In this document: positions 1 through 64,000 of the stretch, in pieces
How the letters are laid out: each line of letters starts with the position of its first letter
Position numbering within the stretch: position 1 is the stretch's first letter
From: Pseudomonadota bacterium
Lineage (GTDB): Bacteria; Desulfobacterota; Binatia; Binatales; Binataceae
DNA length: 64,000 nt
Direction of reading: 5' to 3'
Assembly (NCBI GenBank): GCA_021325355.1
Contig: JAJPHI010000020.1
Location: forward strand, 124,001 to 188,000
Notes under the pieces: generated by a model
Database searches by the model: none
Told to the model about the DNA's origin: nothing
What the model saw: only the letters and a program-made list of their open reading frames with translations
Made by a program: the position numbers and the translations under genes

Positions 1-2814
1 GCGCTGCTCAAGCGTCGCGAACTGGCCGATCGGCACGATCGTGAACGCGCTGCGCTCGACCTACTGCTCCGGCACGAGGCGCAGCGGACGCGGCCGCGCC
101 TGCTCGACGGCGTGGACAAACTCCTGGTTGCCGAGCTTTATGACCTGAGCCTGCTCGAATTCATGGTCATCAGCGCCCTGATCCGCATCATCGGCGACGC
201 CGAAGTGGTGATCCAGGCCGAGCATTATCCGATCGACGTCGCGCGCTTTGCCGATCTCACGTGGAACCGTTTCGTCGCTGAAGAGTCGATCGCCGATCAG
301 ATCCTGCCGAGTTTCGTCCGCCGCGGCGGCCGCCCGGGCAACCTCGGCTTTCTGCTCGAGCATCTGTTTCGCGACGGCCAGCCAGCCGCGCCCGAACCCG
401 ACCGCAGCGTAACGCTAATCGAGGCGCGCACGCCCCGCGCCGAAGCCGAAGCCGCCGCGCGCACGGTGCGCGAACTGCTCGAGCGCGAAGGCAAAACGCT
501 GAGCCCCGGACGGATCGCCGTGCTCAGCGCCGACCTGAGCCGCTATCGCGATTACCTGCAGACGGCCTTCGCCGATTTTCGACTCCCCCTGCGCCTGACC
601 GACGGGCCGCGCCTCAGCGACGCGCCGTGTGCCCGCGCGTTGATCGATCTCCTGCGGCTGCCGACGCGCGCCTTCAGCCGTCAGGCGCTGAGTACCGTCT
701 GCGACGGCGTCTTTATACGCGCCGCCGCGGCCGCCTTTCCCGGGCTTCCGGCCGAGATTGGCTATATCGATGAAACCACGGTACCCTTCCGCGCCTGCGT
801 CGAGCGGTACCGAAGCGAGCTCGAGCGGAATCTCGATGCAGCCGGCGACGGCGAGCGCGAACCGCGCGCTCGGCGGCTTGACGGCTTCAAGCGCGCCGCC
901 GCCGCGTGGACCGACTTTCTCGGCGCGCTCGCGCCGCTCGCGGCGCCGGCAACTCTGCTCGATTATCTCGATCGGGTCAATCAGGCGCTCGAGCTGATTC
1001 GCTTCGATTTTCTGCCGGCCGGGGTGGTTGACGGATCGGCCTATGCCGGGGCGAGCCTGCGGCGCACGCTGACCGAACTTCACGACGAAGCGGCGCGTCT
1101 CGGCGCCGTGACGATGCGCTCGCCGCGCGAATGGATTCGCCTGCTCGAGCAGGTCTTCAGCGCCGGCGAAATTACTCCCGCGGGCAACGGTGTCGTCGCG
1201 ATGTCCGTGATGGACGCCCGCAGTCTCGACTTCGACTATGTCGTGGTCCTTGGCCTCAACGAAGGGGTCTTTCCCAGGTATTACGCGTATGATCCGCTGG
1301 TGCCGGAGGAGGGGCTCGCGGAACTCAACCGCGCCCTGCGCGCGGCACTGCGCAAACGCACCGATCTTAAGGCGCCGAGCGCTCCCGGTCCGATTCTGCG
1401 CTCGCGCGCCCAGCGCGTCAGCCGCGAACCGTTCCTTTTCTTCCTCGCGCTCTCGATGGCGACGCGCGGCGTCTTTCTCGCCTACTCGCGCGAGGATGAA
1501 GTCGGCGGTCCGCTCGCGCCATCGCCGTATATCGAGGAGGTTCAGCGGCTGCTCGGCGTGTCCGCCACGATGAGTCGCGCGGGTGAAGTCGAGGACGCCT
1601 TCACGATGCGCCAATTACTCAACCGCAGTACGACGCATCCGGAGATCGACGGGGTGCTGAGAAGCTGCGGCGTACCGGATAATCGGCTCGAGTCAATTCG
1701 CCGGCGCGTCGCTATCGAGCGCCATCGCGAGGGATACCTGGCGCGGCCCACGCGCGAAGAGGTTTTTCAAGCGGCGCGCCGCGCAGCGAAGAAGGACGAG
1801 CGATGGCCAACGCGCGATACCCTCGCCCCGGACGCGGAAAAGTTCCGCTCGGCCGGAATCTACGACGGTCACGTCGGACCCGACGCGGCGCTCGAGCGGA
1901 TACTGCTGGGCGCCCTGCCCGGCGCGCTCCGTCCCTGGAGCGCGACGCAGCTCAACGATCTGGCCGCCTGTGGCTTTCGCTACTTTGCCGCCCGGATTCT
2001 GCGGCTCGCTCAGCCCGAGGAGGCGGATCATGAATCCACCAGCCTCGAATCCGGCGACCTGATCCACCGCCTGCTAAAGGAGTTTTTCGACAGCAACCCG
2101 GATTTCAGCAACCCGGCGCAGGCGCTTCGGCAGGCGGCCGAGCTTGCCGCCCGCTACCAACCGCAACTGGCCGCGGCGGCGCGCGACCCCGCCTTTTTCG
2201 AGGTCGCCTGGTCGTCGCTTACGGAGATCCTGCGGGAAGTGGTCCGATGGGAAACGGCGCGGCGCGCCGAGGGGAATCAGCCCTCGAGACTGCATTCCGA
2301 GTTCACCTTTGAGATTCCGCTGACCGTGACCCTTAAGAACCGCCGTCAGCTTCAGATCGCGCTACGGGGAAGTATCGATCGGCTGGAGCTTTTCCACGAT
2401 CCGGCCGGGCGCGTCGAGCGCCTCCGCGTCCTCGACTACAAGAGTTCCCGCAACCGCAATCAGTTCAACGACCGCCTGCGCATCTCGAGCTTTGCCACGT
2501 TTGACCTGCAGATGGCGGTCTATCTGCTGGCGGCGGTCGCGAGCTTCCGTGAGGCCCTCGCCGTTGACGCCCGGGCCGAGGCCGCATATGTCGCCCTGCG
2601 GAATCGCGACAAGGAGAGCAGGGGGCTGACGGTCGACCTCGACCTGCTCGACGCGAACTGCGGCGTCGCCCCCGCGCCTCCGACGGCGCTGCCGGTGGCC
2701 GCGCGCATCGCTGATCTGCTCGAGCAGGCGCTGGCCGGCCGCTTCGACGTCGATCCCCTGCGTTGCGATAGCTTCTGTCCGTACCGGGCGGTCTGCCGCT
2801 TTTCGGAGCGCTGA
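1..2814 (+). CDS. addB: AddB-like subunit of ATP-dependent helicase/nuclease (5' end outside window)
   Basis: Partial at the left edge: the frame is open from base 1 with no stop, so the true start lies upstream. The protein is the B subunit of an AddAB-type double-strand-break resection complex in the cytoplasm, which degrades DNA ends and loads recombinase. The C-terminal third is a PD-(D/E)XK nuclease: a first cysteine (about nt 1969) opens the domain, a VLDYKSS motif (Asp codon 2434, Lys codon 2440) supplies the active site, and a terminal CDSFCPYRAVC cluster completes the four-cysteine Fe-S staple typical of AddB/Cas4-like nucleases. The helicase-like N-terminal part is only partly in view. 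The stop overlaps the next start (TGATG at 2812-2816), so it is translationally coupled to addA. The AddB assignment rests on the nuclease domain plus the neighbour. Confidence 0.85.
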   Translation, partial: ALLKRRELADRHDRERAALDLLLRHEAQRTRPRLLDGVDKLLVAELYDLSLLEFMVISALIRIIGDAEVVIQAEHYPIDVARFADLTWNRFVAEESIADQILPSFVRRGGRPGNLGFLLEHLFRDGQPAAPEPDRSVTLIEARTPRAEAEAAARTVRELLEREGKTLSPGRIAVLSADLSRYRDYLQTAFADFRLPLRLTDGPRLSDAPCARALIDLLRLPTRAFSRQALSTVCDGVFIRAAAAAFPGLPAEIGYIDETTVPFRACVERYRSELERNLDAAGDGEREPRARRLDGFKRAAAAWTDFLGALAPLAAPATLLDYLDRVNQALELIRFDFLPAGVVDGSAYAGASLRRTLTELHDEAARLGAVTMRSPREWIRLLEQVFSAGEITPAGNGVVAMSVMDARSLDFDYVVVLGLNEGVFPRYYAYDPLVPEEGLAELNRALRAALRKRTDLKAPSAPGPILRSRAQRVSREPFLFFLALSMATRGVFLAYSREDEVGGPLAPSPYIEEVQRLLGVSATMSRAGEVEDAFTMRQLLNRSTTHPEIDGVLRSCGVPDNRLESIRRRVAIERHREGYLARPTREEVFQAARRAAKKDERWPTRDTLAPDAEKFRSAGIYDGHVGPDAALERILLGALPGALRPWSATQLNDLAACGFRYFAARILRLAQPEEADHESTSLESGDLIHRLLKEFFDSNPDFSNPAQALRQAAELAARYQPQLAAAARDPAFFEVAWSSLTEILREVVRWETARRAEGNQPSRLHSEFTFEIPLTVTLKNRRQLQIALRGSIDRLELFHDPAGRVERLRVLDYKSSRNRNQFNDRLRISSFATFDLQMAVYLLAAVASFREALAVDARAEAAYVALRNRDKESRGLTVDLDLLDANCGVAPAPPTALPVAARIADLLEQALAGRFDVDPLRCDSFCPYRAVCRFSER

Positions 2815-5800
2815 TGGCCACCGCGGCGCGCGACTTGCAGTTGAGCGACGCCCAGCGGGCTGCGATCTTCGCGCCGGCCGGTCTGCAGGTCCGGGCCGGC
2901 GCCGGCTCCGGCAAGACCGAAGTGCTGGCGCGGCGGGTCGTCGCCCTGCTCGCCGGCGATATCGAGGGGCGGCCGCCGCTGAATCCCTCACAGATTGTCG
3001 CCATCACCTTTACCGACAAGGCCGCGCTCGACATGAACCTGCGCATCATCGCCGTCCTGAAGGCGCGCGCCGCCGCCGAGCCGGACGCCGCGCGGCGGAC
3101 GCAACTCAAGCGCGCGCTCAAGACGATCTGGCTCGCGCGCATTTCGACGATTCACGCCTTCTGCGCGCGCCTCCTGCGCGAACAGGCGGTAACCGTCGGT
3201 CTCGACCCGGATTTCAAGATTCTCGACGAAGACGAAAGCGCGGCATTTTTTGAACAGATCGCGCTCGACGCGCTGGTGCGGGCGATGCGGCAGGACGATC
3301 CGGGCGCGCGTTTTCTGGTTCAGAGCCGCGGCCTGCGCGGGGGCATTTTTCGCGAAGGCGCGCTCGAAATCGCCCAGCGCCTGACCACCGAAGCGGCCCG
3401 TCGCGGCGTGCCGCTCGCGCAGGTCCTCGCCGCCACCGCCAATACCGTCTCGACACTGGCCGGCCAGCCGGATCGGGTTGCCGACGGCGCCCGGCAACTG
3501 GTGCTGATCGTCGATCAGCTTTGCCGGGCGGCCGCTTCCGGCCAGACCGCAACCGCGCTGCGCGAGCTCGCGGCGTGGTGGAAGAGCGCGCGCGCTGTGG
3601 TTCAGGGCCTCCATCGCGATTCGCCATCCGAGGAGATTGAAGTTCTGCGCACGCTCGCCGCGCATCTGCCCGAAGCGCGCAGCAACGCCGTCAAAGACCT
3701 CGTCAAAGCAGCCAAGGAACTGGTGGCCGAGGACGATACGCGCTTCGGCCTTACGGGCGAGCTTATCGCCGCGTGGGGCGACTACCGGGCGGCGCCGCGC
3801 GCGCTCGCGATCGCACGATTGCTGGTCACACTGGATTCCGCGATCGCCGAGGCGCGGCGCGCCGACCGTATCATGACCTTCGACGACCTGCTGATCGCGA
3901 CGCGCGATCTGCTGCGCGACCATCCCGAGGTCACCGCGCATTACCGCCGGGAGCTCCGCGCCATCCTGGTGGATGAATACCAGGACACCAACGCCCTCCA
4001 GGACCAGATCATCCGCCTGCTCGCAACTCCGGACCCCGGCGGCGCGGCAGCGCCGCAGCTTTTTGTCGTCGGTGATGAAAAGCAATCGATCTATCGGTTT
4101 CGCGGCGCCGATGTCGCAGTCTTCAACGCGCCGTGGCCCTTCGCCCTCGAGACGTCACTGCTGCAGGACAACCGCCGGTCAACGCCGACGATCGTAAACT
4201 TCGTCAACGCGCTCGGCAGCGCCATGATGCCGCCCGGCACGGGTCCCAGCCCCGCTTATGCGATCGCATGGAGCAGCGCCCACGAGCTCGAGGCGCGGCG
4301 CGCCGTGGCACATGATTATCCGGTCGAAGTGCTGCTCGGCAGTTTCACGGACGACGGCGTCTCCCTGTCGGTGGCGGCCAGGCGCGAGCGGGAGGCGCGA
4401 GCGCTGGCGGCACGCGTCCGCGAGCTCGTCGCCTCCGGCGATCCGGTCCTCGATCCAGCCACCGGCGAGTATCGCCCGGTTCGACTCCGCGACATCGTGC
4501 TCCTCTTGCGGGCCTTCACCGATGTCGGTCTCTATGAGCGAGCATTCGCCGAGTACGGCATTGATAGCTACACCGTAAACGGCCGCGGTTTCTATCATCG
4601 TCCGGAAGTGCTCGACCTGATCCAACTGATGGCGGCGATCGCCGATCCGCGTGACACGATCGCCCTCGCGGCGGCACTGCGCTCGCCGCTCTTCGGCCTT
4701 TCCGACCGCGCCCTGATGCGGCTCTGTCTTGGCGCTGACGAAGGGCGCAAAGAAGTGACGCTGGCTGATTCTTTCGGGTCTCAGCGACCCGATTTCACCA
4801 TCCTCGGCGACGAAGCGGCGGTCGCCGAAGCGGCCTTTACAACGCTCAATGAGCTTCGCCGCCAGCGTGGTCGGCTTGGTCTCGCGGCGTTTATCGAGCG
4901 CATCCTCGAACTCACCGATTATGAGAGCGTGATGGCCGGGATGCCGCAGGGCCGTCAGCGCGTCGCGAATCTGCGGAAACTGGTCGAAATTGCCCGCCGC
5001 TGCGACAGCCGCAACGTGTTCACCTTCGCCAGCTTCGTCAGCTATCTGCGGCGCCTGACCGAGGTCGAGCCTTACGAGCCCCAGGGCCAGGTCCTCGAAG
5101 AGACCGACGATGTCGTCCGCCTGATGACGATCCATCAGGCCAAGGGCCTCGAATTCCCGGTGGTGATTCTGGGCGACGCCGGCCGCCGGCCCACCGCGGA
5201 TCATTTCCCGGTTCTGCTCGACCCCGACGCCGGCGTCCTCGTGCGCGAGACCTGCGGCAGCGGCCACGATGAAATTCCGAGCGCGGCTTTCGATCGTTAC
5301 ACCGAACGGGTCAGCGATGAGCAGGCGGCGGAACTTCTGCGCATTCTCTATGTGGCGCTCACCCGTGCGCGCGATCGCCTGATTATCAGCGAAGGCGCCG
5401 ACAACGCCGGATGGTCGAAAATGCTGCGCGAGTTTCTCGGCCGCGAGCTTTGCGAGGATTTCCTGCGCACCGGCCGCGAGACCCGACTCGTCAAGCGCGA
5501 CGGCTTCAAAATTCTGCTGCGGCGCCCGTCCGCGGCTGAAGCGCCGTCCCCGCCGCCGCAGCCGGAGCTGCCGCTGCTGGACGGGGGGCTCGCGCGCCGA
5601 CTCCGCGATCGCGCTGCCTTTACGCCCGAAGCGCCGCATGAACTGACGCTCAGCGTAACCGCTCTTGCCGATTTCGCCCGCTGCCCGCGCCAGTATTGGC
5701 TGCGTCACGCCGTGCGCCTGCCGGTGAACGGAGGCGGTTCTGCGGGAGTGCCCGCGACGACGGCGATGGGCACCGTTGCCCATCGCATCCTTGAACTGCT

Positions 5801-6365
5801 TGAGTTTGATCAAGCCGCGGCCACGGCGGTTCCTGGGCTCGCCGAGCAGATAGGTCGCAGCGCCGGACTCGGCGCCGAGGAGCGGCGGCGGGTGGCCGAC
5901 GATCTCGTGCGCTACCTGAATTCTCCGCGGCAGGCGGAAGTCGTCGTCTGCGGGCGCGAAGTACCCTTCATCATAAATCCCGCGTCGGGCCTCTTTTTGC
6001 GCGGGCGGATCGACGTGATCGCGCGGGACAACACGCGTCCCGGTCACCTGATCGTCCGCGACTACAAATACTCGCGTGCCGTCGAAGCGTCGCTCTACCA
6101 GGTGCAAATGGAATGCTATGCGCTGGCGGTCGCCTCGGTGATGCCGGAGGTCACGGTGACGGCGGAGATCGTCGCCCTGCGCGGCAAGGTGCAGATCCAA
6201 TCCCTCGAGCTGCCCGCGCTCCCCGTCATCACCGCCCATCTCGCCACGCTCGCCGAGGAATTGCGCGTGGCCGAGGCGGCCGCGAACTTTCCCCGGCGCC
6301 CGCCCGCCCCGGCCGCCTGTCGCGCGCTTGGCTGCGAGTATCTTGACCTCTGTTGGAAACGTTGA
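2814..6365 (+). CDS. addA: AddA-like UvrD-family helicase/nuclease
   Basis: Protein of 1183 residues, the usual AddA size. It has a UvrD-type SF1 helicase core: Walker A AGAGSGKT at residues 28-35, an early FTDKAA motif, Walker B VDEYQDT near residue 385, and a late helicase motif VALTRARDRL near residue 850. A second PD-(D/E)XK domain lies at the C terminus with RDYKYSR as the catalytic motif and cysteines at FARCPRQYW, CRALGC and CWKR for an Fe-S cluster. With AddB it forms the heterodimer that resects broken DNA ends. The start ATG shares one base with the addB stop, indicating a two-gene operon. The reverse strand carries a very long open frame across this gene, which is a GC-codon shadow. 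Confidence 0.9.
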   Translation: MATAARDLQLSDAQRAAIFAPAGLQVRAGAGSGKTEVLARRVVALLAGDIEGRPPLNPSQIVAITFTDKAALDMNLRIIAVLKARAAAEPDAARRTQLKRALKTIWLARISTIHAFCARLLREQAVTVGLDPDFKILDEDESAAFFEQIALDALVRAMRQDDPGARFLVQSRGLRGGIFREGALEIAQRLTTEAARRGVPLAQVLAATANTVSTLAGQPDRVADGARQLVLIVDQLCRAAASGQTATALRELAAWWKSARAVVQGLHRDSPSEEIEVLRTLAAHLPEARSNAVKDLVKAAKELVAEDDTRFGLTGELIAAWGDYRAAPRALAIARLLVTLDSAIAEARRADRIMTFDDLLIATRDLLRDHPEVTAHYRRELRAILVDEYQDTNALQDQIIRLLATPDPGGAAAPQLFVVGDEKQSIYRFRGADVAVFNAPWPFALETSLLQDNRRSTPTIVNFVNALGSAMMPPGTGPSPAYAIAWSSAHELEARRAVAHDYPVEVLLGSFTDDGVSLSVAARREREARALAARVRELVASGDPVLDPATGEYRPVRLRDIVLLLRAFTDVGLYERAFAEYGIDSYTVNGRGFYHRPEVLDLIQLMAAIADPRDTIALAAALRSPLFGLSDRALMRLCLGADEGRKEVTLADSFGSQRPDFTILGDEAAVAEAAFTTLNELRRQRGRLGLAAFIERILELTDYESVMAGMPQGRQRVANLRKLVEIARRCDSRNVFTFASFVSYLRRLTEVEPYEPQGQVLEETDDVVRLMTIHQAKGLEFPVVILGDAGRRPTADHFPVLLDPDAGVLVRETCGSGHDEIPSAAFDRYTERVSDEQAAELLRILYVALTRARDRLIISEGADNAGWSKMLREFLGRELCEDFLRTGRETRLVKRDGFKILLRRPSAAEAPSPPPQPELPLLDGGLARRLRDRAAFTPEAPHELTLSVTALADFARCPRQYWLRHAVRLPVNGGGSAGVPATTAMGTVAHRILELLEFDQAAATAVPGLAEQIGRSAGLGAEERRRVADDLVRYLNSPRQAEVVVCGREVPFIINPASGLFLRGRIDVIARDNTRPGHLIVRDYKYSRAVEASLYQVQMECYALAVASVMPEVTVTAEIVALRGKVQIQSLELPALPVITAHLATLAEELRVAEAAANFPRRPPAPAACRALGCEYLDLCWKR

Positions 6366-6413
6366 CTTGCGCATCGGCGCGGTCCAACCATGTACGTAAG
6401 TGGAGCATTTTCT

Positions 6414-6785
6414 ATGAAACACCTGACGATCGCGGTTTCGACAGGGCTCGCCTTGCTGTTGATAATGACTGTCCCGGCGTTTGCCCGGATCCAGTTGGCC
6501 GCGCAGACCGGCGCCCGCCCCTCGCCCTTGCGGCTCGCCCAGGACGCGGATCAGAGTCAGGACGACAGCGCTCAGGGTCAGAACCAGGATCAGTCGGATG
6601 ATGATTCGAGCGCCTCAGACTCGGACTCGTCAGATTCCGACAGTGACGCCAGCAATCCGCAGGCCTCGCCGACCCCGGACGACGATCAGGGAACCGACAG
6701 CGATCAGGGTGATGCAAATTCAAACGATATGAACGGTCCGGGTGGCGACATGAACGGTTCCGGCGGCGACGATTCCGATAACTGA
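6414..6785 (+). CDS. small secreted, highly acidic Asp/Ser/Asn/Gly-rich protein
   Basis: Function unknown. The 123-residue product starts at ATG 6414, preferred over an in-frame ATG at 6390 because GGAG (6402-6405) sits 8 bases upstream and because this start gives a clean signal peptide: MKH, a hydrophobic stretch LALLLIMTV, then PAFA as a likely cleavage site. After cleavage the chain is low-complexity: runs of Asp, Ser, Gln and Asn with DSD/SDD repeats, then a Gly/Met/Asn tail (GPGGDMNGSGGDD). There is no cysteine and no recognisable fold. Such sequences resemble calcium-binding or intrinsically disordered exported proteins, but that is inference. It follows addA by 48 bases and precedes the GNAT gene by 33. 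Confidence 0.65.
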   Translation: MKHLTIAVSTGLALLLIMTVPAFARIQLAAQTGARPSPLRLAQDADQSQDDSAQGQNQDQSDDDSSASDSDSSDSDSDASNPQASPTPDDDQGTDSDQGDANSNDMNGPGGDMNGSGGDDSDN

Positions 6786-6818
6786 ACCACCCGCCCGGCA
6801 TCATCTATCCTAATCCCT

Positions 6819-7916
6819 GTGAGTTCGACCGAAATACGGGTGGTCGTCGCCCACGAGGCTGCTGAGTTGGAGCAGTTTGCGCGACTGCCCTATGTGGTCT
6901 ATGCCCAGCGCGAAGCCTGGTGGCCGCCTGATATCAACAGTGAAATCGAGCTGCTGAGCGGTCGCGCGCTGATCGCTGCCCATCTGGAGATGGCGTCGTT
7001 TCTCGCCTACCGCGACGGGCGCCCGGTCGCTCGCGTGAGCGCCGTCGTCAACCATCGCTACAATGCGCATTGGAACGAGCGCCTGGGTCAGTTGATTCAT
7101 TTCGAGGCGCTGCCGGATGAAGATCGCGCCGTCGGCGCGCTCCTCGACCGCTCGCTCGAATGGCTCGGTGAGCGCGGGATGCGCGCCGCGCGCAGCGGCT
7201 TCGCCGCCTTCCTCGATTATCCCTACGCGATTGACGGTTACAACGACCTGCCGTCGTTCCTGATGCGCGGCAATCCCGAGTGCTACCATCGCTATTTCAA
7301 GAACGCCGGCTTTTACACCGAGAAGGGCCAGGTTGATTATACCGCGCCGCTGACGCAGGACACGCTCCAGCGCTACAGCGCGATGGTCCGCGCGATGGAG
7401 CCGGCGGGCGTGAAGCTCAAAAGCTGGCGGACCTTCGGCTTCCCCGCCGCGATCGACGCCTGGACCGACGTCATCAACCAGACCTTCGAGCGCCATTGGG
7501 GATGGAATCCGATCTCGCACGCCGAGGTGCGGCCGATGCTGCTCCCGTTGCAGGAGACCGCTGTGGCCGACCTGTCGATTATCGCCGAAGCCGACGGTCT
7601 GCCGATCGGCGCGGTTTTTTCCGTCCCCGACCTGACGATGCCGCTGGCGCGCCTCAAGCCCGGCTTCAAACTGCGCCCCGAACGCGGCGGCGGCACGCGC
7701 GGGGCCTTGATCAACGTTGGGGTTATGGAACGCTTCCGTTCCCGCGGCGTCGCCCGCGCGATGGCGGCGATGTCCTACCTGGCGATGGCGAGCCGCCATC
7801 TGCGCTTTGCCGGCTACACCCTCGTGCTTGACGATAACTGGCCGTCACGCCGCACCGCCCAAAGCCTGGGCGCGCGCGTGACCAACAGTTTTGTCAGCTA
7901 TCGGCGCGATTTCTGA
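6819..7916 (+). CDS. GNAT-like N-acetyltransferase domain protein
   Basis: Protein of 365 residues beginning at GTG 6819. The first 100 residues and the last 120 look like a GNAT fold: an FLAYRDGRPVARVSAVVN beta-strand pair near residue 65, and at the C terminus INVGVMERFRSRGVARAMAAM, which resembles the acetyl-CoA binding R-x-x-G-x-G/A motif, followed by VLDDNWPSRRTAQSLGAR. The substrate cannot be told. Proteins of this layout are common in soil bacteria and are usually annotated only as GNAT or hypothetical. The gene converges on the flavin monooxygenase, with a strong hairpin between the two stops. Confidence 0.6.
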   Translation: MSSTEIRVVVAHEAAELEQFARLPYVVYAQREAWWPPDINSEIELLSGRALIAAHLEMASFLAYRDGRPVARVSAVVNHRYNAHWNERLGQLIHFEALPDEDRAVGALLDRSLEWLGERGMRAARSGFAAFLDYPYAIDGYNDLPSFLMRGNPECYHRYFKNAGFYTEKGQVDYTAPLTQDTLQRYSAMVRAMEPAGVKLKSWRTFGFPAAIDAWTDVINQTFERHWGWNPISHAEVRPMLLPLQETAVADLSIIAEADGLPIGAVFSVPDLTMPLARLKPGFKLRPERGGGTRGALINVGVMERFRSRGVARAMAAMSYLAMASRHLRFAGYTLVLDDNWPSRRTAQSLGARVTNSFVSYRRDF

Positions 7917-7923
7917 AGTGAAC

Positions 7924-7948
7924 GGCGCCGGCTGCGGCCGCCGGCGCC
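7924..7948. terminator. bidirectional terminator hairpin
   Basis: A perfect 9-bp inverted repeat, GGCGCCGGC and GCCGGCGCC, around a 7-base loop lies in the 45 bases between the converging GNAT and monooxygenase genes. There is no T-run, so intrinsic termination is plausible but not certain. Confidence 0.5.
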
Positions 7949-7961
7949 ATTCTCGGTACGA

Positions 7962-9788
7962 CTAACTGACGATGAGACCGGCGAAATCGCCCCGCTCGCG
8001 CCACTGCGCCAGGAGATCGAAAAAGGCGAGCGCCCCGGGCGGATACACGGCCGTAAGGAAGCCGCCTTCACCCAGGCCCTCGCCATTGTAATAGCCCGGC
8101 GTGCAGACGCTTTGATATTTCGACATCGGATTCGGACGATTCACGGTCTGCACCCATTCCTCTTCGGCCTCGCGCGTCGGTTCGATCGCGCGGGCGCCGC
8201 GCTGCTTGACCGCCTCGATCAGATGGGCCACGTGATACGCCTGCTTGTTCAGCATGTAGGTGAAGTTGGCGGTCAGTCCGGTCTGCGTCAGGCCCATGTG
8301 AAAACAGTTGGGGAAGCCGTTGCTTAGAAAGCCGTGGAAGGTGCGCATCCCATTGGCCCAGTAATCCGCGAGCGAGACGCCGTTGCGCCCGTACATCGCG
8401 AACTCCGCCCGGCGCGTGTAGGCCGTGCCGACCTCGAAGCCCGTCGCGAAGATAAGACAATCGACCTCGTATTCGACACCGTCGACGACGACGCCGTGCT
8501 CGGTTACCCGCTCGACGCCCTTTCCGCTGGTATCGACCAACTTGACGTTCGGCCGATTGAACGTCGGCAGATAGTCATCGTTGAAGGTCGGCCGCTTGCA
8601 CCATTGGCCATACCACGGCTGCAGGGCCTCGGCGGTTGCCGGATCCTTGACGACCGTGGCCACGCGCGCGCGAATCTCGTTCATTTTCTGAAAATCGGCG
8701 ATTTCCGCGAGCGCCATCCGGTCTTCCGCCGACAGCTTCGCGTCCTTGCGATTGTTCAGCAGGTCGCCGAGCTTCTTGAGCGGACTCGTCCACTTGTCGC
8801 GAACCTCGTCCTTTTCCAGCTCGACGCCGTCGAGCAGCGCGGTGAAATTGCGATTGCGATACTCCTGCCATCCCGGCTTGAGTTTCTTCGCCCATGCCGG
8901 ATCGGTCGGCGTATTGTTGCGCTCATCCACCGACGACGGCGTCCGCTGAAAGACGTAGAGCTGCTGCGCCCATTCGCCGAGATGCGGAATGCATTGGATC
9001 GCGGTCGCGCCGGTGCCGATAATGCCGACCCGCTTGTCCTTGAGCTTGTGCAGGCCGCCGGTGGTGTCGCCGCCCGTATATTCGTAGTCCCAGCGGCTCG
9101 TGTGGAAGGTGTGACCTTTGAAGTTTTCGATGCCGGGAATGCCGGGCAGTTTCGGCTTGTTCAGCGGCCCGCTCGACATGATGACGAAACGCGTGCGCAG
9201 GACGTCGCCGCGATCGGTGCGGATTACCCAGCGCGCCGCCTCATCGTCCCATCGCGCCTCGGTGATCCTGGTCTGAAAGCAGGCCTTCTCGTACAGCTTG
9301 AACTGGCGGCCGATCCGCTGCGCGTGGGCGAAAATTTCGGGCGCAAAGGAATAGCGCTCCTTAGGGATATAGCCGGTCTCTTCGAGCAGCGGCAGGTAGA
9401 GATAGCCTTCGACGTCGCACTGCGCGCCCGGATAGCGGTTCCAGTACCACGTTCCGCCGAAGTCGCCGGCCTTCTCGATGATGCGGAAGTTCGTGATGCC
9501 CACTTCCTGCAGCCGCACCGCCGAGAGCATCCCGCCGAACCCTCCGCCGACAATCACGACGTCGAGCTCCTCGTGCAGCGCCGGACGCGTGAACCCCGGC
9601 TCGACGTAGGGATCCTCGTTGAAGTGCGCAAACTTGCCGGTGATCTCCTGGTACTGCCGATTGCCATCGGCGCGCAGCCGTTTGGCTCGTTCGGCGGCGT
9701 ATTTTTCCCGCAGCAGACCCGGATCGAAGCCCAGCTCCTCCGGGGTCGGAATATGGTTGGGGGCGGCTTGAGTGACTGCTTCACTCAC
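7962..9788 (-). CDS. FAD-dependent Baeyer-Villiger-type monooxygenase
   Basis: 608 residues. Two Rossmann sites are visible: GGGFGG at residues 81-86 for FAD and GTGATA at 258-263 for NADPH. Between them [12 protein letters not shown] (223-234) matches the Baeyer-Villiger fingerprint F-x-G-x-x-x-H-x-x-x-W-[P/D]. [14 protein letters not shown] (112-125) is also typical of the cyclohexanone/phenylacetone monooxygenase group. The enzyme would insert oxygen next to a ketone carbonyl using NADPH and O2; the substrate is unknown. The roughly 75-residue N-terminal extension ahead of the FAD motif recalls the larger cyclododecanone/steroid monooxygenase-type members. The start is GTG at 9788-9786, with AGGAGG (complement at 9799-9804) ten bases upstream. 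It stands alone, with no esterase next to it. Confidence 0.88.
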
Positions 9789-10017
9789 GACGGTCAGTCC
9801 TCCTGGATGGTTCTTGCGCCGGAGCTTAGCACTTTATGCGGCAAAGGGCGCAGTCGCGCCGCGCGCGCATTTTGCTCGCGTCCGCCGCAAGACCCGACGC
9901 CCATCCGCGGGGGCGGCTCAAAGATAGCGTCAGACGCCGCCCCGAATCCGCAACACTTTCGCGCGAGGCAAGGCCGCACCGACTGCGCGCCTCCATGGCG
10001 CGACGCCTTAATCGCCG

Positions 10018-11829
10018 CTAGCCGGCTGCCGCCGTGCGCGCTTCGATCAGATTGCGGATGGTTGCCGCGAGCTCGACCAGCTCGACCGGCTTGACGACGT
10101 GACAATCGAAACCGCCGGCAAGGATCCGCACCTTGTCATCGACCCGCCCATAGGCGGTCAGCGCGATCAGCGGGACCCGCCGATGGGGTGTAGTTGCCTG
10201 TTCGCGCTTGCGCAATTCCCGCGCGAAGTAATAGCCGTCCTGCACCGGCATCTCGATATCCGCAATGACGAGGTCGGGAGCCATCATGTCAAGCCGCCGA
10301 AGCGCCTCCTGCGCGGAGTACTCGGCGCTGACCATTGCCCCCAGGGAACCGAGGAAATTGGTCAGCGCGTCACAGGCTTCCTTGTCATCATCGACCGCCA
10401 GGATCGTCAGTCCGTCGAGGCGCGGTATCACCGCGATACTTTCCGCCGGACTGACCGTCGGATGCCGTCGGGGTTCGAGCAGGGGGGCGCGCGCCGGCGG
10501 CAGCGGTAAACGCACAATGAAGGTGCTCCCTTTACCCGCGCCCTCGCTATGCGCGACCACGGTGCCGCCGTGGAGCGCGACCAATTCCTTGACGATCGAA
10601 AGCCCCAGACCCATACCCCGGCGATTCTCCGGATCGGCCTGATGCCAGAAGCGATCGAAGATGAACGAGAGATCCCGCGGCTCGATACCTTTGCCGTTGT
10701 CGGCGACGACAATCTCGATATGGGAGTTGATCCGCTCGAGCCGCACCTGGATACGGCCGCCCTTGGGCGTAAACTTGACGGCGTTGGACAGCAGGTTCCA
10801 CATCACCTGCTCGAGGCGCTTCGGGTCGCCGGCGATAAGACCGACCTTGGGATCGATCAGCTCCTGCACCGTGATCGCTTTCGCTTCGGCGGCCAGGCGG
10901 ATGGATTCCAGCGCCGCGCGCACCACCTCCGCCGGATCGGTTGCCTGCACGTCCAGCCGCATGCGGCCGCTTTCGAGCCGCGCCACGTCGAGCAGGTCTT
11001 CGATCAACTGCGCCTGGGCCCGTGCCGCCCGGCCGATCGAATCGACCCGCCGCCGCACCTCGTCGGAAAGGCTCTGGTTCGCTTGCAGCACGCCGGTCAG
11101 CAGCATGATCGAGTTGAGCGGATTGCGCAGCTCGTGCGACACCGTGGCGAGGAAGATATCCTTGCTGCGATTCGCCTCTTCCGCGCGCGCCAGCGCGCCC
11201 CTGAATTGGGCGCTCGCCCGCGTGATCTCCCGCCATCCGACATAAGCCAGGATGCCGGCAACCAATAGCGCGAGGAGCGGCACCAGCAACGTCGTCAGGC
11301 TTTCCGAGACGTTGAGGCTCGCGGCGCGTTGCGCCAGCAGATGATTTTCCTCGCCGGCCATCTCGTCGAAAATCGCCGACAGCGCGAGGAGCTGATCGTT
11401 CAACTGACCGAGCGCCTCGGGCGCGCCGACTCCCGCGGGCTTCTGCGCGATAAGGGCGCGGATCGCCGCGAACCACTCGCCCTTCAATCCGCCCAGCTCG
11501 ACCACTCGCTGCACCTGTTGCGGATTGTCGCTGATTAACGTCGAGAGCCCGTACAGATCGTCATCGACCTTGCTCTCCGCATGCGCCATCACGGTCAGGT
11601 AGCGTTTGTCCCCGGTCAGCCAGTAGGAGCGGAAGGGGACGAGGACTTTGAACGTATCGGTCTGCGCGTCCCGGACCGCGGCGATTACCTGGTAGGTGTG
11701 ATTGACCAGGGCCGTGCGGCCGGCCTGCACGCTCACGCGCCACAGCACCACGGCCGCCACCAGGGCCAGCGCCGCAAAGGGGGCAACATAGCCTATGCGC
11801 ACCGCGCGGCGAAAACTGTTATCCGGCAT
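10018..11829 (-). CDS. hybrid sensor histidine kinase / response regulator with CHASE3-like sensor
   Basis: 603 residues. Order: TM1 (about 14-33), an extracytoplasmic helical CHASE3-like domain (about 34-178, containing the SYWLTGDKRYL motif), TM2 (about 179-198), a HisKA domain with SHELRNP and phospho-His232, an HATPase domain with N-box NLLSNAVKFTPKGG, DNGKGI and GLGLSI (about 341-445), and a C-terminal receiver domain (about 474-597) with acidic residues at AVDDD, phospho-Asp524 and Lys in VVKPVE. Phosphate would pass from His232 to Asp524 and on to an HPt partner not present here. No response-regulator gene is adjacent. It is divergent from the acyl-CoA dehydrogenase operon, across a 189-bp region that holds inverted repeats. 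Confidence 0.92.
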   Translation of the reverse strand: MPDNSFRRAVRIGYVAPFAALALVAAVVLWRVSVQAGRTALVNHTYQVIAAVRDAQTDTFKVLVPFRSYWLTGDKRYLTVMAHAESKVDDDLYGLSTLISDNPQQVQRVVELGGLKGEWFAAIRALIAQKPAGVGAPEALGQLNDQLLALSAIFDEMAGEENHLLAQRAASLNVSESLTTLLVPLLALLVAGILAYVGWREITRASAQFRGALARAEEANRSKDIFLATVSHELRNPLNSIMLLTGVLQANQSLSDEVRRRVDSIGRAARAQAQLIEDLLDVARLESGRMRLDVQATDPAEVVRAALESIRLAAEAKAITVQELIDPKVGLIAGDPKRLEQVMWNLLSNAVKFTPKGGRIQVRLERINSHIEIVVADNGKGIEPRDLSFIFDRFWHQADPENRRGMGLGLSIVKELVALHGGTVVAHSEGAGKGSTFIVRLPLPPARAPLLEPRRHPTVSPAESIAVIPRLDGLTILAVDDDKEACDALTNFLGSLGAMVSAEYSAQEALRRLDMMAPDLVIADIEMPVQDGYYFARELRKREQATTPHRRVPLIALTAYGRVDDKVRILAGGFDCHVVKPVELVELAATIRNLIEARTAAAG

Positions 11830-11850
11830 ACCCGGGCAAGACCCCCGAAC

Positions 11851-11928
11851 CTGTTAGGAAGCTAGAGTTATCTCTGCGCGGAAACAATCCGTATCGCCCA
11901 GGCCGCATTGCATTTTGCAATCTAACAG
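11851..11928. promoter_or_regulatory. possible operator region with nested inverted repeats
   Basis: In the divergent spacer between the kinase and the acyl-CoA dehydrogenase genes, CTGTTAG (11851-11857) is mirrored by CTAACAG (11922-11928), and ATTGCAtttTGCAAT (11907-11921) directly abuts the second copy. This is an unusually AT-rich patch for the window. A TetR- or FadR-like operator is possible; no regulator gene is present to support it. Confidence 0.3.
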
Positions 11929-12018
11929 ATGGCGCCGCGCTCCGCCCCTACCCGCCCTTTGACCGCGACGATAGCTTCACGGCAGACTGCTCAGGCCTGC
12001 TGGTGACGAGGACCTGCG

Positions 12019-13161
12019 ATGAAGACACCTTTTTTCGATGCCCGCATGGATTTTCCGGAGATGGAGCGGACCCGCGCCGAAATCCGCGAGTTTCTCGCCC
12101 GCGATCCCGCCACCAAGACACCCCATGCCGATTCCTGGAGCCACTTCGACCCGGAATTCAGCCGCCGACTCGGCGCCGCCGGTTTCATCGGCATGACCTG
12201 GCCGAAACGCTACGGCGGCCATGAGCGGAGTTCGCTCGAACGCTACGTCGTCGTCGAAGAGCTGCTGGCGGCCGGTGCGCCGTCGGCCGCTCATTGGATC
12301 GCCGATCGCCAGACCGGACCGCAACTGCTCCGCTTCGGCACCGAAGCGCAGAAGCAGGACATCCTGCCGCGGATCGCGCGCGGCGAATGCTACTGCTCGA
12401 TCGGCATGAGTGAGCCGGATAGCGGCTCTGACCTCGCCAGCGTCCGCACGCGCGCCCGCCGTGACGGTGACACCTGGGTCATCAACGGGCGCAAGATCTG
12501 GACTTCGTATGCCCATCGCTCGCATTACGTCCTGATGCTCTGCCGCACCGGCGAAGACCCCGCGGCGCGCCAACAGGGACTGAGCCAGATCCTCGTTCCG
12601 CTCGACGCCTCGGGCCTCACGATCCGCCCGATTATCAACATGGCCGGCGACCACGACTTCAATGAGCTGCTTTTCGAAGACGTGCGGGTGCCCGCCGACG
12701 CCCTCCTCGGTCAGGAGGGCCAGGGCTGGAACCAGGTCATCAGCGAACTCGCCTTCGAGCGCAGCGGTCCCGAACGCTTCCTTTCCTCGTTCGTGCTGCT
12801 CGAAGCCTTCGTCGAACGTGCGCGCCGCGAGCCCTCGGCGGACGCCGCGATGCTCATCGGCTCGCTGATTGCGCGACTCGCGCCGCTGCGCGGCATGTCG
12901 ATGTCGATCGCGGTCCAGCTCGGACGCGGCGAACAGCCGAACTTCGAAGCGGCGCTGGTCAAGGAGACCGGTTCGCTGTTCGAGCAGGACCTCGCCGAAC
13001 TGATCATGCGTGAAGTCGTGCCCGCCGCCGACCTCACCTCTGCCGATAAATTCCAGCGCCTGCTGGCCGAAGCGGTGCTGCATGCGCCGTCGTTCTCGAT
13101 TCGCGGCGGCACGCGGGAGATTTTGCGCGGCATTATCGCACGAGAATTGGGGCTTCGCTGA
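12019..13161 (+). CDS. acyl-CoA dehydrogenase, subunit carrying the putative catalytic Glu
   Basis: 380 residues; oxidises an acyl-CoA to the 2,3-enoyl-CoA with FAD. Seen: N-terminal helical domain, GFIGMTWPKRYGG, flavin-contact stretch SIGMSEPDSGSDLASVRTRA (near 131-150), GRKIWTSYA, then FERSGPERF (near 250-258), whose Glu occupies the place of the catalytic base in one branch of the family, and a C-terminal SIRGGTREILRGIIARELGL. The usual second-subunit FAD motifs (RKQFG and QxxGGxG) are missing, whereas the next gene has them. This suggests a heteromeric enzyme like the alpha2-beta2 acyl-CoA dehydrogenases of steroid side-chain breakdown. ATG 12019 follows a GAGGA ribosome site. The stop overlaps the next start. 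Confidence 0.88.
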   Translation: MKTPFFDARMDFPEMERTRAEIREFLARDPATKTPHADSWSHFDPEFSRRLGAAGFIGMTWPKRYGGHERSSLERYVVVEELLAAGAPSAAHWIADRQTGPQLLRFGTEAQKQDILPRIARGECYCSIGMSEPDSGSDLASVRTRARRDGDTWVINGRKIWTSYAHRSHYVLMLCRTGEDPAARQQGLSQILVPLDASGLTIRPIINMAGDHDFNELLFEDVRVPADALLGQEGQGWNQVISELAFERSGPERFLSSFVLLEAFVERARREPSADAAMLIGSLIARLAPLRGMSMSIAVQLGRGEQPNFEAALVKETGSLFEQDLAELIMREVVPAADLTSADKFQRLLAEAVLHAPSFSIRGGTREILRGIIARELGLR

Positions 13162-14183
13162 TGAGTGAAATCACGCTGATTGAAGAAACCGCCCGCCGCA
13201 CTATCGCCGACGGCCTAACGCCCGCCGTCATCGAAGCCGCCGAGCACGGCGCCTGGGCGGGTGAACTCTGGGACCAGTTGGCCGCCCAGGGTCTGCTGCA
13301 ACCCGCCGCGATCGCCCAGGACGCCGCCGAAGCGCTCGAAATCGAGGCCGCCGTCATCCGCGCGATCACCGCGGCGGCCACTCCCCTGCCGGTGGTCGAG
13401 ACGATTCTCGCCGGCGCCTTCCTTGTCCAGCATCGCCTCGAGGTTCCTGCGGCGCCCTTGTCGCTGGCTGCCTTCGACGACTCGGACCGTCTGAGTCTCA
13501 CTAACGGTCGCGTCTCGGGTCGGCTCGCGCGCGTCCCCTGGGGCCGCGACGTCGCCGCCGTGGTTGCGGTCGCCGGCGACTGCCTGCTCCTCCTCGAGAC
13601 CCGCTCGGCAAATCCGAGCCGCGGCCTCAATATGGCTAACGAGCCACGCGATACGCTCGAGTTCAAGGAGGCCACCCCACTCGCCCGGGCGACCGGGGTC
13701 GATTCCGATGCGCTCCTTGCGCGATGCGCCGCGGCGCGCGCGCTGCAACTCGCCGAAGCCGCAGCGCGGGTGCTCGAACTGACGGTCGAGTACGCGGCGA
13801 ATCGCAAGCAGTTCGGCCGGCCGATCGGCAACTTTCAGGCGATCCAGCATCAGATCGCCGCCGCAGCTAGCGAGGTCGCCTCTGCGCGCGTCGCCGCCCA
13901 ACAGGCGCGGCTCGCGCTGGCCGCCGGCAAAAACGCGCTGATGGCGTGCGCGATCGCCAAGGCCCGCGCCAACGACGCCGCCGCCGCCGTCGCGCGCATG
14001 GGCCATCAGGTGCACGGCGCCATCGGCTTCACCCAGGAATATCAGCTCCATCGTTACACGCGACGCATCCAATCGTGGCGCCACGAGTTCGGCGCTTCGG
14101 CTTATTGGAATCGACGGATTGGTGAATTGATCCTGCGCGATGGCGAGCGTTCGGTATGGTCGATTCTGACCGCAACCGCCTAG
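13161..14183 (+). CDS. acyl-CoA dehydrogenase, partner subunit
   Basis: 340 residues, shorter than the typical 380. The N-terminal and middle domains are divergent and the flavin-contact WxxS/T stretch is not evident, but the C-terminal domain is well kept: RKQFGRPIGNFQAIQH (near 213-228) with the Arg that contacts FAD across a dimer interface, and QVHGAIGFTQEYQLHRYTRR (near 282-301). It lacks an obvious catalytic Glu. It starts one base inside the stop of the previous gene (TGATG at 13159-13163), so the two are co-translated. The complementary loss of motifs supports one heteromeric enzyme made of both products. The physiological substrate is unknown. Confidence 0.85.
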   Translation: MSEITLIEETARRTIADGLTPAVIEAAEHGAWAGELWDQLAAQGLLQPAAIAQDAAEALEIEAAVIRAITAAATPLPVVETILAGAFLVQHRLEVPAAPLSLAAFDDSDRLSLTNGRVSGRLARVPWGRDVAAVVAVAGDCLLLLETRSANPSRGLNMANEPRDTLEFKEATPLARATGVDSDALLARCAAARALQLAEAAARVLELTVEYAANRKQFGRPIGNFQAIQHQIAAAASEVASARVAAQQARLALAAGKNALMACAIAKARANDAAAAVARMGHQVHGAIGFTQEYQLHRYTRRIQSWRHEFGASAYWNRRIGELILRDGERSVWSILTATA

Positions 14184-14284
14184 CGCGACGGCCAAAAACT
14201 CGGCGGCGAGGGGCGCGGCGAAGCCCTTCGGCGAGTCCGGTGGCGCGCTCTAGCAGGAGCTGAAGCACGGCGAGGCTCTGCTTT

Positions 14285-15184
14285 ATGGAACGGCGGCGGC
14301 TGGGCAAAACCGGGATGGAAGTCAGCGTGCTCGGCTTCGGTGCGTCCGAAATCGGCTACGAGCATGCCCCGCCGGCGACCGTTGAGCGACTGCTCGGCGG
14401 CGCCCTCGACGCCGGCCTCAACCTGATCGACACCGCCGCCTGTTATGCCGATAGCGAAGATCTGGTGGGTCGCGCGATCGGCCATCGCCGCGGCGAGGTC
14501 TTCCTGATGACCAAATGCGGACACGCCGGCGCCGAATTCAATCTCCCCGATTGGTCGCCGTCGCTCATCGTGCGCAGTATCGAACGCAGCCTCAAACGCC
14601 TGCGCACCGACTACCTCGACGTCGTCCAGCTCCATAGTTGCGACAGCGCCACGCTCCGCGACGGTTCGGTCATTGCCGAACTGCAGCGTGCGCGCGATCG
14701 CGGTCTGACGCGCTTCATCGGTTACAGCGGCGACAGCGATGACGCGATCGCGGCGATCAGGTTGGAAGTCTTCGACACCCTGCAGATTTCCATCAATATC
14801 GCCGACCAGGAGGCGCTCGAACGCGTGCTGCCGCTCGCCCGCGAACGTGATCTCGGCGTCATCGCCAAGCGGCCGATCGCCAATGCCGCATGGCTCGGCG
14901 GACGGTTCGGCGGCGACCTTTATTCCCTCCCGTATCGCCGCCGCCTGCGCAAGCTGGCATACGGTTTTCTCAAAAGCCCGCCGCAGGAGGCGGTGGCGAC
15001 GGCTTTGCGCTTCACCCTGACCGCACCCGGCGTGCATACCGCGATCGTCGGAACGAAGCGCCCCTCGCGATGGGAACACAATGCGAGGCTCGCCGCGCGC
15101 GGACCGCTGCCGGATTCGGAATATGAAGCGATTCGCGCCCGTTGGCGTATGGTGGCGGCGCCGGATTGGACGGGACAGCGATGA
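14285..15184 (+). CDS. aldo/keto reductase
   Basis: 299 residues; NAD(P)H-dependent reduction of a carbonyl substrate, cytoplasmic TIM barrel. It opens with the usual RRRLGKTGMEVSVLGFGAS. The catalytic tetrad is present: Asp49 and Tyr54 in DTAACYADSE, Lys77 in MTKCG, and His117 in VVQLHSCD. The cofactor-end motif GVIAKRPIANAAW and the late TAPGVHTAIVGTKR are also typical of the subfamily that acts on small aldehydes or sugars. Its stop overlaps the next start as ATGA at 15181-15184, coupling it to endonuclease III. The 101 bases upstream, after the acyl-CoA dehydrogenase, hold nothing I recognise. Confidence 0.85.
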   Translation: MERRRLGKTGMEVSVLGFGASEIGYEHAPPATVERLLGGALDAGLNLIDTAACYADSEDLVGRAIGHRRGEVFLMTKCGHAGAEFNLPDWSPSLIVRSIERSLKRLRTDYLDVVQLHSCDSATLRDGSVIAELQRARDRGLTRFIGYSGDSDDAIAAIRLEVFDTLQISINIADQEALERVLPLARERDLGVIAKRPIANAAWLGGRFGGDLYSLPYRRRLRKLAYGFLKSPPQEAVATALRFTLTAPGVHTAIVGTKRPSRWEHNARLAARGPLPDSEYEAIRARWRMVAAPDWTGQR

Positions 15185-15876
15185 GTCCGACGCCGCGCCG
15201 TCCAATTGGCTCGCGCGCCCAGGCGGCGCGCCGCGAAACTCCCCAGGATTTGGCGGCGCGCGCTCAGCGGCTTGCCGCCACTCTCGCCGAACTCTACCCC
15301 GACGCGCGCATCAGCCTCGATTTTTCGACGCCCTGGGAGTGCCTCGTCGCGACCATCCTCTCGGCTCAATGTACGGACGAACGGGTCAACCAGGTCACGC
15401 CCGAGCTGTTCCGCCAGCTTCCTGATATCCCGGCGATGGCGGGGGCGCCCGAGGACAAGGTCCGCGAGCTGATTAAGACCACCGGTTTTTTTCGCCAGAA
15501 GACCCGCGCCCTGCAGGCCGCCGCCCGCGCGCTGCTCGAACGCTTCGACGGCCAGGTTCCGTGCCGCATGGAAGAGCTCGTCACGATTCCCGGCGTCGGT
15601 CGCAAAACCGCCAACGTGCTCCTCGGCCATGTCTTCGGTAAACCCGGGATGGTCGTCGATACGCACGTCCGGCGTCTGGCCTACCGCCTTGGCCTCACGC
15701 GCGAGCGCGACCCGGACAAGATCGAGCTCGAACTTCAGCGACTGCTCCCGCCTGAACAATGGACCGCCTTCTCGATGGCGCTGATCCTGCACGGTCGCCG
15801 GATCTGTTCGGCGCGCAATCCCCAGTGCGAGGCGTGTGCGCTGCGGCCCGATTGCCCGCGGGTAGGCCTTGCCTGA
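15181..15876 (+). CDS. nth: endonuclease III
   Basis: 231 residues. DNA glycosylase/AP lyase that removes oxidised pyrimidines. Seen: helix-hairpin-helix LVTIPGVGRKTANVL with catalytic Lys142, catalytic Asp160 in VVDTHVRRLA, and the iron-sulfur loop C209-x6-C216-x2-C219-x5-C225. I chose ATG 15181, which overlaps the aldo/keto reductase stop, instead of an in-frame ATG at 15142 inside the previous gene; the chosen start gives a normal basic N terminus (MSPTPRRPIGSR). Confidence 0.93.
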   Translation: MSPTPRRPIGSRAQAARRETPQDLAARAQRLAATLAELYPDARISLDFSTPWECLVATILSAQCTDERVNQVTPELFRQLPDIPAMAGAPEDKVRELIKTTGFFRQKTRALQAAARALLERFDGQVPCRMEELVTIPGVGRKTANVLLGHVFGKPGMVVDTHVRRLAYRLGLTRERDPDKIELELQRLLPPEQWTAFSMALILHGRRICSARNPQCEACALRPDCPRVGLA

Positions 15877-15948
15877 AGTCCCCGCCGCCGGCTTTCTGAA
15901 GCCCTCCAGCCTGAGCTAAACTGCTTCGTTCAACCACCCTGGTGGACG

Positions 15949-17112
15949 ATGCGGATTTATCTCGACAGTAACGCGGGGGCGCGTCTCCGCCCCGCGGCGG
16001 CTCACGCGATGGCGGAGTTTTTCCGCGCCGAGTCGGCGCATGGGAATCCCGCCTCGATCCATCGAGCGGGACAGCGCGCGCGCCGCGAATTGGAACGCGC
16101 CCGCGCCGCCGTAGCCGCGCTCATCGAAGCGCCGCCGCGCGCGCTGGTCTTCACCAGCGGCGGGACCGAGGCCAACAATCTGGCGGTTATTGGCGCGGCG
16201 CGCGCCGCCAGTCGCCGCCGCATCATCACCAGCACGATCGAACACTCATCCTTGCTGGCGCCGGTCGCCGAACTGGAGCAGCGGGGCTTCGAGATAATCC
16301 GCGTCGCCCCCGATGGGGACGGGGTAATCGACGCGGACGCGGTCGCGGAGCAAATCGATACCGACACGGCGCTGGTTACCCTGGGCCTCGCCAATGCCGA
16401 GGTGGGAACGATTCAAGAGGTCGCGCCGATCGCCGCCGCGGCCCGGCGCTGCGGCGCCTGCTTCCACCTGGACGCCGCCCAGGCGGCCGGTCGTATCCCC
16501 GTGGTAGTCGATCGCCTGGGATGCGATCTGATGACGCTCAGTGCGCATAAGCTCGGCGGCCCGCCCGGCATCGGAGCCCTGTATGTGCGCCCGGGCACCA
16601 TCCTTGCTCCGCTCATCCTCGGCGGCCCGCAGGAAACGGGTCTTCGCGCCGGCACGCCCAACCTGCCGGGCGCCGTCGGCTTCGGTTGCGCGGCCGAAGA
16701 AGCCCTGCGCTCGCTCGACGCCGAGAGCCGCCAGCTTGACGCGCTGTCGCGGACCCTCCTGCGGAGGCTCCGCGAGGGCATCCCGGGCCTGCGCTTGAAC
16801 GGCCCCATGGAGCGGCGCCTGCCCAATACGCTTAACCTCACTTTCCCCGACGTGCTGGGCGAAACTCTCCTGATGGCGCTCGATCTTGAAGGCGTCGAAG
16901 TTTCAATGGGTTCGGCCTGCGCCGCCGGCGCGGTCGAACCGTCGCACGTGCTGATCGCGATGGGCCGCAGTACCGACGCTGCACGCAGCTCACTGCGGCT
17001 CAGCCTTGACTGGAGCACCACCGCCGAAGAAGTCGGACGCGCGGCCGAGATCATAACGCGAGTCTGGCGCCGCGTCGCCGCGTGCGAACCGCGCCACGAG
17101 GTTAGGCCATGA
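15949..17112 (+). CDS. cysteine desulfurase (NifS/IscS family)
   Basis: 387 residues, PLP enzyme that takes sulfur from cysteine. Seen: TSGGTEANNLAV near 66-77, LDAAQAAG, the PLP-binding Lys201 in SAHKLGGPPG, and the persulfide Cys324 in SMGSACAAG with the SxGSAC context of class I enzymes such as IscS/NifS. The stop overlaps the mnmA start (ATGA at 17109-17112), so the likely job is sulfur supply for tRNA 2-thiolation, and perhaps also Fe-S assembly since no iscU is nearby. Upstream, CCACCctGGTGG overlaps the ribosome-site region. The specific name (iscS or nifS) cannot be fixed from sequence. Confidence 0.92.
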   Translation: MRIYLDSNAGARLRPAAAHAMAEFFRAESAHGNPASIHRAGQRARRELERARAAVAALIEAPPRALVFTSGGTEANNLAVIGAARAASRRRIITSTIEHSSLLAPVAELEQRGFEIIRVAPDGDGVIDADAVAEQIDTDTALVTLGLANAEVGTIQEVAPIAAAARRCGACFHLDAAQAAGRIPVVVDRLGCDLMTLSAHKLGGPPGIGALYVRPGTILAPLILGGPQETGLRAGTPNLPGAVGFGCAAEEALRSLDAESRQLDALSRTLLRRLREGIPGLRLNGPMERRLPNTLNLTFPDVLGETLLMALDLEGVEVSMGSACAAGAVEPSHVLIAMGRSTDAARSSLRLSLDWSTTAEEVGRAAEIITRVWRRVAACEPRHEVRP

Positions 17113-18191
17113 GCCCGCGCGTGCTGGTCGCGATGTCCGGTGGCGTCGATAGCTCCGTTGCCGCGGCCCTCCTCTGCGAGCAGGGTTACGACGTAATCGG
17201 CGTGGCGATGCGGCTCACGCCCGACGACCCGCCGCGCGCCGCGCGCCGCCGCGCCACCTGCTGTTCGCACGACGACTTCGAAGATGCCCGCCGCGTCGCC
17301 GAGTTGCTCGACTTTCCGTTTTACGTGGTCGATCTGCGCGAGGACTTTCGCCGCCGCGTAATCGCCAATTTCGTCGGCGAGTATCTCAACGGCCGGACGC
17401 CGAACCCCTGCGTGATGTGCAATCGGGAGATCAAGTTCGATCGGCTCTGGCAGCGCGCTGCGGCGCTCCAGTGCGCTTTCGTCGCGACCGGCCACTACGC
17501 GCGGATCGAGCGCGACGGCTCCGGCCTCTTTCATCTGAGACGCGCCGCCGACGACACCAAGGATCAATCCTATTTCCTCTTCAACCTCACCCAGACTGAA
17601 CTCGGCCGGACGCTCTTTCCGCTCGGCGCTTTGCGCAAAAGCGAGGTCCGCGCGCGCGCCCGAGCGCTCGGTCTCGTCAACGCCGACAAGCCGGAAAGCC
17701 AGGAGATCTGCTTCGTGCCCGAAGGCGACTACGGCCGCTTCGTCGAGCGTGCGGCACCGGCGGCGCTCCGCCCCGGACCCATCGTGGGCGAAGACGGCGC
17801 GGTCCTCGGCCGCCATCAGGGGATCCATCGCTTCACCATCGGACAGCGGCGCGGCCTCGGCGTCGCCGCCGCTGAGCCGCTCTACGTGCGCGCAATCGAC
17901 GCTGCCACGGGCGCCGTCGAGGTGGCGCCGCTCGACCGCCTGACGGCGCGCGGCCTGATCGCGGACCAGGTGCGCCTCGTCCGCCACCTGCCGACGGAAT
18001 TCGCGGCTGAGATCAGGATTCGCTATCGCCATCCGGGTCTCCCCGCCACCGTGAGGCTCTGCGCCGAGGGCCGCGCCGAGGTTATTCTCGACCGCCCGGG
18101 TCCCGCGATTACCCCCGGTCAAGCCTGTGTCTTTTACCGCGGCGACGAAGTCCTGGGCGGCGGCCTGATCCTGCAGGCGCTGCGAGGTTAA
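17109..18191 (+). CDS. mnmA: tRNA-specific 2-thiouridylase MnmA
   Basis: 360 residues. Thiolates U34 at C2 in tRNA-Lys, Glu and Gln. Seen: PP-loop MSGGVDSSVAAALL at 9-22, catalytic Cys101 in NPCVMCNREIKF, the partner Cys201 in ESQEICFVP, and TIGQRRGLG in the central domain, followed by the beta-barrel C-terminal part. Length and Cys spacing match the E. coli protein. The gene lies directly behind the cysteine desulfurase that would feed it sulfur, and 5 bases ahead of mtaB, forming a compact tRNA-modification operon. Confidence 0.95.
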   Translation: MSPRVLVAMSGGVDSSVAAALLCEQGYDVIGVAMRLTPDDPPRAARRRATCCSHDDFEDARRVAELLDFPFYVVDLREDFRRRVIANFVGEYLNGRTPNPCVMCNREIKFDRLWQRAAALQCAFVATGHYARIERDGSGLFHLRRAADDTKDQSYFLFNLTQTELGRTLFPLGALRKSEVRARARALGLVNADKPESQEICFVPEGDYGRFVERAAPAALRPGPIVGEDGAVLGRHQGIHRFTIGQRRGLGVAAAEPLYVRAIDAATGAVEVAPLDRLTARGLIADQVRLVRHLPTEFAAEIRIRYRHPGLPATVRLCAEGRAEVILDRPGPAITPGQACVFYRGDEVLGGGLILQALRG

Positions 18192-18195
18192 CCGG

Positions 18196-19518
18196 ATGCG
18201 TTTTGCCATCGCCACACTCGGCTGCAAGGTTAACCAGTACGACTCGGCCATGATAGAGTCGCGTCTGCGGGCGCGCGGCCTTGAACGCTGCGCGTTCGAT
18301 CAGCGCGCCGACGTTTTTATCGTCAACACCTGTGCCGTGACGGACCGTGCCGACGCTGAGAGTCTGCGCCTGGCGCGGCGCGCGCGCCGCCTCAATCCCC
18401 GTGCGCGCGTCGTGCTCACCGGATGCCTCGCGCAGGCGAGCCCGCAACTGCTCGACCGCAGCCCCGCCGTCGACGCGGTCGTCGGCCTCGGCCGCCCGGG
18501 CGATCTCGAGCGTGCCGTGCTGGGCGACCCCGCCGCGCGCGTCAGCGTCGCCAATCTGCGCAAGGAGAAGGCCGCGATCGAACTCGGCACCGTGACCCTC
18601 GACGGTCACACCCGCGCCTTCCTCAAGCTGCAGGAGGGCTGCGATCAGTTCTGCTCCTTCTGCATCGTGCCGTTCTCGCGCGGACGCTCGCGCAGCGTCG
18701 CGCCGCGCCGCGTTATCGACGCGCTCGACCGCCTGCACGACGAGGGCTTCAAGGAGGTCGTGCTGACCGGCGTCCATCTCGGCGGTTACGGGCGCGATCT
18801 CGATCCGCCGATCACGCTCGAAGCCCTCCTCGAGATGATCGGCGAGCGCTGCGCTATCCCGCGCATCCGTCTGAGCTCGCTCGATCCCGAGGAGCTGAGC
18901 GACCGCATCATTGAACTGGCGGCGAGTGATCGCAAATTCTGCCCGCACTTCCATCTGCCGTTGCAGTCGGGCGCGGACGAGACCCTGCTGCGAATGCGCC
19001 GCCGCTACAGCACCGCGCACTTTCGTGATCGCGTCGAGCGCCTTCTCGCAGCGCTTCCTGACGTCGCTATCGGCACCGACCTAATCGCCGGCTTTCCCGA
19101 CGAATCGGCGGCCGCCTTCGAGTCGTACTTCCGCTTTGTCGAAGAGCTGCCGCTGGCCTATTTCCACGTCTTCCCTTACTCGAAGCGCGCCGGAACCACG
19201 GCCGCCAAACTCGACCATCACCTCGACCCCGCTGAGATCAAGCGTCGCGCCGCCCTGCTGCGCCGGCTCGGCGAAGCGAAGCGCCGCGCGTTTGCCGGCC
19301 GCTTCGTCGGCGCCGTGCTGCCGACCCTGATCGAAGAAACCGTCGGCGACGGCCTTCTGCGGGGCACCAGCCGCAACTATCTACGGGTATTGACCAACGG
19401 CGCGCCACACATGACTAATCAAGAGGTACTTGTGAAGGTCGAGCGATTAGCGGGTGAAGGCGCCGAACTGGTGGGGTCGCTTTGTTCGATGGGCTCGGGG
19501 AACCGAGCGCCAGCCTGA
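18196..19518 (+). CDS. mtaB: threonylcarbamoyladenosine tRNA methylthiotransferase MtaB
   Basis: 440 residues. Radical-SAM methylthiotransferase that converts t6A37 to ms2t6A37. Seen: N-terminal UPF0004 domain starting RFAIATLGCKVNQYDS with cysteines at TLGCKVNQ, FIVNTCAVTDRAD and LTGCLAQ for the auxiliary cluster, the radical-SAM triad C-x3-C-x2-C in GCDQFCSFCIVPFSRG (near 148-163), and a C-terminal TRAM-like segment. GCKVNQ together with NTCAVTDRAD points to MtaB rather than MiaB. Its end overlaps the proposed GTG start of rnc by 65 bases. t6A, its substrate, is made by TsaD, also in this window. Confidence 0.92.
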   Translation: MRFAIATLGCKVNQYDSAMIESRLRARGLERCAFDQRADVFIVNTCAVTDRADAESLRLARRARRLNPRARVVLTGCLAQASPQLLDRSPAVDAVVGLGRPGDLERAVLGDPAARVSVANLRKEKAAIELGTVTLDGHTRAFLKLQEGCDQFCSFCIVPFSRGRSRSVAPRRVIDALDRLHDEGFKEVVLTGVHLGGYGRDLDPPITLEALLEMIGERCAIPRIRLSSLDPEELSDRIIELAASDRKFCPHFHLPLQSGADETLLRMRRRYSTAHFRDRVERLLAALPDVAIGTDLIAGFPDESAAAFESYFRFVEELPLAYFHVFPYSKRAGTTAAKLDHHLDPAEIKRRAALLRRLGEAKRRAFAGRFVGAVLPTLIEETVGDGLLRGTSRNYLRVLTNGAPHMTNQEVLVKVERLAGEGAELVGSLCSMGSGNRAPA

Positions 19519-20209
19519 CCCCGGCTTCAACACGATAGCTCTTGAACGCACGCTCGGCCATCGTTTCTCCCGCCGTGAGCTGCTGGCGATCGCGCTGACC
19601 CATCCGAGCGCCGCGGCGCCCGGCGAGCCTCATTACGAACGCCTCGAGTTTCTCGGCGACGCGGTCCTGGACCTTGCCATCGCCGACCTGTTGATGCGGC
19701 GTTTTCCGACCGCCAAGGAAGGTGCCCTGTCCAAGGAGCGCGCTTCGATCGTTAACGGCCGCACGCTGGCCGCCAAGGCCCTCGAAATCGGCGTCAACGA
19801 TTGCCTGCAGCTTGGCAAGGGCGAAGAGAAGAGCGGGGGCCGCTTCAAGCCCTCGATCCTCGCCGCCTCCTTCGAGGCCATCATCGGCGCGATCTACAGC
19901 GATGGCGGCCTCGCCCCCGCCCAGGCCGTCGTCGAACGCCTTTTCGCCGACGAGATAGGCGGACCGGCCGCCGAGCGCGATTACAAAACCGAGCTGCAGG
20001 AGATTGCCTACCGCCGCTTCCGGATGCAGCCCGCTTACGAGCTCATCGCCAGCGTCGGCCCCGATCATGCCAAGCAGTTTACCACCCGCATCCGTATCGG
20101 CACCCGCGAACTCGGCATCGGCGAGGGCAGCAGCAAGAAACAGAGCGAGCAGGCGGCGGCGCGTGCAGCCCTCGAACAGCTCGGACGCGATCAGGCGGCC
20201 CGCGCCTGA
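19454..20209 (+). CDS. rnc: ribonuclease III
   Basis: 251 residues. Cleaves double-stranded RNA in rRNA maturation. Seen: the signature YERLEFLGDAVLDLAI with Glu65 and Asp69 in the metal site, a second acidic set in SFEAIIGAIYSDGG, and a C-terminal double-stranded-RNA-binding domain beginning DYKTELQEIAYRRF and ending KKQSEQAAARAALEQL. There is no ATG in frame near the expected N terminus; GTG 19454 fits best, although it lies inside the mtaB end. A start further downstream would cut into the first helix. Confidence 0.92.
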   Translation: MKAPNWWGRFVRWARGTERQPDPGFNTIALERTLGHRFSRRELLAIALTHPSAAAPGEPHYERLEFLGDAVLDLAIADLLMRRFPTAKEGALSKERASIVNGRTLAAKALEIGVNDCLQLGKGEEKSGGRFKPSILAASFEAIIGAIYSDGGLAPAQAVVERLFADEIGGPAAERDYKTELQEIAYRRFRMQPAYELIASVGPDHAKQFTTRIRIGTRELGIGEGSSKKQSEQAAARAALEQLGRDQAARA

Positions 20210-20236
20210 CGGTAAAGTTCGCCGCCCGCTTCGCGC

Positions 20237-20242
20237 TATACT
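20237..20242 (+). promoter_or_regulatory. possible -10 box just before era
   Basis: TATACT ends 6 bases before the era ATG, in the 39-base rnc-era gap. If used, it would give a leaderless or near-leaderless era transcript. I see no good -35 match. Confidence 0.25.
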
Positions 20243-20248
20243 CTGCCG

Positions 20249-21139
20249 ATGACCACCCAGGAGGTTCATCGCGCCGGCTTCCTGACCCTCGCCGGCCGGA
20301 CCAACGTCGGCAAGTCCACCCTGCTCAACCGTCTCATCGGTCATAAGGTCGCGATCGTCAGCCCCAAGCCGCAAACCACCCGTCGCCGCATCGTCGGCAT
20401 CCGCACCGATCCCGATGCCCAACTGATCGTTATCGACGCGCCCGGTTTCCATCAGGCGCAGCATCTGCTCAATCGCCGGATGCTCGATACGGCTCATCGA
20501 TGCCTCGCCGAGGGCGAAGTGATCGCCCTCGTGGTCGAGGCGGGGCGCAAGCTCGCGCCTGAAGATCGCGATCCGCTGCAGCGCGTCCTCGCTCTGAAAC
20601 GTCCGACGGTCATCGTCATCAACAAAGTCGATCGCGTTGCGCGCCAGCTCCTGCTGCCGCAGATCGATGAGCTGCAGCGCCTGGCTCCGAATACCGAAAT
20701 TGTTCCGCTCAGCGCCCTTACCGGCGAGAACGTCGAGGCGTTCCTGCACGTGGTCAAGGGTCTGCTTCCGCCGGGTCCTCCGCTGATGCCCGCGGACGAG
20801 TACACTGACCAGACCGAGCGGATGCTCGCGGCGGAAATCATCCGCGAGAAGATCTTTCATGCGATGCGCCAGGAGATCCCGTTTTCAACCGCGGTTGAGG
20901 TCGAACAGTTCGTTGAAGAAGAGCACCTGATTCGCATCGAAGCGCTGATCATCGTGGCGCGCGAATCGCACAAAGGGATGGTGATCGGCGCGGGCGGCCG
21001 CCAACTCAAGACGATAGGCACCCATGCGCGCCTCGAACTTGAAGAGCTTTTTGAGCGCAAAGTCTTTCTCGCCCTGCGGGTGAAGGTCGAGCCGGGATGG
21101 CACGAGGATCCGCGCAAATTGAAGGAGCTCGGTCTTTAG
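20249..21139 (+). CDS. era: GTPase Era
   Basis: 296 residues. Ras-like GTPase plus KH domain, needed for 16S rRNA processing and 30S assembly. Seen: G1 GRTNVGKSTLLNRL near 17-30, switch II region DAPGFHQ, G4 INKVDRVA, G5 PLSALTGENV, and the KH motif KGMVIGAGGRQLKTIG near 250-265. Normal length. It follows rnc by 39 bases and is immediately followed by der, so rnc-era-der form one RNA/ribosome-assembly unit. Confidence 0.95.
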   Translation: MTTQEVHRAGFLTLAGRTNVGKSTLLNRLIGHKVAIVSPKPQTTRRRIVGIRTDPDAQLIVIDAPGFHQAQHLLNRRMLDTAHRCLAEGEVIALVVEAGRKLAPEDRDPLQRVLALKRPTVIVINKVDRVARQLLLPQIDELQRLAPNTEIVPLSALTGENVEAFLHVVKGLLPPGPPLMPADEYTDQTERMLAAEIIREKIFHAMRQEIPFSTAVEVEQFVEEEHLIRIEALIIVARESHKGMVIGAGGRQLKTIGTHARLELEELFERKVFLALRVKVEPGWHEDPRKLKELGL

Positions 21140-22558
21140 ATGGCGCCCGGGGCTGGCGAATCGTCGCCGATGCTGCGCGAGCTTATCGGTAACCTGCCGG
21201 CGGTCGTTCTTGCGGGACGCACCAACGTCGGCAAATCGACCCTGTTCAACCGCTTGAGCGGCCATGGTCGCGCGATCATCAGCGCCGAGGCCGGCACCAC
21301 GCGCGATTTGAACGTCGCGCGTCTTTCCCATGAGGGCCGCGATTTCGCCCTCGTCGACAGCGCCGGACTCGATCTCGCCGCGCAACAGACCGAAGCGCGC
21401 CTCGCGACCGCGCAGGCCGCCGGTGCGATCGCGAACGCGGCCCTGGTTATCTTCGTGGTCGACGGCCGCGCCGGGGTTGGCGGCGCCGATCAGGAACTGT
21501 TCGACCTGGTGCGCGCGGCCGGCCGTCCCGTCATCGTCGCGGTCAACAAAATCGACCATCCGGGCCAGGACGCCGCCGTTGCCGAGGCCTACGCGCTCGG
21601 CGCCGCCGAAGTGATCGCCGTCTCCGCCGCCCATGGCCGCGGGCTCGACACGCTGCTCGATACGGTCGCGGCCCTGCTGCCGTCACCCGCCGGCGCCCCG
21701 ACGGCTGAGCTTCCCGACCTGCGCCTCGGCCTCGTCGGTCGTCCCAACGTCGGCAAGTCCTCGCTGCTCAATCGCCTCGTCGGTTACGAGCGCGCGCTGG
21801 TCGCCGACCGGCCCGGCACCACCCGCGACCCGGTGGACGTTATCCTCGAGCACGACGGAAAAGTCCTGCGTCTGGTCGATACGGCCGGCATCCGCCGTCC
21901 CACCCGCGTCGCCGGCGACCTCGAACAGCATTCCGTGCAGCGGGCGATCGAAACGATCCGTCGCGCCGATGTCCTCGCCCTGGTCATCGACGCGGTCGAA
22001 GGCATCACCGATCAGGACGCCCGCATCGCCCGCCTGATCGATCACAACGACCGCGCCCTGATGGTCGTCTGCAACAAATGGGATGCGGCGCGCGGCGCCG
22101 GCAAGCGCGTGCCGGCCTTCGTCCGCCATGCCCATCAACGGTACCCCTTCCTCGAATACGCTCCGCTGATTTTTACCTCGGCGCTCACGGGCGACGGGAT
22201 CCGCGATCTGCTGCCCACGGCCCTGCGCGCCGGTGAGGCCTGGCGCGCCCATTTTCAGACCGCCCTGCTCAACCGCATTCTCGCCGAGGCGCTCGCGGCG
22301 ATGGACCCGCCGCTGGTCGCCGGCCGCCGACTCAAGCTGATGTACGTCACGCAGGTGGCCACCAGCCCACCCCGCCTGGTGTTCTTCAGCAATCTGGAGC
22401 GCGAACTGCCGGCGCACTACGTGCGCTTCCTCGAAACCCGCTTCCGCGCCGCCCTGGGTCTGGCCGGCAGCGGTACGCCTCTGCGCCTTGAATTTCGGCG
22501 CGCCACCCGCTCGACCAGTCAGGCCCGCAGCGGTGAAGAGGAACCACATACAGGTTGA
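21140..22558 (+). CDS. der: GTPase Der (EngA)
   Basis: 472 residues. Tandem GTPase for 50S ribosome assembly. Two G domains are seen: GRTNVGKSTLFNRL (near 27-40) with AGTTRD, and GRPNVGKSSLLNRLVGYERALVADRPGTTRD in the second half, each with an NK(I/W)D-type G4 (NKIDHP and NKWDAA). The C-terminal KH-like domain includes the RRLKLMYVTQVATSPPRLVFF stretch. The start codon directly abuts the era stop. A 92-base spacer without recognisable signals follows. Confidence 0.95.
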   Translation: MAPGAGESSPMLRELIGNLPAVVLAGRTNVGKSTLFNRLSGHGRAIISAEAGTTRDLNVARLSHEGRDFALVDSAGLDLAAQQTEARLATAQAAGAIANAALVIFVVDGRAGVGGADQELFDLVRAAGRPVIVAVNKIDHPGQDAAVAEAYALGAAEVIAVSAAHGRGLDTLLDTVAALLPSPAGAPTAELPDLRLGLVGRPNVGKSSLLNRLVGYERALVADRPGTTRDPVDVILEHDGKVLRLVDTAGIRRPTRVAGDLEQHSVQRAIETIRRADVLALVIDAVEGITDQDARIARLIDHNDRALMVVCNKWDAARGAGKRVPAFVRHAHQRYPFLEYAPLIFTSALTGDGIRDLLPTALRAGEAWRAHFQTALLNRILAEALAAMDPPLVAGRRLKLMYVTQVATSPPRLVFFSNLERELPAHYVRFLETRFRAALGLAGSGTPLRLEFRRATRSTSQARSGEEEPHTG

Positions 22559-22650
22559 GAGAAGATATTGATCCGGCGGTAGAGCCCGGATGTAGAAGGT
22601 CAGACCGATGATCGCTAAAGTGGCGCAACCGCAAACGCTCGCTCGAACCG

Positions 22651-23451
22651 ATGGCCGACTGGGATCCTGAACTCTATCATCGTTTTCAGCGCTACCGCGC
22701 TGAACCGGTGGATCTTATCCTCGAGCGCCTGCCCCTGACTTCCGCGGACACGATCGCGGATTTCGGCTGCGGTACCGGCGAATACACCGTCGAACTCGCC
22801 CGCCGCGCCGCCCCCGACGGGACCGCGCTCGGCCTCGATTCCTCACCCGCGATGATCCATCGCGCGCGCGCCCTTTGCGCCACGCTCGAACCGCCATTGG
22901 CTCGCCGCCTCCGTTTTGTCGAAGGTGACTTCCGCACTATCGAGGATGACGCCCGCTATTCGGTTATCTTCTCCAACGCCGCCCTGCAGTGGGCCACTAA
23001 CCATCGCGACGTGCTCGCCCGATGGACCCGCGCACTCAAACCCGGCGGCCGGATCGTCGTCCAGATGCCGTCGAATCACGAGGAGACCGCCCAGATGACG
23101 CTGGTTGCGATGACTGCCGACGCCGTCTGGCAGCCGCTCGTCGGCGACCTGCGGACGCCCTCGCACGCTGTCGGCACCGCCGACGAGTATCGCACGATGC
23201 TCGAGGCTCTCGGCCTCGTTGACGTCGCCTGCTACTACCACGTCTTTCATCATCCGATGACGAGTCCAGCGGCGATCGTCGAATTCACCCGCGCCACCGC
23301 CCTGCGGCCCTTTTTCGAGCGCATTCCGGTCGCGCGCCACGATGAGTTCATCGCTGATTTCACGCAGCGCCTCGAGCGCGCCTACGGTACCAACGGTCCG
23401 TTGATCTTCGAATTCCGACGACTCTTTCTATGGGCGCGTCGTCCCGCCTGA
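22651..23451 (+). CDS. trans-aconitate 2-methyltransferase-like SAM methyltransferase
   Basis: 266 residues, class I methyltransferase. The N terminus DWDPELYHRFQRYRAEPVDLILERLP is characteristic of the Tam family, which methylates trans-aconitate, an inhibitor of aconitase. Motif I is DFGCGTG at 37-43, followed by LGLDSSPAMIHRA (acidic ribose contact) and a central VIFSNAALQWATNH. The length equals that of known Tam proteins (about 255-270). The actual substrate could differ. The end overlaps the next gene by 22 bases. Confidence 0.8.
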   Translation: MADWDPELYHRFQRYRAEPVDLILERLPLTSADTIADFGCGTGEYTVELARRAAPDGTALGLDSSPAMIHRARALCATLEPPLARRLRFVEGDFRTIEDDARYSVIFSNAALQWATNHRDVLARWTRALKPGGRIVVQMPSNHEETAQMTLVAMTADAVWQPLVGDLRTPSHAVGTADEYRTMLEALGLVDVACYYHVFHHPMTSPAAIVEFTRATALRPFFERIPVARHDEFIADFTQRLERAYGTNGPLIFEFRRLFLWARRPA

Positions 23452-24386
23452 AGTCTCGTTATGACGGGCCCGCCCTGATCGTCCACGGCGGCGCAGGCGG
23501 TCGCGCGCCCGAAGCCGAACAGCCGGAACGTCGTCGTGCCCTGCTTCAGGCCGCCACGGCCGGTGGGGCTATTCTGCGCGACGGCGGCCGCGCCCTCGAC
23601 GCGGTCATCGAAGCCGTCCGCATCCTTGAAGACCATCCTCTGTTCAATGCGGGCTTCGGCTCCTGCCTGACCCGCGACGGCACCATCGAAATGGATGCCG
23701 GGATCATGGTCGCCAAAAAAGACCTGCGTAACTCCACCCCGCAGATTGAGGCCGGCGGGGCGATCCTGGTGAGCCGCGTGCGCAATCCCGTGCTCCTCGC
23801 CCAGCTCGTGATGGAACGCACGCCTCACGTCCTGATGGCCGGACGCAGCGCCGAGCAATTGGCCCGCCAGAACGGACTCGCGATGTGCCGGATGTCCTCG
23901 TTGATTACCCCGCGCGCGCGATGTCGCTGGCTCGCCGCCGCGCGCCGCAATTCCCCCGACCCGGCTCATGAACATGGCACCGTCGGCGCCGCCGCCGTCG
24001 ATCACGCGGGCAATCTGGCGGCCGCCACTTCGACGGGCGGCGTCGCCGGCAAACTCTGCGGACGTATCGGTGATTCCGCGATTCCCGGGTGCGGCGTTTT
24101 CGCCGATTCCCGCGCGGCCGTCTCCGCCACCGGCGTGGGCGAGGTGATTCTCAAGCTCGGGCTCGCCCGCCGCGCCGCCGCAGAACTTGTCGGCCGCACC
24201 CCCCAGGCGGCTGTCACCCGCGCGCTCGCCCATGTGGCGGATGACGGCAATGGCGAAGCCGGCCTCATCCTGGTCGATCGCACCGGACGCTTCGGCTATG
24301 CGCACAACGCGCCGGCGATGGAAATCGCCACTTTTCACCCTATCGCGGGTGTCCGCCACCTATCCGTTCGCAGTTCGCGAGCTTGA
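23430..24386 (+). CDS. isoaspartyl peptidase / L-asparaginase (Ntn hydrolase)
   Basis: 318 residues. Plant-type asparaginase that self-cleaves into alpha and beta chains; acts on beta-aspartyl dipeptides or asparagine. Seen: the starting block ALIVHGGAGG, the FNAGFGSCLTRDG loop, then HEHGTVGAAAVD with Thr184 as the predicted N-terminal nucleophile of the beta chain, and the TSTGGVAGKLCGRIGDSAIPGCG substrate loop (broken here for description into STGG, GRIGDS and PGCG motifs). It overlaps the methyltransferase at its start and the glycosyltransferase at its end, so the three genes are probably co-expressed. Confidence 0.9.
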   Translation: MGASSRLKSRYDGPALIVHGGAGGRAPEAEQPERRRALLQAATAGGAILRDGGRALDAVIEAVRILEDHPLFNAGFGSCLTRDGTIEMDAGIMVAKKDLRNSTPQIEAGGAILVSRVRNPVLLAQLVMERTPHVLMAGRSAEQLARQNGLAMCRMSSLITPRARCRWLAAARRNSPDPAHEHGTVGAAAVDHAGNLAAATSTGGVAGKLCGRIGDSAIPGCGVFADSRAAVSATGVGEVILKLGLARRAAAELVGRTPQAAVTRALAHVADDGNGEAGLILVDRTGRFGYAHNAPAMEIATFHPIAGVRHLSVRSSRA

Positions 24387-26104
24387 GCGCCGCCAACCGC
24401 ACCTTCGCTTCGCTCACGCGCCCCGTTCTCGTGATGGCGCTCGCGCTGCTCGTCCTTAGCGCCGGCAATTCGGCGCCCTTCGTCAAAGACGCCGAACCAC
24501 AGTCCGCTCAATGGATTGCCGATATTGTCGATCATGGTCACTGGCTGCTGCCGGTCGACTATTACGGCGCCGTCAATCGCAAACCGCCGCTCTTCTATTG
24601 GCTCGCGGCGCTCCTGACCGAAGCTCGCGGCGCCCCACTCGATGAGCGCGGCGCCCGCGCCGTGTCGACCGTCGCCGCCGCCGCGCTCGTGACCGTCGTG
24701 CTGGAATGGACCACCGCGGCGATCGATCCCGCCACCGGATGGCTCGCCGCGCTGTTCCTGACCGGCAGTTACGCCTTTGCCGTGCGCGCCGCCACCGCCC
24801 TCACCGACATGCTGCTGACCGCGCTCGTCTTTGCCGCCTATTGTACGGTCTACCCGGTCCTCGGTGGCGCCCTCTCACGCCCGCGTCTCATCGGTTTTGG
24901 TGTGCTACTCGGCCTCGCGGTTCTGACCAAGGGACCGGTCGCCGTGGTTTTGATTATTTTCGGCGCCGCTCTCTTCCTGCTTGTCACGCAGCGCAGCCTG
25001 CGTTCGCTCCTCGCCTTGCGCGCGGCCTGGCCGGGCCTGCTGATCGCCGCCATCATCGCTGCGACGTGGTATCTGCCGGCCCTGTTCGCGGGCCGCCACG
25101 AAGGGATCGGCGACGTCTTTATCCAGGAAAATCTCGGCCACTTCATGCCGAGTGCGCTCGGCGGCACCGGCGAGGCTTCGCGGCCCTTCTACTTTATCGC
25201 GATGCGCCTGCTGGGCGGCGCATTGCCCCTGACTTTGCTCTTCCCGGTTCTCATCTGGACCGTCTGCGCGAATGGTTTCAGCAACGCGGCCAGCCGGCCG
25301 CTCCTGTTCCAGCTCGCGCTGATGCTGGCCGTCGTCATCTTCTTTTCCGCCGCCAGCGCCAAGCGCGACGACTATATCCTGCCCGCGCTGCCGCCGATGG
25401 CGATCCTGCTTGCCGCGCTTTTTACGGCGATCGATCGGCGCCGCATTGCGGGCGCGATTCGGCTGCGCGACGCGACCCTCACGGTAATCGCCCTGCTGGT
25501 CCTCGTCGGATTATCGACCATCCTGTGGCTGCGGCCCCTGACGCTTCCCGCAACCGCGCAGATGCAGTCCGCCGCCAACTCTTACGCGGCCATCTTCCTT
25601 CGCGGAATTGCCGGCGGCGGATGGCCGTTTCTGCTCTTTCTCGGCGCCGAGTTTGCTGGCGCGATGCTTATCGGCGTCGGCATCGTTCGCCGACATCCGC
25701 CAGTCAGTGGGGTCGGCCTCGCGACGCTGACGCTTGCCGCCACTCTGCTTTGGACCGGCGTCATCCGCCCGGCCGAAGCGTTGACGCGCAGCGAGGTCCA
25801 TTTCGCGCCCGCGGTGCGCCGTCTCGCTGGCCCGGCGCCGGTTTATGTCCCGCACTTTGATCCGGAGTTCTCATGGTATTACGGCCAAGCGGTGCCGCCT
25901 CTGCCGCATGCGATCGCCCGCGCCTATACCACGGGAAACACCGCGACGGACATACCGGCCGCGCCGCTTTACCTGGTCGCCAGACCCGCTGACCTCGAGC
26001 ACCTCGCGCCTCCGCTGCGCTCCCGCCTCGTCCCGGTCCTGCCCTCCGGTCTTGAAGCGAATCCGCCCACCCTCTATCGTCTCGAGCGCGCGCCAGAACC
26101 TTGA
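24383..26104 (+). CDS. ArnT/PMT-like membrane glycosyltransferase (GT39/GT83 type)
   Basis: 573 residues with about 10-12 hydrophobic segments. The first periplasmic loop has the acidic KDAEPQ motif (near 31-36) where ArnT-like enzymes carry Asp-Glu, and then RKPPLFYWLAALL, the hallmark of the PMT_2/ArnT family. Members move a sugar from a polyprenyl-phosphate carrier to lipid A or another acceptor at the outer face of the inner membrane. The acceptor is unknown here; no arn or lipid-carrier genes are adjacent. TTG 24383 is the start that overlaps the preceding stop; later starts would remove part of TM1. Confidence 0.85.
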   Translation: MSAANRTFASLTRPVLVMALALLVLSAGNSAPFVKDAEPQSAQWIADIVDHGHWLLPVDYYGAVNRKPPLFYWLAALLTEARGAPLDERGARAVSTVAAAALVTVVLEWTTAAIDPATGWLAALFLTGSYAFAVRAATALTDMLLTALVFAAYCTVYPVLGGALSRPRLIGFGVLLGLAVLTKGPVAVVLIIFGAALFLLVTQRSLRSLLALRAAWPGLLIAAIIAATWYLPALFAGRHEGIGDVFIQENLGHFMPSALGGTGEASRPFYFIAMRLLGGALPLTLLFPVLIWTVCANGFSNAASRPLLFQLALMLAVVIFFSAASAKRDDYILPALPPMAILLAALFTAIDRRRIAGAIRLRDATLTVIALLVLVGLSTILWLRPLTLPATAQMQSAANSYAAIFLRGIAGGGWPFLLFLGAEFAGAMLIGVGIVRRHPPVSGVGLATLTLAATLLWTGVIRPAEALTRSEVHFAPAVRRLAGPAPVYVPHFDPEFSWYYGQAVPPLPHAIARAYTTGNTATDIPAAPLYLVARPADLEHLAPPLRSRLVPVLPSGLEANPPTLYRLERAPEP

Positions 26105-26354
26105 ATCCGGACTTCGTCGGCGAAGGATTAACCGTCGGACCTGCCTCGCGGATTCCTCCCTGGGTAAATCCACCCCCCTCTGGTCATGCCGCCCACAGCG
26201 CGGAATGACTGATTGGATAAAACGCGCGCGATCAGCGTTGATCCCGCCGCGACGCTCGAGTGGTCATTGCCCGATTCGCCGATTCGGACGCGCGATGGGC
26301 CGCCGCGCCGCCGAATTGCCGATTGAAAACCGCTCGACTATCCTGTCCCTCAGG
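26105..26354 (+). other. noncoding spacer before fmdB-like gene
   Basis: 250 bases without a convincing gene. The forward frame stays open only because of base composition, and no protein motif is visible in it. No clear hairpin or promoter was found. Confidence 0.4.
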
Positions 26355-26699
26355 ATGCCCATCTTCGAGTACGAATGCGGAAGTTGCGGTGCGACGCTGT
26401 CGCGCGTCGTACTCGGCTCGGAAAAGGCCGAACAACCCCAGTGCGCGCGATGCGGCTCGGCCAACCTCAACCGCGTGATGTCAGCCTTCGCGATTCATAC
26501 CAGCGAAGCCTCGCGGCTCGCCGCTTTCGACACCCGTGCGCCGCGCGACGACACCTTTTACAAGGATTCCCGCAACGTTGGGCTGTGGGCGAAGAAACGC
26601 GCCCAGGAGATGGGCGTCAGTCTCGGCGCCAAATTCGATGAGACCGTGGACGCCGCGCGCTCCGGTAGCTTAATCAAAGATATACCCGGCAACGATTAG
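26355..26699 (+). CDS. FmdB-family zinc-ribbon protein
   Basis: 114 residues from ATG 26355. The N terminus MPIFEYECGSCG with a second CARCGS pair forms a C-x2-C...C-x2-C zinc ribbon of the FmdB/CxxC_CxxC_SSSS type (residues 1-45). The rest is charged and unlike known domains. FmdB was named from the formamidase regulator of Methylophilus, but most members have no proven role. The upstream open frame (from 25845) gives no domain and is unlikely to be translated. The gene lies 27 bases ahead of another small zinc-ribbon gene. Confidence 0.8.
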   Translation: MPIFEYECGSCGATLSRVVLGSEKAEQPQCARCGSANLNRVMSAFAIHTSEASRLAAFDTRAPRDDTFYKDSRNVGLWAKKRAQEMGVSLGAKFDETVDAARSGSLIKDIPGND

Positions 26700-26726
26700 G
26701 AGAGCTGTTGCTCCAGACGGAGAGCT

Positions 26727-26978
26727 ATGGACGAAAAAGACCGCTTCGGCCAGAAGATCCATGACCGCGAGAAGGCGCATGAGGATCAATGGGCCCGTCA
26801 GCGCGATCAGGAACTGCTCGACAAACTCCGCAAGCATCCCGCTGAATTGCATTGCCCCCAGTGCCACGCCCTGCTTAAACCGGAGACGGTCGCCGGCCTC
26901 GCCGTGATGCGCTGCGCGCATGGTCACGGCGGATGGCTCGATCATGAAAATCTCGCAAAACTCACCGACCGGAAATAA
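26727..26978 (+). CDS. small TFIIB-type zinc-ribbon protein
   Basis: 83 residues. A charged N-terminal helix (KIHDREKAHEDQWARQRDQE) leads into LHCPQCHALLK ... MRCAHGHGGWLDHENL, matching the zf-TFIIB pattern in which CPxC is followed by C and GHG-WLD. Function is unknown for this bacterial family. It sits directly upstream of nuoA (33 bases) and may share its transcript. Confidence 0.7.
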   Translation: MDEKDRFGQKIHDREKAHEDQWARQRDQELLDKLRKHPAELHCPQCHALLKPETVAGLAVMRCAHGHGGWLDHENLAKLTDRK

Positions 26979-27011
26979 CGCGATCGCCGAGCTGGTGGAT
27001 CAACGGTTCGT

Positions 27012-27398
27012 ATGTACTTCGATTATGCGGTAGTCCTGACGCTCACCCTGATCGGCATCGTGCTGCTGGCCGGGCTGATGGGCCTGCAAAAGCTGCTCGC
27101 GCCCAGCAATCCCTTCGCGCGCAAGCTGATGCCCTACGAGTGCGGCGAACCACCCACCGGCAACGCCTGGATCAACTTCAACGTCCGCTTTTATCTGATC
27201 GCGCTGGTCTTCGTCATCTTCGAGGTCGAAGTTGCCTTCATCTATCCCGTCGCTGCCGTTTACCTCGACTGGGTGCGTCGCGGCCAGCGCTGGTTTGCCT
27301 TAAGCGAGATCCTGATCTTTCTGCTGATTCTTTTTGTCGGTCTGATCTACGTCTGGGTCAAACGCGATCTCGAATGGGTCAAGAAAGTTCCCGACTGA
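27012..27398 (+). CDS. nuoA: NADH-quinone oxidoreductase subunit A
   Basis: 128 residues, three transmembrane helices. The family-defining loop KLMPYECGEPPTGNAWINFNVRFYLIALVFVIF... is present (PYECG near 42-46, then FNVRFYL), with acidic residues in FVIFEVEVAFIYPVA. It is part of the membrane arm near the quinone site. First gene of the nuoABCDHIJKLMN run. Confidence 0.95.
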   Translation: MYFDYAVVLTLTLIGIVLLAGLMGLQKLLAPSNPFARKLMPYECGEPPTGNAWINFNVRFYLIALVFVIFEVEVAFIYPVAAVYLDWVRRGQRWFALSEILIFLLILFVGLIYVWVKRDLEWVKKVPD

Positions 27399-27430
27399 GA
27401 AATAAGTCCTGCGATTGAGATGATAAAGAT

Positions 27431-27931
27431 ATGTCGCTGCTCAATACCTTGCCGGATTATGTTATAACCACCAAAACCGATGAACTGATTAACTGGATGC
27501 GCAAGTCGAGCCTCTGGTACATGCTGTTCGGCCTCGCCTGCTGCGCGATTGAGCTGATGCATACCGGGGGACCGCGCGCCGATATCGAACGCTTCGGCGC
27601 CACGCCCCGCGCGTCGGCTCGTCAGTCCGACCTGATGATCATCGCCGGCACGCTCACCCTCAAGATGGCGCTCAGGACCCGCCTGCTCTACGACCAGATG
27701 CCCGATCCCAAGTACATCATTTCGATGGGTAGCTGCTCGAACTGCGGCGGTCTCTTCCAGCTCGCATATTCGGTATGTGACGGCGTCGATAAGGTCCTCC
27801 CGGTTGACGTTTACGTCCCTGGATGCCCGCCGCGACCCGAAGCACTGACCGAGGGTCTGCTCAAATTGCAGGAGAAGATCATGAGCGAGCGCTGGCTTGC
27901 CCGTGAACGTGCCAACCCCGCCGTCGCCTGA
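27431..27931 (+). CDS. nuoB: NADH-quinone oxidoreductase subunit B
   Basis: 166 residues. Carries cluster N2, the last Fe-S centre before quinone. All ligands are visible: the tandem pair in [14 protein letters not shown], the cysteine in [10 protein letters not shown], and that in [11 protein letters not shown]. The N terminus is short and typical of bacterial NuoB. It ends 4 bases before the preferred ATG of nuoC. Confidence 0.96.
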
Positions 27932-27935
27932 GGCA

Positions 27936-28445
27936 ATGGAGCCGCTTTCGATATATCAGGCGTTGAGCAGCCGCTTTAAGGAACGGATTCTCGAGATCTC
28001 CGACAAGACCATTGACCCTTTCGCGGTAATTGAACCGACGGCCCTGCTCGACGTCTGCACCTTCCTGCGCGACGACCCGGAACTGGCGATGGACTGTCTC
28101 AGCAATCAGACCGGCGTTGATTACAAGGACCGCATCGAAGTCGTCTATCATCTGTTTTCCTACAAGCATCGCCATTCCTGTATCCTCAAGGTCAAGCTGC
28201 CGCGCGATAATCCGGTAGTCGCGACCGTCGAAGGGCTGTGGCGCTCGGCCAACTGGATGGAGCGGGAGATTTTCGATCTGCTCGGTGTCACCTTCCAAGG
28301 CCATAGCGACCTCCGTCGCATCTTGATGCCCGAGGATTGGGAGGGCTACCCTCTGCGCAAGGACTTCGTCGAACCGCGCGAATACCACGGCATCGCCACC
28401 GTGCGCGAAAGCCCAATCGTTCGTCTCGATCAAAAGAAGAAATGA
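27936..28445 (+). CDS. nuoC: NADH-quinone oxidoreductase subunit C
   Basis: 169 residues. 30-kDa subunit of the peripheral arm. Seen: [24 protein letters not shown], then the signature [39 protein letters not shown] (near 105-145). I chose ATG 27936 because it clears the nuoB stop. Starts at TTG 27897 or GTG 27903 would overlap nuoB and have no ribosome site. The stop overlaps nuoD as ATGA. NuoC and NuoD are separate, not fused. Confidence 0.93.
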
Positions 28446-29560
28446 GCGCCTTCCATACCGAAGAGATGACCCTCAACATGGGTCCGCAGCATCCCTCCAC
28501 GCATGGCGTGCTGCGGTTTGTGATCAAGGCCGACGGCGAGGTCATGCGCGAGGCCATCCCGGACGTCGGCTACCTCCATCGCTCGATCGAGAAAATCGCC
28601 GAGAAGGTCGGTTATCACGGCTTCATGCCCTACACCGATCGGGTTGATTACGTCTGCGCGATGTTCACCAATCAGGGCTGGGCGATGGCCTGCGAGAAGC
28701 TCGCCCACATCGAAGTGCCGCGCCGCGGCGAGTATTGCCGCGTGATCGCCGCGGAGTTCAATCGCATCGCCTCCCATCTCCTCACGGTTGGTCTGATGGG
28801 GATGGATATCGGCGCGATGACGCCGTTCCTCCACGCCTTGCGCGAACGCGAGATGATCAATGATTTGATCGAAGAACTGTGCGGCGCGCGCCTCACCTTC
28901 AACTACATGCGCATCGGCGGCGTCGCCTGGGATTTGCCCCCCGGATGGCGCGACAAGGCGCTCGCCTACCTCGATCACCTCGAACCGATCCTCGACGAGT
29001 TCAACGCGCTGTTTTCCTACAACAAGATCTGTATCCAGCGCCTCGCCAACGTCGCCGTGATTTCCGCCGACGAGGCCATCAATTACAATCTGGTCGGCCC
29101 CAACCTGCGCGCCTCCGGCGTCAACTGGGACGTGCGCAAGGATCTCCCCTACTCGGTCTATCCGGAATTTGATTTCGAGGTGCCGCTTGGCCGCGGCGAA
29201 TGGGGCACGGTCGGCGACGCGATGGATCGTTACATGATGCGGATCCGCGAGATGGTGCAGTCGGCGCGCATTCTGCGTCAGGCGCTCACGCAAATCCCCG
29301 ACGGACCCGTGCTCGGCAAGGTCGTGCGCAATTTCAAGCCCGCCGCCAATGAATGCCAGGTGCGCGTCGAAAGCGCCCGCGGCGACCAGGGCTGGTACGT
29401 GGTCAGCGACGGCACCGGCTTTCCCCATCGCGTCCATGTCCGTACCGGTTCCTTCGCCGCGATGGGCATGATTCAAAAACTCAGCAAGGGCCTGATGATC
29501 GCCGATCTCGTCGTGCTCATCGCGAGCCTCGACGTCATCGCCCCGGAGATCGACCGTTAA
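28442..29560 (+). CDS. nuoD: NADH-quinone oxidoreductase subunit D
   Basis: 372 residues, a compact form of the 49-kDa subunit that builds the quinone pocket with NuoB. Seen: [15 protein letters not shown] near 12-26 with the quinone-site His, [11 protein letters not shown], the DRVDYVCAM and RIASHLL helices, and the C-terminal [18 protein letters not shown] ending. ATG 28442 overlaps the nuoC stop; the open frame extends upstream but without homology. Confidence 0.95.
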
Positions 29561-29566
29561 CCGACC

Positions 29567-30757
29567 ATGCAAGCGTGGCTCGATAGTCTTATCGCCCGCG
29601 GCGCCTTCGGACCTCATCCATCGCCCGATCTGATCTATGGCGCGGCGATTGCCATCGCCTGCGCCCTGGTCCTCTTTCTCGTCGCCGTGCCGTTCGCCTC
29701 GATCGTAACCTGGGTCGAGCGGCGCGTCTGGGCCCGGATCCAATCGCGGATCGGACCCAATCGCGTCGGTCCCAACGGCTTTCTGCAATGGCTGGCCGAC
29801 GGCTTCAAGCATATCTGCAAGGAAGACGTGGTCCCCGCCGAAGCCGACGCCCCTTTGTTCAGACTGGCCCCTTATCTGGTGGTGCTTGCTTTTATTCTGC
29901 CGTGGGCGGTGATGCCCTTTGCGTCGAGCCTCATCCTGGCCGACCTGAACATCGGTATTCTCTACATTACCGCCGTCCCGGCATTGACCGTCATCGGTAT
30001 CCTGATGGCCGGATGGGCGTCCAACAACAAGTGGTCACTGATTGGCGGCATCCGTTCGGCTGCGCAGATCATCAGTTATGAGATTCCCGCCGGTCTCGCG
30101 ATTTTTCCCGTGGTCCTGATGACCGGGACCCTCTCGATGCAGGGGATCATCCGCGCGCAGGGCTGGGCTCCCGATCGCTGGTTCCTGTTCGCCAATCCCT
30201 TCTGTTTTGTCGCGGCGGTTATCCTTTTTATCTCCGGGCTCGCGGAGAACAACCGCACACCCTTCGATCTGCCCGAAGCCGAGTCCGAACTCGTCGCCGG
30301 TTTCGCCACTGAGTATTCCAGCATGCGCTATCTGTTCTTTTTCATGGCCGAATGGGGCAACATGTTTATCGCCGCCGCCATCGTCGTGACGCTCTTTCTC
30401 GGCGGATGGCAATTCCCCGCCATTGTTCAGAGCCCCAGGCTGATGAATCTCTTGCAACTGGCGACCTTCATGCTCAAATGCCTCTTTCTGGTGTTTGTCT
30501 CGATGTGGATTCGCGGAACGCTGCCGCGCGTGCGGATCGATCAGATGATGTCGCTCTGCTGGAAGTATTTCGTCCCGATTTCCTTTATCAATCTCCTCGG
30601 CACCGCCGTCTGGGTTGCGATCTTCCCCGACGGTAACCGTTTCACGCAGTGGCTCATGCTGTCATTCGGCGTGGCCGTCGTTTTGCTGTTTCTCGCGCGC
30701 GTCGTCGCCTTTACCCGGCGCGCCCGCATGGAACTCTATTTTCATCCGACGATTTGA
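29567..30757 (+). CDS. nuoH: NADH-quinone oxidoreductase subunit H
   Basis: 396 residues, eight or nine transmembrane helices. The connecting loop WVERRVWARIQSRIGPNRVGPNG is the family hallmark. LADGFKHICKEDVVPAEAD, LAENNRTPFDLPEAESELVAG and FIRGTLPR-like MWIRGTLPRVRIDQMM follow. NuoH links the quinone cavity to the proton channels. Normal length apart from a somewhat long N terminus. It directly follows nuoD, so nuoE, nuoF and nuoG are not in their canonical place. Confidence 0.95.
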   Translation: MQAWLDSLIARGAFGPHPSPDLIYGAAIAIACALVLFLVAVPFASIVTWVERRVWARIQSRIGPNRVGPNGFLQWLADGFKHICKEDVVPAEADAPLFRLAPYLVVLAFILPWAVMPFASSLILADLNIGILYITAVPALTVIGILMAGWASNNKWSLIGGIRSAAQIISYEIPAGLAIFPVVLMTGTLSMQGIIRAQGWAPDRWFLFANPFCFVAAVILFISGLAENNRTPFDLPEAESELVAGFATEYSSMRYLFFFMAEWGNMFIAAAIVVTLFLGGWQFPAIVQSPRLMNLLQLATFMLKCLFLVFVSMWIRGTLPRVRIDQMMSLCWKYFVPISFINLLGTAVWVAIFPDGNRFTQWLMLSFGVAVVLLFLARVVAFTRRARMELYFHPTI

Positions 30758-30765
30758 GATCGCTG

Positions 30766-31509
30766 ATGGGCGCCTTCGCAGACTACTTCCGACACATCAG
30801 AGACGCCGTCACCACCATCTTCGACGGCATGGCCGTCACCGCGTCGCATCTGGTGCGCAAGCCCTATACGGTCCAGTACCCCGATCGCATCCCCACGCGC
30901 GTCCAGGACACCCTGCCTTTTCGCTACCGGGGAATTCTCGATGTCGACCTTGAGATCTGCACCGGATGCCTCGCCTGCGACCGCGCCTGCCCGATCAATT
31001 GCATCGCGATGGCGGTCGAAAAGAATGCCCAGACGCGCGAACTGGTCATTTCGCAGTTTGATATAGACATTGCCAAATGCATGTTCTGCGGGCTCTGCAG
31101 CGAACCCTGTCCGACCGGCGCCATCCATCATACGACTGAATTCGAGGGCGCGGACTATTCGCTCGAAAGCCTCATCCGCCGCTTCATCGTGGAGCCGGTC
31201 GTCGCCTACAAGCCGAAGAAAGGCCCTGAACCCGATCCCGCGATCGCGCAACTCCTCGAACGCGGCATGCATTATGTCGAGGAATGGGCCCAGCCCGGCA
31301 GCGACAAGCCGCCGGCGCCCGCAGCCGCGAAGCCGTCAGTCGCGGCGGCGCCGGGACCGCGTGCCCCCGCCCCCAAACCGGTACCGAGCGCCCCCAAAGC
31401 CGCCGCCGACGGCGCCGCCGATGCTTCGCCATCCGCGGTCGAGTCTGCGCCAGGCGCCGAGCCTGCGCCGGTCCCCGAAGCCGCGAAAGACAAGCCGGAC
31501 AACGCCTGA
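30766..31509 (+). CDS. nuoI: NADH-quinone oxidoreductase subunit I with long Ala/Pro tail
   Basis: 247 residues from ATG 30766. The first about 170 residues are a normal NuoI with two ferredoxin-type sites: CTGCLACDRACPINC and CMFCGLCSEPCPTGAI, ligating clusters N6a and N6b. The last about 75 residues are a low-complexity Ala/Pro/Lys-rich tail (repeats of AAP, PAP, APKA), absent from typical NuoI proteins. The tail might tether a partner, but this is inference. The upstream open frame inside nuoH is not homologous. Confidence 0.94.
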   Translation: MGAFADYFRHIRDAVTTIFDGMAVTASHLVRKPYTVQYPDRIPTRVQDTLPFRYRGILDVDLEICTGCLACDRACPINCIAMAVEKNAQTRELVISQFDIDIAKCMFCGLCSEPCPTGAIHHTTEFEGADYSLESLIRRFIVEPVVAYKPKKGPEPDPAIAQLLERGMHYVEEWAQPGSDKPPAPAAAKPSVAAAPGPRAPAPKPVPSAPKAAADGAADASPSAVESAPGAEPAPVPEAAKDKPDNA

Positions 31510-31521
31510 ACTGCAAAGCCC

Positions 31522-32025
31522 ATGATTGCCGTCATCGTCTTCTGGACCCTTGCCGTGATAACCGTGCTCTCGGCAATGATCACGGCGTTCTCGCGCAACA
31601 TCGTATATTCCGCCTTCGCGCTCCTCGGCTCCTTTGCCGGCGTTGCCGGAATCTATCTCCTCCTCGGCGCCGACTTTCTCTTCATCATCCAGATATTCAT
31701 CTACATCGGCGGCATCCTCGTCGTTACCATTTTCGCCGTGATGCTCACCCAGGGCGTGGCCGATATGAATATCTCCAACCGCATCGTCGGGCTTATCCCG
31801 GCAGCGCTGATTGCGTTGCTTGCCGGCGCCGTGATGCTCGAGGCAATCCTGCGCACCCCCTGGCCCCATCCCGGCACCGCCGCGCTGAACCCCACGACCC
31901 ATGCAATCGGCAATGCCTTCCTTGGCCCCTTTCTGCTGCCGTTCGAGATAGCTTCGGTAGTGCTGCTCGCCGCCCTGATCGGCGCCATTGTGATTTCTCG
32001 ACAGGCGGCGCGCGCGGAGGCATAA
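31522..32025 (+). CDS. nuoJ: NADH-quinone oxidoreductase subunit J
   Basis: 167 residues, five transmembrane helices. The conserved second to third helix is seen as YSAFALLGSFAGVAGIYLLLGADFLFIIQIFIYIGGILVVTIFAVML, with GADF and YIGGI as key motifs (around 29-77). It contributes to the proton path of the E-channel. Stop and nuoK start are separated by 6 bases. Confidence 0.94.
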   Translation: MIAVIVFWTLAVITVLSAMITAFSRNIVYSAFALLGSFAGVAGIYLLLGADFLFIIQIFIYIGGILVVTIFAVMLTQGVADMNISNRIVGLIPAALIALLAGAVMLEAILRTPWPHPGTAALNPTTHAIGNAFLGPFLLPFEIASVVLLAALIGAIVISRQAARAEA

Positions 32026-32031
32026 CGCGAC

Positions 32032-32349
32032 ATGCCGGCCGGCCTCACCCTTAACCATTTCGTGATTCTGAGCCTGGCGCTTTTCCTGTTGGGCAGCATC
32101 TGCGTCCTGACGCGGCGCAATGCGATCGGAATCCTGCTCGGTATCGAATTGATCCTGAACGCGGCCAACATCAACTACGTCGCGTTCGCCTTCTTCAATC
32201 CGGCCGCGCACTACGACGGTCAGGTTTTCGCCATCTTCGTGATTATGCTCGCCGCGGCTGAAGCCGTTATCGGTCTCGCCATCGTGCTGGCCATCTACAA
32301 TCACCTTCGCACAATCGACGTCGCCGCCAACGAAACCCTGAAAGGCTGA
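32032..32349 (+). CDS. nuoK: NADH-quinone oxidoreductase subunit K
   Basis: 105 residues, three helices. Family marks: NAIGILLGIELILNAANINYVAF with the membrane Glu of helix 2, and IMLAAAEAVIGLAIVLAIYNH with the second Glu in helix 3. Normal length. It is followed by an unusually long 131-base gap before nuoL. Confidence 0.95.
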   Translation: MPAGLTLNHFVILSLALFLLGSICVLTRRNAIGILLGIELILNAANINYVAFAFFNPAAHYDGQVFAIFVIMLAAAEAVIGLAIVLAIYNHLRTIDVAANETLKG

Positions 32350-32424
32350 CGGCCGTGCGCGATGCCTCGCAGTTAAGGCTCGAGCGACACGCCTGCGACG
32401 AAGACGCCGCGGCCGTCGCGCGGT

Positions 32425-32453
32425 TTGCGCCTCGCCCGATTTCTTACTATATC
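32425..32453 (+). promoter_or_regulatory. possible internal promoter before nuoL
   Basis: In the 131-base nuoK-nuoL gap, TTGCGC (32425-32430) and TATATC (32448-32453) are 17 bases apart in a locally AT-rich stretch. This gap is by far the longest in the nuo cluster. The match is modest. Confidence 0.25.
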
Positions 32454-32480
32454 CCTGCCTTGCATGCGCTCTGAACCCTG

Positions 32481-34538
32481 ATGCTGAATCCCCTACCGGT
32501 CGCTTTCATCCGCTGGATCGTCGTTCTGCCGCTGCTCGGCGCCGCGATCAATTTCCTGGCGGGTGCAGCGCTCCAGAAGCGCTTCGGCAGAACCGCCATC
32601 AGCCTGGTCGGCTGCGGCGTGGTGGTCGGTTCGTTCGTCATCGCTGTCGGTGCTCTGGCCGGGATGCTGCAGTTGGCGCCCGCGCAACGCTTTATGCTCG
32701 ACGACCTCTGGCGATGGTTCGACGTCGGCCCGCTGCGTCTCGATATCGCTCTGTGGCTCGATCCGCTTTCGATGCTGATGGTTCTCATCGTCACCGGCGT
32801 CGGCGGCCTGATTCATATCTATTCCACCGCCTACATGCATGACGATCCCGCGTACTGGCGGTTTTTCGGTTGGCTGAACCTGTTTACCTTCGCGATGCTC
32901 ACGCTGGTGCTGGCCGATAACCTCTGGCTCATGTTCGTCGGATGGGAGGGCGTCGGCCTCTGCTCCTTCGCGCTGATTGGCTTCTGGTATCGCGAGCGCT
33001 CCAACACCAACGCCGGCAACAAGGCCTTCATCGTCAACCGTGTCGGCGATTGGGCCTTCGTCATCGCCCTGTATGCGCTGTTCAGCGGGCTTCGCGCAGT
33101 TGGTCATCCAACGCTCGTGATCCGCGAACTGGCGCGCTACGCGCCGCTGATAGCCGACCACCCGGGCTACCTCGGCATGTCGCTGGTGACCTTCGTCACC
33201 CTCTTCCTGTTCCTCGGCGCGACCGGCAAATCAGCGCAAATCCCGCTGCACGTCTGGTTGCCGGACGCGATGGCCGGGCCGACCCCGGTCAGCGCGCTGA
33301 TTCATGCCGCCACGATGGTGACCGCGGGCATCTACATGGTCAGCCGCCTGAACTTTCTCTTTTCGATGGCGCCCGCCACTCTCGAGGTCATCGCGCTGGT
33401 CGGCGCCGCCACCGCCCTCTTCGCCGCCACCATCGGTATCACGCAAACCGATATCAAACGCGTCCTCGCCTATTCGACCATCAGTCAGCTCGGTTACATG
33501 TTCGCCGCGCTCGGCGTCGGTGCTTATGACTTCGCCGTCTTTCATCTGATGACCCACGCCTTCTTCAAAGCCTGTTTGTTCCTCGGGGCCGGCTCGGTTA
33601 TCCATGCCCTCGGCGGTGAACAGGACATGCGGCGCATGGGCGGTCTGCGTGAGCGCCTGCCGATTACCTTCTGGACCTTCCTCGCCGCGACGCTTGCCCT
33701 CTGCGGCGTACCCCCCTTCGCCGGCTTCATGTCCAAGGACGGGATCATCTGGGCGGCGTTCTCACGCGGCCCTCTTTTTATCTGGGCACTTCTTCTGACC
33801 GGCGCCGGCGTAACTGTCTTTTATATGTTCCGCCAGGTCTACATGACCTTCTTCGGCGATTTCCGCGGCACCCATGAACAGGAGCATCATCTTCATGAAG
33901 CTCCCTGGCCGATGGCCTCGGTGCTCGTCATCCTCGGCACCCTGTCCGTCGTTGGCGGCTTCGTGATGCTGCCGAAGTTTGTCTCGGATTTCGCCCCCTT
34001 CGCCCGCTTCCTCGATCCTGTCTTTACCGCACCGGCGACGCATTCCCTGATGGCCACCGAGTTCCACGCCCATCTCGAAGTCTACTTCGCCCTGCTCGCC
34101 CTCGCCGTGGTTGCCGTCGGCTGGATACTCGCCGATGCCTGCTATCGAACCGGTTCGCTTGACGCCGCGAGTCTCAGCGGCTTTGCCGACGGTATCTTCT
34201 ATCGATTGTCACTCAACAAATATTACGTCGATGAATTATACGATCGCGCTGTAGTTCGGCCGTATCTTTTCGCGACTCGCGCCCTCGCCTGGTTCGACCT
34301 CAGGATCATCGATGGCATAGTCAATTTGGCTGCGACTCTCACCGTTTTCGCCTCGTGGCTCTCGGGACTCCTCGATCGTTATGTGGTCGATGGACTCGTG
34401 AATCTCGCCGCCGACGCCACCCTTGCCGCCGGTGGCCGCCTGCGCCGCGTCCAGACCGGCTCGGTCAATGCCTATCTTTACGGCATCCTGGCCGCCGTGA
34501 TGCTCATCCTGGTCATCCGCGCGATGGTCCGTGCGTAA
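32481..34538 (+). CDS. nuoL: NADH-quinone oxidoreductase subunit L
   Basis: 685 residues, distal antiporter-like subunit. Seen: FVGWEGVGLCSFALIGFWY with the key Glu of helix 5, KSAQIPLHVWLPDAMAGPTPVSALIHAATMVTAGIYMV (Lys and His of the channel), DIKRVLAYSTISQLGYM, and FFKACLFLGAGSVIHA. The C-terminal part has the amphipathic lateral helix region ending in helix 16. Normal size. The chosen ATG gives a normal hydrophobic first helix. Confidence 0.95.
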   Translation: MLNPLPVAFIRWIVVLPLLGAAINFLAGAALQKRFGRTAISLVGCGVVVGSFVIAVGALAGMLQLAPAQRFMLDDLWRWFDVGPLRLDIALWLDPLSMLMVLIVTGVGGLIHIYSTAYMHDDPAYWRFFGWLNLFTFAMLTLVLADNLWLMFVGWEGVGLCSFALIGFWYRERSNTNAGNKAFIVNRVGDWAFVIALYALFSGLRAVGHPTLVIRELARYAPLIADHPGYLGMSLVTFVTLFLFLGATGKSAQIPLHVWLPDAMAGPTPVSALIHAATMVTAGIYMVSRLNFLFSMAPATLEVIALVGAATALFAATIGITQTDIKRVLAYSTISQLGYMFAALGVGAYDFAVFHLMTHAFFKACLFLGAGSVIHALGGEQDMRRMGGLRERLPITFWTFLAATLALCGVPPFAGFMSKDGIIWAAFSRGPLFIWALLLTGAGVTVFYMFRQVYMTFFGDFRGTHEQEHHLHEAPWPMASVLVILGTLSVVGGFVMLPKFVSDFAPFARFLDPVFTAPATHSLMATEFHAHLEVYFALLALAVVAVGWILADACYRTGSLDAASLSGFADGIFYRLSLNKYYVDELYDRAVVRPYLFATRALAWFDLRIIDGIVNLAATLTVFASWLSGLLDRYVVDGLVNLAADATLAAGGRLRRVQTGSVNAYLYGILAAVMLILVIRAMVRA

Positions 34539-34558
34539 CCCCTAAGTGTGAGTGTCAG

Positions 34559-36061
34559 GTGCTGACTCATCCTTTGACCTTAATCACCTTCATCCCGCTG
34601 GTCGGGATGGTCGCGATCCTCCTCTGCCCCAGGGCATTAACGCCGATGTGCAAATGGGTCGCGGCGCTTACCACTGGCCTCCAGTTGCCGATTGCCGTCT
34701 GGATTTACGCCCACTTCGATTCGGCCACCAGCGCGATCCAGATGGTCGAGCGACATCAGTGGATCGCGAATTATCACGTCTATTATTTTCTCGGCATCGA
34801 CGGCATCAGCGTGTCGATGGTCCTGCTGACCGCATTGATCTGTTTCATTTCGGTCTTCGCCAGCTTCAGCATAACCCGCGCGGAAAAGGGTTATTACGCC
34901 CTGCTGATGCTGCTCGACACCGGGATGATGGGCGTCTTTGTCGCGCTCGATTTCTTCCTGTTTTACATCTTCTGGGAAGTGATGCTGCTGCCGATGTATT
35001 TCCTGATCGGCATCTGGGGCGGACCACGACGCGAATATGCGGCGATCAAATTCTTTCTTTATACCTTGTTGGGATCGGTGCTGATCCTGCTCGTGATGCT
35101 CGCGCTTTACTACTATGGCGACGCGCACACCTTTGACATGACTCAGCTCGCCGCCCGCGCGGGCAGCTATTCACTGACCTTTCAACGCATCTGCTGGCTC
35201 GCTCTGTTTGTCGGTTTCGCGATTAAAATTCCCGCCTTCCCCTTCCATACCTGGCTGCCGGACGCGCACGTTGAAGCGCCCACCGCCATCAGCGTCATCC
35301 TCGCCGGGGTCCTGCTCAAAATGGGCACCTACGGCATCCTGCGCGTGAATTATCCGATTCTGCCCGCCGCCAGCCACGAGCTCGCCTGGATTTTTCTCGG
35401 GCTCGTCGGAACCATCAACATCGTGTACGGCGCGATGGTCGCGATGGCGCAGACCGACTACAAGAAGCTTATCGCCTATTCCTCGATTAGCCACATGGGC
35501 TACGTGATGCTCGGGATTGCCTCGTTCACCGCCGTCGGCATCAATGGCGCAGTCCTTCAGATGTTCAACCACGGCACGATCACCGCGATGCTGTTTATTC
35601 TCGTCGGCGTCATTTACGACCGCGCCCATCATCGTGAGATCGACGGCTTTGGCGGCCTCGCGCAGCAGATGCCCATCTATGCCGGCATGACCGGATTTGC
35701 CTTCTTCGCCGGCATGGGCCTCCCCGGCTTATCGGCGTTCATCTCGGAGGTGCTTGTGCTGATCGGCGCCTGGCAAACCCATCCCTTGATGACCGTCTTC
35801 GGCGCGGGCACGGCGATCCTCACCGCCGGATATCTGCTCTGGTGCTTCCAACGCATATATCTCGGACCGCTCAACGAGAAATATAGCGGGCTCACGGATC
35901 TGACCCTGCGCGAAGCCTTCACGCTCGTTCCGCTGGCCGCGATCGTTCTTTTGCTCGGCTGGTACCCGCACGCGATCCTGGGCCTGATTCACACCTCGCT
36001 CGACCACTTGAACCAGGTCGTGGTGAACGCCGCCACCTCCGCAACCGTTGCCCTCCGCTGA
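34559..36061 (+). CDS. nuoM: NADH-quinone oxidoreductase subunit M
   Basis: 500 residues. The forward frame is open further upstream into nuoL, but homology begins at VLTHPLTLITFIPLVGM; the best start is GTG 34559, 20 bases after the nuoL stop. Seen: FFLFYIFWEVMLLPMYFLIGIWGG (helix 5 Glu), KIPAFPFHTWLPDAHVEAPTAISVILAGVLLKMGTYGI (Lys and channel residues), DYKKLIAYSSISHMGYV, and FNHGTITAMLFILVG. Antiporter-like proton-pumping subunit. Confidence 0.94.
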   Translation: MLTHPLTLITFIPLVGMVAILLCPRALTPMCKWVAALTTGLQLPIAVWIYAHFDSATSAIQMVERHQWIANYHVYYFLGIDGISVSMVLLTALICFISVFASFSITRAEKGYYALLMLLDTGMMGVFVALDFFLFYIFWEVMLLPMYFLIGIWGGPRREYAAIKFFLYTLLGSVLILLVMLALYYYGDAHTFDMTQLAARAGSYSLTFQRICWLALFVGFAIKIPAFPFHTWLPDAHVEAPTAISVILAGVLLKMGTYGILRVNYPILPAASHELAWIFLGLVGTINIVYGAMVAMAQTDYKKLIAYSSISHMGYVMLGIASFTAVGINGAVLQMFNHGTITAMLFILVGVIYDRAHHREIDGFGGLAQQMPIYAGMTGFAFFAGMGLPGLSAFISEVLVLIGAWQTHPLMTVFGAGTAILTAGYLLWCFQRIYLGPLNEKYSGLTDLTLREAFTLVPLAAIVLLLGWYPHAILGLIHTSLDHLNQVVVNAATSATVALR

Positions 36062-36070
36062 ACTGCGCGC

Positions 36071-37558
36071 ATGGATCTCGGCAATCTCGCGAGCCTTCGT
36101 TTGTTCCTGCCGGAGCTCCTGCTTATCGCCGGCGTCCTCACGATAATTGTTCTGGACCTGCTCCTTGCCGGCGGTTCGCTGCTCGGCGAACTGTCGCTGA
36201 TCATCACGGCCTGCGCCCTGCTCCTGGTGGCCGAAGCGCCCCATGCCGCCGGTGACTGGCTGTTCAACCGGATGCTCGTGGACGACGGCTTCGGCTTCTT
36301 CTTCCGGGTCCTGATTATCCTGAGCGCGATCGTCGCCCTGTGGATGTCAATCGGGTCTGATGAAGTTAAGGTGTGCGAACAGGGCGAGTACTACGCCATC
36401 CTGCTCGCCGCCACCGTCGCGATGATCCTGATGGCCGAGTCCAACAACCTGCTGATGGCCTATCTGGCGCTCGAACTCGTCAGTCTCACCTCTTACGTCC
36501 TGACCGGAATCCTGCGCGATAATCGGCGCTCCCAGGAGGCCGCGCTCAAATACTTGATCTACGGCGGCGTTGCCTCCGGCATGATGATTTATGGCATGAG
36601 CTGGATTTTCGGCCTGGCCGGCTCGCTCGATTTCTCCGTCATCAACCGCGCCCTGTTCATGACCCGCGACGCGCCGGCGCTGGCAATCTTTATTGCTGTC
36701 GTCCTGATTCTGTCCGGCATGGGCTACAAAATCGCCTCGGTCCCGTTTCACATGTGGGCGCCCGACGTTTACGAGGGCGCGCCGATACCCATCACCACGT
36801 TCCTCGCGATCGGCTCGAAGGCCGCAGGCTTTGCGCTCCTGACGCGCTTCTTTTATCCGGCGATCTCCCATCTCACCGCCAGCGGCCGCTGGCAAGCCTT
36901 GAGCAACGTCGATTGGCCGCAACTGCTGGTTGTCGTCTGCGCTATCACCATGACGCTCGGCAATCTGGCCGCCCTTCAGCAGGACAACCTGAAGCGCATG
37001 CTCGCCTATTCGAGTATCGCGCAGGCCGGCTACGCCCTCCTCGGTTTCGTGCTGTTATCCAACGACGGCGTCCGCGCCATGCTGGTCTATCTGTTCGCCT
37101 ACTATCTCATGGATGCCGGCGCATTCGTGGTGGTGATGATCGTGGCCAATGCCACCGGCCGCGAGGATATCGGCGCCTACCGCGGACTTGCCGCACGCGG
37201 CGGCGTCTGGCCCGCGATCGCCCTTACGGTCTTCCTGCTGTCGCTGACTGGTATCCCCGCCACCGTCGGCTTTATCGGCAAGTTCTATGTTTTTGCCGCC
37301 GCGATCAGACAGCAGTTCTATATCCTTGCGGTGATCGGCATCCTCAACTCGGTCGTTTCCCTCTACTATTACATGCGGCCGGTGAAGGCGATGTTTCTCG
37401 AAGCGCCCGAACCTGACGCCGCGCCCTTCACCGCCGAGATGTGGAATTACGGCTTGATGGGCGCGCTCACCATCGCGACGATCGGCTTTGGCTTGTACCC
37501 CCCGCCGGTCCTCGATTTCGCCGAGCGCTCCCTGCGCTTTTTCAGCGGCCAATCCTGA
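36071..37558 (+). CDS. nuoN: NADH-quinone oxidoreductase subunit N
   Basis: 495 residues, third antiporter-like subunit. Seen: NNLLMAYLALELVSLTSYVLTG (helix 5 Glu), KIASVPFHMWAPDVYEGAPIPITTFLAIGSKAAGFALL, DNLKRMLAYSSIAQAGYALLG, and the late LTGIPATVGFIGKFYVF. It closes the cluster. Of the canonical 14 genes, A, B, C, D, H, I, J, K, L, M and N are here in normal order, and E, F and G are missing. Confidence 0.95.
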   Translation: MDLGNLASLRLFLPELLLIAGVLTIIVLDLLLAGGSLLGELSLIITACALLLVAEAPHAAGDWLFNRMLVDDGFGFFFRVLIILSAIVALWMSIGSDEVKVCEQGEYYAILLAATVAMILMAESNNLLMAYLALELVSLTSYVLTGILRDNRRSQEAALKYLIYGGVASGMMIYGMSWIFGLAGSLDFSVINRALFMTRDAPALAIFIAVVLILSGMGYKIASVPFHMWAPDVYEGAPIPITTFLAIGSKAAGFALLTRFFYPAISHLTASGRWQALSNVDWPQLLVVVCAITMTLGNLAALQQDNLKRMLAYSSIAQAGYALLGFVLLSNDGVRAMLVYLFAYYLMDAGAFVVVMIVANATGREDIGAYRGLAARGGVWPAIALTVFLLSLTGIPATVGFIGKFYVFAAAIRQQFYILAVIGILNSVVSLYYYMRPVKAMFLEAPEPDAAPFTAEMWNYGLMGALTIATIGFGLYPPPVLDFAERSLRFFSGQS

Positions 37559-37646
37559 ACCGCAGCGTTTATCCCTTAAATCACCGTCGATAGTGTAAGT
37601 CCGGTCAATCGACTAAGATTGTCTCTGCGCACGGGACGCTTGGAAC

Positions 37647-38339
37647 ATGACCACAGAACCGAAGCTGGCTTTGGTGCAGGCCCAGTTGGGGCCGATGGCG
37701 AACTACGTGTACATCATCGCCGACCCGACGACCCGCGAGGCCGCTGTCGTCGATCCGGCCTGGGAAATCGATCGCATCGTCAGGTATTGCGAAAGCAAGG
37801 ACTACACTATCAAGCAAATCCTTTTGACCCACTATCATCAGGATCATCTGGGCGGCCATCTGATGGGCCAGAATATCGAGGGCGCCGCCGAGCTGGTGGC
37901 GCGCGTCAAGGCGAAGGTCTACGTCAACAAGCACGAGGCCGAGGGCGTAAAACGCGTCTCCGGCCTCAGCGATTCCGACCTCGTCAAAGTTGAGGCCGGC
38001 GACACGACGCGGATCGGCCAGCTCGATTTGAAGTTCGTTCACACTCCCGGGCATACCCCCGGCTCGCAGTGCTTCCTCGTCGAGGGCAACCTCATTTCAG
38101 GCGATACCCTGTTCGTCAACTCCTGTGGACGGGTCGATTTGCCCGGCGCCAGTCCCGAGGACATGTATTACTCGCTCAATCACACGCTCAAGAACCTCGA
38201 CGATTCGACCGTCGTCTATCCGGGCCACGCCTACTCCTCCGAGTCGAGCACGACGATTGGCGATCAGAAGCGCCATAACATGTACATGCGCTTCAACAAT
38301 CTCGACGACTTCCTGATGGCCATGGGCTATTCGCGCTAA
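37647..38339 (+). CDS. metallo-beta-lactamase-fold hydrolase, glyoxalase II-like
   Basis: 230 residues, single MBL domain. The metal motif is H62-x-H64-x-D66-H67 (THYHQDHLGGH), followed by PGHTPGS, SGDTLF and VYPGHAYSS, which supply the other ligands. This is the layout of hydroxyacylglutathione hydrolase-like and persulfide-dioxygenase-like proteins. Without the long C-terminal glutathione-binding helices of GloB, the substrate remains open. It follows nuoN by 88 bases that contain no clear hairpin. Confidence 0.85.
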   Translation: MTTEPKLALVQAQLGPMANYVYIIADPTTREAAVVDPAWEIDRIVRYCESKDYTIKQILLTHYHQDHLGGHLMGQNIEGAAELVARVKAKVYVNKHEAEGVKRVSGLSDSDLVKVEAGDTTRIGQLDLKFVHTPGHTPGSQCFLVEGNLISGDTLFVNSCGRVDLPGASPEDMYYSLNHTLKNLDDSTVVYPGHAYSSESSTTIGDQKRHNMYMRFNNLDDFLMAMGYSR

Positions 38340-38363
38340 AGCTCGGGGCCACGACCGCGTTAA

Positions 38364-40692
<2,329 letters not shown>

Positions 40693-40740
40693 GCTTCCAC
40701 CGGAGATTCTCCTGGAAAGGTCGCGCGACCGACGATCGCC

Positions 40741-41574
40741 TCAGCGCTGACAGCGCGGGCAGTAAAAGCTCGAGCGCTGCCCGATAACGACGGCGCGGAT
40801 CGGCGTCCGGCATTTCACGCACGGTTGCCCGGTGCGATCGTACACCCTTAGCCGCTCGGCGAACCTTCCCGGCTCGCCCCGGCCGTCGAGATAGCTGCGA
40901 AAGGTTGTGCCGCCGTTGCCGATCGCCTCCTCGAGCACCTGGCGCGTGATCGCGACAATCCGTTCCGCCTCCGCCCACGTTACCCGACGCGCACGCCGGG
41001 TGGGCCGCACGCCGGCGCGAAACAGGATCTCGGAGGCGTAGATATTGCCGACACCGGCCACGATCCGTTGATCCATCAGCAGATTCTTGATCGCGGTGCT
41101 GCGGCCGCGCGTCAGCGGCCACAGATAATCGATGGTGAATTCCGCGCCGAACGGCTCCGGACCAATCCCCTTGAGTTCCTCGGCCTCTGCCAGTTCGGTC
41201 CGATCGAGCAGCCTTATCAGGCCGAAACGCCGCGGGTCGTTGAAGATCAGGCATCTGCCGTCATCGAGAACAAAGCGCACGTGATCGTGACGCGTGTCGA
41301 GCGCCCCGCCGGCCGCGGGGTCGCGACGTACCGTCAGGCTGCCGCTCATTCCCAGATGCACCAGCAGGATCGCGTCGGTGTCGAGGTCAAGCAGCAGGTA
41401 CTTCGCGCGCCGGTTGATAGCACCGATTACCCGTCCCTTGACCCGGCCGACCAGACTCGGGCTCAGCGGGCGGCGCAAACGCGGTTCCGTGACCATCGCG
41501 GCGATGATCCGTCGCCCGACGATTTCGTCCGCCAGCACGCGGCGCAGTGATTCCACTTCCGGCAGTTCAGGCAT
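40741..41574 (-). CDS. mutM: formamidopyrimidine-DNA glycosylase
   Basis: 277 residues from the ATG that gives the N terminus MPELPEVE; Pro2 is the catalytic nucleophile and Glu3 its partner. Other marks: RRAKYLLLDLD with the catalytic Lys, LLVHLGMSGSL, GVGNIYASEILFRAGVRP, and a C-terminal zinc finger C-x2-C-x16-C-x2-C (CVKC ... CPRC). It excises 8-oxoguanine. The open frame continues 20 codons upstream into rsmA; this is not used because Pro2 must be at the terminus. It overlaps the rsmA end by 8 bases. Confidence 0.96.
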   Translation of the reverse strand: MPELPEVESLRRVLADEIVGRRIIAAMVTEPRLRRPLSPSLVGRVKGRVIGAINRRAKYLLLDLDTDAILLVHLGMSGSLTVRRDPAAGGALDTRHDHVRFVLDDGRCLIFNDPRRFGLIRLLDRTELAEAEELKGIGPEPFGAEFTIDYLWPLTRGRSTAIKNLLMDQRIVAGVGNIYASEILFRAGVRPTRRARRVTWAEAERIVAITRQVLEEAIGNGGTTFRSYLDGRGEPGRFAERLRVYDRTGQPCVKCRTPIRAVVIGQRSSFYCPRCQR

Positions 41575-42484
41575 CGCGGTCGAAGACGCCCTGCTCGCGC
41601 AGGGCTCGAGCGAGGCGGACGAACTCCGCCACATTCAGCATCGCAGGCCGCATCGACGGCTCGATCCGCGCCGCCGCGATCGCCGCGGCGGCGGCTTCCG
41701 GCGCGATCATCAGACCGCCCACAAGGCAATTGCGAATCGTTCGGCGCGGCGCGCTGAAACCGGCATGGATCGTCCGCCGCAGCAGCGTCTCCTCCTCGGC
41801 CCCGAACGGCCGGTCCGGATGGGGTTCGAACACCAGCACCTCGGCATCCACCGTGGGGCGCGGATAGAAGCTACCGGCTGCGACGCGAAAATGCTCGGTG
41901 ATCCGCCAATCGAGCGCCGTCAGCACACTGAGCGCGCAATGGTTGCGCATCCCCGGCTGCGCGCGGATACGTTCGGCGACTTCGCGCTGGAACATCAGCA
42001 CCATCCGCTGGATCAGGCGATGCTGCCCGCTCAGGCGCTCGAGTATCGCCGTGGCGACGTTGAACGGCAGATTGCCCACGACCTTCAGCGAACCGCCGTC
42101 CGCGATCGGCGCAAGATCGAGTTCGAGAAAGTCCGCGTTGAGGACCGTGACCCGTGCATCCTGATGAAAAACCTGCCGCAGCTCCGCGGCGAGTCTGCCA
42201 TCGATCTCCACCAGCGTGAGGCGCGAGAGCGGCCGTCGCGCAGCATTGAGCGCAAGGATACCCAGCCCCGGACCCACCTCAATCACCTGGTCGCCGGCCG
42301 CGACTTGCAGCGCCTCGACGATCCGCTGCGCGACGCCCTCCTGCACCAGAAAATTCTGCCCGCGTGATTTGCGCGGCCGCAGGTTCGTCCGCGCGAGCGC
42401 CGCGCCGACCCGGCGCACTCCGGACCGAGGATCGTGAACGCCCTCGGCCCGTTCTATCGAGCGACGCCTTTCAGTGACGTCCAT
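41567..42484 (-). CDS. rsmA: 16S rRNA dimethyladenosine transferase
   Basis: 305 residues. Dimethylates A1518 and A1519 of 16S rRNA. Seen: RPRKSRGQNFLVQEGVAQRIV (near 36-56), SAM motif IEVGPGLGIL, ITLVEIDG-like LTLVEIDGRLA, DFLELDL, and the catalytic NLPFNVATAIL. The first about 35 residues are poorly conserved, so a later start is possible. Between tsaD and mutM on the same strand, it is probably co-transcribed with both. Confidence 0.94.
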   Translation of the reverse strand: MDVTERRRSIERAEGVHDPRSGVRRVGAALARTNLRPRKSRGQNFLVQEGVAQRIVEALQVAAGDQVIEVGPGLGILALNAARRPLSRLTLVEIDGRLAAELRQVFHQDARVTVLNADFLELDLAPIADGGSLKVVGNLPFNVATAILERLSGQHRLIQRMVLMFQREVAERIRAQPGMRNHCALSVLTALDWRITEHFRVAAGSFYPRPTVDAEVLVFEPHPDRPFGAEEETLLRRTIHAGFSAPRRTIRNCLVGGLMIAPEAAAAAIAAARIEPSMRPAMLNVAEFVRLARALREQGVFDRDA

Positions 42485-42571
42485 GCGCCATCGCCCTGGA
42501 GAAAGGAGCGCTCCTTTGCTTTAGCGGTCCACACCCGCGACCGCGCTGCGCCGCGAGCCGGCGCTTTAGCC

Positions 42572-43582
42572 TCACTGCGGCAGCGTGAGGTTCGCTTCCG
42601 CATCGAGGTCAAGCGGATCGCGCGCACCGTCGAGCAGGCGATAGCTGCCGGCCAGCGCGATCATCGCCGCGTTGTCCGTGCAGTACTTGAAGGAGGGCGC
42701 CACCAGACGCCGGCCTTCATTGGCTGCCGCCGCCGCGAGACTATCCCGCAAGCGCGAATTCGCCGCGACCCCGCCGGTCAGCGCGATCGTTTCGAGATCA
42801 TGTTCGCGGGCCGCCGCCAGCGTCGGCCGCACCAGCATCTCGACCACCGCTTCCTGAAAACTTGCCGCCAGGTCCGGCTGACTCAGCCCCGCGCCGGCCT
42901 CGCTGCGCAGCAGCGAAGCCACCGCCGTCTTGACGCCGCTGAAGCTGAAATCGAGCGGCGCCCCCTTCACCCGTGCACGCGGAATTCGCACGCACTTGTG
43001 ATTACCCGCGCGCGACAACTCGTCGATTATCTTGCCGCCCGGATAGCCGAGGCCCATCAGCTTGGCAACCTTGTCGAAAGCCTCGCCGGCAGCATCGTCG
43101 CGCGTCGCGCCCAGTTTGCGATAACGCCCGAAATCCTCGACCACGAACAGCGCGGTATGGCCGCCCGAGACCACCAGCGCCAGATACGGCATCCTTATCG
43201 GATGCTCGAGCAGCGGCGCCAGCAGATGGCCCTCAATATGATTCACTCCAACCCATGGCAGTCCCGTCGCCTGCGCGAGACCCTTCGCGTACATCAGTCC
43301 GACCAGCAGCGATCCGACCAGCCCGGGTCCGCGCGTCACCGCAATCCCGTCGATCTCCGCGAGGCTGCGGCCCGCGCTCGCCAGCGCCCGTTCGATCACC
43401 GGCTGGATCGTCACCACGTGATTGCGCGAAGCCAGTTCAGGCACGATACCGCCGTAGATCCTATGGATATCGTCCTGGTTGGCGACGGTGCTGGCCAACA
43501 CGGTCGCGACGCCCCGCTGCGTCGTCTCGAGCACGGCCGCCGCCGCGTCGTCACACGATGATTCAATTCCAAGGATAAGCAT
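42572..43582 (-). CDS. tsaD: tRNA N6-threonylcarbamoyladenosine transferase catalytic subunit
   Basis: 336 residues. Makes t6A37 with TsaB, TsaC and TsaE, none of which are nearby. Seen: ILGIESSCDDAAAAVL at the N terminus, the metal-binding pair in NHIEGHLLAP, VSGGHTALF, GEAFDKVAKLMGLGYPGG, and the ending KYCTDNAAMIALAG. Normal length. t6A is the substrate of MtaB encoded at 18.2 kb. Divergent from the oxidoreductase gene at 43725. Confidence 0.96.
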   Translation of the reverse strand: MLILGIESSCDDAAAAVLETTQRGVATVLASTVANQDDIHRIYGGIVPELASRNHVVTIQPVIERALASAGRSLAEIDGIAVTRGPGLVGSLLVGLMYAKGLAQATGLPWVGVNHIEGHLLAPLLEHPIRMPYLALVVSGGHTALFVVEDFGRYRKLGATRDDAAGEAFDKVAKLMGLGYPGGKIIDELSRAGNHKCVRIPRARVKGAPLDFSFSGVKTAVASLLRSEAGAGLSQPDLAASFQEAVVEMLVRPTLAAAREHDLETIALTGGVAANSRLRDSLAAAAANEGRRLVAPSFKYCTDNAAMIALAGSYRLLDGARDPLDLDAEANLTLPQ

Positions 43583-43724
43583 GCTTCGCCCAAGCGTACT
43601 TGAAAGGACGCGGTTTTCGCAATTTTGCCCGTGCGCTTTCCGCCGGCGCCGATCGCAGGGTTTGCTAGCGCTACGGCCACTCCGCTAGGAAGACTCACGA
43701 GCGCCTCATCACGAAAGGCCCGTA

Positions 43725-44693
43725 ATGAAAGCTATCCAAATCGACCGACTCGGCGGACCCGAGGTCATGGAGCTGCGCGAGATTCCCAAACCCGAGCTCA
43801 AGCCGGGGACCGTAATCGTCAAAAACCAGGTGATCGCGATCAACTTCGGCGACCTCTTCTTCACCCAGGGAACCTATCTCGTGAAGCCGGTTTTCCCTGA
43901 TACGCCCGGGATGGAGGCGGCCGGCGTAATCGACGCCGTCGCCCCCGATGTCCCCAGCCTCAAACCGGGGACCCGCGTCGCCTATATCGGGATGGGCTCC
44001 TATGCCGAGTACACGCGCATCCGTGCCAACCGCGTGATTCCGATTCCTGACGAGCTCAGCCTCGAAGAAGCCGCCGCGTTTCCGATCGCCGTGCTCACCG
44101 CCTGGCACATGCTTCACACCTGTCATCGCCTCGAGCCTCATCAGGTGGTGATCGTCCATTCGGCCGCCGGCGGCGTCGGTATCGCTGCCGTGCAGATCGC
44201 CAAAGCGGCCGGCGCGCGCGTCTTCGGCACCGTCTCGAGCGACGCCAAAGCGGCGATCGTGCGTCAGTATGGGGCCGACGAAGTTATCAACTACGAAACT
44301 CATGATTTTGCCGCCGAGGCGCTTCGCCTGACCGACGGCCGCGGCGTCGATCTGATCCTCGACGCGGTCGGCAAGCCGACCTTCACCAAAGGCCTGAGCT
44401 GCCTCGCGATGTTCGGGCATCTGATCCTGTACGGACGCGCGGGCGGCGCCCCCGACCGGTTCGACCCGCTGAGCCTCTTCGCCAAGGCCCTCAAGGTCTC
44501 CGGATGGGCGGTGCCGATGGTCTACCAGTACCACGACATCCATCGGCGCGGCCTCGAGGCGGTTTTTCGGCTGTCGCGCGAGGGCAAGCTCCGGATTCCG
44601 GTCGGCCGCAGCTTCCCGCTGGCCGAGGCCCGCGCGGCTCACGAGTACCTGCTGTCCCGTCAATCGGTCGGCAAACTGTTACTGATTCCATGA
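43725..44693 (+). CDS. zinc-independent quinone oxidoreductase-like MDR protein
   Basis: 322 residues, medium-chain dehydrogenase/reductase family. Seen: N-terminal GroES-like fold (MKAIQIDRLGGPEVMELREIP), no structural or catalytic zinc cysteines, cofactor motif VIVHSAAGGVGIAAVQIAKAAGARVFGT (near 141-168), and YGADEVINYETHDF. It reduces quinones or alpha,beta-unsaturated carbonyls with NADPH. GAAAGG-type ribosome site ahead of the ATG. First of three oxidoreductase genes on this strand that may act on a common pathway. Confidence 0.88.
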   Translation: MKAIQIDRLGGPEVMELREIPKPELKPGTVIVKNQVIAINFGDLFFTQGTYLVKPVFPDTPGMEAAGVIDAVAPDVPSLKPGTRVAYIGMGSYAEYTRIRANRVIPIPDELSLEEAAAFPIAVLTAWHMLHTCHRLEPHQVVIVHSAAGGVGIAAVQIAKAAGARVFGTVSSDAKAAIVRQYGADEVINYETHDFAAEALRLTDGRGVDLILDAVGKPTFTKGLSCLAMFGHLILYGRAGGAPDRFDPLSLFAKALKVSGWAVPMVYQYHDIHRRGLEAVFRLSREGKLRIPVGRSFPLAEARAAHEYLLSRQSVGKLLLIP

Positions 44694-44778
44694 GCGAAGG
44701 TTCGACCGGATCGCCGGACTCTGCCGGTGGCCGCTGAGGCCAGGACCGGATCCGAACCGGGCTCACAGGAGCGGCTTC

Positions 44779-45828
44779 ATGAAAGTCTCCTTTGGTATCC
44801 ATCTCGTTTCTCCCGGACCGTTGCTGCGGCGCGACGAGATCGCGGGCTTCTCCGACCTCGTGCGGATGGCCGAGGACTACGGCGCCGAGGCGATCGGCAC
44901 CTACGATTCCGCCTTTATCGGGGGCGACGCTTACGTCCGCATCACGGCGATAGCGCTCGCCTCGCGCAAGGCTCGGGTCGGCCTGCGCCCGACCAATCCG
45001 CTGACCCGCGAGCCCCAGGTGATGGCCTCGTTTCTGGCGACGCTCGACAGTCTGACCGAGGGCCGCGCCTTTATGGATATCGGCACCGGCGACAGCGCGG
45101 TGCTCAATATCGGCTATAAAATTGCCTCGCGCGCCCGGCTCGAAGATTACGTTACCTGTATCCGTAATCTGTTCGCGCGCGGCGAAGCAACCTACCAGGG
45201 ACGCCCTCAGCGCGTGCGATGGCATCCGGCCGCGTTGCGCAGCCATATCCCGATTTCAATCTGCGCCGAGGGTCCCCGGATGCTCCATCTCGGCGGCCGC
45301 ATCGGCGATGCCGTCATTGCCGGAACCGGTCTCTTGCCCGAAGTGATCGCTGATACCGTCGAGCGCATCGGGGCGGGCGCCCGCGCCGCCGGCCGACAAC
45401 CCACCGACGTTGAGGTCTGGTTCACCACCCGCACGGCGCTGCATGAAGATCGCGCCAAGGCGCTCGAGCACGCCAAGGCTTCGGTATCGTCGATCCTGAA
45501 CCATTCGATGCGGCAGACGCTCGACGGCAAAAACGTACCCCCGGAGCTCCGCGCCCGCATCCAGGAATACGTCGACGGCTACGTGCTCTATGATCACGTC
45601 GTGAGCGGCGGCGAGAATCCCCGCCGGATGGACCAACTGGGCCTGACGGAATACGCCATGCGGCGCTTCGCGCTAGCTGGCAATCCCACCGATTGGATCG
45701 CGCGGATCGAGGAGCTGGCCGCCGCCGGCGCGACCAGACTCTGGCTCAACGCCGAGGGCGGCAGGCTTGATCGGCAGATGCACTATATGCGCATCCTCGG
45801 TGAACAAATCATGGCGCGTTTTATCTGA
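44779..45828 (+). CDS. LLM-class flavin-dependent oxidoreductase (MER-like)
   Basis: 349 residues, luciferase-like TIM barrel using FMN or F420. Seen: MKVSFGIHLVSP, the SDLVRMAEDYGAEAIGTYDSAFIGGDAYV block, RKARVGLRPTNPLTREPQVMASFLATLDSLTEGRAFMDIGTGDSA (typical of F420-dependent methylene-tetrahydromethanopterin reductase-like enzymes), and PISICAEGPRMLHLGGRIGDAVIAGTGL. AGGAG ribosome site upstream. The substrate is unknown. A second, different LLM enzyme lies at 55.6 kb. Confidence 0.88.
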   Translation: MKVSFGIHLVSPGPLLRRDEIAGFSDLVRMAEDYGAEAIGTYDSAFIGGDAYVRITAIALASRKARVGLRPTNPLTREPQVMASFLATLDSLTEGRAFMDIGTGDSAVLNIGYKIASRARLEDYVTCIRNLFARGEATYQGRPQRVRWHPAALRSHIPISICAEGPRMLHLGGRIGDAVIAGTGLLPEVIADTVERIGAGARAAGRQPTDVEVWFTTRTALHEDRAKALEHAKASVSSILNHSMRQTLDGKNVPPELRARIQEYVDGYVLYDHVVSGGENPRRMDQLGLTEYAMRRFALAGNPTDWIARIEELAAAGATRLWLNAEGGRLDRQMHYMRILGEQIMARFI

Positions 45829-45841
45829 AGCAGGTTGACCA

Positions 45842-46630
45842 ATGAACCTCGAACTCGACGGTAAAGTCGCGATCATCACCGGCGGCAGCAAGGGTATCGG
45901 CCGCGCCGCCGCACTGGGATTCCTCAACGAGGGCGCGTCGGTCCTGATTTGCGCGCGCGGCCGCGACTCGCTCGACGAAACCGTCGCCGCCGCGGGTCAT
46001 GCGGCGCGCGAGCGTATCGAAGCGATCACCGCCGACCTCACCGACGGCAACGCGATCCCGCGCATCGTCGCCCGCTGCGTCGAGCGCTTCGGGCGCCTCG
46101 ACATTCTGGTCAACAACGCCGGCAGTGCGCGGACCGGCCCCTTCCTCGACTTGAGCGACGAGGCCTGGCTGAGCGACTGGTCGCTCAAGTTCTTCGGCTA
46201 CGTGCGGATGGCGCGCGCGGCCCTGCCCCTGATTCAGCAGAGCGGCGGCGGCGTCATTCTCAACGTGATTGGCGCGGCGGCGCTTAATCCTCGCGCCAGC
46301 TATACCATCGGCGGCGCGGCCAATGCCGCGCTCAATCACTTCACCAAGGCTCTCGCCGAAGAAGCCGCGCCGCACGGCGTCCGCGTCGTCGGCATCAATC
46401 CCGGCCCGATTCTGACCGAACGGCTGCTCAAGATGCGCGGCGGACTCGACCCGCGAAGCGCCGCGCAACCCGCCGCCGAAGCATTCCGCACCATGACCCC
46501 GCTCGGCCGCGTCGGCCAGCCCGAAGAGGTGGCGGATCTGATTCTCTTTCTCGCCTCGCCGCGCGCCGCCTTTATCCACGGCGCCAATATCACCATCGAT
46601 GGCGGCCTGACCCGGGGCCTGATGGGCTGA
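45842..46630 (+). CDS. SDR-family protein lacking the canonical catalytic residues
   Basis: 262 residues, Rossmann fold. Cofactor motif ITGGSKGIGRAAALGF (near 12-27), DILVNNAGSA and the C-terminal PEEVADLILFLASPRAAFIHGANITIDGG are all typical of the classical SDR family. The active site is not: Tyr154 is followed by T-I-G-G instead of YxxxK, so position 158 is Gly, and the Ser expected about 13 residues before Tyr is replaced by Asn141 or Gly144 in NVIGAAA. Related divergent SDRs with an NVIGAAG-type stretch exist. It may still bind NAD(P), perhaps with another role. It ends 4 bases before the converging ABC1 gene. Confidence 0.88.
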   Translation: MNLELDGKVAIITGGSKGIGRAAALGFLNEGASVLICARGRDSLDETVAAAGHAARERIEAITADLTDGNAIPRIVARCVERFGRLDILVNNAGSARTGPFLDLSDEAWLSDWSLKFFGYVRMARAALPLIQQSGGGVILNVIGAAALNPRASYTIGGAANAALNHFTKALAEEAAPHGVRVVGINPGPILTERLLKMRGGLDPRSAAQPAAEAFRTMTPLGRVGQPEEVADLILFLASPRAAFIHGANITIDGGLTRGLMG

Positions 46631-46634
46631 GGAC

Positions 46635-47981
46635 TTACGTCGCGCGCGCCTTCTGATTCACCCGCGCCGCATTGCGGATACATTCGCGGAACAAGGTGCA
46701 GTAGTTCATCTTGACCGCGAGCCCCTTCATGATGCCGTCGAGGCCGATCAATGCCCGCAGCAGGAAGATGCTGTGGCGCGGCGACTTGTACAGCTTGTGC
46801 TCGAACGCCATCTCGCTCACTTCGGCCGCCTTGCCCAGCGCGTCGTACTCCGCCGGATGATACACGCGGTCGATAATCACCGGCTCGAACAGGATATAAA
46901 CCACCTTGACCAGCGGCCCGGGATCCTGGTCGTGATCGAGATAGCCGAGCTTCAGCAGGGCCGCGGCGACGCCTTTGTCGTCACCCGCCAGCATCGCCTG
47001 CGCCAGTTGCAGAGTCCCCTTGCGGATCGTCTCCGAAAAATAACGCACCGACCCGAAGTCGAGCATACCCAGTCGCGGATGATAGGTGACGAGGTAATTC
47101 CCCGGCTGCGGGTCGGTATGCAACGCGCCGAATTCGAGGATTTGCCGCCAGATCAGCCGATAGTATTTGCGCGCCACCCATCGCCGCAATTCGACGTCGG
47201 TCCCCTCGCCGAAAATGTCCGACAGGCGATAGCCGTCGATGTACGTCATGGTTAGAACGCGCCGCGTGCTGAGCGGCTTGATCACCTCCGGAATCATCAC
47301 CTCCGGCTCGTCGCTGAGCATCCGGCGGAAGCGCTCCAGGTTGCGCGCCTCGTTGACGTAATCGAGTTCCTCGCGCAACCGCTCCTCGAGCTCGGCATAG
47401 ATACTCTTCGTATCAATCTTTTGCCGCATCAGATCGGCGGCGAACGCCTGCAAGGTCCGCAGCAGCAGCTTGAGATTGCTCAGATCGTGCTCAACCGTCC
47501 GGTCAACCCCGGGATACTGGATCTTGACCGCCACCTCCTCGCCCGTCTTGAGGCGCGCGCGATGTACCTGCCCCAGGGATGCCGCGGCGAAGGCTTCGGT
47601 CTCAAAGCTCGCGAAAAGCTGCTCCGGCGCCTTGCCGAGCTCCTCGCGAATCTGCTGCGCAATCAGGCGGTAGTCCATCGCCGGCACCGCCGACTGCGTT
47701 GATTTCAGGATATCGATCGCTTCGGCCGGCAGCAGATCCGCGCGCGTCGATAGCATCTGGATCAATTTCATGAAGGCGCCCCGCAGTTCCTCGGATCGCG
47801 CGACGATCCGCCGGGCGTTCTTCAGATGGGTATCGCGCAGGACCCGCTCGAACCGCGTCGCTTCGACGAAGGGCCGGCGCAGCGACGTCCACAGGTAGCT
47901 CGAACCCACCTGCGAGGCGAGCTCGCCGATCTTAAGCGCGCGGCGCGCGCGTCCGCTGGTGATCGATTTGCGTGCTGCCAT
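46635..47981 (-). CDS. ABC1/AarF/UbiB-family atypical kinase
   Basis: 448 residues. Members support ubiquinone biosynthesis or lipid metabolism; catalysis is unclear. Seen: near 70-78 the segment FMKLIQMLS holds the family-specific KxGQ motif as K72-L-I-Q75 (Gly replaced by Ile), the Ala-rich loop AAASLGQVHRA, the ATP-lysine in VAVKIQYPGV, the catalytic stretch HTDPQPGNYL and the metal loop LDFGSVR. The start overlaps the end of larB by 50 bases. Which pathway it serves is not shown here. Confidence 0.88.
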   Translation of the reverse strand: MAARKSITSGRARRALKIGELASQVGSSYLWTSLRRPFVEATRFERVLRDTHLKNARRIVARSEELRGAFMKLIQMLSTRADLLPAEAIDILKSTQSAVPAMDYRLIAQQIREELGKAPEQLFASFETEAFAAASLGQVHRARLKTGEEVAVKIQYPGVDRTVEHDLSNLKLLLRTLQAFAADLMRQKIDTKSIYAELEERLREELDYVNEARNLERFRRMLSDEPEVMIPEVIKPLSTRRVLTMTYIDGYRLSDIFGEGTDVELRRWVARKYYRLIWRQILEFGALHTDPQPGNYLVTYHPRLGMLDFGSVRYFSETIRKGTLQLAQAMLAGDDKGVAAALLKLGYLDHDQDPGPLVKVVYILFEPVIIDRVYHPAEYDALGKAAEVSEMAFEHKLYKSPRHSIFLLRALIGLDGIMKGLAVKMNYCTLFRECIRNAARVNQKARAT

Positions 47982-48750
47982 CGCCTTCCGGCCGATCCAA
48001 TCCCACCCGGTTGATCATCGTTGCGGCCACTGCCGCGCCAAAGCCGTTGTCAATGTTGACGACCGTCAACCCTCCCGCGCAACTGTTGAGCATGCCGATC
48101 AGCGCGGCCAGCCCGCCGAACGCCACCCCATAGCCGATACTCGTCGGCACCGCGATGACCGGTTTGCCGAACAGCCCGGCGACCACCGACGGCAGCGCCC
48201 CCTCCATCCCGGCAACGACGATGAGTACGCTCGCCTCCCGCAGTGTCTCGGCGCGGGCGGTCAGACGATGGATTCCCGCCACTCCGACATCATAAATGCG
48301 CTCGACCCGATTCCCGAAGAGCTCGCTGCACAGCGCCGCCTCCTCTGCCACCGGGATATCCGACGTGCCCGCGCTCACTACGGCGATCGCCCCGTGGCCC
48401 GTCACCTTCGGCGCTTCGACCACCATCGCGCCGAGACGAGCCACCGCATGATATTCGAGCCGCCTGAGGCGCCGCCGCACCGAGACGGCCTTTTCGCGGC
48501 TGAGGCGCGTCACGATCAGATTCACCCCGGCCGCCGCCATCCGTTTGCCGATCGTCGCGATCTGCTCGGCGCTCTTGCCGTCGCCGAATACCACCTCCGG
48601 CACACCGCGCCGCAGATGGCGATGGAAATCGAGGCGCGCAAACCCGAGGTCGTCAAACGGCAGCAGCCGCAGACGTTCGAGCGCGACGCCGGGCGCGATC
48701 TTGCCGGCCGCCACCGCCTCGAGAATGGTACGAATCTTCGCTTCGGTCAT
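47932..48750 (-). CDS. larB: LarB, nickel-pincer cofactor biosynthesis carboxylase/hydrolase
   Basis: 272 residues. LarB carboxylates nicotinic acid adenine dinucleotide and cleaves the phosphoanhydride to start the nickel-pincer cofactor. The C-terminal NCAIR-mutase-like domain is clear: AIAVVSAGTSDIPVAEEA, VYDVGVAGIHRL-type, IVVAGMEGALPSVVAGLFGKPVIAVPTSIGYG and ALIGMLNSCAGGLTVVNIDNGFGA. LarC and LarE are not in the window. It is coupled by overlap to the ABC1 gene downstream and to the CorC-like gene upstream (48747-48750). Confidence 0.9.
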   Translation of the reverse strand: MTEAKIRTILEAVAAGKIAPGVALERLRLLPFDDLGFARLDFHRHLRRGVPEVVFGDGKSAEQIATIGKRMAAAGVNLIVTRLSREKAVSVRRRLRRLEYHAVARLGAMVVEAPKVTGHGAIAVVSAGTSDIPVAEEAALCSELFGNRVERIYDVGVAGIHRLTARAETLREASVLIVVAGMEGALPSVVAGLFGKPVIAVPTSIGYGVAFGGLAALIGMLNSCAGGLTVVNIDNGFGAAVAATMINRVGLDRPEGDGSTQIDHQRTRAPRA

Positions 48751-50033
48751 CGGCGCCGCAGCTCGTCGAAATCTCCGGGACCCTCGCGATGGAGCACGAC
48801 CTCGCGCACCGCCCGCGCGTCACTGCGCACTACCGTAATCGTCACATTGCCCACCTTGATCTGTTCGCCGGGCTTCGGAATATGGCCGAGACGCTCGACC
48901 ACGAGACCTCCGATAGTGGCATATTCGCCCTCTTCGGGAAGCTGCAGACCGAAGCGCTCGTTGAGCTTGGCGACTTCCGCCTGCGCCGCCACCAGCAGCG
49001 TGCGCGGCCCGGTGACCCGTGCGACCTCCTCGCCGACGTCGTGTTCGTCCTCGATCTCGCCGACGACCTCTTCGAGCAGGTCCTCCATCGTGATAATGCC
49101 CGCCGCGCCGCCGTATTCATCGACGACCACGGCGAGGCTCTCGCGCGTCCGCTGCAACGCGATCAGCACCTCGTCGAGCGGCGTGGCTTCCGAAAAATAG
49201 CTCACCGGCCGCATCACTTCGCTCACCGGCCGCGACAGGTCGGGCGCTTCGAGCAGGTCGAAGGCATGGATAACCCCGATAATGTTCACGATGCGTTCCT
49301 CGAACACCGGAATACGCGAAAAACCCTCGCGCCGCACCACCTCGGTCGCTTCGCCGATCGTGGTGCGCTGCGGCACGGCGACCACGCGCACCAGTGGCAC
49401 CATCGCCTTGCGCGCCTCGGCGCGCGTGAAGCGGAAGATGCGGCTGATCATCAGTTGTTCCGACGGCATGATCACGTTGGTTTGCCGCATCCCCGCCGGA
49501 CCCGGCGCGCGCTGCGCCAGGCGCGCCAGATCCTCGCGGCTGACGAAGACACCGTCGCGATTACTCGGCACGCCGGCAATTCGGCGGAGACCGCGGCTGA
49601 GCGCCGTCTCGGCGATCAGCAGCGGCGTGAGAATCAAATTGAGCAGCGCCAGCGGCCGCGCGGCAAACCGCGCGAAGCGCAGCGGCGCCCGCAGTGCCAG
49701 CATCTTCGGGGCCGTCTCCCCCAGCACGAGCACCAACGGGGTCAGGATAAACGGCGCCAGGTAAATGCCGCGCGGCCCCCACTGATGGAGAAAACTGGTG
49801 AGCATCGCCGAGGCCGCCACCGCCCCGAGGTTCGTCACCGTCAGGATCAAAGCGACGATCCGATCGCGGCGCTCGACCAGGCCGCTCAGTATCTGCGCGA
49901 CGCGATCCCCGCGCTCATGCCCCGCGCGAATCTTCAGTTCATCCGCCGCCACCAGGGCGATTTCGCTCGCGGCAAAAAATCCCTGCACCAGCAGGCAGAC
50001 GGCGATCGCCGCCATCAGCAGCCCGGGCGTCAT
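48747..50033 (-). CDS. CNNM/CorC-type hemolysin family membrane protein (second copy)
   Basis: 428 residues. N-terminal DUF21 (CNNM) domain with 3-4 transmembrane helices, starting SEIALVAADELKIR, then a tandem CBS region (RIPVFEERIVNIIGVIHAFDLLEAPDLSRPVSEVMRP ... SLAVVVDEYGGAAGIITMEDLLEEVVGEIEDEHD), and a C-terminal CorC_HlyC domain (VGNVTITVVRSDARAV). Likely Mg2+/Co2+ handling. The start overlaps its sister gene's stop at 50030-50033, so the pair is one unit. Confidence 0.9.
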   Translation of the reverse strand: MTPGLLMAAIAVCLLVQGFFAASEIALVAADELKIRAGHERGDRVAQILSGLVERRDRIVALILTVTNLGAVAASAMLTSFLHQWGPRGIYLAPFILTPLVLVLGETAPKMLALRAPLRFARFAARPLALLNLILTPLLIAETALSRGLRRIAGVPSNRDGVFVSREDLARLAQRAPGPAGMRQTNVIMPSEQLMISRIFRFTRAEARKAMVPLVRVVAVPQRTTIGEATEVVRREGFSRIPVFEERIVNIIGVIHAFDLLEAPDLSRPVSEVMRPVSYFSEATPLDEVLIALQRTRESLAVVVDEYGGAAGIITMEDLLEEVVGEIEDEHDVGEEVARVTGPRTLLVAAQAEVAKLNERFGLQLPEEGEYATIGGLVVERLGHIPKPGEQIKVGNVTITVVRSDARAVREVVLHREGPGDFDELRRR

Positions 50034-51256
50034 CGTCGAATCCGCACCCGTTCGATAGTCGCGCCGTGCACGCGTTCGATCCCCACCTCGAAGCCGCCGA
50101 GCCGAAAATGCTCCCCGCGCTTCGGCACGCGCTTGAGCTGGCGCAGCAGGAGCCCGCTGAGCGTCTGCGCGCCGCCGGTCGCCGGAATCCCGTTACCGAT
50201 CGCCTCGCGCAGTCGCTTCAGCTCGATCGCGCCCGAAGCAATCCACTCGTTCGGGCCCGTCGCCGTCAGCTCCGGACCATCGTAATCGAACTCGTCCTCG
50301 ATCTCACCGAACAACTCCTCCAGCAGATCTTCCAGGGTGATAAGACCGAGCACGTCACCGTATTCGTTCACCACCAGCGCAAGCTGGAAACGCCCGCGCC
50401 GCATCTCGTCGAACAGCTCGCCCAGCGGCTTGGTCGGCGGCACGAAGTACGGCGGCCGCAGCATCCGCTCGAGGCGCGGCACTTCGCCGCCCAACCGCCG
50501 CATCACCAGGTCCTTGACGTGCAGCACGCCGACAATATTGTCGGGCGCGCCGCTATAGACCGGCACCCGCGAGTAATGCCCGCGCACCACCTCGGCGGTG
50601 AGCCGCTCCGCCGGCGTCGCCAGGTCGATCATGAAGATCCGCTCGCGCGGAGTCATCACTTCCGCCACCCGCCGATCGCCGAAGTCAAACACGCGATGGA
50701 TTAACTCGCGTTCGCCCGGCTCGACCTCGCCCACGCGCAGCAGCGCCTTGAACTCCTCTTCCGAGACCGCCGGCGGACGCGGCGCTTCGATACGCGGCAC
50801 GAGACGCCGCATCACCGGATGGGTCAGGCGGGCCAGCAGCGCGAGCGGCCGCGCCGTCAGCCGCGCCACGCCGCCCGGAAAGCCCAGGGCAAAGGTCTTC
50901 GGCGTGATATCCGCGAAGAACAACACCACTAACAGCATCACCGGCGTCGCGAGCCACGCCCCGAGCGACCCCAGCCAGCCGATCAGGAAAGCCGTCGCCA
51001 GGCATTCGGCGAACACATTGCTCGTTTCGTTAAGCCCGATCACCAGGGTCAGGGCTTCCTGCGGATATTCCATCAGACGCTCGACCGCGCGGCGGACGCC
51101 GGCCGCGAGCTCATCGCGCTTGTGCTCCTCCCGCAGCAGGGTAAAGAGCGCCGTCTCCGACGCGGCCAGCAGCGCGCTGGCGGCGATCAGGGCGACGATC
51201 AGCGGCGGCAACAGCAATTGCAGGTTCAAGTGGATAAATTCCGCAATTGATCCCAT
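50030..51256 (-). CDS. CNNM/CorC-type hemolysin family membrane protein (first copy)
   Basis: 408 residues, same domain order as its neighbour: DUF21 with about four helices (ASETALFTLLREEHKRDEL), CBS pair (RVPVYSGAPDNIVGVLHVKDLVMRR ... LALVVNEYGDVLGLITLEDLLEELFGEIEDEFD) and CorC_HlyC. The two proteins differ throughout, so they are old paralogues rather than a fresh duplication. The 5' end overlaps the thiL end by 31 bases. Paired DUF21-CBS genes are known in several phyla and may form a heterodimeric transporter. Confidence 0.9.
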   Translation of the reverse strand: MGSIAEFIHLNLQLLLPPLIVALIAASALLAASETALFTLLREEHKRDELAAGVRRAVERLMEYPQEALTLVIGLNETSNVFAECLATAFLIGWLGSLGAWLATPVMLLVVLFFADITPKTFALGFPGGVARLTARPLALLARLTHPVMRRLVPRIEAPRPPAVSEEEFKALLRVGEVEPGERELIHRVFDFGDRRVAEVMTPRERIFMIDLATPAERLTAEVVRGHYSRVPVYSGAPDNIVGVLHVKDLVMRRLGGEVPRLERMLRPPYFVPPTKPLGELFDEMRRGRFQLALVVNEYGDVLGLITLEDLLEELFGEIEDEFDYDGPELTATGPNEWIASGAIELKRLREAIGNGIPATGGAQTLSGLLLRQLKRVPKRGEHFRLGGFEVGIERVHGATIERVRIRR

Positions 51257-52302
51257 CCGGCAAAGCTCTCGCGCCGATGCCTGCCGCCGCCGGTGAGCCT
51301 CGCCCGCCGGCCTCTGACGATCGTCCCGATACGGGCGACCGGCACGCCGAGCCGGCGCGCCAAAGCCTTCTCACCGAAGCGCGGCGGCATGCAGAAAAGC
51401 AGCTCATAGTCGTCGCCGCCGCGGCACGCCAGGGTTATATCCGCCCCCGCCACGGCGCGATAAGCCGGCGACAGCGGAAGCGCTTCGGCCACGATCTCGG
51501 CGCCGACCCCGCTGCGCTCGAGAATATGGCCAAGGTCCTGCCAGAGACCGTCACTCACATCTATCGCGGCAGGGCACGGCCGCAGGCGCGTCAGCTTCTG
51601 TCCAGCGCCGAGCCGCGCCGTCGGCGCGTGGAAGCGACCGACCAGGTATCGACGCGCCGCCGGCGGCGCCTGCGCTTCGCCGCGCAGGACGCGCAGTCCG
51701 AGCGCGGCATCGCCGAGCGTGCCGGTCACGTAGATCCCGTCGCCGACCCGCGCCCGATCACGACGCATCGCCCCGTGCGGTGCGTCGCCGAGCAGCGCGA
51801 TGGTAATCTCGAGCCGCTCGGCCCGCGTGATATTCCCGCCGACGATATCGACCCCCGCCGCCCGCGCGGCGCGGCCAAGGCCCCGATACAGACGATCGAA
51901 GAAGCGCTGCTCGAGTCCTTCGCGAATCGCCAGATTCACGACCGCCGCCAGCGGCCGCCCGCCCATCGCGGCGATATCGCTCAGATTGACGGTCAAGGCC
52001 CGCGCGCCGAGCGCTTCGGGCGAGGTCCATTCCAGGCGGAAATGCACCTCCTCGACCATCGAATCGATGGTGAAAAGCTGAGGAAACCGCGACGGCGCCA
52101 TCACCGCGCAATCGTCGCCCGCGCCGAGCAGCGTGCGGCGGCCGTGCGGCAGCCTGCGGCATAGCCGCGCGATCAGGTTGAACTCCGCGAGCGGTTGAGC
52201 AACCACCGACGGCGGGTCGGGTGTCGAGGTCAAGACCTTCAGGGGTGGCGGCGGCGAATCATCGGTAAGCTCATCCAGGCAATCAATACCGGCATCGCTC
52301 AA
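51226..52302 (-). CDS. thiL: thiamine-monophosphate kinase
   Basis: Phosphorylates thiamine monophosphate to the diphosphate. Seen: LAEFNLIARL followed by LLGAGDDCAVM (Mg and ATP binding Asp), DSMVEEVHFRLEWTSPEALGARALTVNLSDIAAMGGRPLA, VGGNITRAERLEITIALLGD, AAIDVSDGLWQDLGHILERSGVGAEI, and CRGGDDYELLFCMPP. As drawn (358 residues) it has a 30-residue unconserved Pro/Thr-rich N terminus. GTG at 52206-52204 would give 326 residues, the normal length, but has no clear ribosome site. Upstream is the divergent fur-type gene. Confidence 0.93.
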   Translation of the reverse strand: MSDAGIDCLDELTDDSPPPPLKVLTSTPDPPSVVAQPLAEFNLIARLCRRLPHGRRTLLGAGDDCAVMAPSRFPQLFTIDSMVEEVHFRLEWTSPEALGARALTVNLSDIAAMGGRPLAAVVNLAIREGLEQRFFDRLYRGLGRAARAAGVDIVGGNITRAERLEITIALLGDAPHGAMRRDRARVGDGIYVTGTLGDAALGLRVLRGEAQAPPAARRYLVGRFHAPTARLGAGQKLTRLRPCPAAIDVSDGLWQDLGHILERSGVGAEIVAEALPLSPAYRAVAGADITLACRGGDDYELLFCMPPRFGEKALARRLGVPVARIGTIVRGRRARLTGGGRHRRESFAGWDQLRNLST

Positions 52303-52618
52303 AGCTAGAGCATCTGCCGATGCGCATCAAGCGCGTCCCCGCCCGCACGAACGGCACGAGGATGCGCGCGCTCTCGTGCCCTGCCTTATTCTCGTTATTA
52401 GGGAAGGTGTGGGCATAACCGACCCGCCTCCTCTCCGCAACCGCGCTTTATCTCGATTTGTTCGCACTTGACACTCTTATCCGATTTGGTGCAGGTTGCG
52501 AGTAGCTGCAGGTATCGGCTGAGCCTGCCTATCATCTATCCGGTCGGCCCCCTTCCTCTCACTCTCCCCGGTGTCGTGATGCGATCGCGTGACGTGCTCT
52601 GGTCGGCGAGGACCGCTT
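52303..52618. other. divergent regulatory spacer between thiL and the fur-like gene
   Basis: 316 bases without a gene. It contains a perfect -35 hexamer TTGACA at 52468-52473 on the + strand, though no convincing -10 stands 16-18 bases further on. There is also an AT-rich imperfect inverted repeat CCTTAT...ATTAGG at 52384-52402 that could be a Fur/PerR-like operator. No small ORF with a plausible product is visible. Confidence 0.4.
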
Positions 52619-55442
<2,824 letters not shown>

Positions 55443-55457
55443 AAATTCCCCTCAGCA

Positions 55458-55488
55458 CCCGGCCTGGCGCGCAAGGCGTCAGGCCGGG
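55458..55488 (+). terminator. katG terminator hairpin
   Basis: 13-bp stem CCCGGCCTGGCGC / GCGTCAGGCCGGG (one G-U pair) with the 5-base loop GCAAG, 16 bases after the katG stop, followed by GTTCT. Confidence 0.7.
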
Positions 55489-55554
55489 CCGTTCTCATAG
55501 ACGCCGGCCATCGATCCGACTACAGTCGAAGGCATCCTTTCGGGAGGCAACTGC

Positions 55555-56658
55555 ATGAAAGTCGGAGCATCGTTCTTCTGTCAAAATTACTACAAGGCGC
55601 AAAAACCGGATTACGAAATTTACGCCGAGGACCTGAAACTCGCCGAGTTGGTCGAGCCGCTCGGCTTCGATTCCATCTGGGCCGTCGAACATCATTTCTC
55701 GCCCTACACGATGATTCCCGACGTCGTGCAATTCCTCACCTTTATGGCCGGCCGCACCAAACGAATCGGTCTCGGCACGATGGTCGTCGTGCTCCCATGG
55801 CATGATCCCGTGCGCGTCGCCGAACAACTCGCGATGCTCGATCTGTTCGTCGGCGACCGCGAGCTGACCCTGGGCTTCGGGCGCGGCTCCGGCCGCATCG
55901 AGTACGACGGCTTCCGCGTCTCGATGTCCGAATCGCGCGACCGTTTCGTCGAAGCCGCTGAGATCGTTCGCCTCGGACTGACCCAGGAACGCTTCTCCTA
56001 CAAGGGCAAGTTCAATCAGATTCCCGAGATGAGTATCCGGCCGCAGCCGCGCCGCAAGAACCTGACCGACCGCTTCTACGGCGCCATCGTCTCGCCCGAA
56101 ACCGGCGATATCATGGCCAAACAGGGCATGGGCATGCTCGTCATCCCGCAGAAGCCCTGGGCTGAGCACAAGGCCGACTACGATCACTTTGTCGAATCCT
56201 GCGCGAAGTTCGGCCAGGCGCCGAAAAAGCCCATCGTCGTTGCCTTCGTCTACTGCGCCGAAACCGATCGCGAGGGTGAGAAGGGCGCGAACACCTGGAT
56301 GCGCAACTACGCCGATACCGCTCTGCGCCACTACGAGTATGACGACCCCGACCACTTCCGCGCGGTCAAAGGCTACGAATATCACGTCAAGATGGCCGAG
56401 GCCGGCAAGAACGCTCCTGACGCCTTCCGCGACATGTTCAGCACCACGCAGTGCTGGGGCTCGCCGGAACGCTGCGTCGAGATGCTCCGCACGATCCAGA
56501 GCACGATGGACGCGGCGGAATTCGTCGCCGTCTTCAAGTACGGCGGGATGCCGCTCGAAGAGGCCGAGCGCAGCATGCGGCTGTTCGCGCGCGAAGTCCT
56601 GCCGCATATCCAGCAGGGAACTTCGCCGATGCAGCAAAGCGCCGCGGCCGGCCGCTAA
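55555..56658 (+). CDS. LLM-class flavin-dependent oxidoreductase (bacterial luciferase-like)
   Basis: 367 residues. Seen: MKVGASFFCQNYY, then EDLKLAELVEPLGFDSIWAVEHHFSPYTMIPDVVQFLTFMAGRTKRIGLGTMVVVLPWHDPVRVAEQLAMLDLFVGDRELTLGFGRGSG, a textbook luciferase-like FMN-binding block with EHHF and GFGRGSG. In the C-terminal half, CWGSPERCVEMLRTIQSTMDA is typical of alkanal/alkane monooxygenase-like members. Clear GGGAGG ribosome site. It ends in a 14-bp hairpin. The role is unknown; no partner flavin reductase is adjacent. Confidence 0.88.
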   Translation: MKVGASFFCQNYYKAQKPDYEIYAEDLKLAELVEPLGFDSIWAVEHHFSPYTMIPDVVQFLTFMAGRTKRIGLGTMVVVLPWHDPVRVAEQLAMLDLFVGDRELTLGFGRGSGRIEYDGFRVSMSESRDRFVEAAEIVRLGLTQERFSYKGKFNQIPEMSIRPQPRRKNLTDRFYGAIVSPETGDIMAKQGMGMLVIPQKPWAEHKADYDHFVESCAKFGQAPKKPIVVAFVYCAETDREGEKGANTWMRNYADTALRHYEYDDPDHFRAVKGYEYHVKMAEAGKNAPDAFRDMFSTTQCWGSPERCVEMLRTIQSTMDAAEFVAVFKYGGMPLEEAERSMRLFAREVLPHIQQGTSPMQQSAAAGR

Positions 56659-56674
56659 TCCCTGGGCTTGAGCA

Positions 56675-56707
56675 GCAAGGGGCGCGCCGATACGGCGCGC
56701 CCCTTGC
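56675..56707. terminator. strong bidirectional terminator hairpin
   Basis: Perfect 14-bp stem GCAAGGGGCGCGCC / GGCGCGCCCCTTGC with loop GATAC, 16 bases after the LLM stop. Confidence 0.75.
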
Positions 56708-56994
56708 CCTTCCTGATCCGCGGATTCAGCTCCGCGCCGTCGATTTCATAAGTCCAAACCTCGGTTTTCTCGAGCGCCCGCGGCCCAGGACCGTTCACGG
56801 TTGTGCCAGGGCCGTTCTCGCGGCCTTTTCAAGCGACCACTTCAGCGTGCCGCGGCGCGAAACCGCCGTGGCGCGGCCCCGGTAATCACTTCCAAACCCC
56901 TTTGTCAAGGATGGGTTGCTCGCGCGTAACCCGAAATCTGGGCATAAGCCAAAAATTCCTGGGGATAGCTGACGCTGGCGAGACGGCCCCCGGA

Positions 56995-57010
56995 TGTTTC
57001 ACGTGAAACA
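56995..57010. promoter_or_regulatory. parS centromere site (ParB-binding)
   Basis: TGTTTCACGTGAAACA is an exact 16-bp palindrome and equals the widely conserved bacterial parS consensus bound by ParB/Spo0J. The symmetry extends to 18 bp (56994-57011). It is in the long noncoding spacer, not inside a gene. In most bacteria parS sites cluster close to oriC, so this stretch is probably origin-proximal. I noticed no second copy in the window; parA and parB are not here. Confidence 0.85.
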
Positions 57011-57054
57011 TGCCGCCCCGCGCCAGTCCGTCGCTTCTCCGCATACCCGCCCCC

Positions 57055-58053
57055 TCACGGATCCGAGAGATTGCCGCTCAGCTCCTCGCGAATCGAATAC
57101 ATCTTCTGGCGGGCCTCCGAGATGTAGGCGTCGAGGTTCTTCCGATGGTTGGCGAAAATTCCGTCCGGCGCTCCATCGAGCACCACCAGCGGTTTGAGCG
57201 TGGCCGCCCTCTGCAGCGGGTCGAGCGCGTCATTCATCAGGGCCAGAATTACCGGCCGGCTCCGTTCCGTCGGCGTGTACTCGCGGATTACCGCCTGCAA
57301 CATGTAGTACATCACGTGCGCGTAGCCCTGCGCGTGATAAAAGTAGTCGTCATCCACCCACGGATAGATCGGACTGCCGTCGGGTTGCTCAACCCGATAG
57401 AGCATCGCATGGCCGTCGCCGAGCAGATCGGTCCAGGCCTGGAACAGCCGGATCAACTCGATATTGCGCTGATTGAGTGGGCTCGATTTGGGCGGACTGC
57501 TCTGCAATCCCGCCACGTACATCCGCAGATGCTGCACGCCGTCGTCGTACTTGCTTTCGGCCGACGGCAGGATCCACTTATACGGATCGTTGCGGAAGTC
57601 GGTATCGGCGATTACCAGATTTTGATCGTACTCATTCGAAGAAATCTTCGTCAGATGGTCTTTGAAAACGCGCATGGTCTCGCGCACCGCCATGATTATC
57701 CCGATCTGGCGGTCGGCATTGTTATCGGCCATCACCGTCGGACCCCACAGGAACAAATCATTCGGGCGCCAGCCGAAGCCGCTATGCAGCTCATGGTCGA
57801 CGATTGCCGCCAGGGTGGTCGCGTAGATTTCACCGGGCACGAACGGCTTGCCCGATGGAAACGACGCCTCGATGCTGTAGTCGAGCCGGTCGTGGCGAAT
57901 CTGCCCGAAATGGAGCCCGAGGATGATCGCGAGCCAGGCGCCGAGCGCCGCGGCGATCAAAATGCCGAGGCGTCGCAGCGTCATCCGCGCCCGGCCGGAC
58001 GCGATAGGGCCCTCAGTCTTTCCCGAGGGAATTGGTTCTACCGCTCCATCCAT
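57055..58053 (-). CDS. DUF2333-like membrane-anchored protein
   Basis: 332 residues from ATG 58053 (an in-frame ATG exists at 58083). One N-terminal transmembrane segment (LGILIAAALGAWLAIILGL, about 25-43) follows a polar start, so most of the chain is probably periplasmic. Features: ASFPSGKPFVPGEIYATTLAAIVDHEL, a GFGWRPNDLFLWGPTVMADNNADRQIGIIMAVRETM block, and WVDDDYFYHAQGYAHVMYYMLQAV. These resemble DUF2333 proteins, which have no proven function. The assignment is from memory of the family pattern. Confidence 0.65.
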   Translation of the reverse strand: MDGAVEPIPSGKTEGPIASGRARMTLRRLGILIAAALGAWLAIILGLHFGQIRHDRLDYSIEASFPSGKPFVPGEIYATTLAAIVDHELHSGFGWRPNDLFLWGPTVMADNNADRQIGIIMAVRETMRVFKDHLTKISSNEYDQNLVIADTDFRNDPYKWILPSAESKYDDGVQHLRMYVAGLQSSPPKSSPLNQRNIELIRLFQAWTDLLGDGHAMLYRVEQPDGSPIYPWVDDDYFYHAQGYAHVMYYMLQAVIREYTPTERSRPVILALMNDALDPLQRAATLKPLVVLDGAPDGIFANHRKNLDAYISEARQKMYSIREELSGNLSDP

Positions 58054-58125
58054 GTCGTTTGACTCCCGGCCCCACCGACGCAATCTCGGTGCGTAGCCAG
58101 TTGATTATGCCTGCTTATCGCCGAC

Positions 58126-58165
58126 CGTTCTGCCATCGGCGCGCCAGAGCGGCGATGGCAGAACG
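58126..58165. repeat. 13-bp perfect inverted repeat
   Basis: CGTTCTGCCATCG (58126-58138) pairs with CGATGGCAGAACG (58153-58165) around a 14-base centre that can add three more pairs. It lies between the AlkZ-like and DUF2333-like genes, both on the - strand, about 80-120 bases after the former. It could be a terminator, attenuator or REP-like element. Confidence 0.6.
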
Positions 58166-58181
58166 CCGCCGCTTCGGCGGC
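58165..58181. repeat. short GC-rich hairpin abutting the large inverted repeat
   Basis: GCCGCCG ctt CGGCGGC: a 7-bp stem with a 3-base loop, sharing its first base with the end of the neighbouring 13-bp inverted repeat. Confidence 0.5.
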
Positions 58182-58243
58182 AATTGCGCGACGGTAAGGA
58201 TGCTGCTGGATGACCACCCTGCCGCAGGGCCGGAACGGGCATT

Positions 58244-59098
58244 TCAGAGCAGATCACTCAGAATCGATTGGACTTCGCGAGCGCCGTTGACGCGGCGGCC
58301 GCGAACCAGCCGACCCTCGCGTTCGAGTCGGCGCGCCGCGGCGGTCATCAGGGCGGGATCGATGCCGAGCAGGCGCGCGACCGCGCGTTCGCTGTTGCAG
58401 CCGGCAACTTCGAAGTAGCGCCGCACCAGTTGATAGCTGGCCTCGCGCGGAGCCAATCGGCGCGCGGCCTTGAGCGCCTCGCCCCAGCGCTTCGCCACCG
58501 TATCCCAGACGTAAGTGAAGGGGTCGTAGCGCTCCTCGACCTTGAGGATCAGGAACTTCTCTTGCAGCTCCCTCATCGCGCGGTCGAACTGTGCGCGCTG
58601 CCGCGCTTCGCCGAAACCGCTGCTCAGTTTGAGGGCCTTGGTCTCGGCCGCGCCGCGTCTGCTGAGCGCGTCCATCACGAGCTTGGCGCAGTGGCTCAAA
58701 AGCCCGCGGCGATAGAGCGCGACGTAGCTGGCGGGCGGCACCCGCAGACGGAGCATCGCGGGCAGCAGATCGAGCGCGACAAAGCTCGGGCGGCCCGCCA
58801 GCACCTTGCCGTAATAGACCACGCCACGCGCCGGCAGTTCGTCCTTGAGCCGCCAGGTCATCATAATCGCGGGGTCGTGTTGGATATGTTCGGGCAGTTT
58901 CGGTTCGCGGCAGCCTGCGATCGCCTCGCGGAGACAGGGGACGCCGAGACCGGGGGTGAAGGCGGTGCAGAACCCCACCTCATTGATAAAGTTCAAGGCC
59001 GCTCGCGCATCGCCGACGCGGCGTTTGGGCAGGCGGCGAAAGTGATGGTCGCGATGCGCTTCGAGCCGCGCGGTCAAGGCCTCATCACGAACCTCCAT
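58244..59098 (-). CDS. AlkZ/YcaQ-related winged-helix protein (putative DNA repair)
   Basis: 284 residues. Sequence blocks such as AALNFINEVGFCTAF, MMTWRLKDELPARGVVYYGKVLAGRPSFVALDLLPAML and FDRAMRELQEKFLILKVEERYDPFTYVWDTV look like the AlkZ-related family of winged-helix proteins, distant relatives of the crosslink-repair glycosylase YcaQ. The QxQ/QxD motif used by AlkZ to unhook crosslinks is not seen; instead there is KDELP. The C-terminal part VARLLGIDPALMTAAARRLEREGRLVRGRRVNG resembles another winged helix. Function therefore is only suggested. Divergent from the PNPOx-fold gene. Confidence 0.5.
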   Translation of the reverse strand: MEVRDEALTARLEAHRDHHFRRLPKRRVGDARAALNFINEVGFCTAFTPGLGVPCLREAIAGCREPKLPEHIQHDPAIMMTWRLKDELPARGVVYYGKVLAGRPSFVALDLLPAMLRLRVPPASYVALYRRGLLSHCAKLVMDALSRRGAAETKALKLSSGFGEARQRAQFDRAMRELQEKFLILKVEERYDPFTYVWDTVAKRWGEALKAARRLAPREASYQLVRRYFEVAGCNSERAVARLLGIDPALMTAAARRLEREGRLVRGRRVNGAREVQSILSDLL

Positions 59099-59223
59099 CG
59101 GGGCGGATTGTCGCAGACGCGCCGGGCTAAAGCGATGAGGAAAGCCGCGGCGCGCCGACGGGGGAGCCGGACCCTTGGCTCAGCGCTGCCCTCGAGCGGT
59201 TACACAGGTTATCATCGGAGCCG

Positions 59224-59889
59224 ATGGCAAATTCACAGCAGGCGCCGCCACCGAGCGAGCGGACGACGGTGCGGCGCCGGTCAAATCGCGCCGCTTACGA
59301 TCGCGCGACGATTGCGGCAATCCTCGATGAGGCGCTGTTCTGCCATGTGGGCTTCAGCGTTGAGAATCAACCCTACGTCATCCCGACCATTCACGCGCGC
59401 GACGGCGACCATCTGATCCTGCACGGCGCCGCCGCCAGCCGCATGCTGCGGATCGGGAGCGAAGGCGTGCCGCTGTGCGTGACGGTAACGCTGCTCGACG
59501 GCCTCGTGCTCGCGCGTTCGGCGTTCCATCACTCGATGAATTACCGCTCGGTGGTGATCCTGGGCACGGCGCGCGAAATAGTTGAGCGCGAAGCGAGGAT
59601 TGCGGCGATGCGCACGCTGGTCGAGCACGTCGCACCGGGGCGATGGGCCGAGGTGCGACCGCCCTCGGACGAGGAACTCGTGGCGACGCGCATTCTGACG
59701 CTGCCGATCGCAGAGGCGTCGGCCAAGGTTCGCAGCGGTCCACCGGTCGATGCGGAAGCCGATTACGCGCTTGGGGTATGGGCCGGCGAGCTGCCGCTGC
59801 GTCTTGAGCCGGCGAGGCCAATCCGCGACCCGCGGCTCGACGCGGCGATCCAGCTACCGGAATACCTCGCGAATTATCGGCGTCCGTAG
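59224..59889 (+). CDS. pyridoxamine 5'-phosphate oxidase-fold flavin protein
   Basis: 221 residues, split-barrel fold. Seen: AAYDRATIAAILDEALFCHVGFSVENQPYVIPTIHARDGDHLILHGAAASRMLR (the usual Pyridox_ox_2 block, about 22-75), then VTLLDGLVLARSAFHHSMNYRSVVILGTAREI. It likely binds FMN or heme; substrates of this branch vary (nitroimidazole or F420-type reductases among them). The stop is 7 bases from the converging DUF1499-like gene. Confidence 0.85.
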   Translation: MANSQQAPPPSERTTVRRRSNRAAYDRATIAAILDEALFCHVGFSVENQPYVIPTIHARDGDHLILHGAAASRMLRIGSEGVPLCVTVTLLDGLVLARSAFHHSMNYRSVVILGTAREIVEREARIAAMRTLVEHVAPGRWAEVRPPSDEELVATRILTLPIAEASAKVRSGPPVDAEADYALGVWAGELPLRLEPARPIRDPRLDAAIQLPEYLANYRRP

Positions 59890-59896
59890 CTCGGCT

Positions 59897-60652
59897 TCAC
59901 TGCTGGTTGGGGGCCGCGCCGCGCGGCGAGCCCTTCATCAACTGCATGAAGCTCATAATCCGATTGTAGTTGGTGCCCAAGTCGCCTTTGCCGACGCGCG
60001 ACTTCGAGCGCATCTCGACCAGACTACCGCCGCCCGGCGCCGGCCGGATTTGAATCACGAAATCGTCCTTGAAATGGAACAGCATCGAGGTCGCGACCCC
60101 TTCGATCGAGCGGGTTTTGGGATCGACATACGTAATGCGCCAGTCCTGCACTTCACCAGCAAGGATATTGGCCTTTTTGAAGACTTCGTCAGGCGGCTCG
60201 TCGAGCTTTTCCGGTCCGAGCTTTTGGTAAGCGGGGGCGCTCTCCTGGATGGCGGCGAAAGCCTTCGGATAAGTCATGTCGCGGCCCTGGTTTTCAGCCA
60301 GTTCCTGGGCGTGAGTAAACTCCGGCGGATTGCTGGTGTCTGTCGTGATGTCGTTGATCGGCGGATACGGATGGCCCAAAACAATGACCGCGGGCGGCAC
60401 CACCACGAAAGCCGACAGCAGGAGACCGACGACTGAGCGCGCCAGGCCGGCTCGCCGTTTGGCGGAGAGCGCGGTGAGCAGCGTGGCGATCAGGCCGATG
60501 AGCACCCCAACCAGGCCAAAGGCGAGACCCGCCGCGAAAACCGTAAAGCCGACGATGGGCGCCGCAAAGTCATAGTGAGCGACAACCATTCCGGCCAGCG
60601 CCAGTGCAACGGCGAGCGATCCATCAAAGAAAGCGAGCCAAGCCAGTATCAT
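59897..60652 (-). CDS. DUF1499-like membrane protein
   Basis: 251 residues. Three to four N-terminal hydrophobic segments (up to about 95) lead into a soluble DUF1499 part starting with the hallmark PPINDITTDTSNPPEF (near 101-116) and ending in a VEMRSKSRVGKGDLGTNYNRIMSFMQ pattern. The domain is found in bacteria and plastids, with unknown function. The N-terminal membrane fusion is seen in several homologues. Confidence 0.8.
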   Translation of the reverse strand: MILAWLAFFDGSLAVALALAGMVVAHYDFAAPIVGFTVFAAGLAFGLVGVLIGLIATLLTALSAKRRAGLARSVVGLLLSAFVVVPPAVIVLGHPYPPINDITTDTSNPPEFTHAQELAENQGRDMTYPKAFAAIQESAPAYQKLGPEKLDEPPDEVFKKANILAGEVQDWRITYVDPKTRSIEGVATSMLFHFKDDFVIQIRPAPGGGSLVEMRSKSRVGKGDLGTNYNRIMSFMQLMKGSPRGAAPNQQ

Positions 60653-60680
60653 CGAGGTCTCCCCTCACGCCGAAGGGAGA

Positions 60681-61553
60681 TTACGTCGGATCGGCGGGCT
60701 GCACCATACCCGACGAATCGGCCACCGGCCGGGGGCGATGGCGCGCCGGATGCAGCGAACGGAGAGCTGCGCGCAGCGCCTGCTTGAGCGCGATTGCCGA
60801 CACCGTCCATCGGTACGCGCCCATGACCTTCAGATGAAACTCGATCATCCAGTCGGAGGGATCGACGCGGATACGGCCGCAGATGAATTCGTCGGGACCG
60901 GCCCGTTGCGGGATGTCGGTGAAGACCTGCCGATAGCCGGCTTCGCGAGCGAGCGCGATCACACGCGGATCAAAAAGACTGAACGGAAAGCAGAAGAGCG
61001 CCGGCGTGCGCCCGAGTAGCGCGGCAAGCTGGCGGCGCGAGTCGATCAATTCCGCGGTCGCGTCCTGCGGCGAGAGAGCCGTCATGGCGAGATGATTCGC
61101 GGTGTGCGAACCCACCGTCGCCCGCTGCGCGACATCGCGCAGTTCTGCGGCCGTCATCAGGCGGTCACCCTCAACGCCATCGATAGCCTCGCCAAGACGA
61201 TTCGAGACAGCGAAGACGACAAACGGAATATCGCGCCGGTTCAGCTCCGGCACGGCATGATCGTAGAAACTCTTCCAGCCGTCGTCAGCCGTAACCATCA
61301 CCTGATGATCGCGGCCGGCGCCGGTTCGCGGCACGAACGACGCGTCAACCAGCGTCGTCCATCGCAACAGATGATCCATCTGCCGGGCGAAACGCGCGCG
61401 CTCCTCCGCGGCCACCTGATGGTAGCAGATGACCACGGTTTCGTGGTCGGGCATCCGCCACCATCGGCGAAGCGCGCGCCGCGCCAGGATAAAGGGATAA
61501 ATCAGCAGGCTGCCGAGGAGCTTGGCTAGCCGTGACCCGGTGACTCGCTCCAT
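60681..61553 (-). CDS. polysaccharide deacetylase (NodB homology)
   Basis: 290 residues. Carbohydrate esterase 4 type. Motif 1 appears as VTADDGW (TFDDG in most; the second Asp kept for metal), motif 2 as GSHTANHLAM (H-S/T-x2-H), and a late hydrophobic LFCFPFS matches motif 3. The N-terminal hydrophobic stretch (LLGSLLIYPFILARRAL) may anchor it in the membrane. It could trim N-acetyl groups from peptidoglycan or an exopolysaccharide. Its start is AT-rich and overlaps an operator-like palindrome. Confidence 0.85.
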   Translation of the reverse strand: MERVTGSRLAKLLGSLLIYPFILARRALRRWWRMPDHETVVICYHQVAAEERARFARQMDHLLRWTTLVDASFVPRTGAGRDHQVMVTADDGWKSFYDHAVPELNRRDIPFVVFAVSNRLGEAIDGVEGDRLMTAAELRDVAQRATVGSHTANHLAMTALSPQDATAELIDSRRQLAALLGRTPALFCFPFSLFDPRVIALAREAGYRQVFTDIPQRAGPDEFICGRIRVDPSDWMIEFHLKVMGAYRWTVSAIALKQALRAALRSLHPARHRPRPVADSSGMVQPADPT

Positions 61554-61556
61554 ATA

Positions 61557-61569
61557 TACAGTTACTGTA
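61557..61569. promoter_or_regulatory. perfect palindrome TACAGTTACTGTA at the deacetylase start
   Basis: TACAGT-T-ACTGTA is a 13-base perfect inverted repeat, 3 bases upstream of the deacetylase ATG on the - strand, in the most AT-rich patch of the region (CATATATACAGTTACTGTA). A repressor could block initiation here; a leaderless -10 element is the alternative. Confidence 0.35.
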
Positions 61570-62051
61570 CCAGGACGCTCTGAGCGCCGTTTCCAAACGC
61601 GACCGAAAAGATGACGCTCGGCGCCGCCTCGACATCAAAATTTCGCGGTCAGCAGTCAGCAAAGTCCGGACCAGTCGGCGGAGCCTGGGTTTACGTCGAA
61701 GAACTTCGGTTCTTTCCCAAGAGGATGGCAATCGGTCCCGCTCCTCGTCCGCGCGAGATGGGAAGTATTTCCACGGTGCCTGCGCAGGAAGGTAAAAACA
61801 CCGCGCAGTTGTCGTTACAATCGACTCATCGCTCATGGCATGCGTTGGATACGCGAAGTGTCCGCCGAGGCGTCGCGTCTGGAATCCGCCGACCGGGGTC
61901 ATCGGAAGGAGCGCGTGTCCGGACTCGGCGTCCGCGGCTCCCGGCGTCAGCGGTTCTTGGGTAAAGAGCCAGCGGGCGGGAACCGGGCTACAAATCGCCT
62001 CATCAAAGCCTGCTATACTGTCGTTTTTTGCTAGGGGTGACAGCTTCTTAG
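61570..62051. other. long intergenic leader before metH
   Basis: About 480 bases without a credible gene; the frames that stay open here have no domain-like content. On the + strand TGCTATACT (62011-62019) is an extended -10, 32 bases before the metH ATG, with no good -35. No B12 box or typical cobalamin/SAM riboswitch core was recognised. Confidence 0.4.
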
Positions 62052-64000
62052 ATGCCGAATAGACGACTGGAACTTCTGCGCAAGCTCATCGCCGAGCGTA
62101 TCGTTTTGCTGGACGGCGCGACCGGAACGTCGATCCAGGAGATGCATCTCGGCGCCGACGATTTCGGCGGAGCGGCGTTGGAGGGCTGTAACGAGAACCT
62201 GGTGCGGACGCGCCCGGACCGGATTCGCGACCTTCATCGCAGCTTTCTTGCCGCCGGCGCGGACATTATCGAGACCAACAGCTTTGGCGCGACGGCCATC
62301 GCGCTCGCGCACTATGGACTCGAGGGCGATGCGCGCGAGCTGAATCGTCTCGCGGCGGAGCTCGCTTGTGCGGAAGCGGCCGCGGCCTCGACGGCCGACC
62401 ATCCGCGCTTCGTGGCGGGTGCGATGGGTCCGACGACCGCGAGTATCTCGGTCACCGGCGGCCTCACGTTCGACCAGGTGGCGGCGGCCTACGAGGAACA
62501 GGCGCTCGGGCTCATCGAAGGCGGGGTGGACCTGCTGCTGCTCGAGACCGTGATGGACACGCTTAATTGCAAGGCCGGGCTTGCCGGGATCGCGCGGGCG
62601 ATGGCGGCCACCGGGGCGGAGGTGGGCGTCGCGGTGTCGGGCACGGTCGAGACCATGGGGACGCTGCTCGCCGGACAGGATATCGAGGCGTTTTACACCT
62701 CGATTGCCCATCACGATTTGCTGTGGATCGGACTCAACTGCGCGACCGGACCGGACTTCATGACCGACCATCTGCGGACGCTGGCGGCGATCGCGCGGCT
62801 GCCGGTGGCCTGCGTGCCGAACGCAGGCCTACCGGATGAAGAATCACGCTACAACGAGACGCCTGACGTGCTGATGACCAAGCTCGAGCGTTTCGTGGCG
62901 GCGGGATGGATCAACCTGATTGGCGGATGCTGCGGCACCACGCCGGCGCATATCCGCGCACTCGCCGCGATGATTCGCGGGCGGCCGCCGCGCGTCATTC
63001 CGCAGGTGCGGCGCAGCGTCGTCTCCGGCATCGAGAGCCTGGTGATCGATGAAAGCACGCGCCCGGTCATCGTCGGCGAACGGACCAACGTGCTGGGCAG
63101 CCGCAAGTTCAAGCGGCTTATCGCGGAGGGCAAGATCGAGGAGGCGGCCGAGATCGGGCGGCTGCAGGTGCGGCGCGGCGCCCATATTCTCGATGTCTGC
63201 CTGCAGGATCCCGATCGCGACGAGACCGCCGACCTCACCGGCTTCCTCGAAATGCTGGTCAAGAAGGTCAAAGTGCCGCTGATGATCGATACGACCGACG
63301 CCCGGGCTATCGAGGAGGCGCTCAAGCGGACGCCGGGAAAATCGCTTATCAATTCGATCAACCTCGAAGACGGCGAAGAGCGCTTCGCGCGCGTAATCCC
63401 GATCGCGCGGCGCTACGGAGCGGCGCTGGTGGTCGGCTGTATCGACGAGGACAAGGCGCAGGCGCAGGCGATTACCCGCGAACGGAAGCTCGCGATCGCC
63501 GAGCGATCGTTCAAACTACTGACGGAGAAATACGGCGTCGCCGCCGAGGACATCTTCTTCGACCTGCTGGTGTTTCCCATCGGCACCGGCGACCGGAATT
63601 ACATCGGTTCGGCGGTCGAGACGATCGAGGGGATCAGGCTGGTGAAGGCCGCGCTGCCGGCCTGCAAAACCATCCTCGGGATTTCGAATGTCTCCTTCGG
63701 CCTGCCCGAAGCGGGCCGCGAAGTGCTGAACTCGGTGATGCTCTACCATTGCGTGCAGGCGGGGCCCGATCTCGCGATCGTCAACGCCGAGAAGCTCGAG
63801 CGTTATCCGCTGATTCCCGAAGAGGAGCGGCGGCTCGCCGAGGATCTGATCTGGTGGCGCGGCGACGATCCGATCGGCGCGTTCGCCGCCTGGTTCCGGC
63901 AGAAAAAGAGCAAGCCTGACCGCGAGGAACGCAAGCTGCTGCCGCTCGATGAACGCCTCGCCAACTACATTCTCGAGGGTTCAAAGGACGGCCTTGCCGA
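62052..64000 (+). CDS. metH: cobalamin-dependent methionine synthase (3' end outside window)
   Basis: At least 649 residues, open to the right edge. It joins two modules: an N-terminal homocysteine methyltransferase barrel (VLLDGATGTSIQEM near 19-32; zinc ligands in GLNCATGPD and GGCCGTTPAHI) and a pterin-binding barrel (VIVGERTNVLGSRKFKRLIAEGKIEEAAE near 340-368, LMIDTTD, INSINLEDGEERF). The last visible part, DERLANYILEGSKDGLA, is the start of the cobalamin cap domain, so a full MetH rather than a BhmT-like fragment is expected. It methylates homocysteine with methyl-tetrahydrofolate through B12. Confidence 0.93.
   Translation, partial: MPNRRLELLRKLIAERIVLLDGATGTSIQEMHLGADDFGGAALEGCNENLVRTRPDRIRDLHRSFLAAGADIIETNSFGATAIALAHYGLEGDARELNRLAAELACAEAAAASTADHPRFVAGAMGPTTASISVTGGLTFDQVAAAYEEQALGLIEGGVDLLLLETVMDTLNCKAGLAGIARAMAATGAEVGVAVSGTVETMGTLLAGQDIEAFYTSIAHHDLLWIGLNCATGPDFMTDHLRTLAAIARLPVACVPNAGLPDEESRYNETPDVLMTKLERFVAAGWINLIGGCCGTTPAHIRALAAMIRGRPPRVIPQVRRSVVSGIESLVIDESTRPVIVGERTNVLGSRKFKRLIAEGKIEEAAEIGRLQVRRGAHILDVCLQDPDRDETADLTGFLEMLVKKVKVPLMIDTTDARAIEEALKRTPGKSLINSINLEDGEERFARVIPIARRYGAALVVGCIDEDKAQAQAITRERKLAIAERSFKLLTEKYGVAAEDIFFDLLVFPIGTGDRNYIGSAVETIEGIRLVKAALPACKTILGISNVSFGLPEAGREVLNSVMLYHCVQAGPDLAIVNAEKLERYPLIPEEERRLAEDLIWWRGDDPIGAFAAWFRQKKSKPDREERKLLPLDERLANYILEGSKDGLA

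Follow-up and report, generated by a model that had tools for sequence, protein, structure and literature searches.

Two adjoining genes in a 64,000-nucleotide stretch of bacterial DNA (the whole stretch analysed, hereafter the window) both encode proteins that resemble acyl-CoA dehydrogenases (ACADs), raising the question of whether they specify two enzymes or the two parts of one. The original prediction chose the second answer on the basis of a complementary loss of motifs, and cited enzymes of steroid side-chain degradation as its precedent. From the evidence below we are confident that the products of these genes are the alpha and beta subunits of a single FAD-dependent ACAD, most likely an alpha2-beta2 enzyme with two active sites. 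It is very probably a heteromeric ACAD of known architecture, from a branch for which no characterised member was found in the open-licence literature.

Division of motifs between the two proteins

The two genes and their principal features lie in the window as follows:

12019 to 13161, plus strand: putative alpha subunit, 380 amino acids, with N-terminal, middle and C-terminal ACAD domains, the flavin loop and the catalytic Glu E247
12280 to 12312, plus strand: conserved helix-E P88 and the alpha clade signature AHWxxDRQ (residues 91-98)
12406 to 12444, plus strand: putative flavin (isoalloxazine)-contact loop MSEPDSGSDLASV, alpha residues 130-142, containing SEPDSGSD
12757 to 12762, plus strand: predicted catalytic Glu E247 and R248, helix G of alpha
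13159 to 13163, plus strand: TGATG stop/start overlap
13161 to 14183, plus strand: putative beta subunit, 340 amino acids, an ACAD fold with a trimmed middle region and the FAD-ADP contact motifs
13803 to 13817, plus strand: RKQFG, beta residues 215-219
14007 to 14027, plus strand: QVHGAIG, beta residues 283-289
14076 to 14093, plus strand: beta clade signature WRxE[F/Y/A]G, residues 306-311

Read directly, the TGA of alpha (13159-13161) and the ATG of beta (13161-13163) share a single base, in agreement with the overlap and the coordinates originally reported, and this arrangement suggests that translation of the two genes may be coupled. A scan for promoters and terminators found none.

A scan for relatives yielded at least 593 pattern matches, at least 582 of which encode relatives, and the best 80 of these were used for counts; together with the window alpha and five others they make up a set of 86 alphas. 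In Pfam, the window alpha matches the ACAD families of the N-terminal domain at 84.9 bits and of the middle domain at 77.5, and weakly that of the C-terminal domain (25.1, cut-off 22.4). Residues 130-142 form the putative flavin-contact loop of ACAD structures, in which S131, E132, G136, S137 and D138 are invariant (86/86) and P133 nearly so (83/86). E247 and R248 are each present in all 86 alphas, as are P88, H92, W93, D96, R97 and Q98 in and before the clade signature. A Glu occupies the E247 column in three ordinary ACADs of the same genome (L004, L005 and L008), and LCAD and IVD likewise carry a helix-G Glu according to PMC11153573. The C-terminal part of the window alpha contains neither R..FG nor Q..G[AG].G. 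Among the alphas of the best 80 of at least 582 relatives, R..FG (sought after approximately residue 215 of the trimmed sequence) was found in none, nor was the C-terminal Q..G stretch.

Beta presents the reverse picture. Its Pfam matches are confined to C-terminal-domain families (77.8 and 27.7 bits), and the R, Q, F and G of RKQFG are present in 80 of 81 aligned betas, the remaining row having a gap. In the second motif A287 and G289 are invariant (81/81), G286 is found in 76 and Q283 in 74, the others having Ala or Ser at the latter position. Among the 75 betas found beside the best 80 of at least 582 relatives, R..FG occurs in 74 and the strict Q..G[AG].G in 66; one trimmed beta is just 92 residues long, at a locus where alpha begins near the end of the stretch. 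The prediction that beta has no catalytic Glu held at both canonical positions, with Glu in none of 81 betas at the MCAD-type column (Asp in two) and in none of the 10 aligned at the helix-G column of E247. Relative to motif-keeping ACADs, F310 of beta occupies the MCAD-type catalytic column, with the qualification that a Glu, E309, lies one residue earlier, within a signature in which W306 and R307 are invariant (81/81) and E309 (otherwise Asp) and G311 are each found in 80. WRxE was found neither in Tcur3481 nor in six aligned ACADs of the window's own genome, and the alignment showed the beta-like L010, L013 and L017 of that genome to be without it. The middle region measures 88 residues in the window beta and 87-104 across 11 aligned members of the beta family, and is longer in Tcur3481 (113) and in the six own-genome ACADs (125-134). 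In four betas (L099 7195-7989, L101 7189-8001, L115 9125-9853 and L142 2784-3449) the profile is matched at its two ends alone, as though the middle domain had been lost.

The complementary motif loss is thus real: alpha has E247 and SEPDSGSD without RxxFG or QxxG, and beta has RKQFG and QVHGAIG. The pattern of an ordinary homotetrameric ACAD was not found, the FAD motifs and the catalytic Glu being split across two chains. Motif loss as such is not rare, since 11 of 31 ACAD open reading frame rows from the same genome (which include fragments, two duplicate rows and alpha itself) match neither R..FG nor Q..G[AG].G.

The same genome holds a second adjacent ACAD pair (C14:86014-87615; L012 793-1899, L011 766-1983) whose motifs complement each other in a different way: RKAFG and QVLGGHG are found in one chain, which has no EGT, and FEGT, with an MCAD-type Glu, in the other, which has no R..FG or Q..G. 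At C14:40836-41280 and C35:62139-62603 (L020, L026 and L021), ACAD genes appear to be split between reading frames.

Linkage and co-occurrence of alpha and beta

A beta gene adjoins alpha at 75 of the 80 loci (the best 80 of at least 582), downstream at 53 and upstream at 22. At the other five, tblastn with betas found none near alpha, while three positive controls were detected. Each of the five genomes carries a beta (414.8-457.2 bits) on a different contig from alpha. These orphan betas (L176 354-1427, L173 5948-7015, L172 5818-6921, L175 771-1964 and L178 7616-8578) are on contigs sized 10628, 9228, 65325, 358852 and 8611, and the alphas on contigs sized 18697, 8585, 70364, 345419 and 8939; the sequence retrieved around the orphans yielded no alpha. 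Two of the five genomes have a second beta, in each case beside a second alpha. At L123 alpha and beta both lie near contig ends, and an assembly break may separate them.

Co-occurrence was complete when 56 relatives and the window's own genome were compared: among these 57, alpha and beta were found in an identical set of seven. Alpha scored at least 401.6 bits in the seven and 326.6 in the next genome, and beta at least 325.8 bits in the seven and no more than 168 in the rest. Three pair-bearing genomes (G007, G009 and G017) have same-genus counterparts (G021, G022 and G002) without it, a difference suggesting that the two genes are gained or lost together. Distances among alphas and among betas were correlated at r=0.896, a value that includes shared species history, over 68 of the 75 loci (short betas excluded), the best of 2000 permutations reaching 0.159; median identity in this set was 0.56 for alpha and 0.39 for beta.

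As a point against the heteromeric reading, alpha homologues with 45-50% identity also occur in six related genomes holding no family beta above 168 bits, and the four of these six that were aligned are missing both motifs too. Such chains may use another kind of beta or function alone. These four homologues, together with the 11 of 31 rows described above, led us to reject motif loss alone as proof of a partner; the telling part is the adjacent partner.

That the two genes encode independent homo-oligomeric enzymes which merely share an operon could be argued from the models, in which each chain adopts a complete ACAD-like fold, and from the abundance of ACAD genes in this genome (31 PF00441 matches). 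Neither chain, however, has the full set of FAD and catalytic motifs, and adjacency in two gene orders at 75 of the best 80 of at least 582 loci, orphan betas in the genomes of the other five and identical presence and absence across 57 genomes make independence highly improbable.

Relation to characterised two-part dehydrogenases

In the solved two-part enzymes, alpha binds the isoalloxazine and the substrate and holds the Glu while beta contacts the ADP part of FAD, as described in PMC11153573; activity requires the heterotetramer, which has two active sites, according to PMC8399759. As the original prediction had proposed, our pair was compared with ChsE4-ChsE5-like proteins, and each chain matched its counterpart in them. 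The single-chain model of beta (pLDDT 94.2) gave Foldseek ranks 1-4 to beta chains of 6wy8, 6wy9 and 4x28 (best 6wy8_A, 6wy9_B and 4x28_C), with Z scores of 37.7, 37.4 and 35.9 for those entries and 33.7 for the next. Alpha (pLDDT 87.2; low at residues 131-140, block mean 55, and at 358-363) matched 8hk0 (Z 37.6), 6wy8_B (36.0) and 4x28_B (33.7), with 6wy9_A also among the first nine rows, in a ranking weakly separated from ordinary ACADs (human LCAD Z 35.8; IVD also close). Its best PDB sequence matches were 4x28_A and Tcur3483.

In a tree of 39 rows, in which ChsE4 was represented by residues 46-285 only, ending before the C-terminal motifs, 33 rows where R..FG was not found formed one clade (100/99), and five motif-keeping ACADs of the window's genome lay outside it. 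The window-family alphas formed a clade of their own (100/100), apart from that of ChsE4 and Tcur3483 (100/99). Fic32-33 and L011 were on long branches, L011 grouping with ordinary ACADs while itself being without R..FG.

The heteromeric reading is therefore strongly supported by motif complementarity, linkage in two gene orders, orphan betas, co-occurrence, correlated distances and fold matches. The steroid precedent fared less evenly, its architecture fitting the pair and a steroid function finding no support. ChsE4-ChsE5 (FadE26-FadE27) of M. tuberculosis (4x28) shares with our pair the helix-G Glu, flavin loop and helix-E proline of alpha, its beta is an FAD-ADP binder as proposed here (PMC11153573), and both chains match by fold; it differs in its clade and in identity over the fold alignment (28-30% for alpha, 22-23% for beta). 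The steroid ACAD Tcur3483-Tcur3481 of T. curvata (6wy8/6wy9) is the best fold match for beta and in the top group for alpha, yet Tcur3481 is without WRxE and has a middle region of 113 residues against 88, and Tcur3483 is without AHWxxDRQ and falls in the separate clade. IpdE2 (NF050027), of IpdE1-IpdE2, is the best NCBIfam model for beta, which nevertheless reaches 73.6 bits against a cut-off of 450.

Orthology with ChsE4-ChsE5, ChsE1-ChsE2 or IpdE1-IpdE2, acting on side chains or ring remnants of sterols or bile acids, would explain the shared architecture and the prominence of Tcur3481-Tcur3483 and ChsE4-ChsE5 among the best PDB sequence and fold matches. It would also suit P88, which aligns with the AGAP proline of ChsE4, taken here as Pro89 of PMC11153573, which links this helix-E residue to bulky (sterol) substrates. 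Against it, beside the separate clade of the alphas and the missed IpdE2 score, stands the distribution of KshA_C, the sole steroid marker sought: no match was found in the window's genome (95.34% complete), and four of the seven alpha-beta genomes had none either; matches were weaker in G040 and G045 and strong in G009, the last being a point in favour of a steroid role. Of the flanking proteins, three were searched, namely a monooxygenase, a hybrid histidine kinase and an aldo/keto reductase. On the clade, the IpdE2 cut-off and the KshA_C distribution, steroid orthology was rejected as improbable.

A dicarboxylyl-CoA dehydrogenase of the PimC/PimD (pimeloyl-CoA) kind is a further candidate. 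PimC and PimD (TIGR03204/TIGR03203) are likewise a large/small ACAD pair, pimC_large is the best NCBIfam model for alpha (183.6 bits) and pimD_small the second for beta (70.9), and a PimCD-like pair in beta-proteobacteria serves dicarboxylates, with fitness effects on C8-C12 dicarboxylates and a suggestion by its authors that it may be a heterotetramer (PMC12543098). A non-steroid pair of similar sort has thus already been proposed in print. Both scores are, however, far under the curated cut-offs (623.85 and 652.7), and other proteins of the same genome fit better (L018, 292.9 bits for pimC; L013, 233.6 for pimD), leaving PimC/PimD function unlikely for our pair. An adjacent PimC/PimD-like pair is located elsewhere in this genome (C20:373246-374875; L017), with an alpha-like chain of 414 and a beta-like chain of 429 amino acids, below the curated cut-offs.

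Alpha's top fold match belongs to the Fic32-33 complex of Streptomyces ficellus (8hk0), the alpha-like chain of which, as far as printed, is likewise without R..FG and Q..G. It differs in its long branch and in the absence of its partner chain from the beta search among the matches listed. The complex comes from a ficellomycin producer and so is probably non-steroid; no paper on 8HK0 was found in the open-licence literature. A reading of 8hk0 as an alpha-only homodimer, and thus a counter-example, was dropped on its entry title, which names the Fic32-33 complex.

Genomic neighbourhoods and the proposed enzyme

The window pair sits beside genes for a hybrid histidine kinase and an aldo/keto reductase. 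The minus strand encodes, at 7962-9788, a flavin monooxygenase that resembles the PtlE model but scores under its cut-off (771 bits against 1100). Antisense to it, on the plus strand, runs a 586-amino-acid open reading frame (8334-10094) that is probably a high-GC artefact. No conserved neighbours emerged among the five closest pairs (window, L067, L068, L069 and L070), whose flanks look different. A terpene-related literature search gave nothing relevant by title, and the main text of the Binatota paper PMC8262859 offered no lead.

Among the matches listed, the pair occurs in Deltaproteobacteria/Binatota-like relatives of the window organism, Alphaproteobacteria, Geodermatophilaceae, Rokubacteria, Pseudomonas and Bacillota. 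Genes were called at 81 of the 86 loci, giving 82 stretches with the window, and the raw neighbour counts are lower bounds. An enoyl-CoA hydratase cluster is represented in at least 28 stretches, and in at least 23 of these one of its members lies no more than 2.5 kb from alpha. A CaiB-type (family-III) CoA-transferase cluster occurs in at least 15 stretches and an aldehyde dehydrogenase cluster in at least nine, one representative per cluster being confirmed by Pfam. Six annotated plasmid regions (6 of 103 records) carry crotonase, CaiB/BaiF, aldehyde dehydrogenase, MaoC, thiolase, MmgE/PrpD, SDR or amidohydrolase genes within a few kb, and in these regions alpha and beta are both annotated as plain acyl-CoA dehydrogenases. 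From P88 and these varied catabolic neighbourhoods in other taxa, the substrate would be a non-steroid acyl-CoA made bulky by branching, by a ring or in some other way.

For the single two-subunit enzyme we infer the following arrangement. Alpha would contribute E247 as the base, along with the pocket for the substrate and the flavin-contact loop, and beta would reach the ADP half of FAD through the Arg and Phe of RKQFG and the Gln and Gly of QVHGAIG, so placing FAD at the alpha-beta interface with two active sites per heterotetramer rather than four. The alpha proton of the acyl-CoA would be abstracted, the beta hydride transferred to FAD and the electrons passed on to ETF. A more tentative proposal, possible but doubtful, is that AHWxxDRQ in alpha and WRxE in a trimmed beta mark an uncharacterised and widespread non-steroid branch of heteromeric ACADs, and that E309 has taken on a new function there, be it at the interface, within the pocket or in passing electrons to ETF.

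The two-part ACAD architecture was already known; what is added here is a widespread branch, distinct from the steroid enzymes, in which no part in steroid breakdown was found. It carries the two-gene design, familiar chiefly from steroid degraders, into a large group with other catabolic neighbours. Where both genes are annotated as acyl-CoA dehydrogenases, a gene count would score this single enzyme twice, and an assay of alpha by itself might show no activity. The presence of the branch in culturable genera, such as Pseudomonas, Bradyrhizobium and Sphingomonas, makes it testable.

Follow-up and report, generated by a model that had tools for sequence, protein, structure and literature searches.

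The parS site and the module around it

The window, by which we mean the whole 64,000-nucleotide stretch analysed here, is 94% coding, and its second longest gap is a 396-bp intergenic region (56659–57054, from gene calls, without strand) between two convergent genes, a luciferase-like monooxygenase gene on the left (PF00296; 55555–56658, plus strand) and a DUF2333 gene on the right (PF10095; 57055–57984, minus strand). This region contains an exact copy of the 16-bp parS consensus, TGTTTCACGTGAAACA, at positions 56995–57010 (core, 56996–57009), and the symmetry extends to an 18-bp palindrome, ATGTTTCACGTGAAACAT, at 56994–57011, to which no strand is assigned. It is the only parS match in the window at up to three mismatches, and shuffled versions of the window led us to expect 0.05 such matches, which rules out a chance match. 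An earlier note on this DNA, which had described a perfect parS with 18-bp symmetry in a long noncoding spacer and considered a coding accident unlikely, is borne out in these respects; judged by sequence identity, the site is almost certainly a parS. The same note had placed a strong terminator beside it. A strong 15-bp GC-rich hairpin does follow the luciferase-like gene (~56675–56707, plus strand), outside the module described below, but it lacks a T-run, is not among the entries of a terminator scan of the window, and lies ~290 bp from the parS.

The site is part of a rigid module of ~110 bp that was detected at 11 of the 12 dispersed parS loci of this genome. The module consists, in order, of GTCAAG, two TGTGGATA-type boxes (box 1, AAACYTGTGGATA, and, ~21 bp further on, box 2, TTCCTGTGGATA), and parS, 35–41 bp from the start of box 2. 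In the window, a TGTCAAG motif (56903–56909), a weak match to box 1, ATCTGGGCATAAG (56936–56948), and box 2, TTCCTGGGGATA (56956–56967), all lie on the plus strand, with box 2 located 20–21 bp from box 1 and 40 bp from the parS core. The distance from the start of GTCAA to box 2 is 52 bp at this site, as against 51 bp for the remaining modules that the box-2 pattern picked out. When all 25 box-2 matches with at most one mismatch were inspected, GTCAA was present 51–52 bp away in each of the nine linked to parS and in none of the 16 others (p = 5e-7), and the exact sequence TTCYTGTGGATA occurs three times genome-wide, each time beside a dispersed parS. The spacer columns of the modules were 30% identical (27% expected from composition) versus 66% for the conserved columns. 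Unrelated spacers between rigidly placed motifs indicate that the modules are old or constrained, and recent transposon copies in this genome are ruled out.

The module boxes resemble DnaA boxes, although their consensus is conserved toward AGGAA and not toward the TT side of the DnaA box. Within 300 bp of the sites in this genome we counted eight such boxes versus 0.66 expected; the enrichment was specific to this genome, with none in genomes G001 and G021 or genus g15, whose sites also show the skew flip described below. The AT fraction at the modules was 0.42–0.45 versus 0.37 in the intergenic background, and no strong AT-rich unwinding element was found at them. The single dispersed parS without a module (L048; contig C14, position 187421) is located ~270 bp upstream of smc and adjoins a strongly AT-rich stretch; it possibly serves ParB control of smc or represents a different type of site.

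Distribution of parS and the partition machinery

The window genome (G000) is a fragmented metagenome assembly of 3.36 Mb in 35 contigs, estimated to be 95% complete. It contains 24 exact copies of the 14-bp core GTTTCACGTGAAAC versus ~0.003 expected, which rules out chance as the origin of the set. Contig C19 begins with a main cluster of nine parS, which fall within 3.5 kb surrounding rsmG-parA-parB, and also carries dnaA, 30 kb from that cluster. The 15 others, all perfect, are distributed over 12 dispersed loci on contigs C1, C6, C14 (two loci), C19 (at 175 kb), C20 (three), C25 (two, including the window site), C26, and C32, and three of these loci are pairs of parS 30–45 bp apart. All 15 are intergenic whatever the orientation of the neighbouring genes; a role as a transcriptional operator was rejected, as the flanking genes can be convergent, divergent, or codirectional and the CTTGAC of the sites has no matching −10 element.

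This genome encodes one ParB, one adjacent ParA, and one SMC, in agreement with the ParABS system that the earlier note had taken the site to imply. ParB (TIGR00180, E = 9e-49) has ParB_N and HTH_ParB domains and is canonical by its motifs (LGRGLEAL and GERRLRA); its start, LGRGLEALIP, corresponds to a ParA-activating N-terminus and not to a Noc-type helix. No second ParB paralogue or Noc was found in this genome. ParB binding at the dispersed parS is very likely. By analogy with the family, ParB from the ori-proximal parAB operon would load onto the window parS with CTP and from there spread, bringing in ParA and SMC as it does at other parS, so that the window site would be a ParB-nucleation site within a chromosome-wide set.

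To place the sites on the chromosome, we enumerated every contig order and took lower bounds on distance (half chromosome, 1679 kb). Under any order, at least one dispersed site is at least 845 kb from parAB, at least six of the 11 dispersed loci on contigs other than C19 are separated from parAB by more than 10% of the chromosome, and the window site, on C25, is at least 102 kb away. The ori-proximal location that is usual, though not strictly defining, for parS is thus not that of the window site, and the earlier note's placement of the window near the origin is not supported, as parAB with its nine parS and dnaA all lie on C19. That note had also held that many random matches far from the origin would speak against its reading; scattered matches do exist, but they are perfect, intergenic, embedded in modules, and situated at local GC-skew minima, and are therefore not random.

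The system shares with chromosomal ParABS of the Spo0J/ParB family the identical 16-bp consensus, the canonical parAB beside rsmG, and the nine-site cluster there, but differs from it by 12 further loci, at least one of which is 0.85 Mb or more from parAB. In known systems, the vast majority of parS lie within the ori-proximal 20% of the chromosome (PMC7022226), and extra parS are tolerated only in a region of ~600 kb that surrounds the native one (PMC7333895, PMC5815017). Like Noc-binding sites (NBS) in Firmicutes, the predicted ParB-family binding sites are scattered over the chromosome; unlike them, their sequence is that of parS and not NBS, and the genome has, in place of a Noc paralogue with a membrane-targeting N-terminus, a sole ParB with a ParA-activating one. 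The parS-like sites by which SGI1 exploits plasmid ParABS (PMC10954446) likewise lie outside the native partition locus, but that case involves an integrative element and a plasmid, whereas here the sites lie in gene-free chromosomal repeats or modules of 60–180 bp.

Strand asymmetry at the parS loci

Read along the plus strand, GC skew turned from negative to positive at all 13 parS loci (the 12 dispersed loci and the main cluster), irrespective of contig orientation, and the mean profile changed sign no more than 1 kb from the site. The steps measured 0.10–0.29 at parS loci versus −0.06 to +0.03 at parS-free control loci (p = 2e-6), in a skew survey that covered the parS-free contigs in part, excluding C17, and C20 over less than its full length. 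At third codon positions, skew rose across the site from −0.313 to +0.089 in plus-strand genes and from −0.091 to +0.267 in minus-strand genes, a shift of 0.36–0.40 on both strands with gene orientation balanced; between genes it rose from −0.094 to +0.087, and AT skew at third positions tracked gene strand only. The equal shift on both strands rules out gene orientation as the cause. The skew minima at the dispersed loci are independent of gene strand, as at an origin, and the asymmetry is of the replication type, not the transcription type. The main flip of this genome is at the parAB cluster and not at dnaA; there is no exact TTATCCACA beside dnaA (L181), unlike in genomes G007, G015, G021, and G023. 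A dif search of this genome with a proteobacterial pattern gave no match.

The window itself has a local skew minimum at 58.6 kb, which, together with the perfect parS, would fit the earlier note's view of an ordinary ori-proximal site marking the vicinity of oriC. We consider this very improbable, since C19, with dnaA, parAB, and nine parS, is a separate contig at a distance of at least 102 kb and 11 other loci carry equal sites, so that it is already contradicted for the set. The note had proposed to check the GC-skew minimum; a local one does exist here, but the other 11 dispersed loci and the main cluster flip as well.

On contig C25, examined over all 277 kb, the skew has a sawtooth form, with its two largest upward steps (0.14 and 0.21) at its two parS and a linear fall between them (r = −0.93). 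On C19, the skew is ~0.2 beside parAB and dnaA, reaches 0 by 140 kb, and jumps anew at the 175-kb parS. Such a sawtooth could be a relic of past rearrangements, or of a lone origin that shifted from module to module, with one origin active today; skew decays slowly, local minima do arise from rearrangements (PMC4403523), and sites turn over between species, as described below. This explanation nevertheless appears quite improbable: inversions would produce sharp positive-to-negative flips equally often, whereas 13 of 13 flips go one way, which rules out inversions as their source, the largest opposite step on C25 is 0.093 as against 0.14 and 0.21, the skew declines linearly between sites, and the modules are intact.

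A sawtooth of upward skew jumps separated by linear declines is also a feature of multi-origin archaeal chromosomes and eukaryotic skew N-domains. The present case differs from these in being bacterial, in its DnaA/ParABS setting, and in that initiation at its sites is a prediction from sequence. With their two TGTGGATA-type boxes at fixed spacing and the skew minimum, the modules also recall the DnaA-box clusters of oriC, datA, and DARS; in contrast to those, they are many per chromosome, have two boxes only, include parS, and lack an AT-rich element and adjacent replication genes, and the boxes are absent in other genera.

The module, with its GTCAAG, two DnaA-box-like repeats, and parS, sits at the centre of a divergent strand asymmetry. 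The simplest cause of the observed reversal would be bidirectional replication starting at each module in part of the cells, each module then acting as a secondary origin-plus-centromere. The dispersed parS, their modules, and the change of skew at each site are what we observe. From these we favour, somewhat short of an even chance, the reading that the dispersed parS nucleate ParB and either mark a centre of divergent asymmetry or turn into one, secondary origins of replication being the simplest form of such a centre. An origin role, with initiation at the dispersed sites as the cause of the skew change, is an inference that we likewise put forward with slightly less than even confidence. 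More tentative is the proposal that about a dozen origin-centromere modules, combining parS with initiator-type boxes, exist on one chromosome, so that replication and ParABS/SMC segregation would start together. A functional chromosome with more than one natural origin is not known to us from bacteria, which gives secondary origins a low prior. Also against them are the restriction of the DnaA-box enrichment to this genome although sites elsewhere flip too, the box conservation toward AGGAA, the absence of a strong AT-rich unwinding element at the modules, and the fragmented assembly. Skew minima do not prove origins and can mislead, and as of 2015, no bacterial chromosome was known to have two functional origins (Gao 2015, PMC4403523).

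The dispersed parS might instead be extra loading sites for ParB and SMC, or have a Noc-like or anchoring role, without initiating replication, in which case the skew would stem from another parS-centred process or from selection on polar DNA motifs. ParB-parS is a known SMC loader (PMC7022226), the window genome has a single SMC and a single ParB, and parS is the sole element shared by the four genera in which skew steps were seen. Third-position shifts of 0.36–0.40 on both strands, however, are what replication produces, and the LGRGL of the ParB N-terminus is ParA-activating and not of the Noc type. It also counts against such loading sites that, to our knowledge, no SMC or ParB process leaves single-stranded DNA or strand bias. 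We regard this explanation as unlikely, though less so than the fossil and ori-proximal ones.

Turnover of parS positions in related genomes

Among the 148 genomes of the class that we compared, only members of the window genome's family have more than three exact cores (24 and 10 in genus g1, 3–29 in g15, 3–19 in g7, and 1 and 16 in g10). Dispersal thus extends to three other genera of the family, often inside lineage-specific repeats, which in genome G021 and genus g15 are 60–143 bp long and 87–96% alike. Near-identical copies and insertion polymorphism, the traits of mobile repeats, are seen in g15 and G021 and not in the window genome, where the spacers are 30% identical. Between genomes G015 and G038, whose aligned regions are ~90–95% identical, only three dispersed positions are common, and G038 carries a 179-bp segment with parS where G015 holds 10 bp. 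The window genome and its congener G001 had no position in common among the site-carrying loci compared. These alignments indicate that individual parS positions come and go but that dispersal itself is maintained. Loss may accompany gain, as TGTTTCACGTGGAACA in G015 (C28:92921) is probably the decayed counterpart of an intact parS in G038 (L207).

Several further arrangements were seen in these relatives. In G001 (L137–L144), two to four parS are clustered per locus as the variant GTTTCACGCGAAAC, beside AAACTTGTGGA and GTCAAGGRTGAAAYCCTTCAC motifs, an arrangement that is probably related to the module of the window genome. In g15 (L152–L159 and L203–L213), the parS repeats lie amid very abundant intergenic REP-like repeats (GCAGGGGTGACCCCTGCACCC... 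and GTTAAG). An imperfect palindrome, AAGGATGAAATCCTT, occurs near dispersed parS in two genera (right flank of L169 in G021; L141 and L142 in G001).

Skew changes of the same sign were found at 12 of 15 loci in G021 and as positive steps at eight of eight in G001, and weakly in g15 and G023. In G015 and G038, the mean step was 0.074 at conserved positions and −0.003 at unshared sites (p = 0.0015). Since a step is present at the former and absent at the latter, skew seems to accumulate once a site is in place; this speaks for the site as the cause of the divergence and against its settling at one that already existed.

These data also bear on the idea that parS is a passenger of MITE-like mobile or dispersed repeats, mostly neutral or selfish and without a chromosomal role. 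The similar repeats around the g15 and G021 sites, the 179-bp segment of G038, and the mere three shared positions would all be in keeping with it. The idea seems improbable to us nonetheless, since the unrelated spacers and rigid motifs and spacing in the window genome point to old, constrained copies, all 24 cores are still perfect, the skew step is found at old sites and not at new ones, and in Caulobacter and Pseudomonas, additional parS remote from the native site carry a cost (PMC5815017, PMC7333895). Under the more tentative proposal of about a dozen origin-centromere modules, the presence of skew at old sites and its absence at new ones suggests that a newly inserted parS would turn into an origin in the course of evolution.

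The window site is a real parS that belongs to an unusual multi-site system; it does not mark the main origin. The clustering of parS near the origin still lacks an explanation (PMC7333895), and a lineage that keeps perfect parS chromosome-wide is a natural exception to the ori-proximal rule. If the skew minima are indeed origins, this chromosome would be a naturally occurring example of multiple origins in a bacterium.
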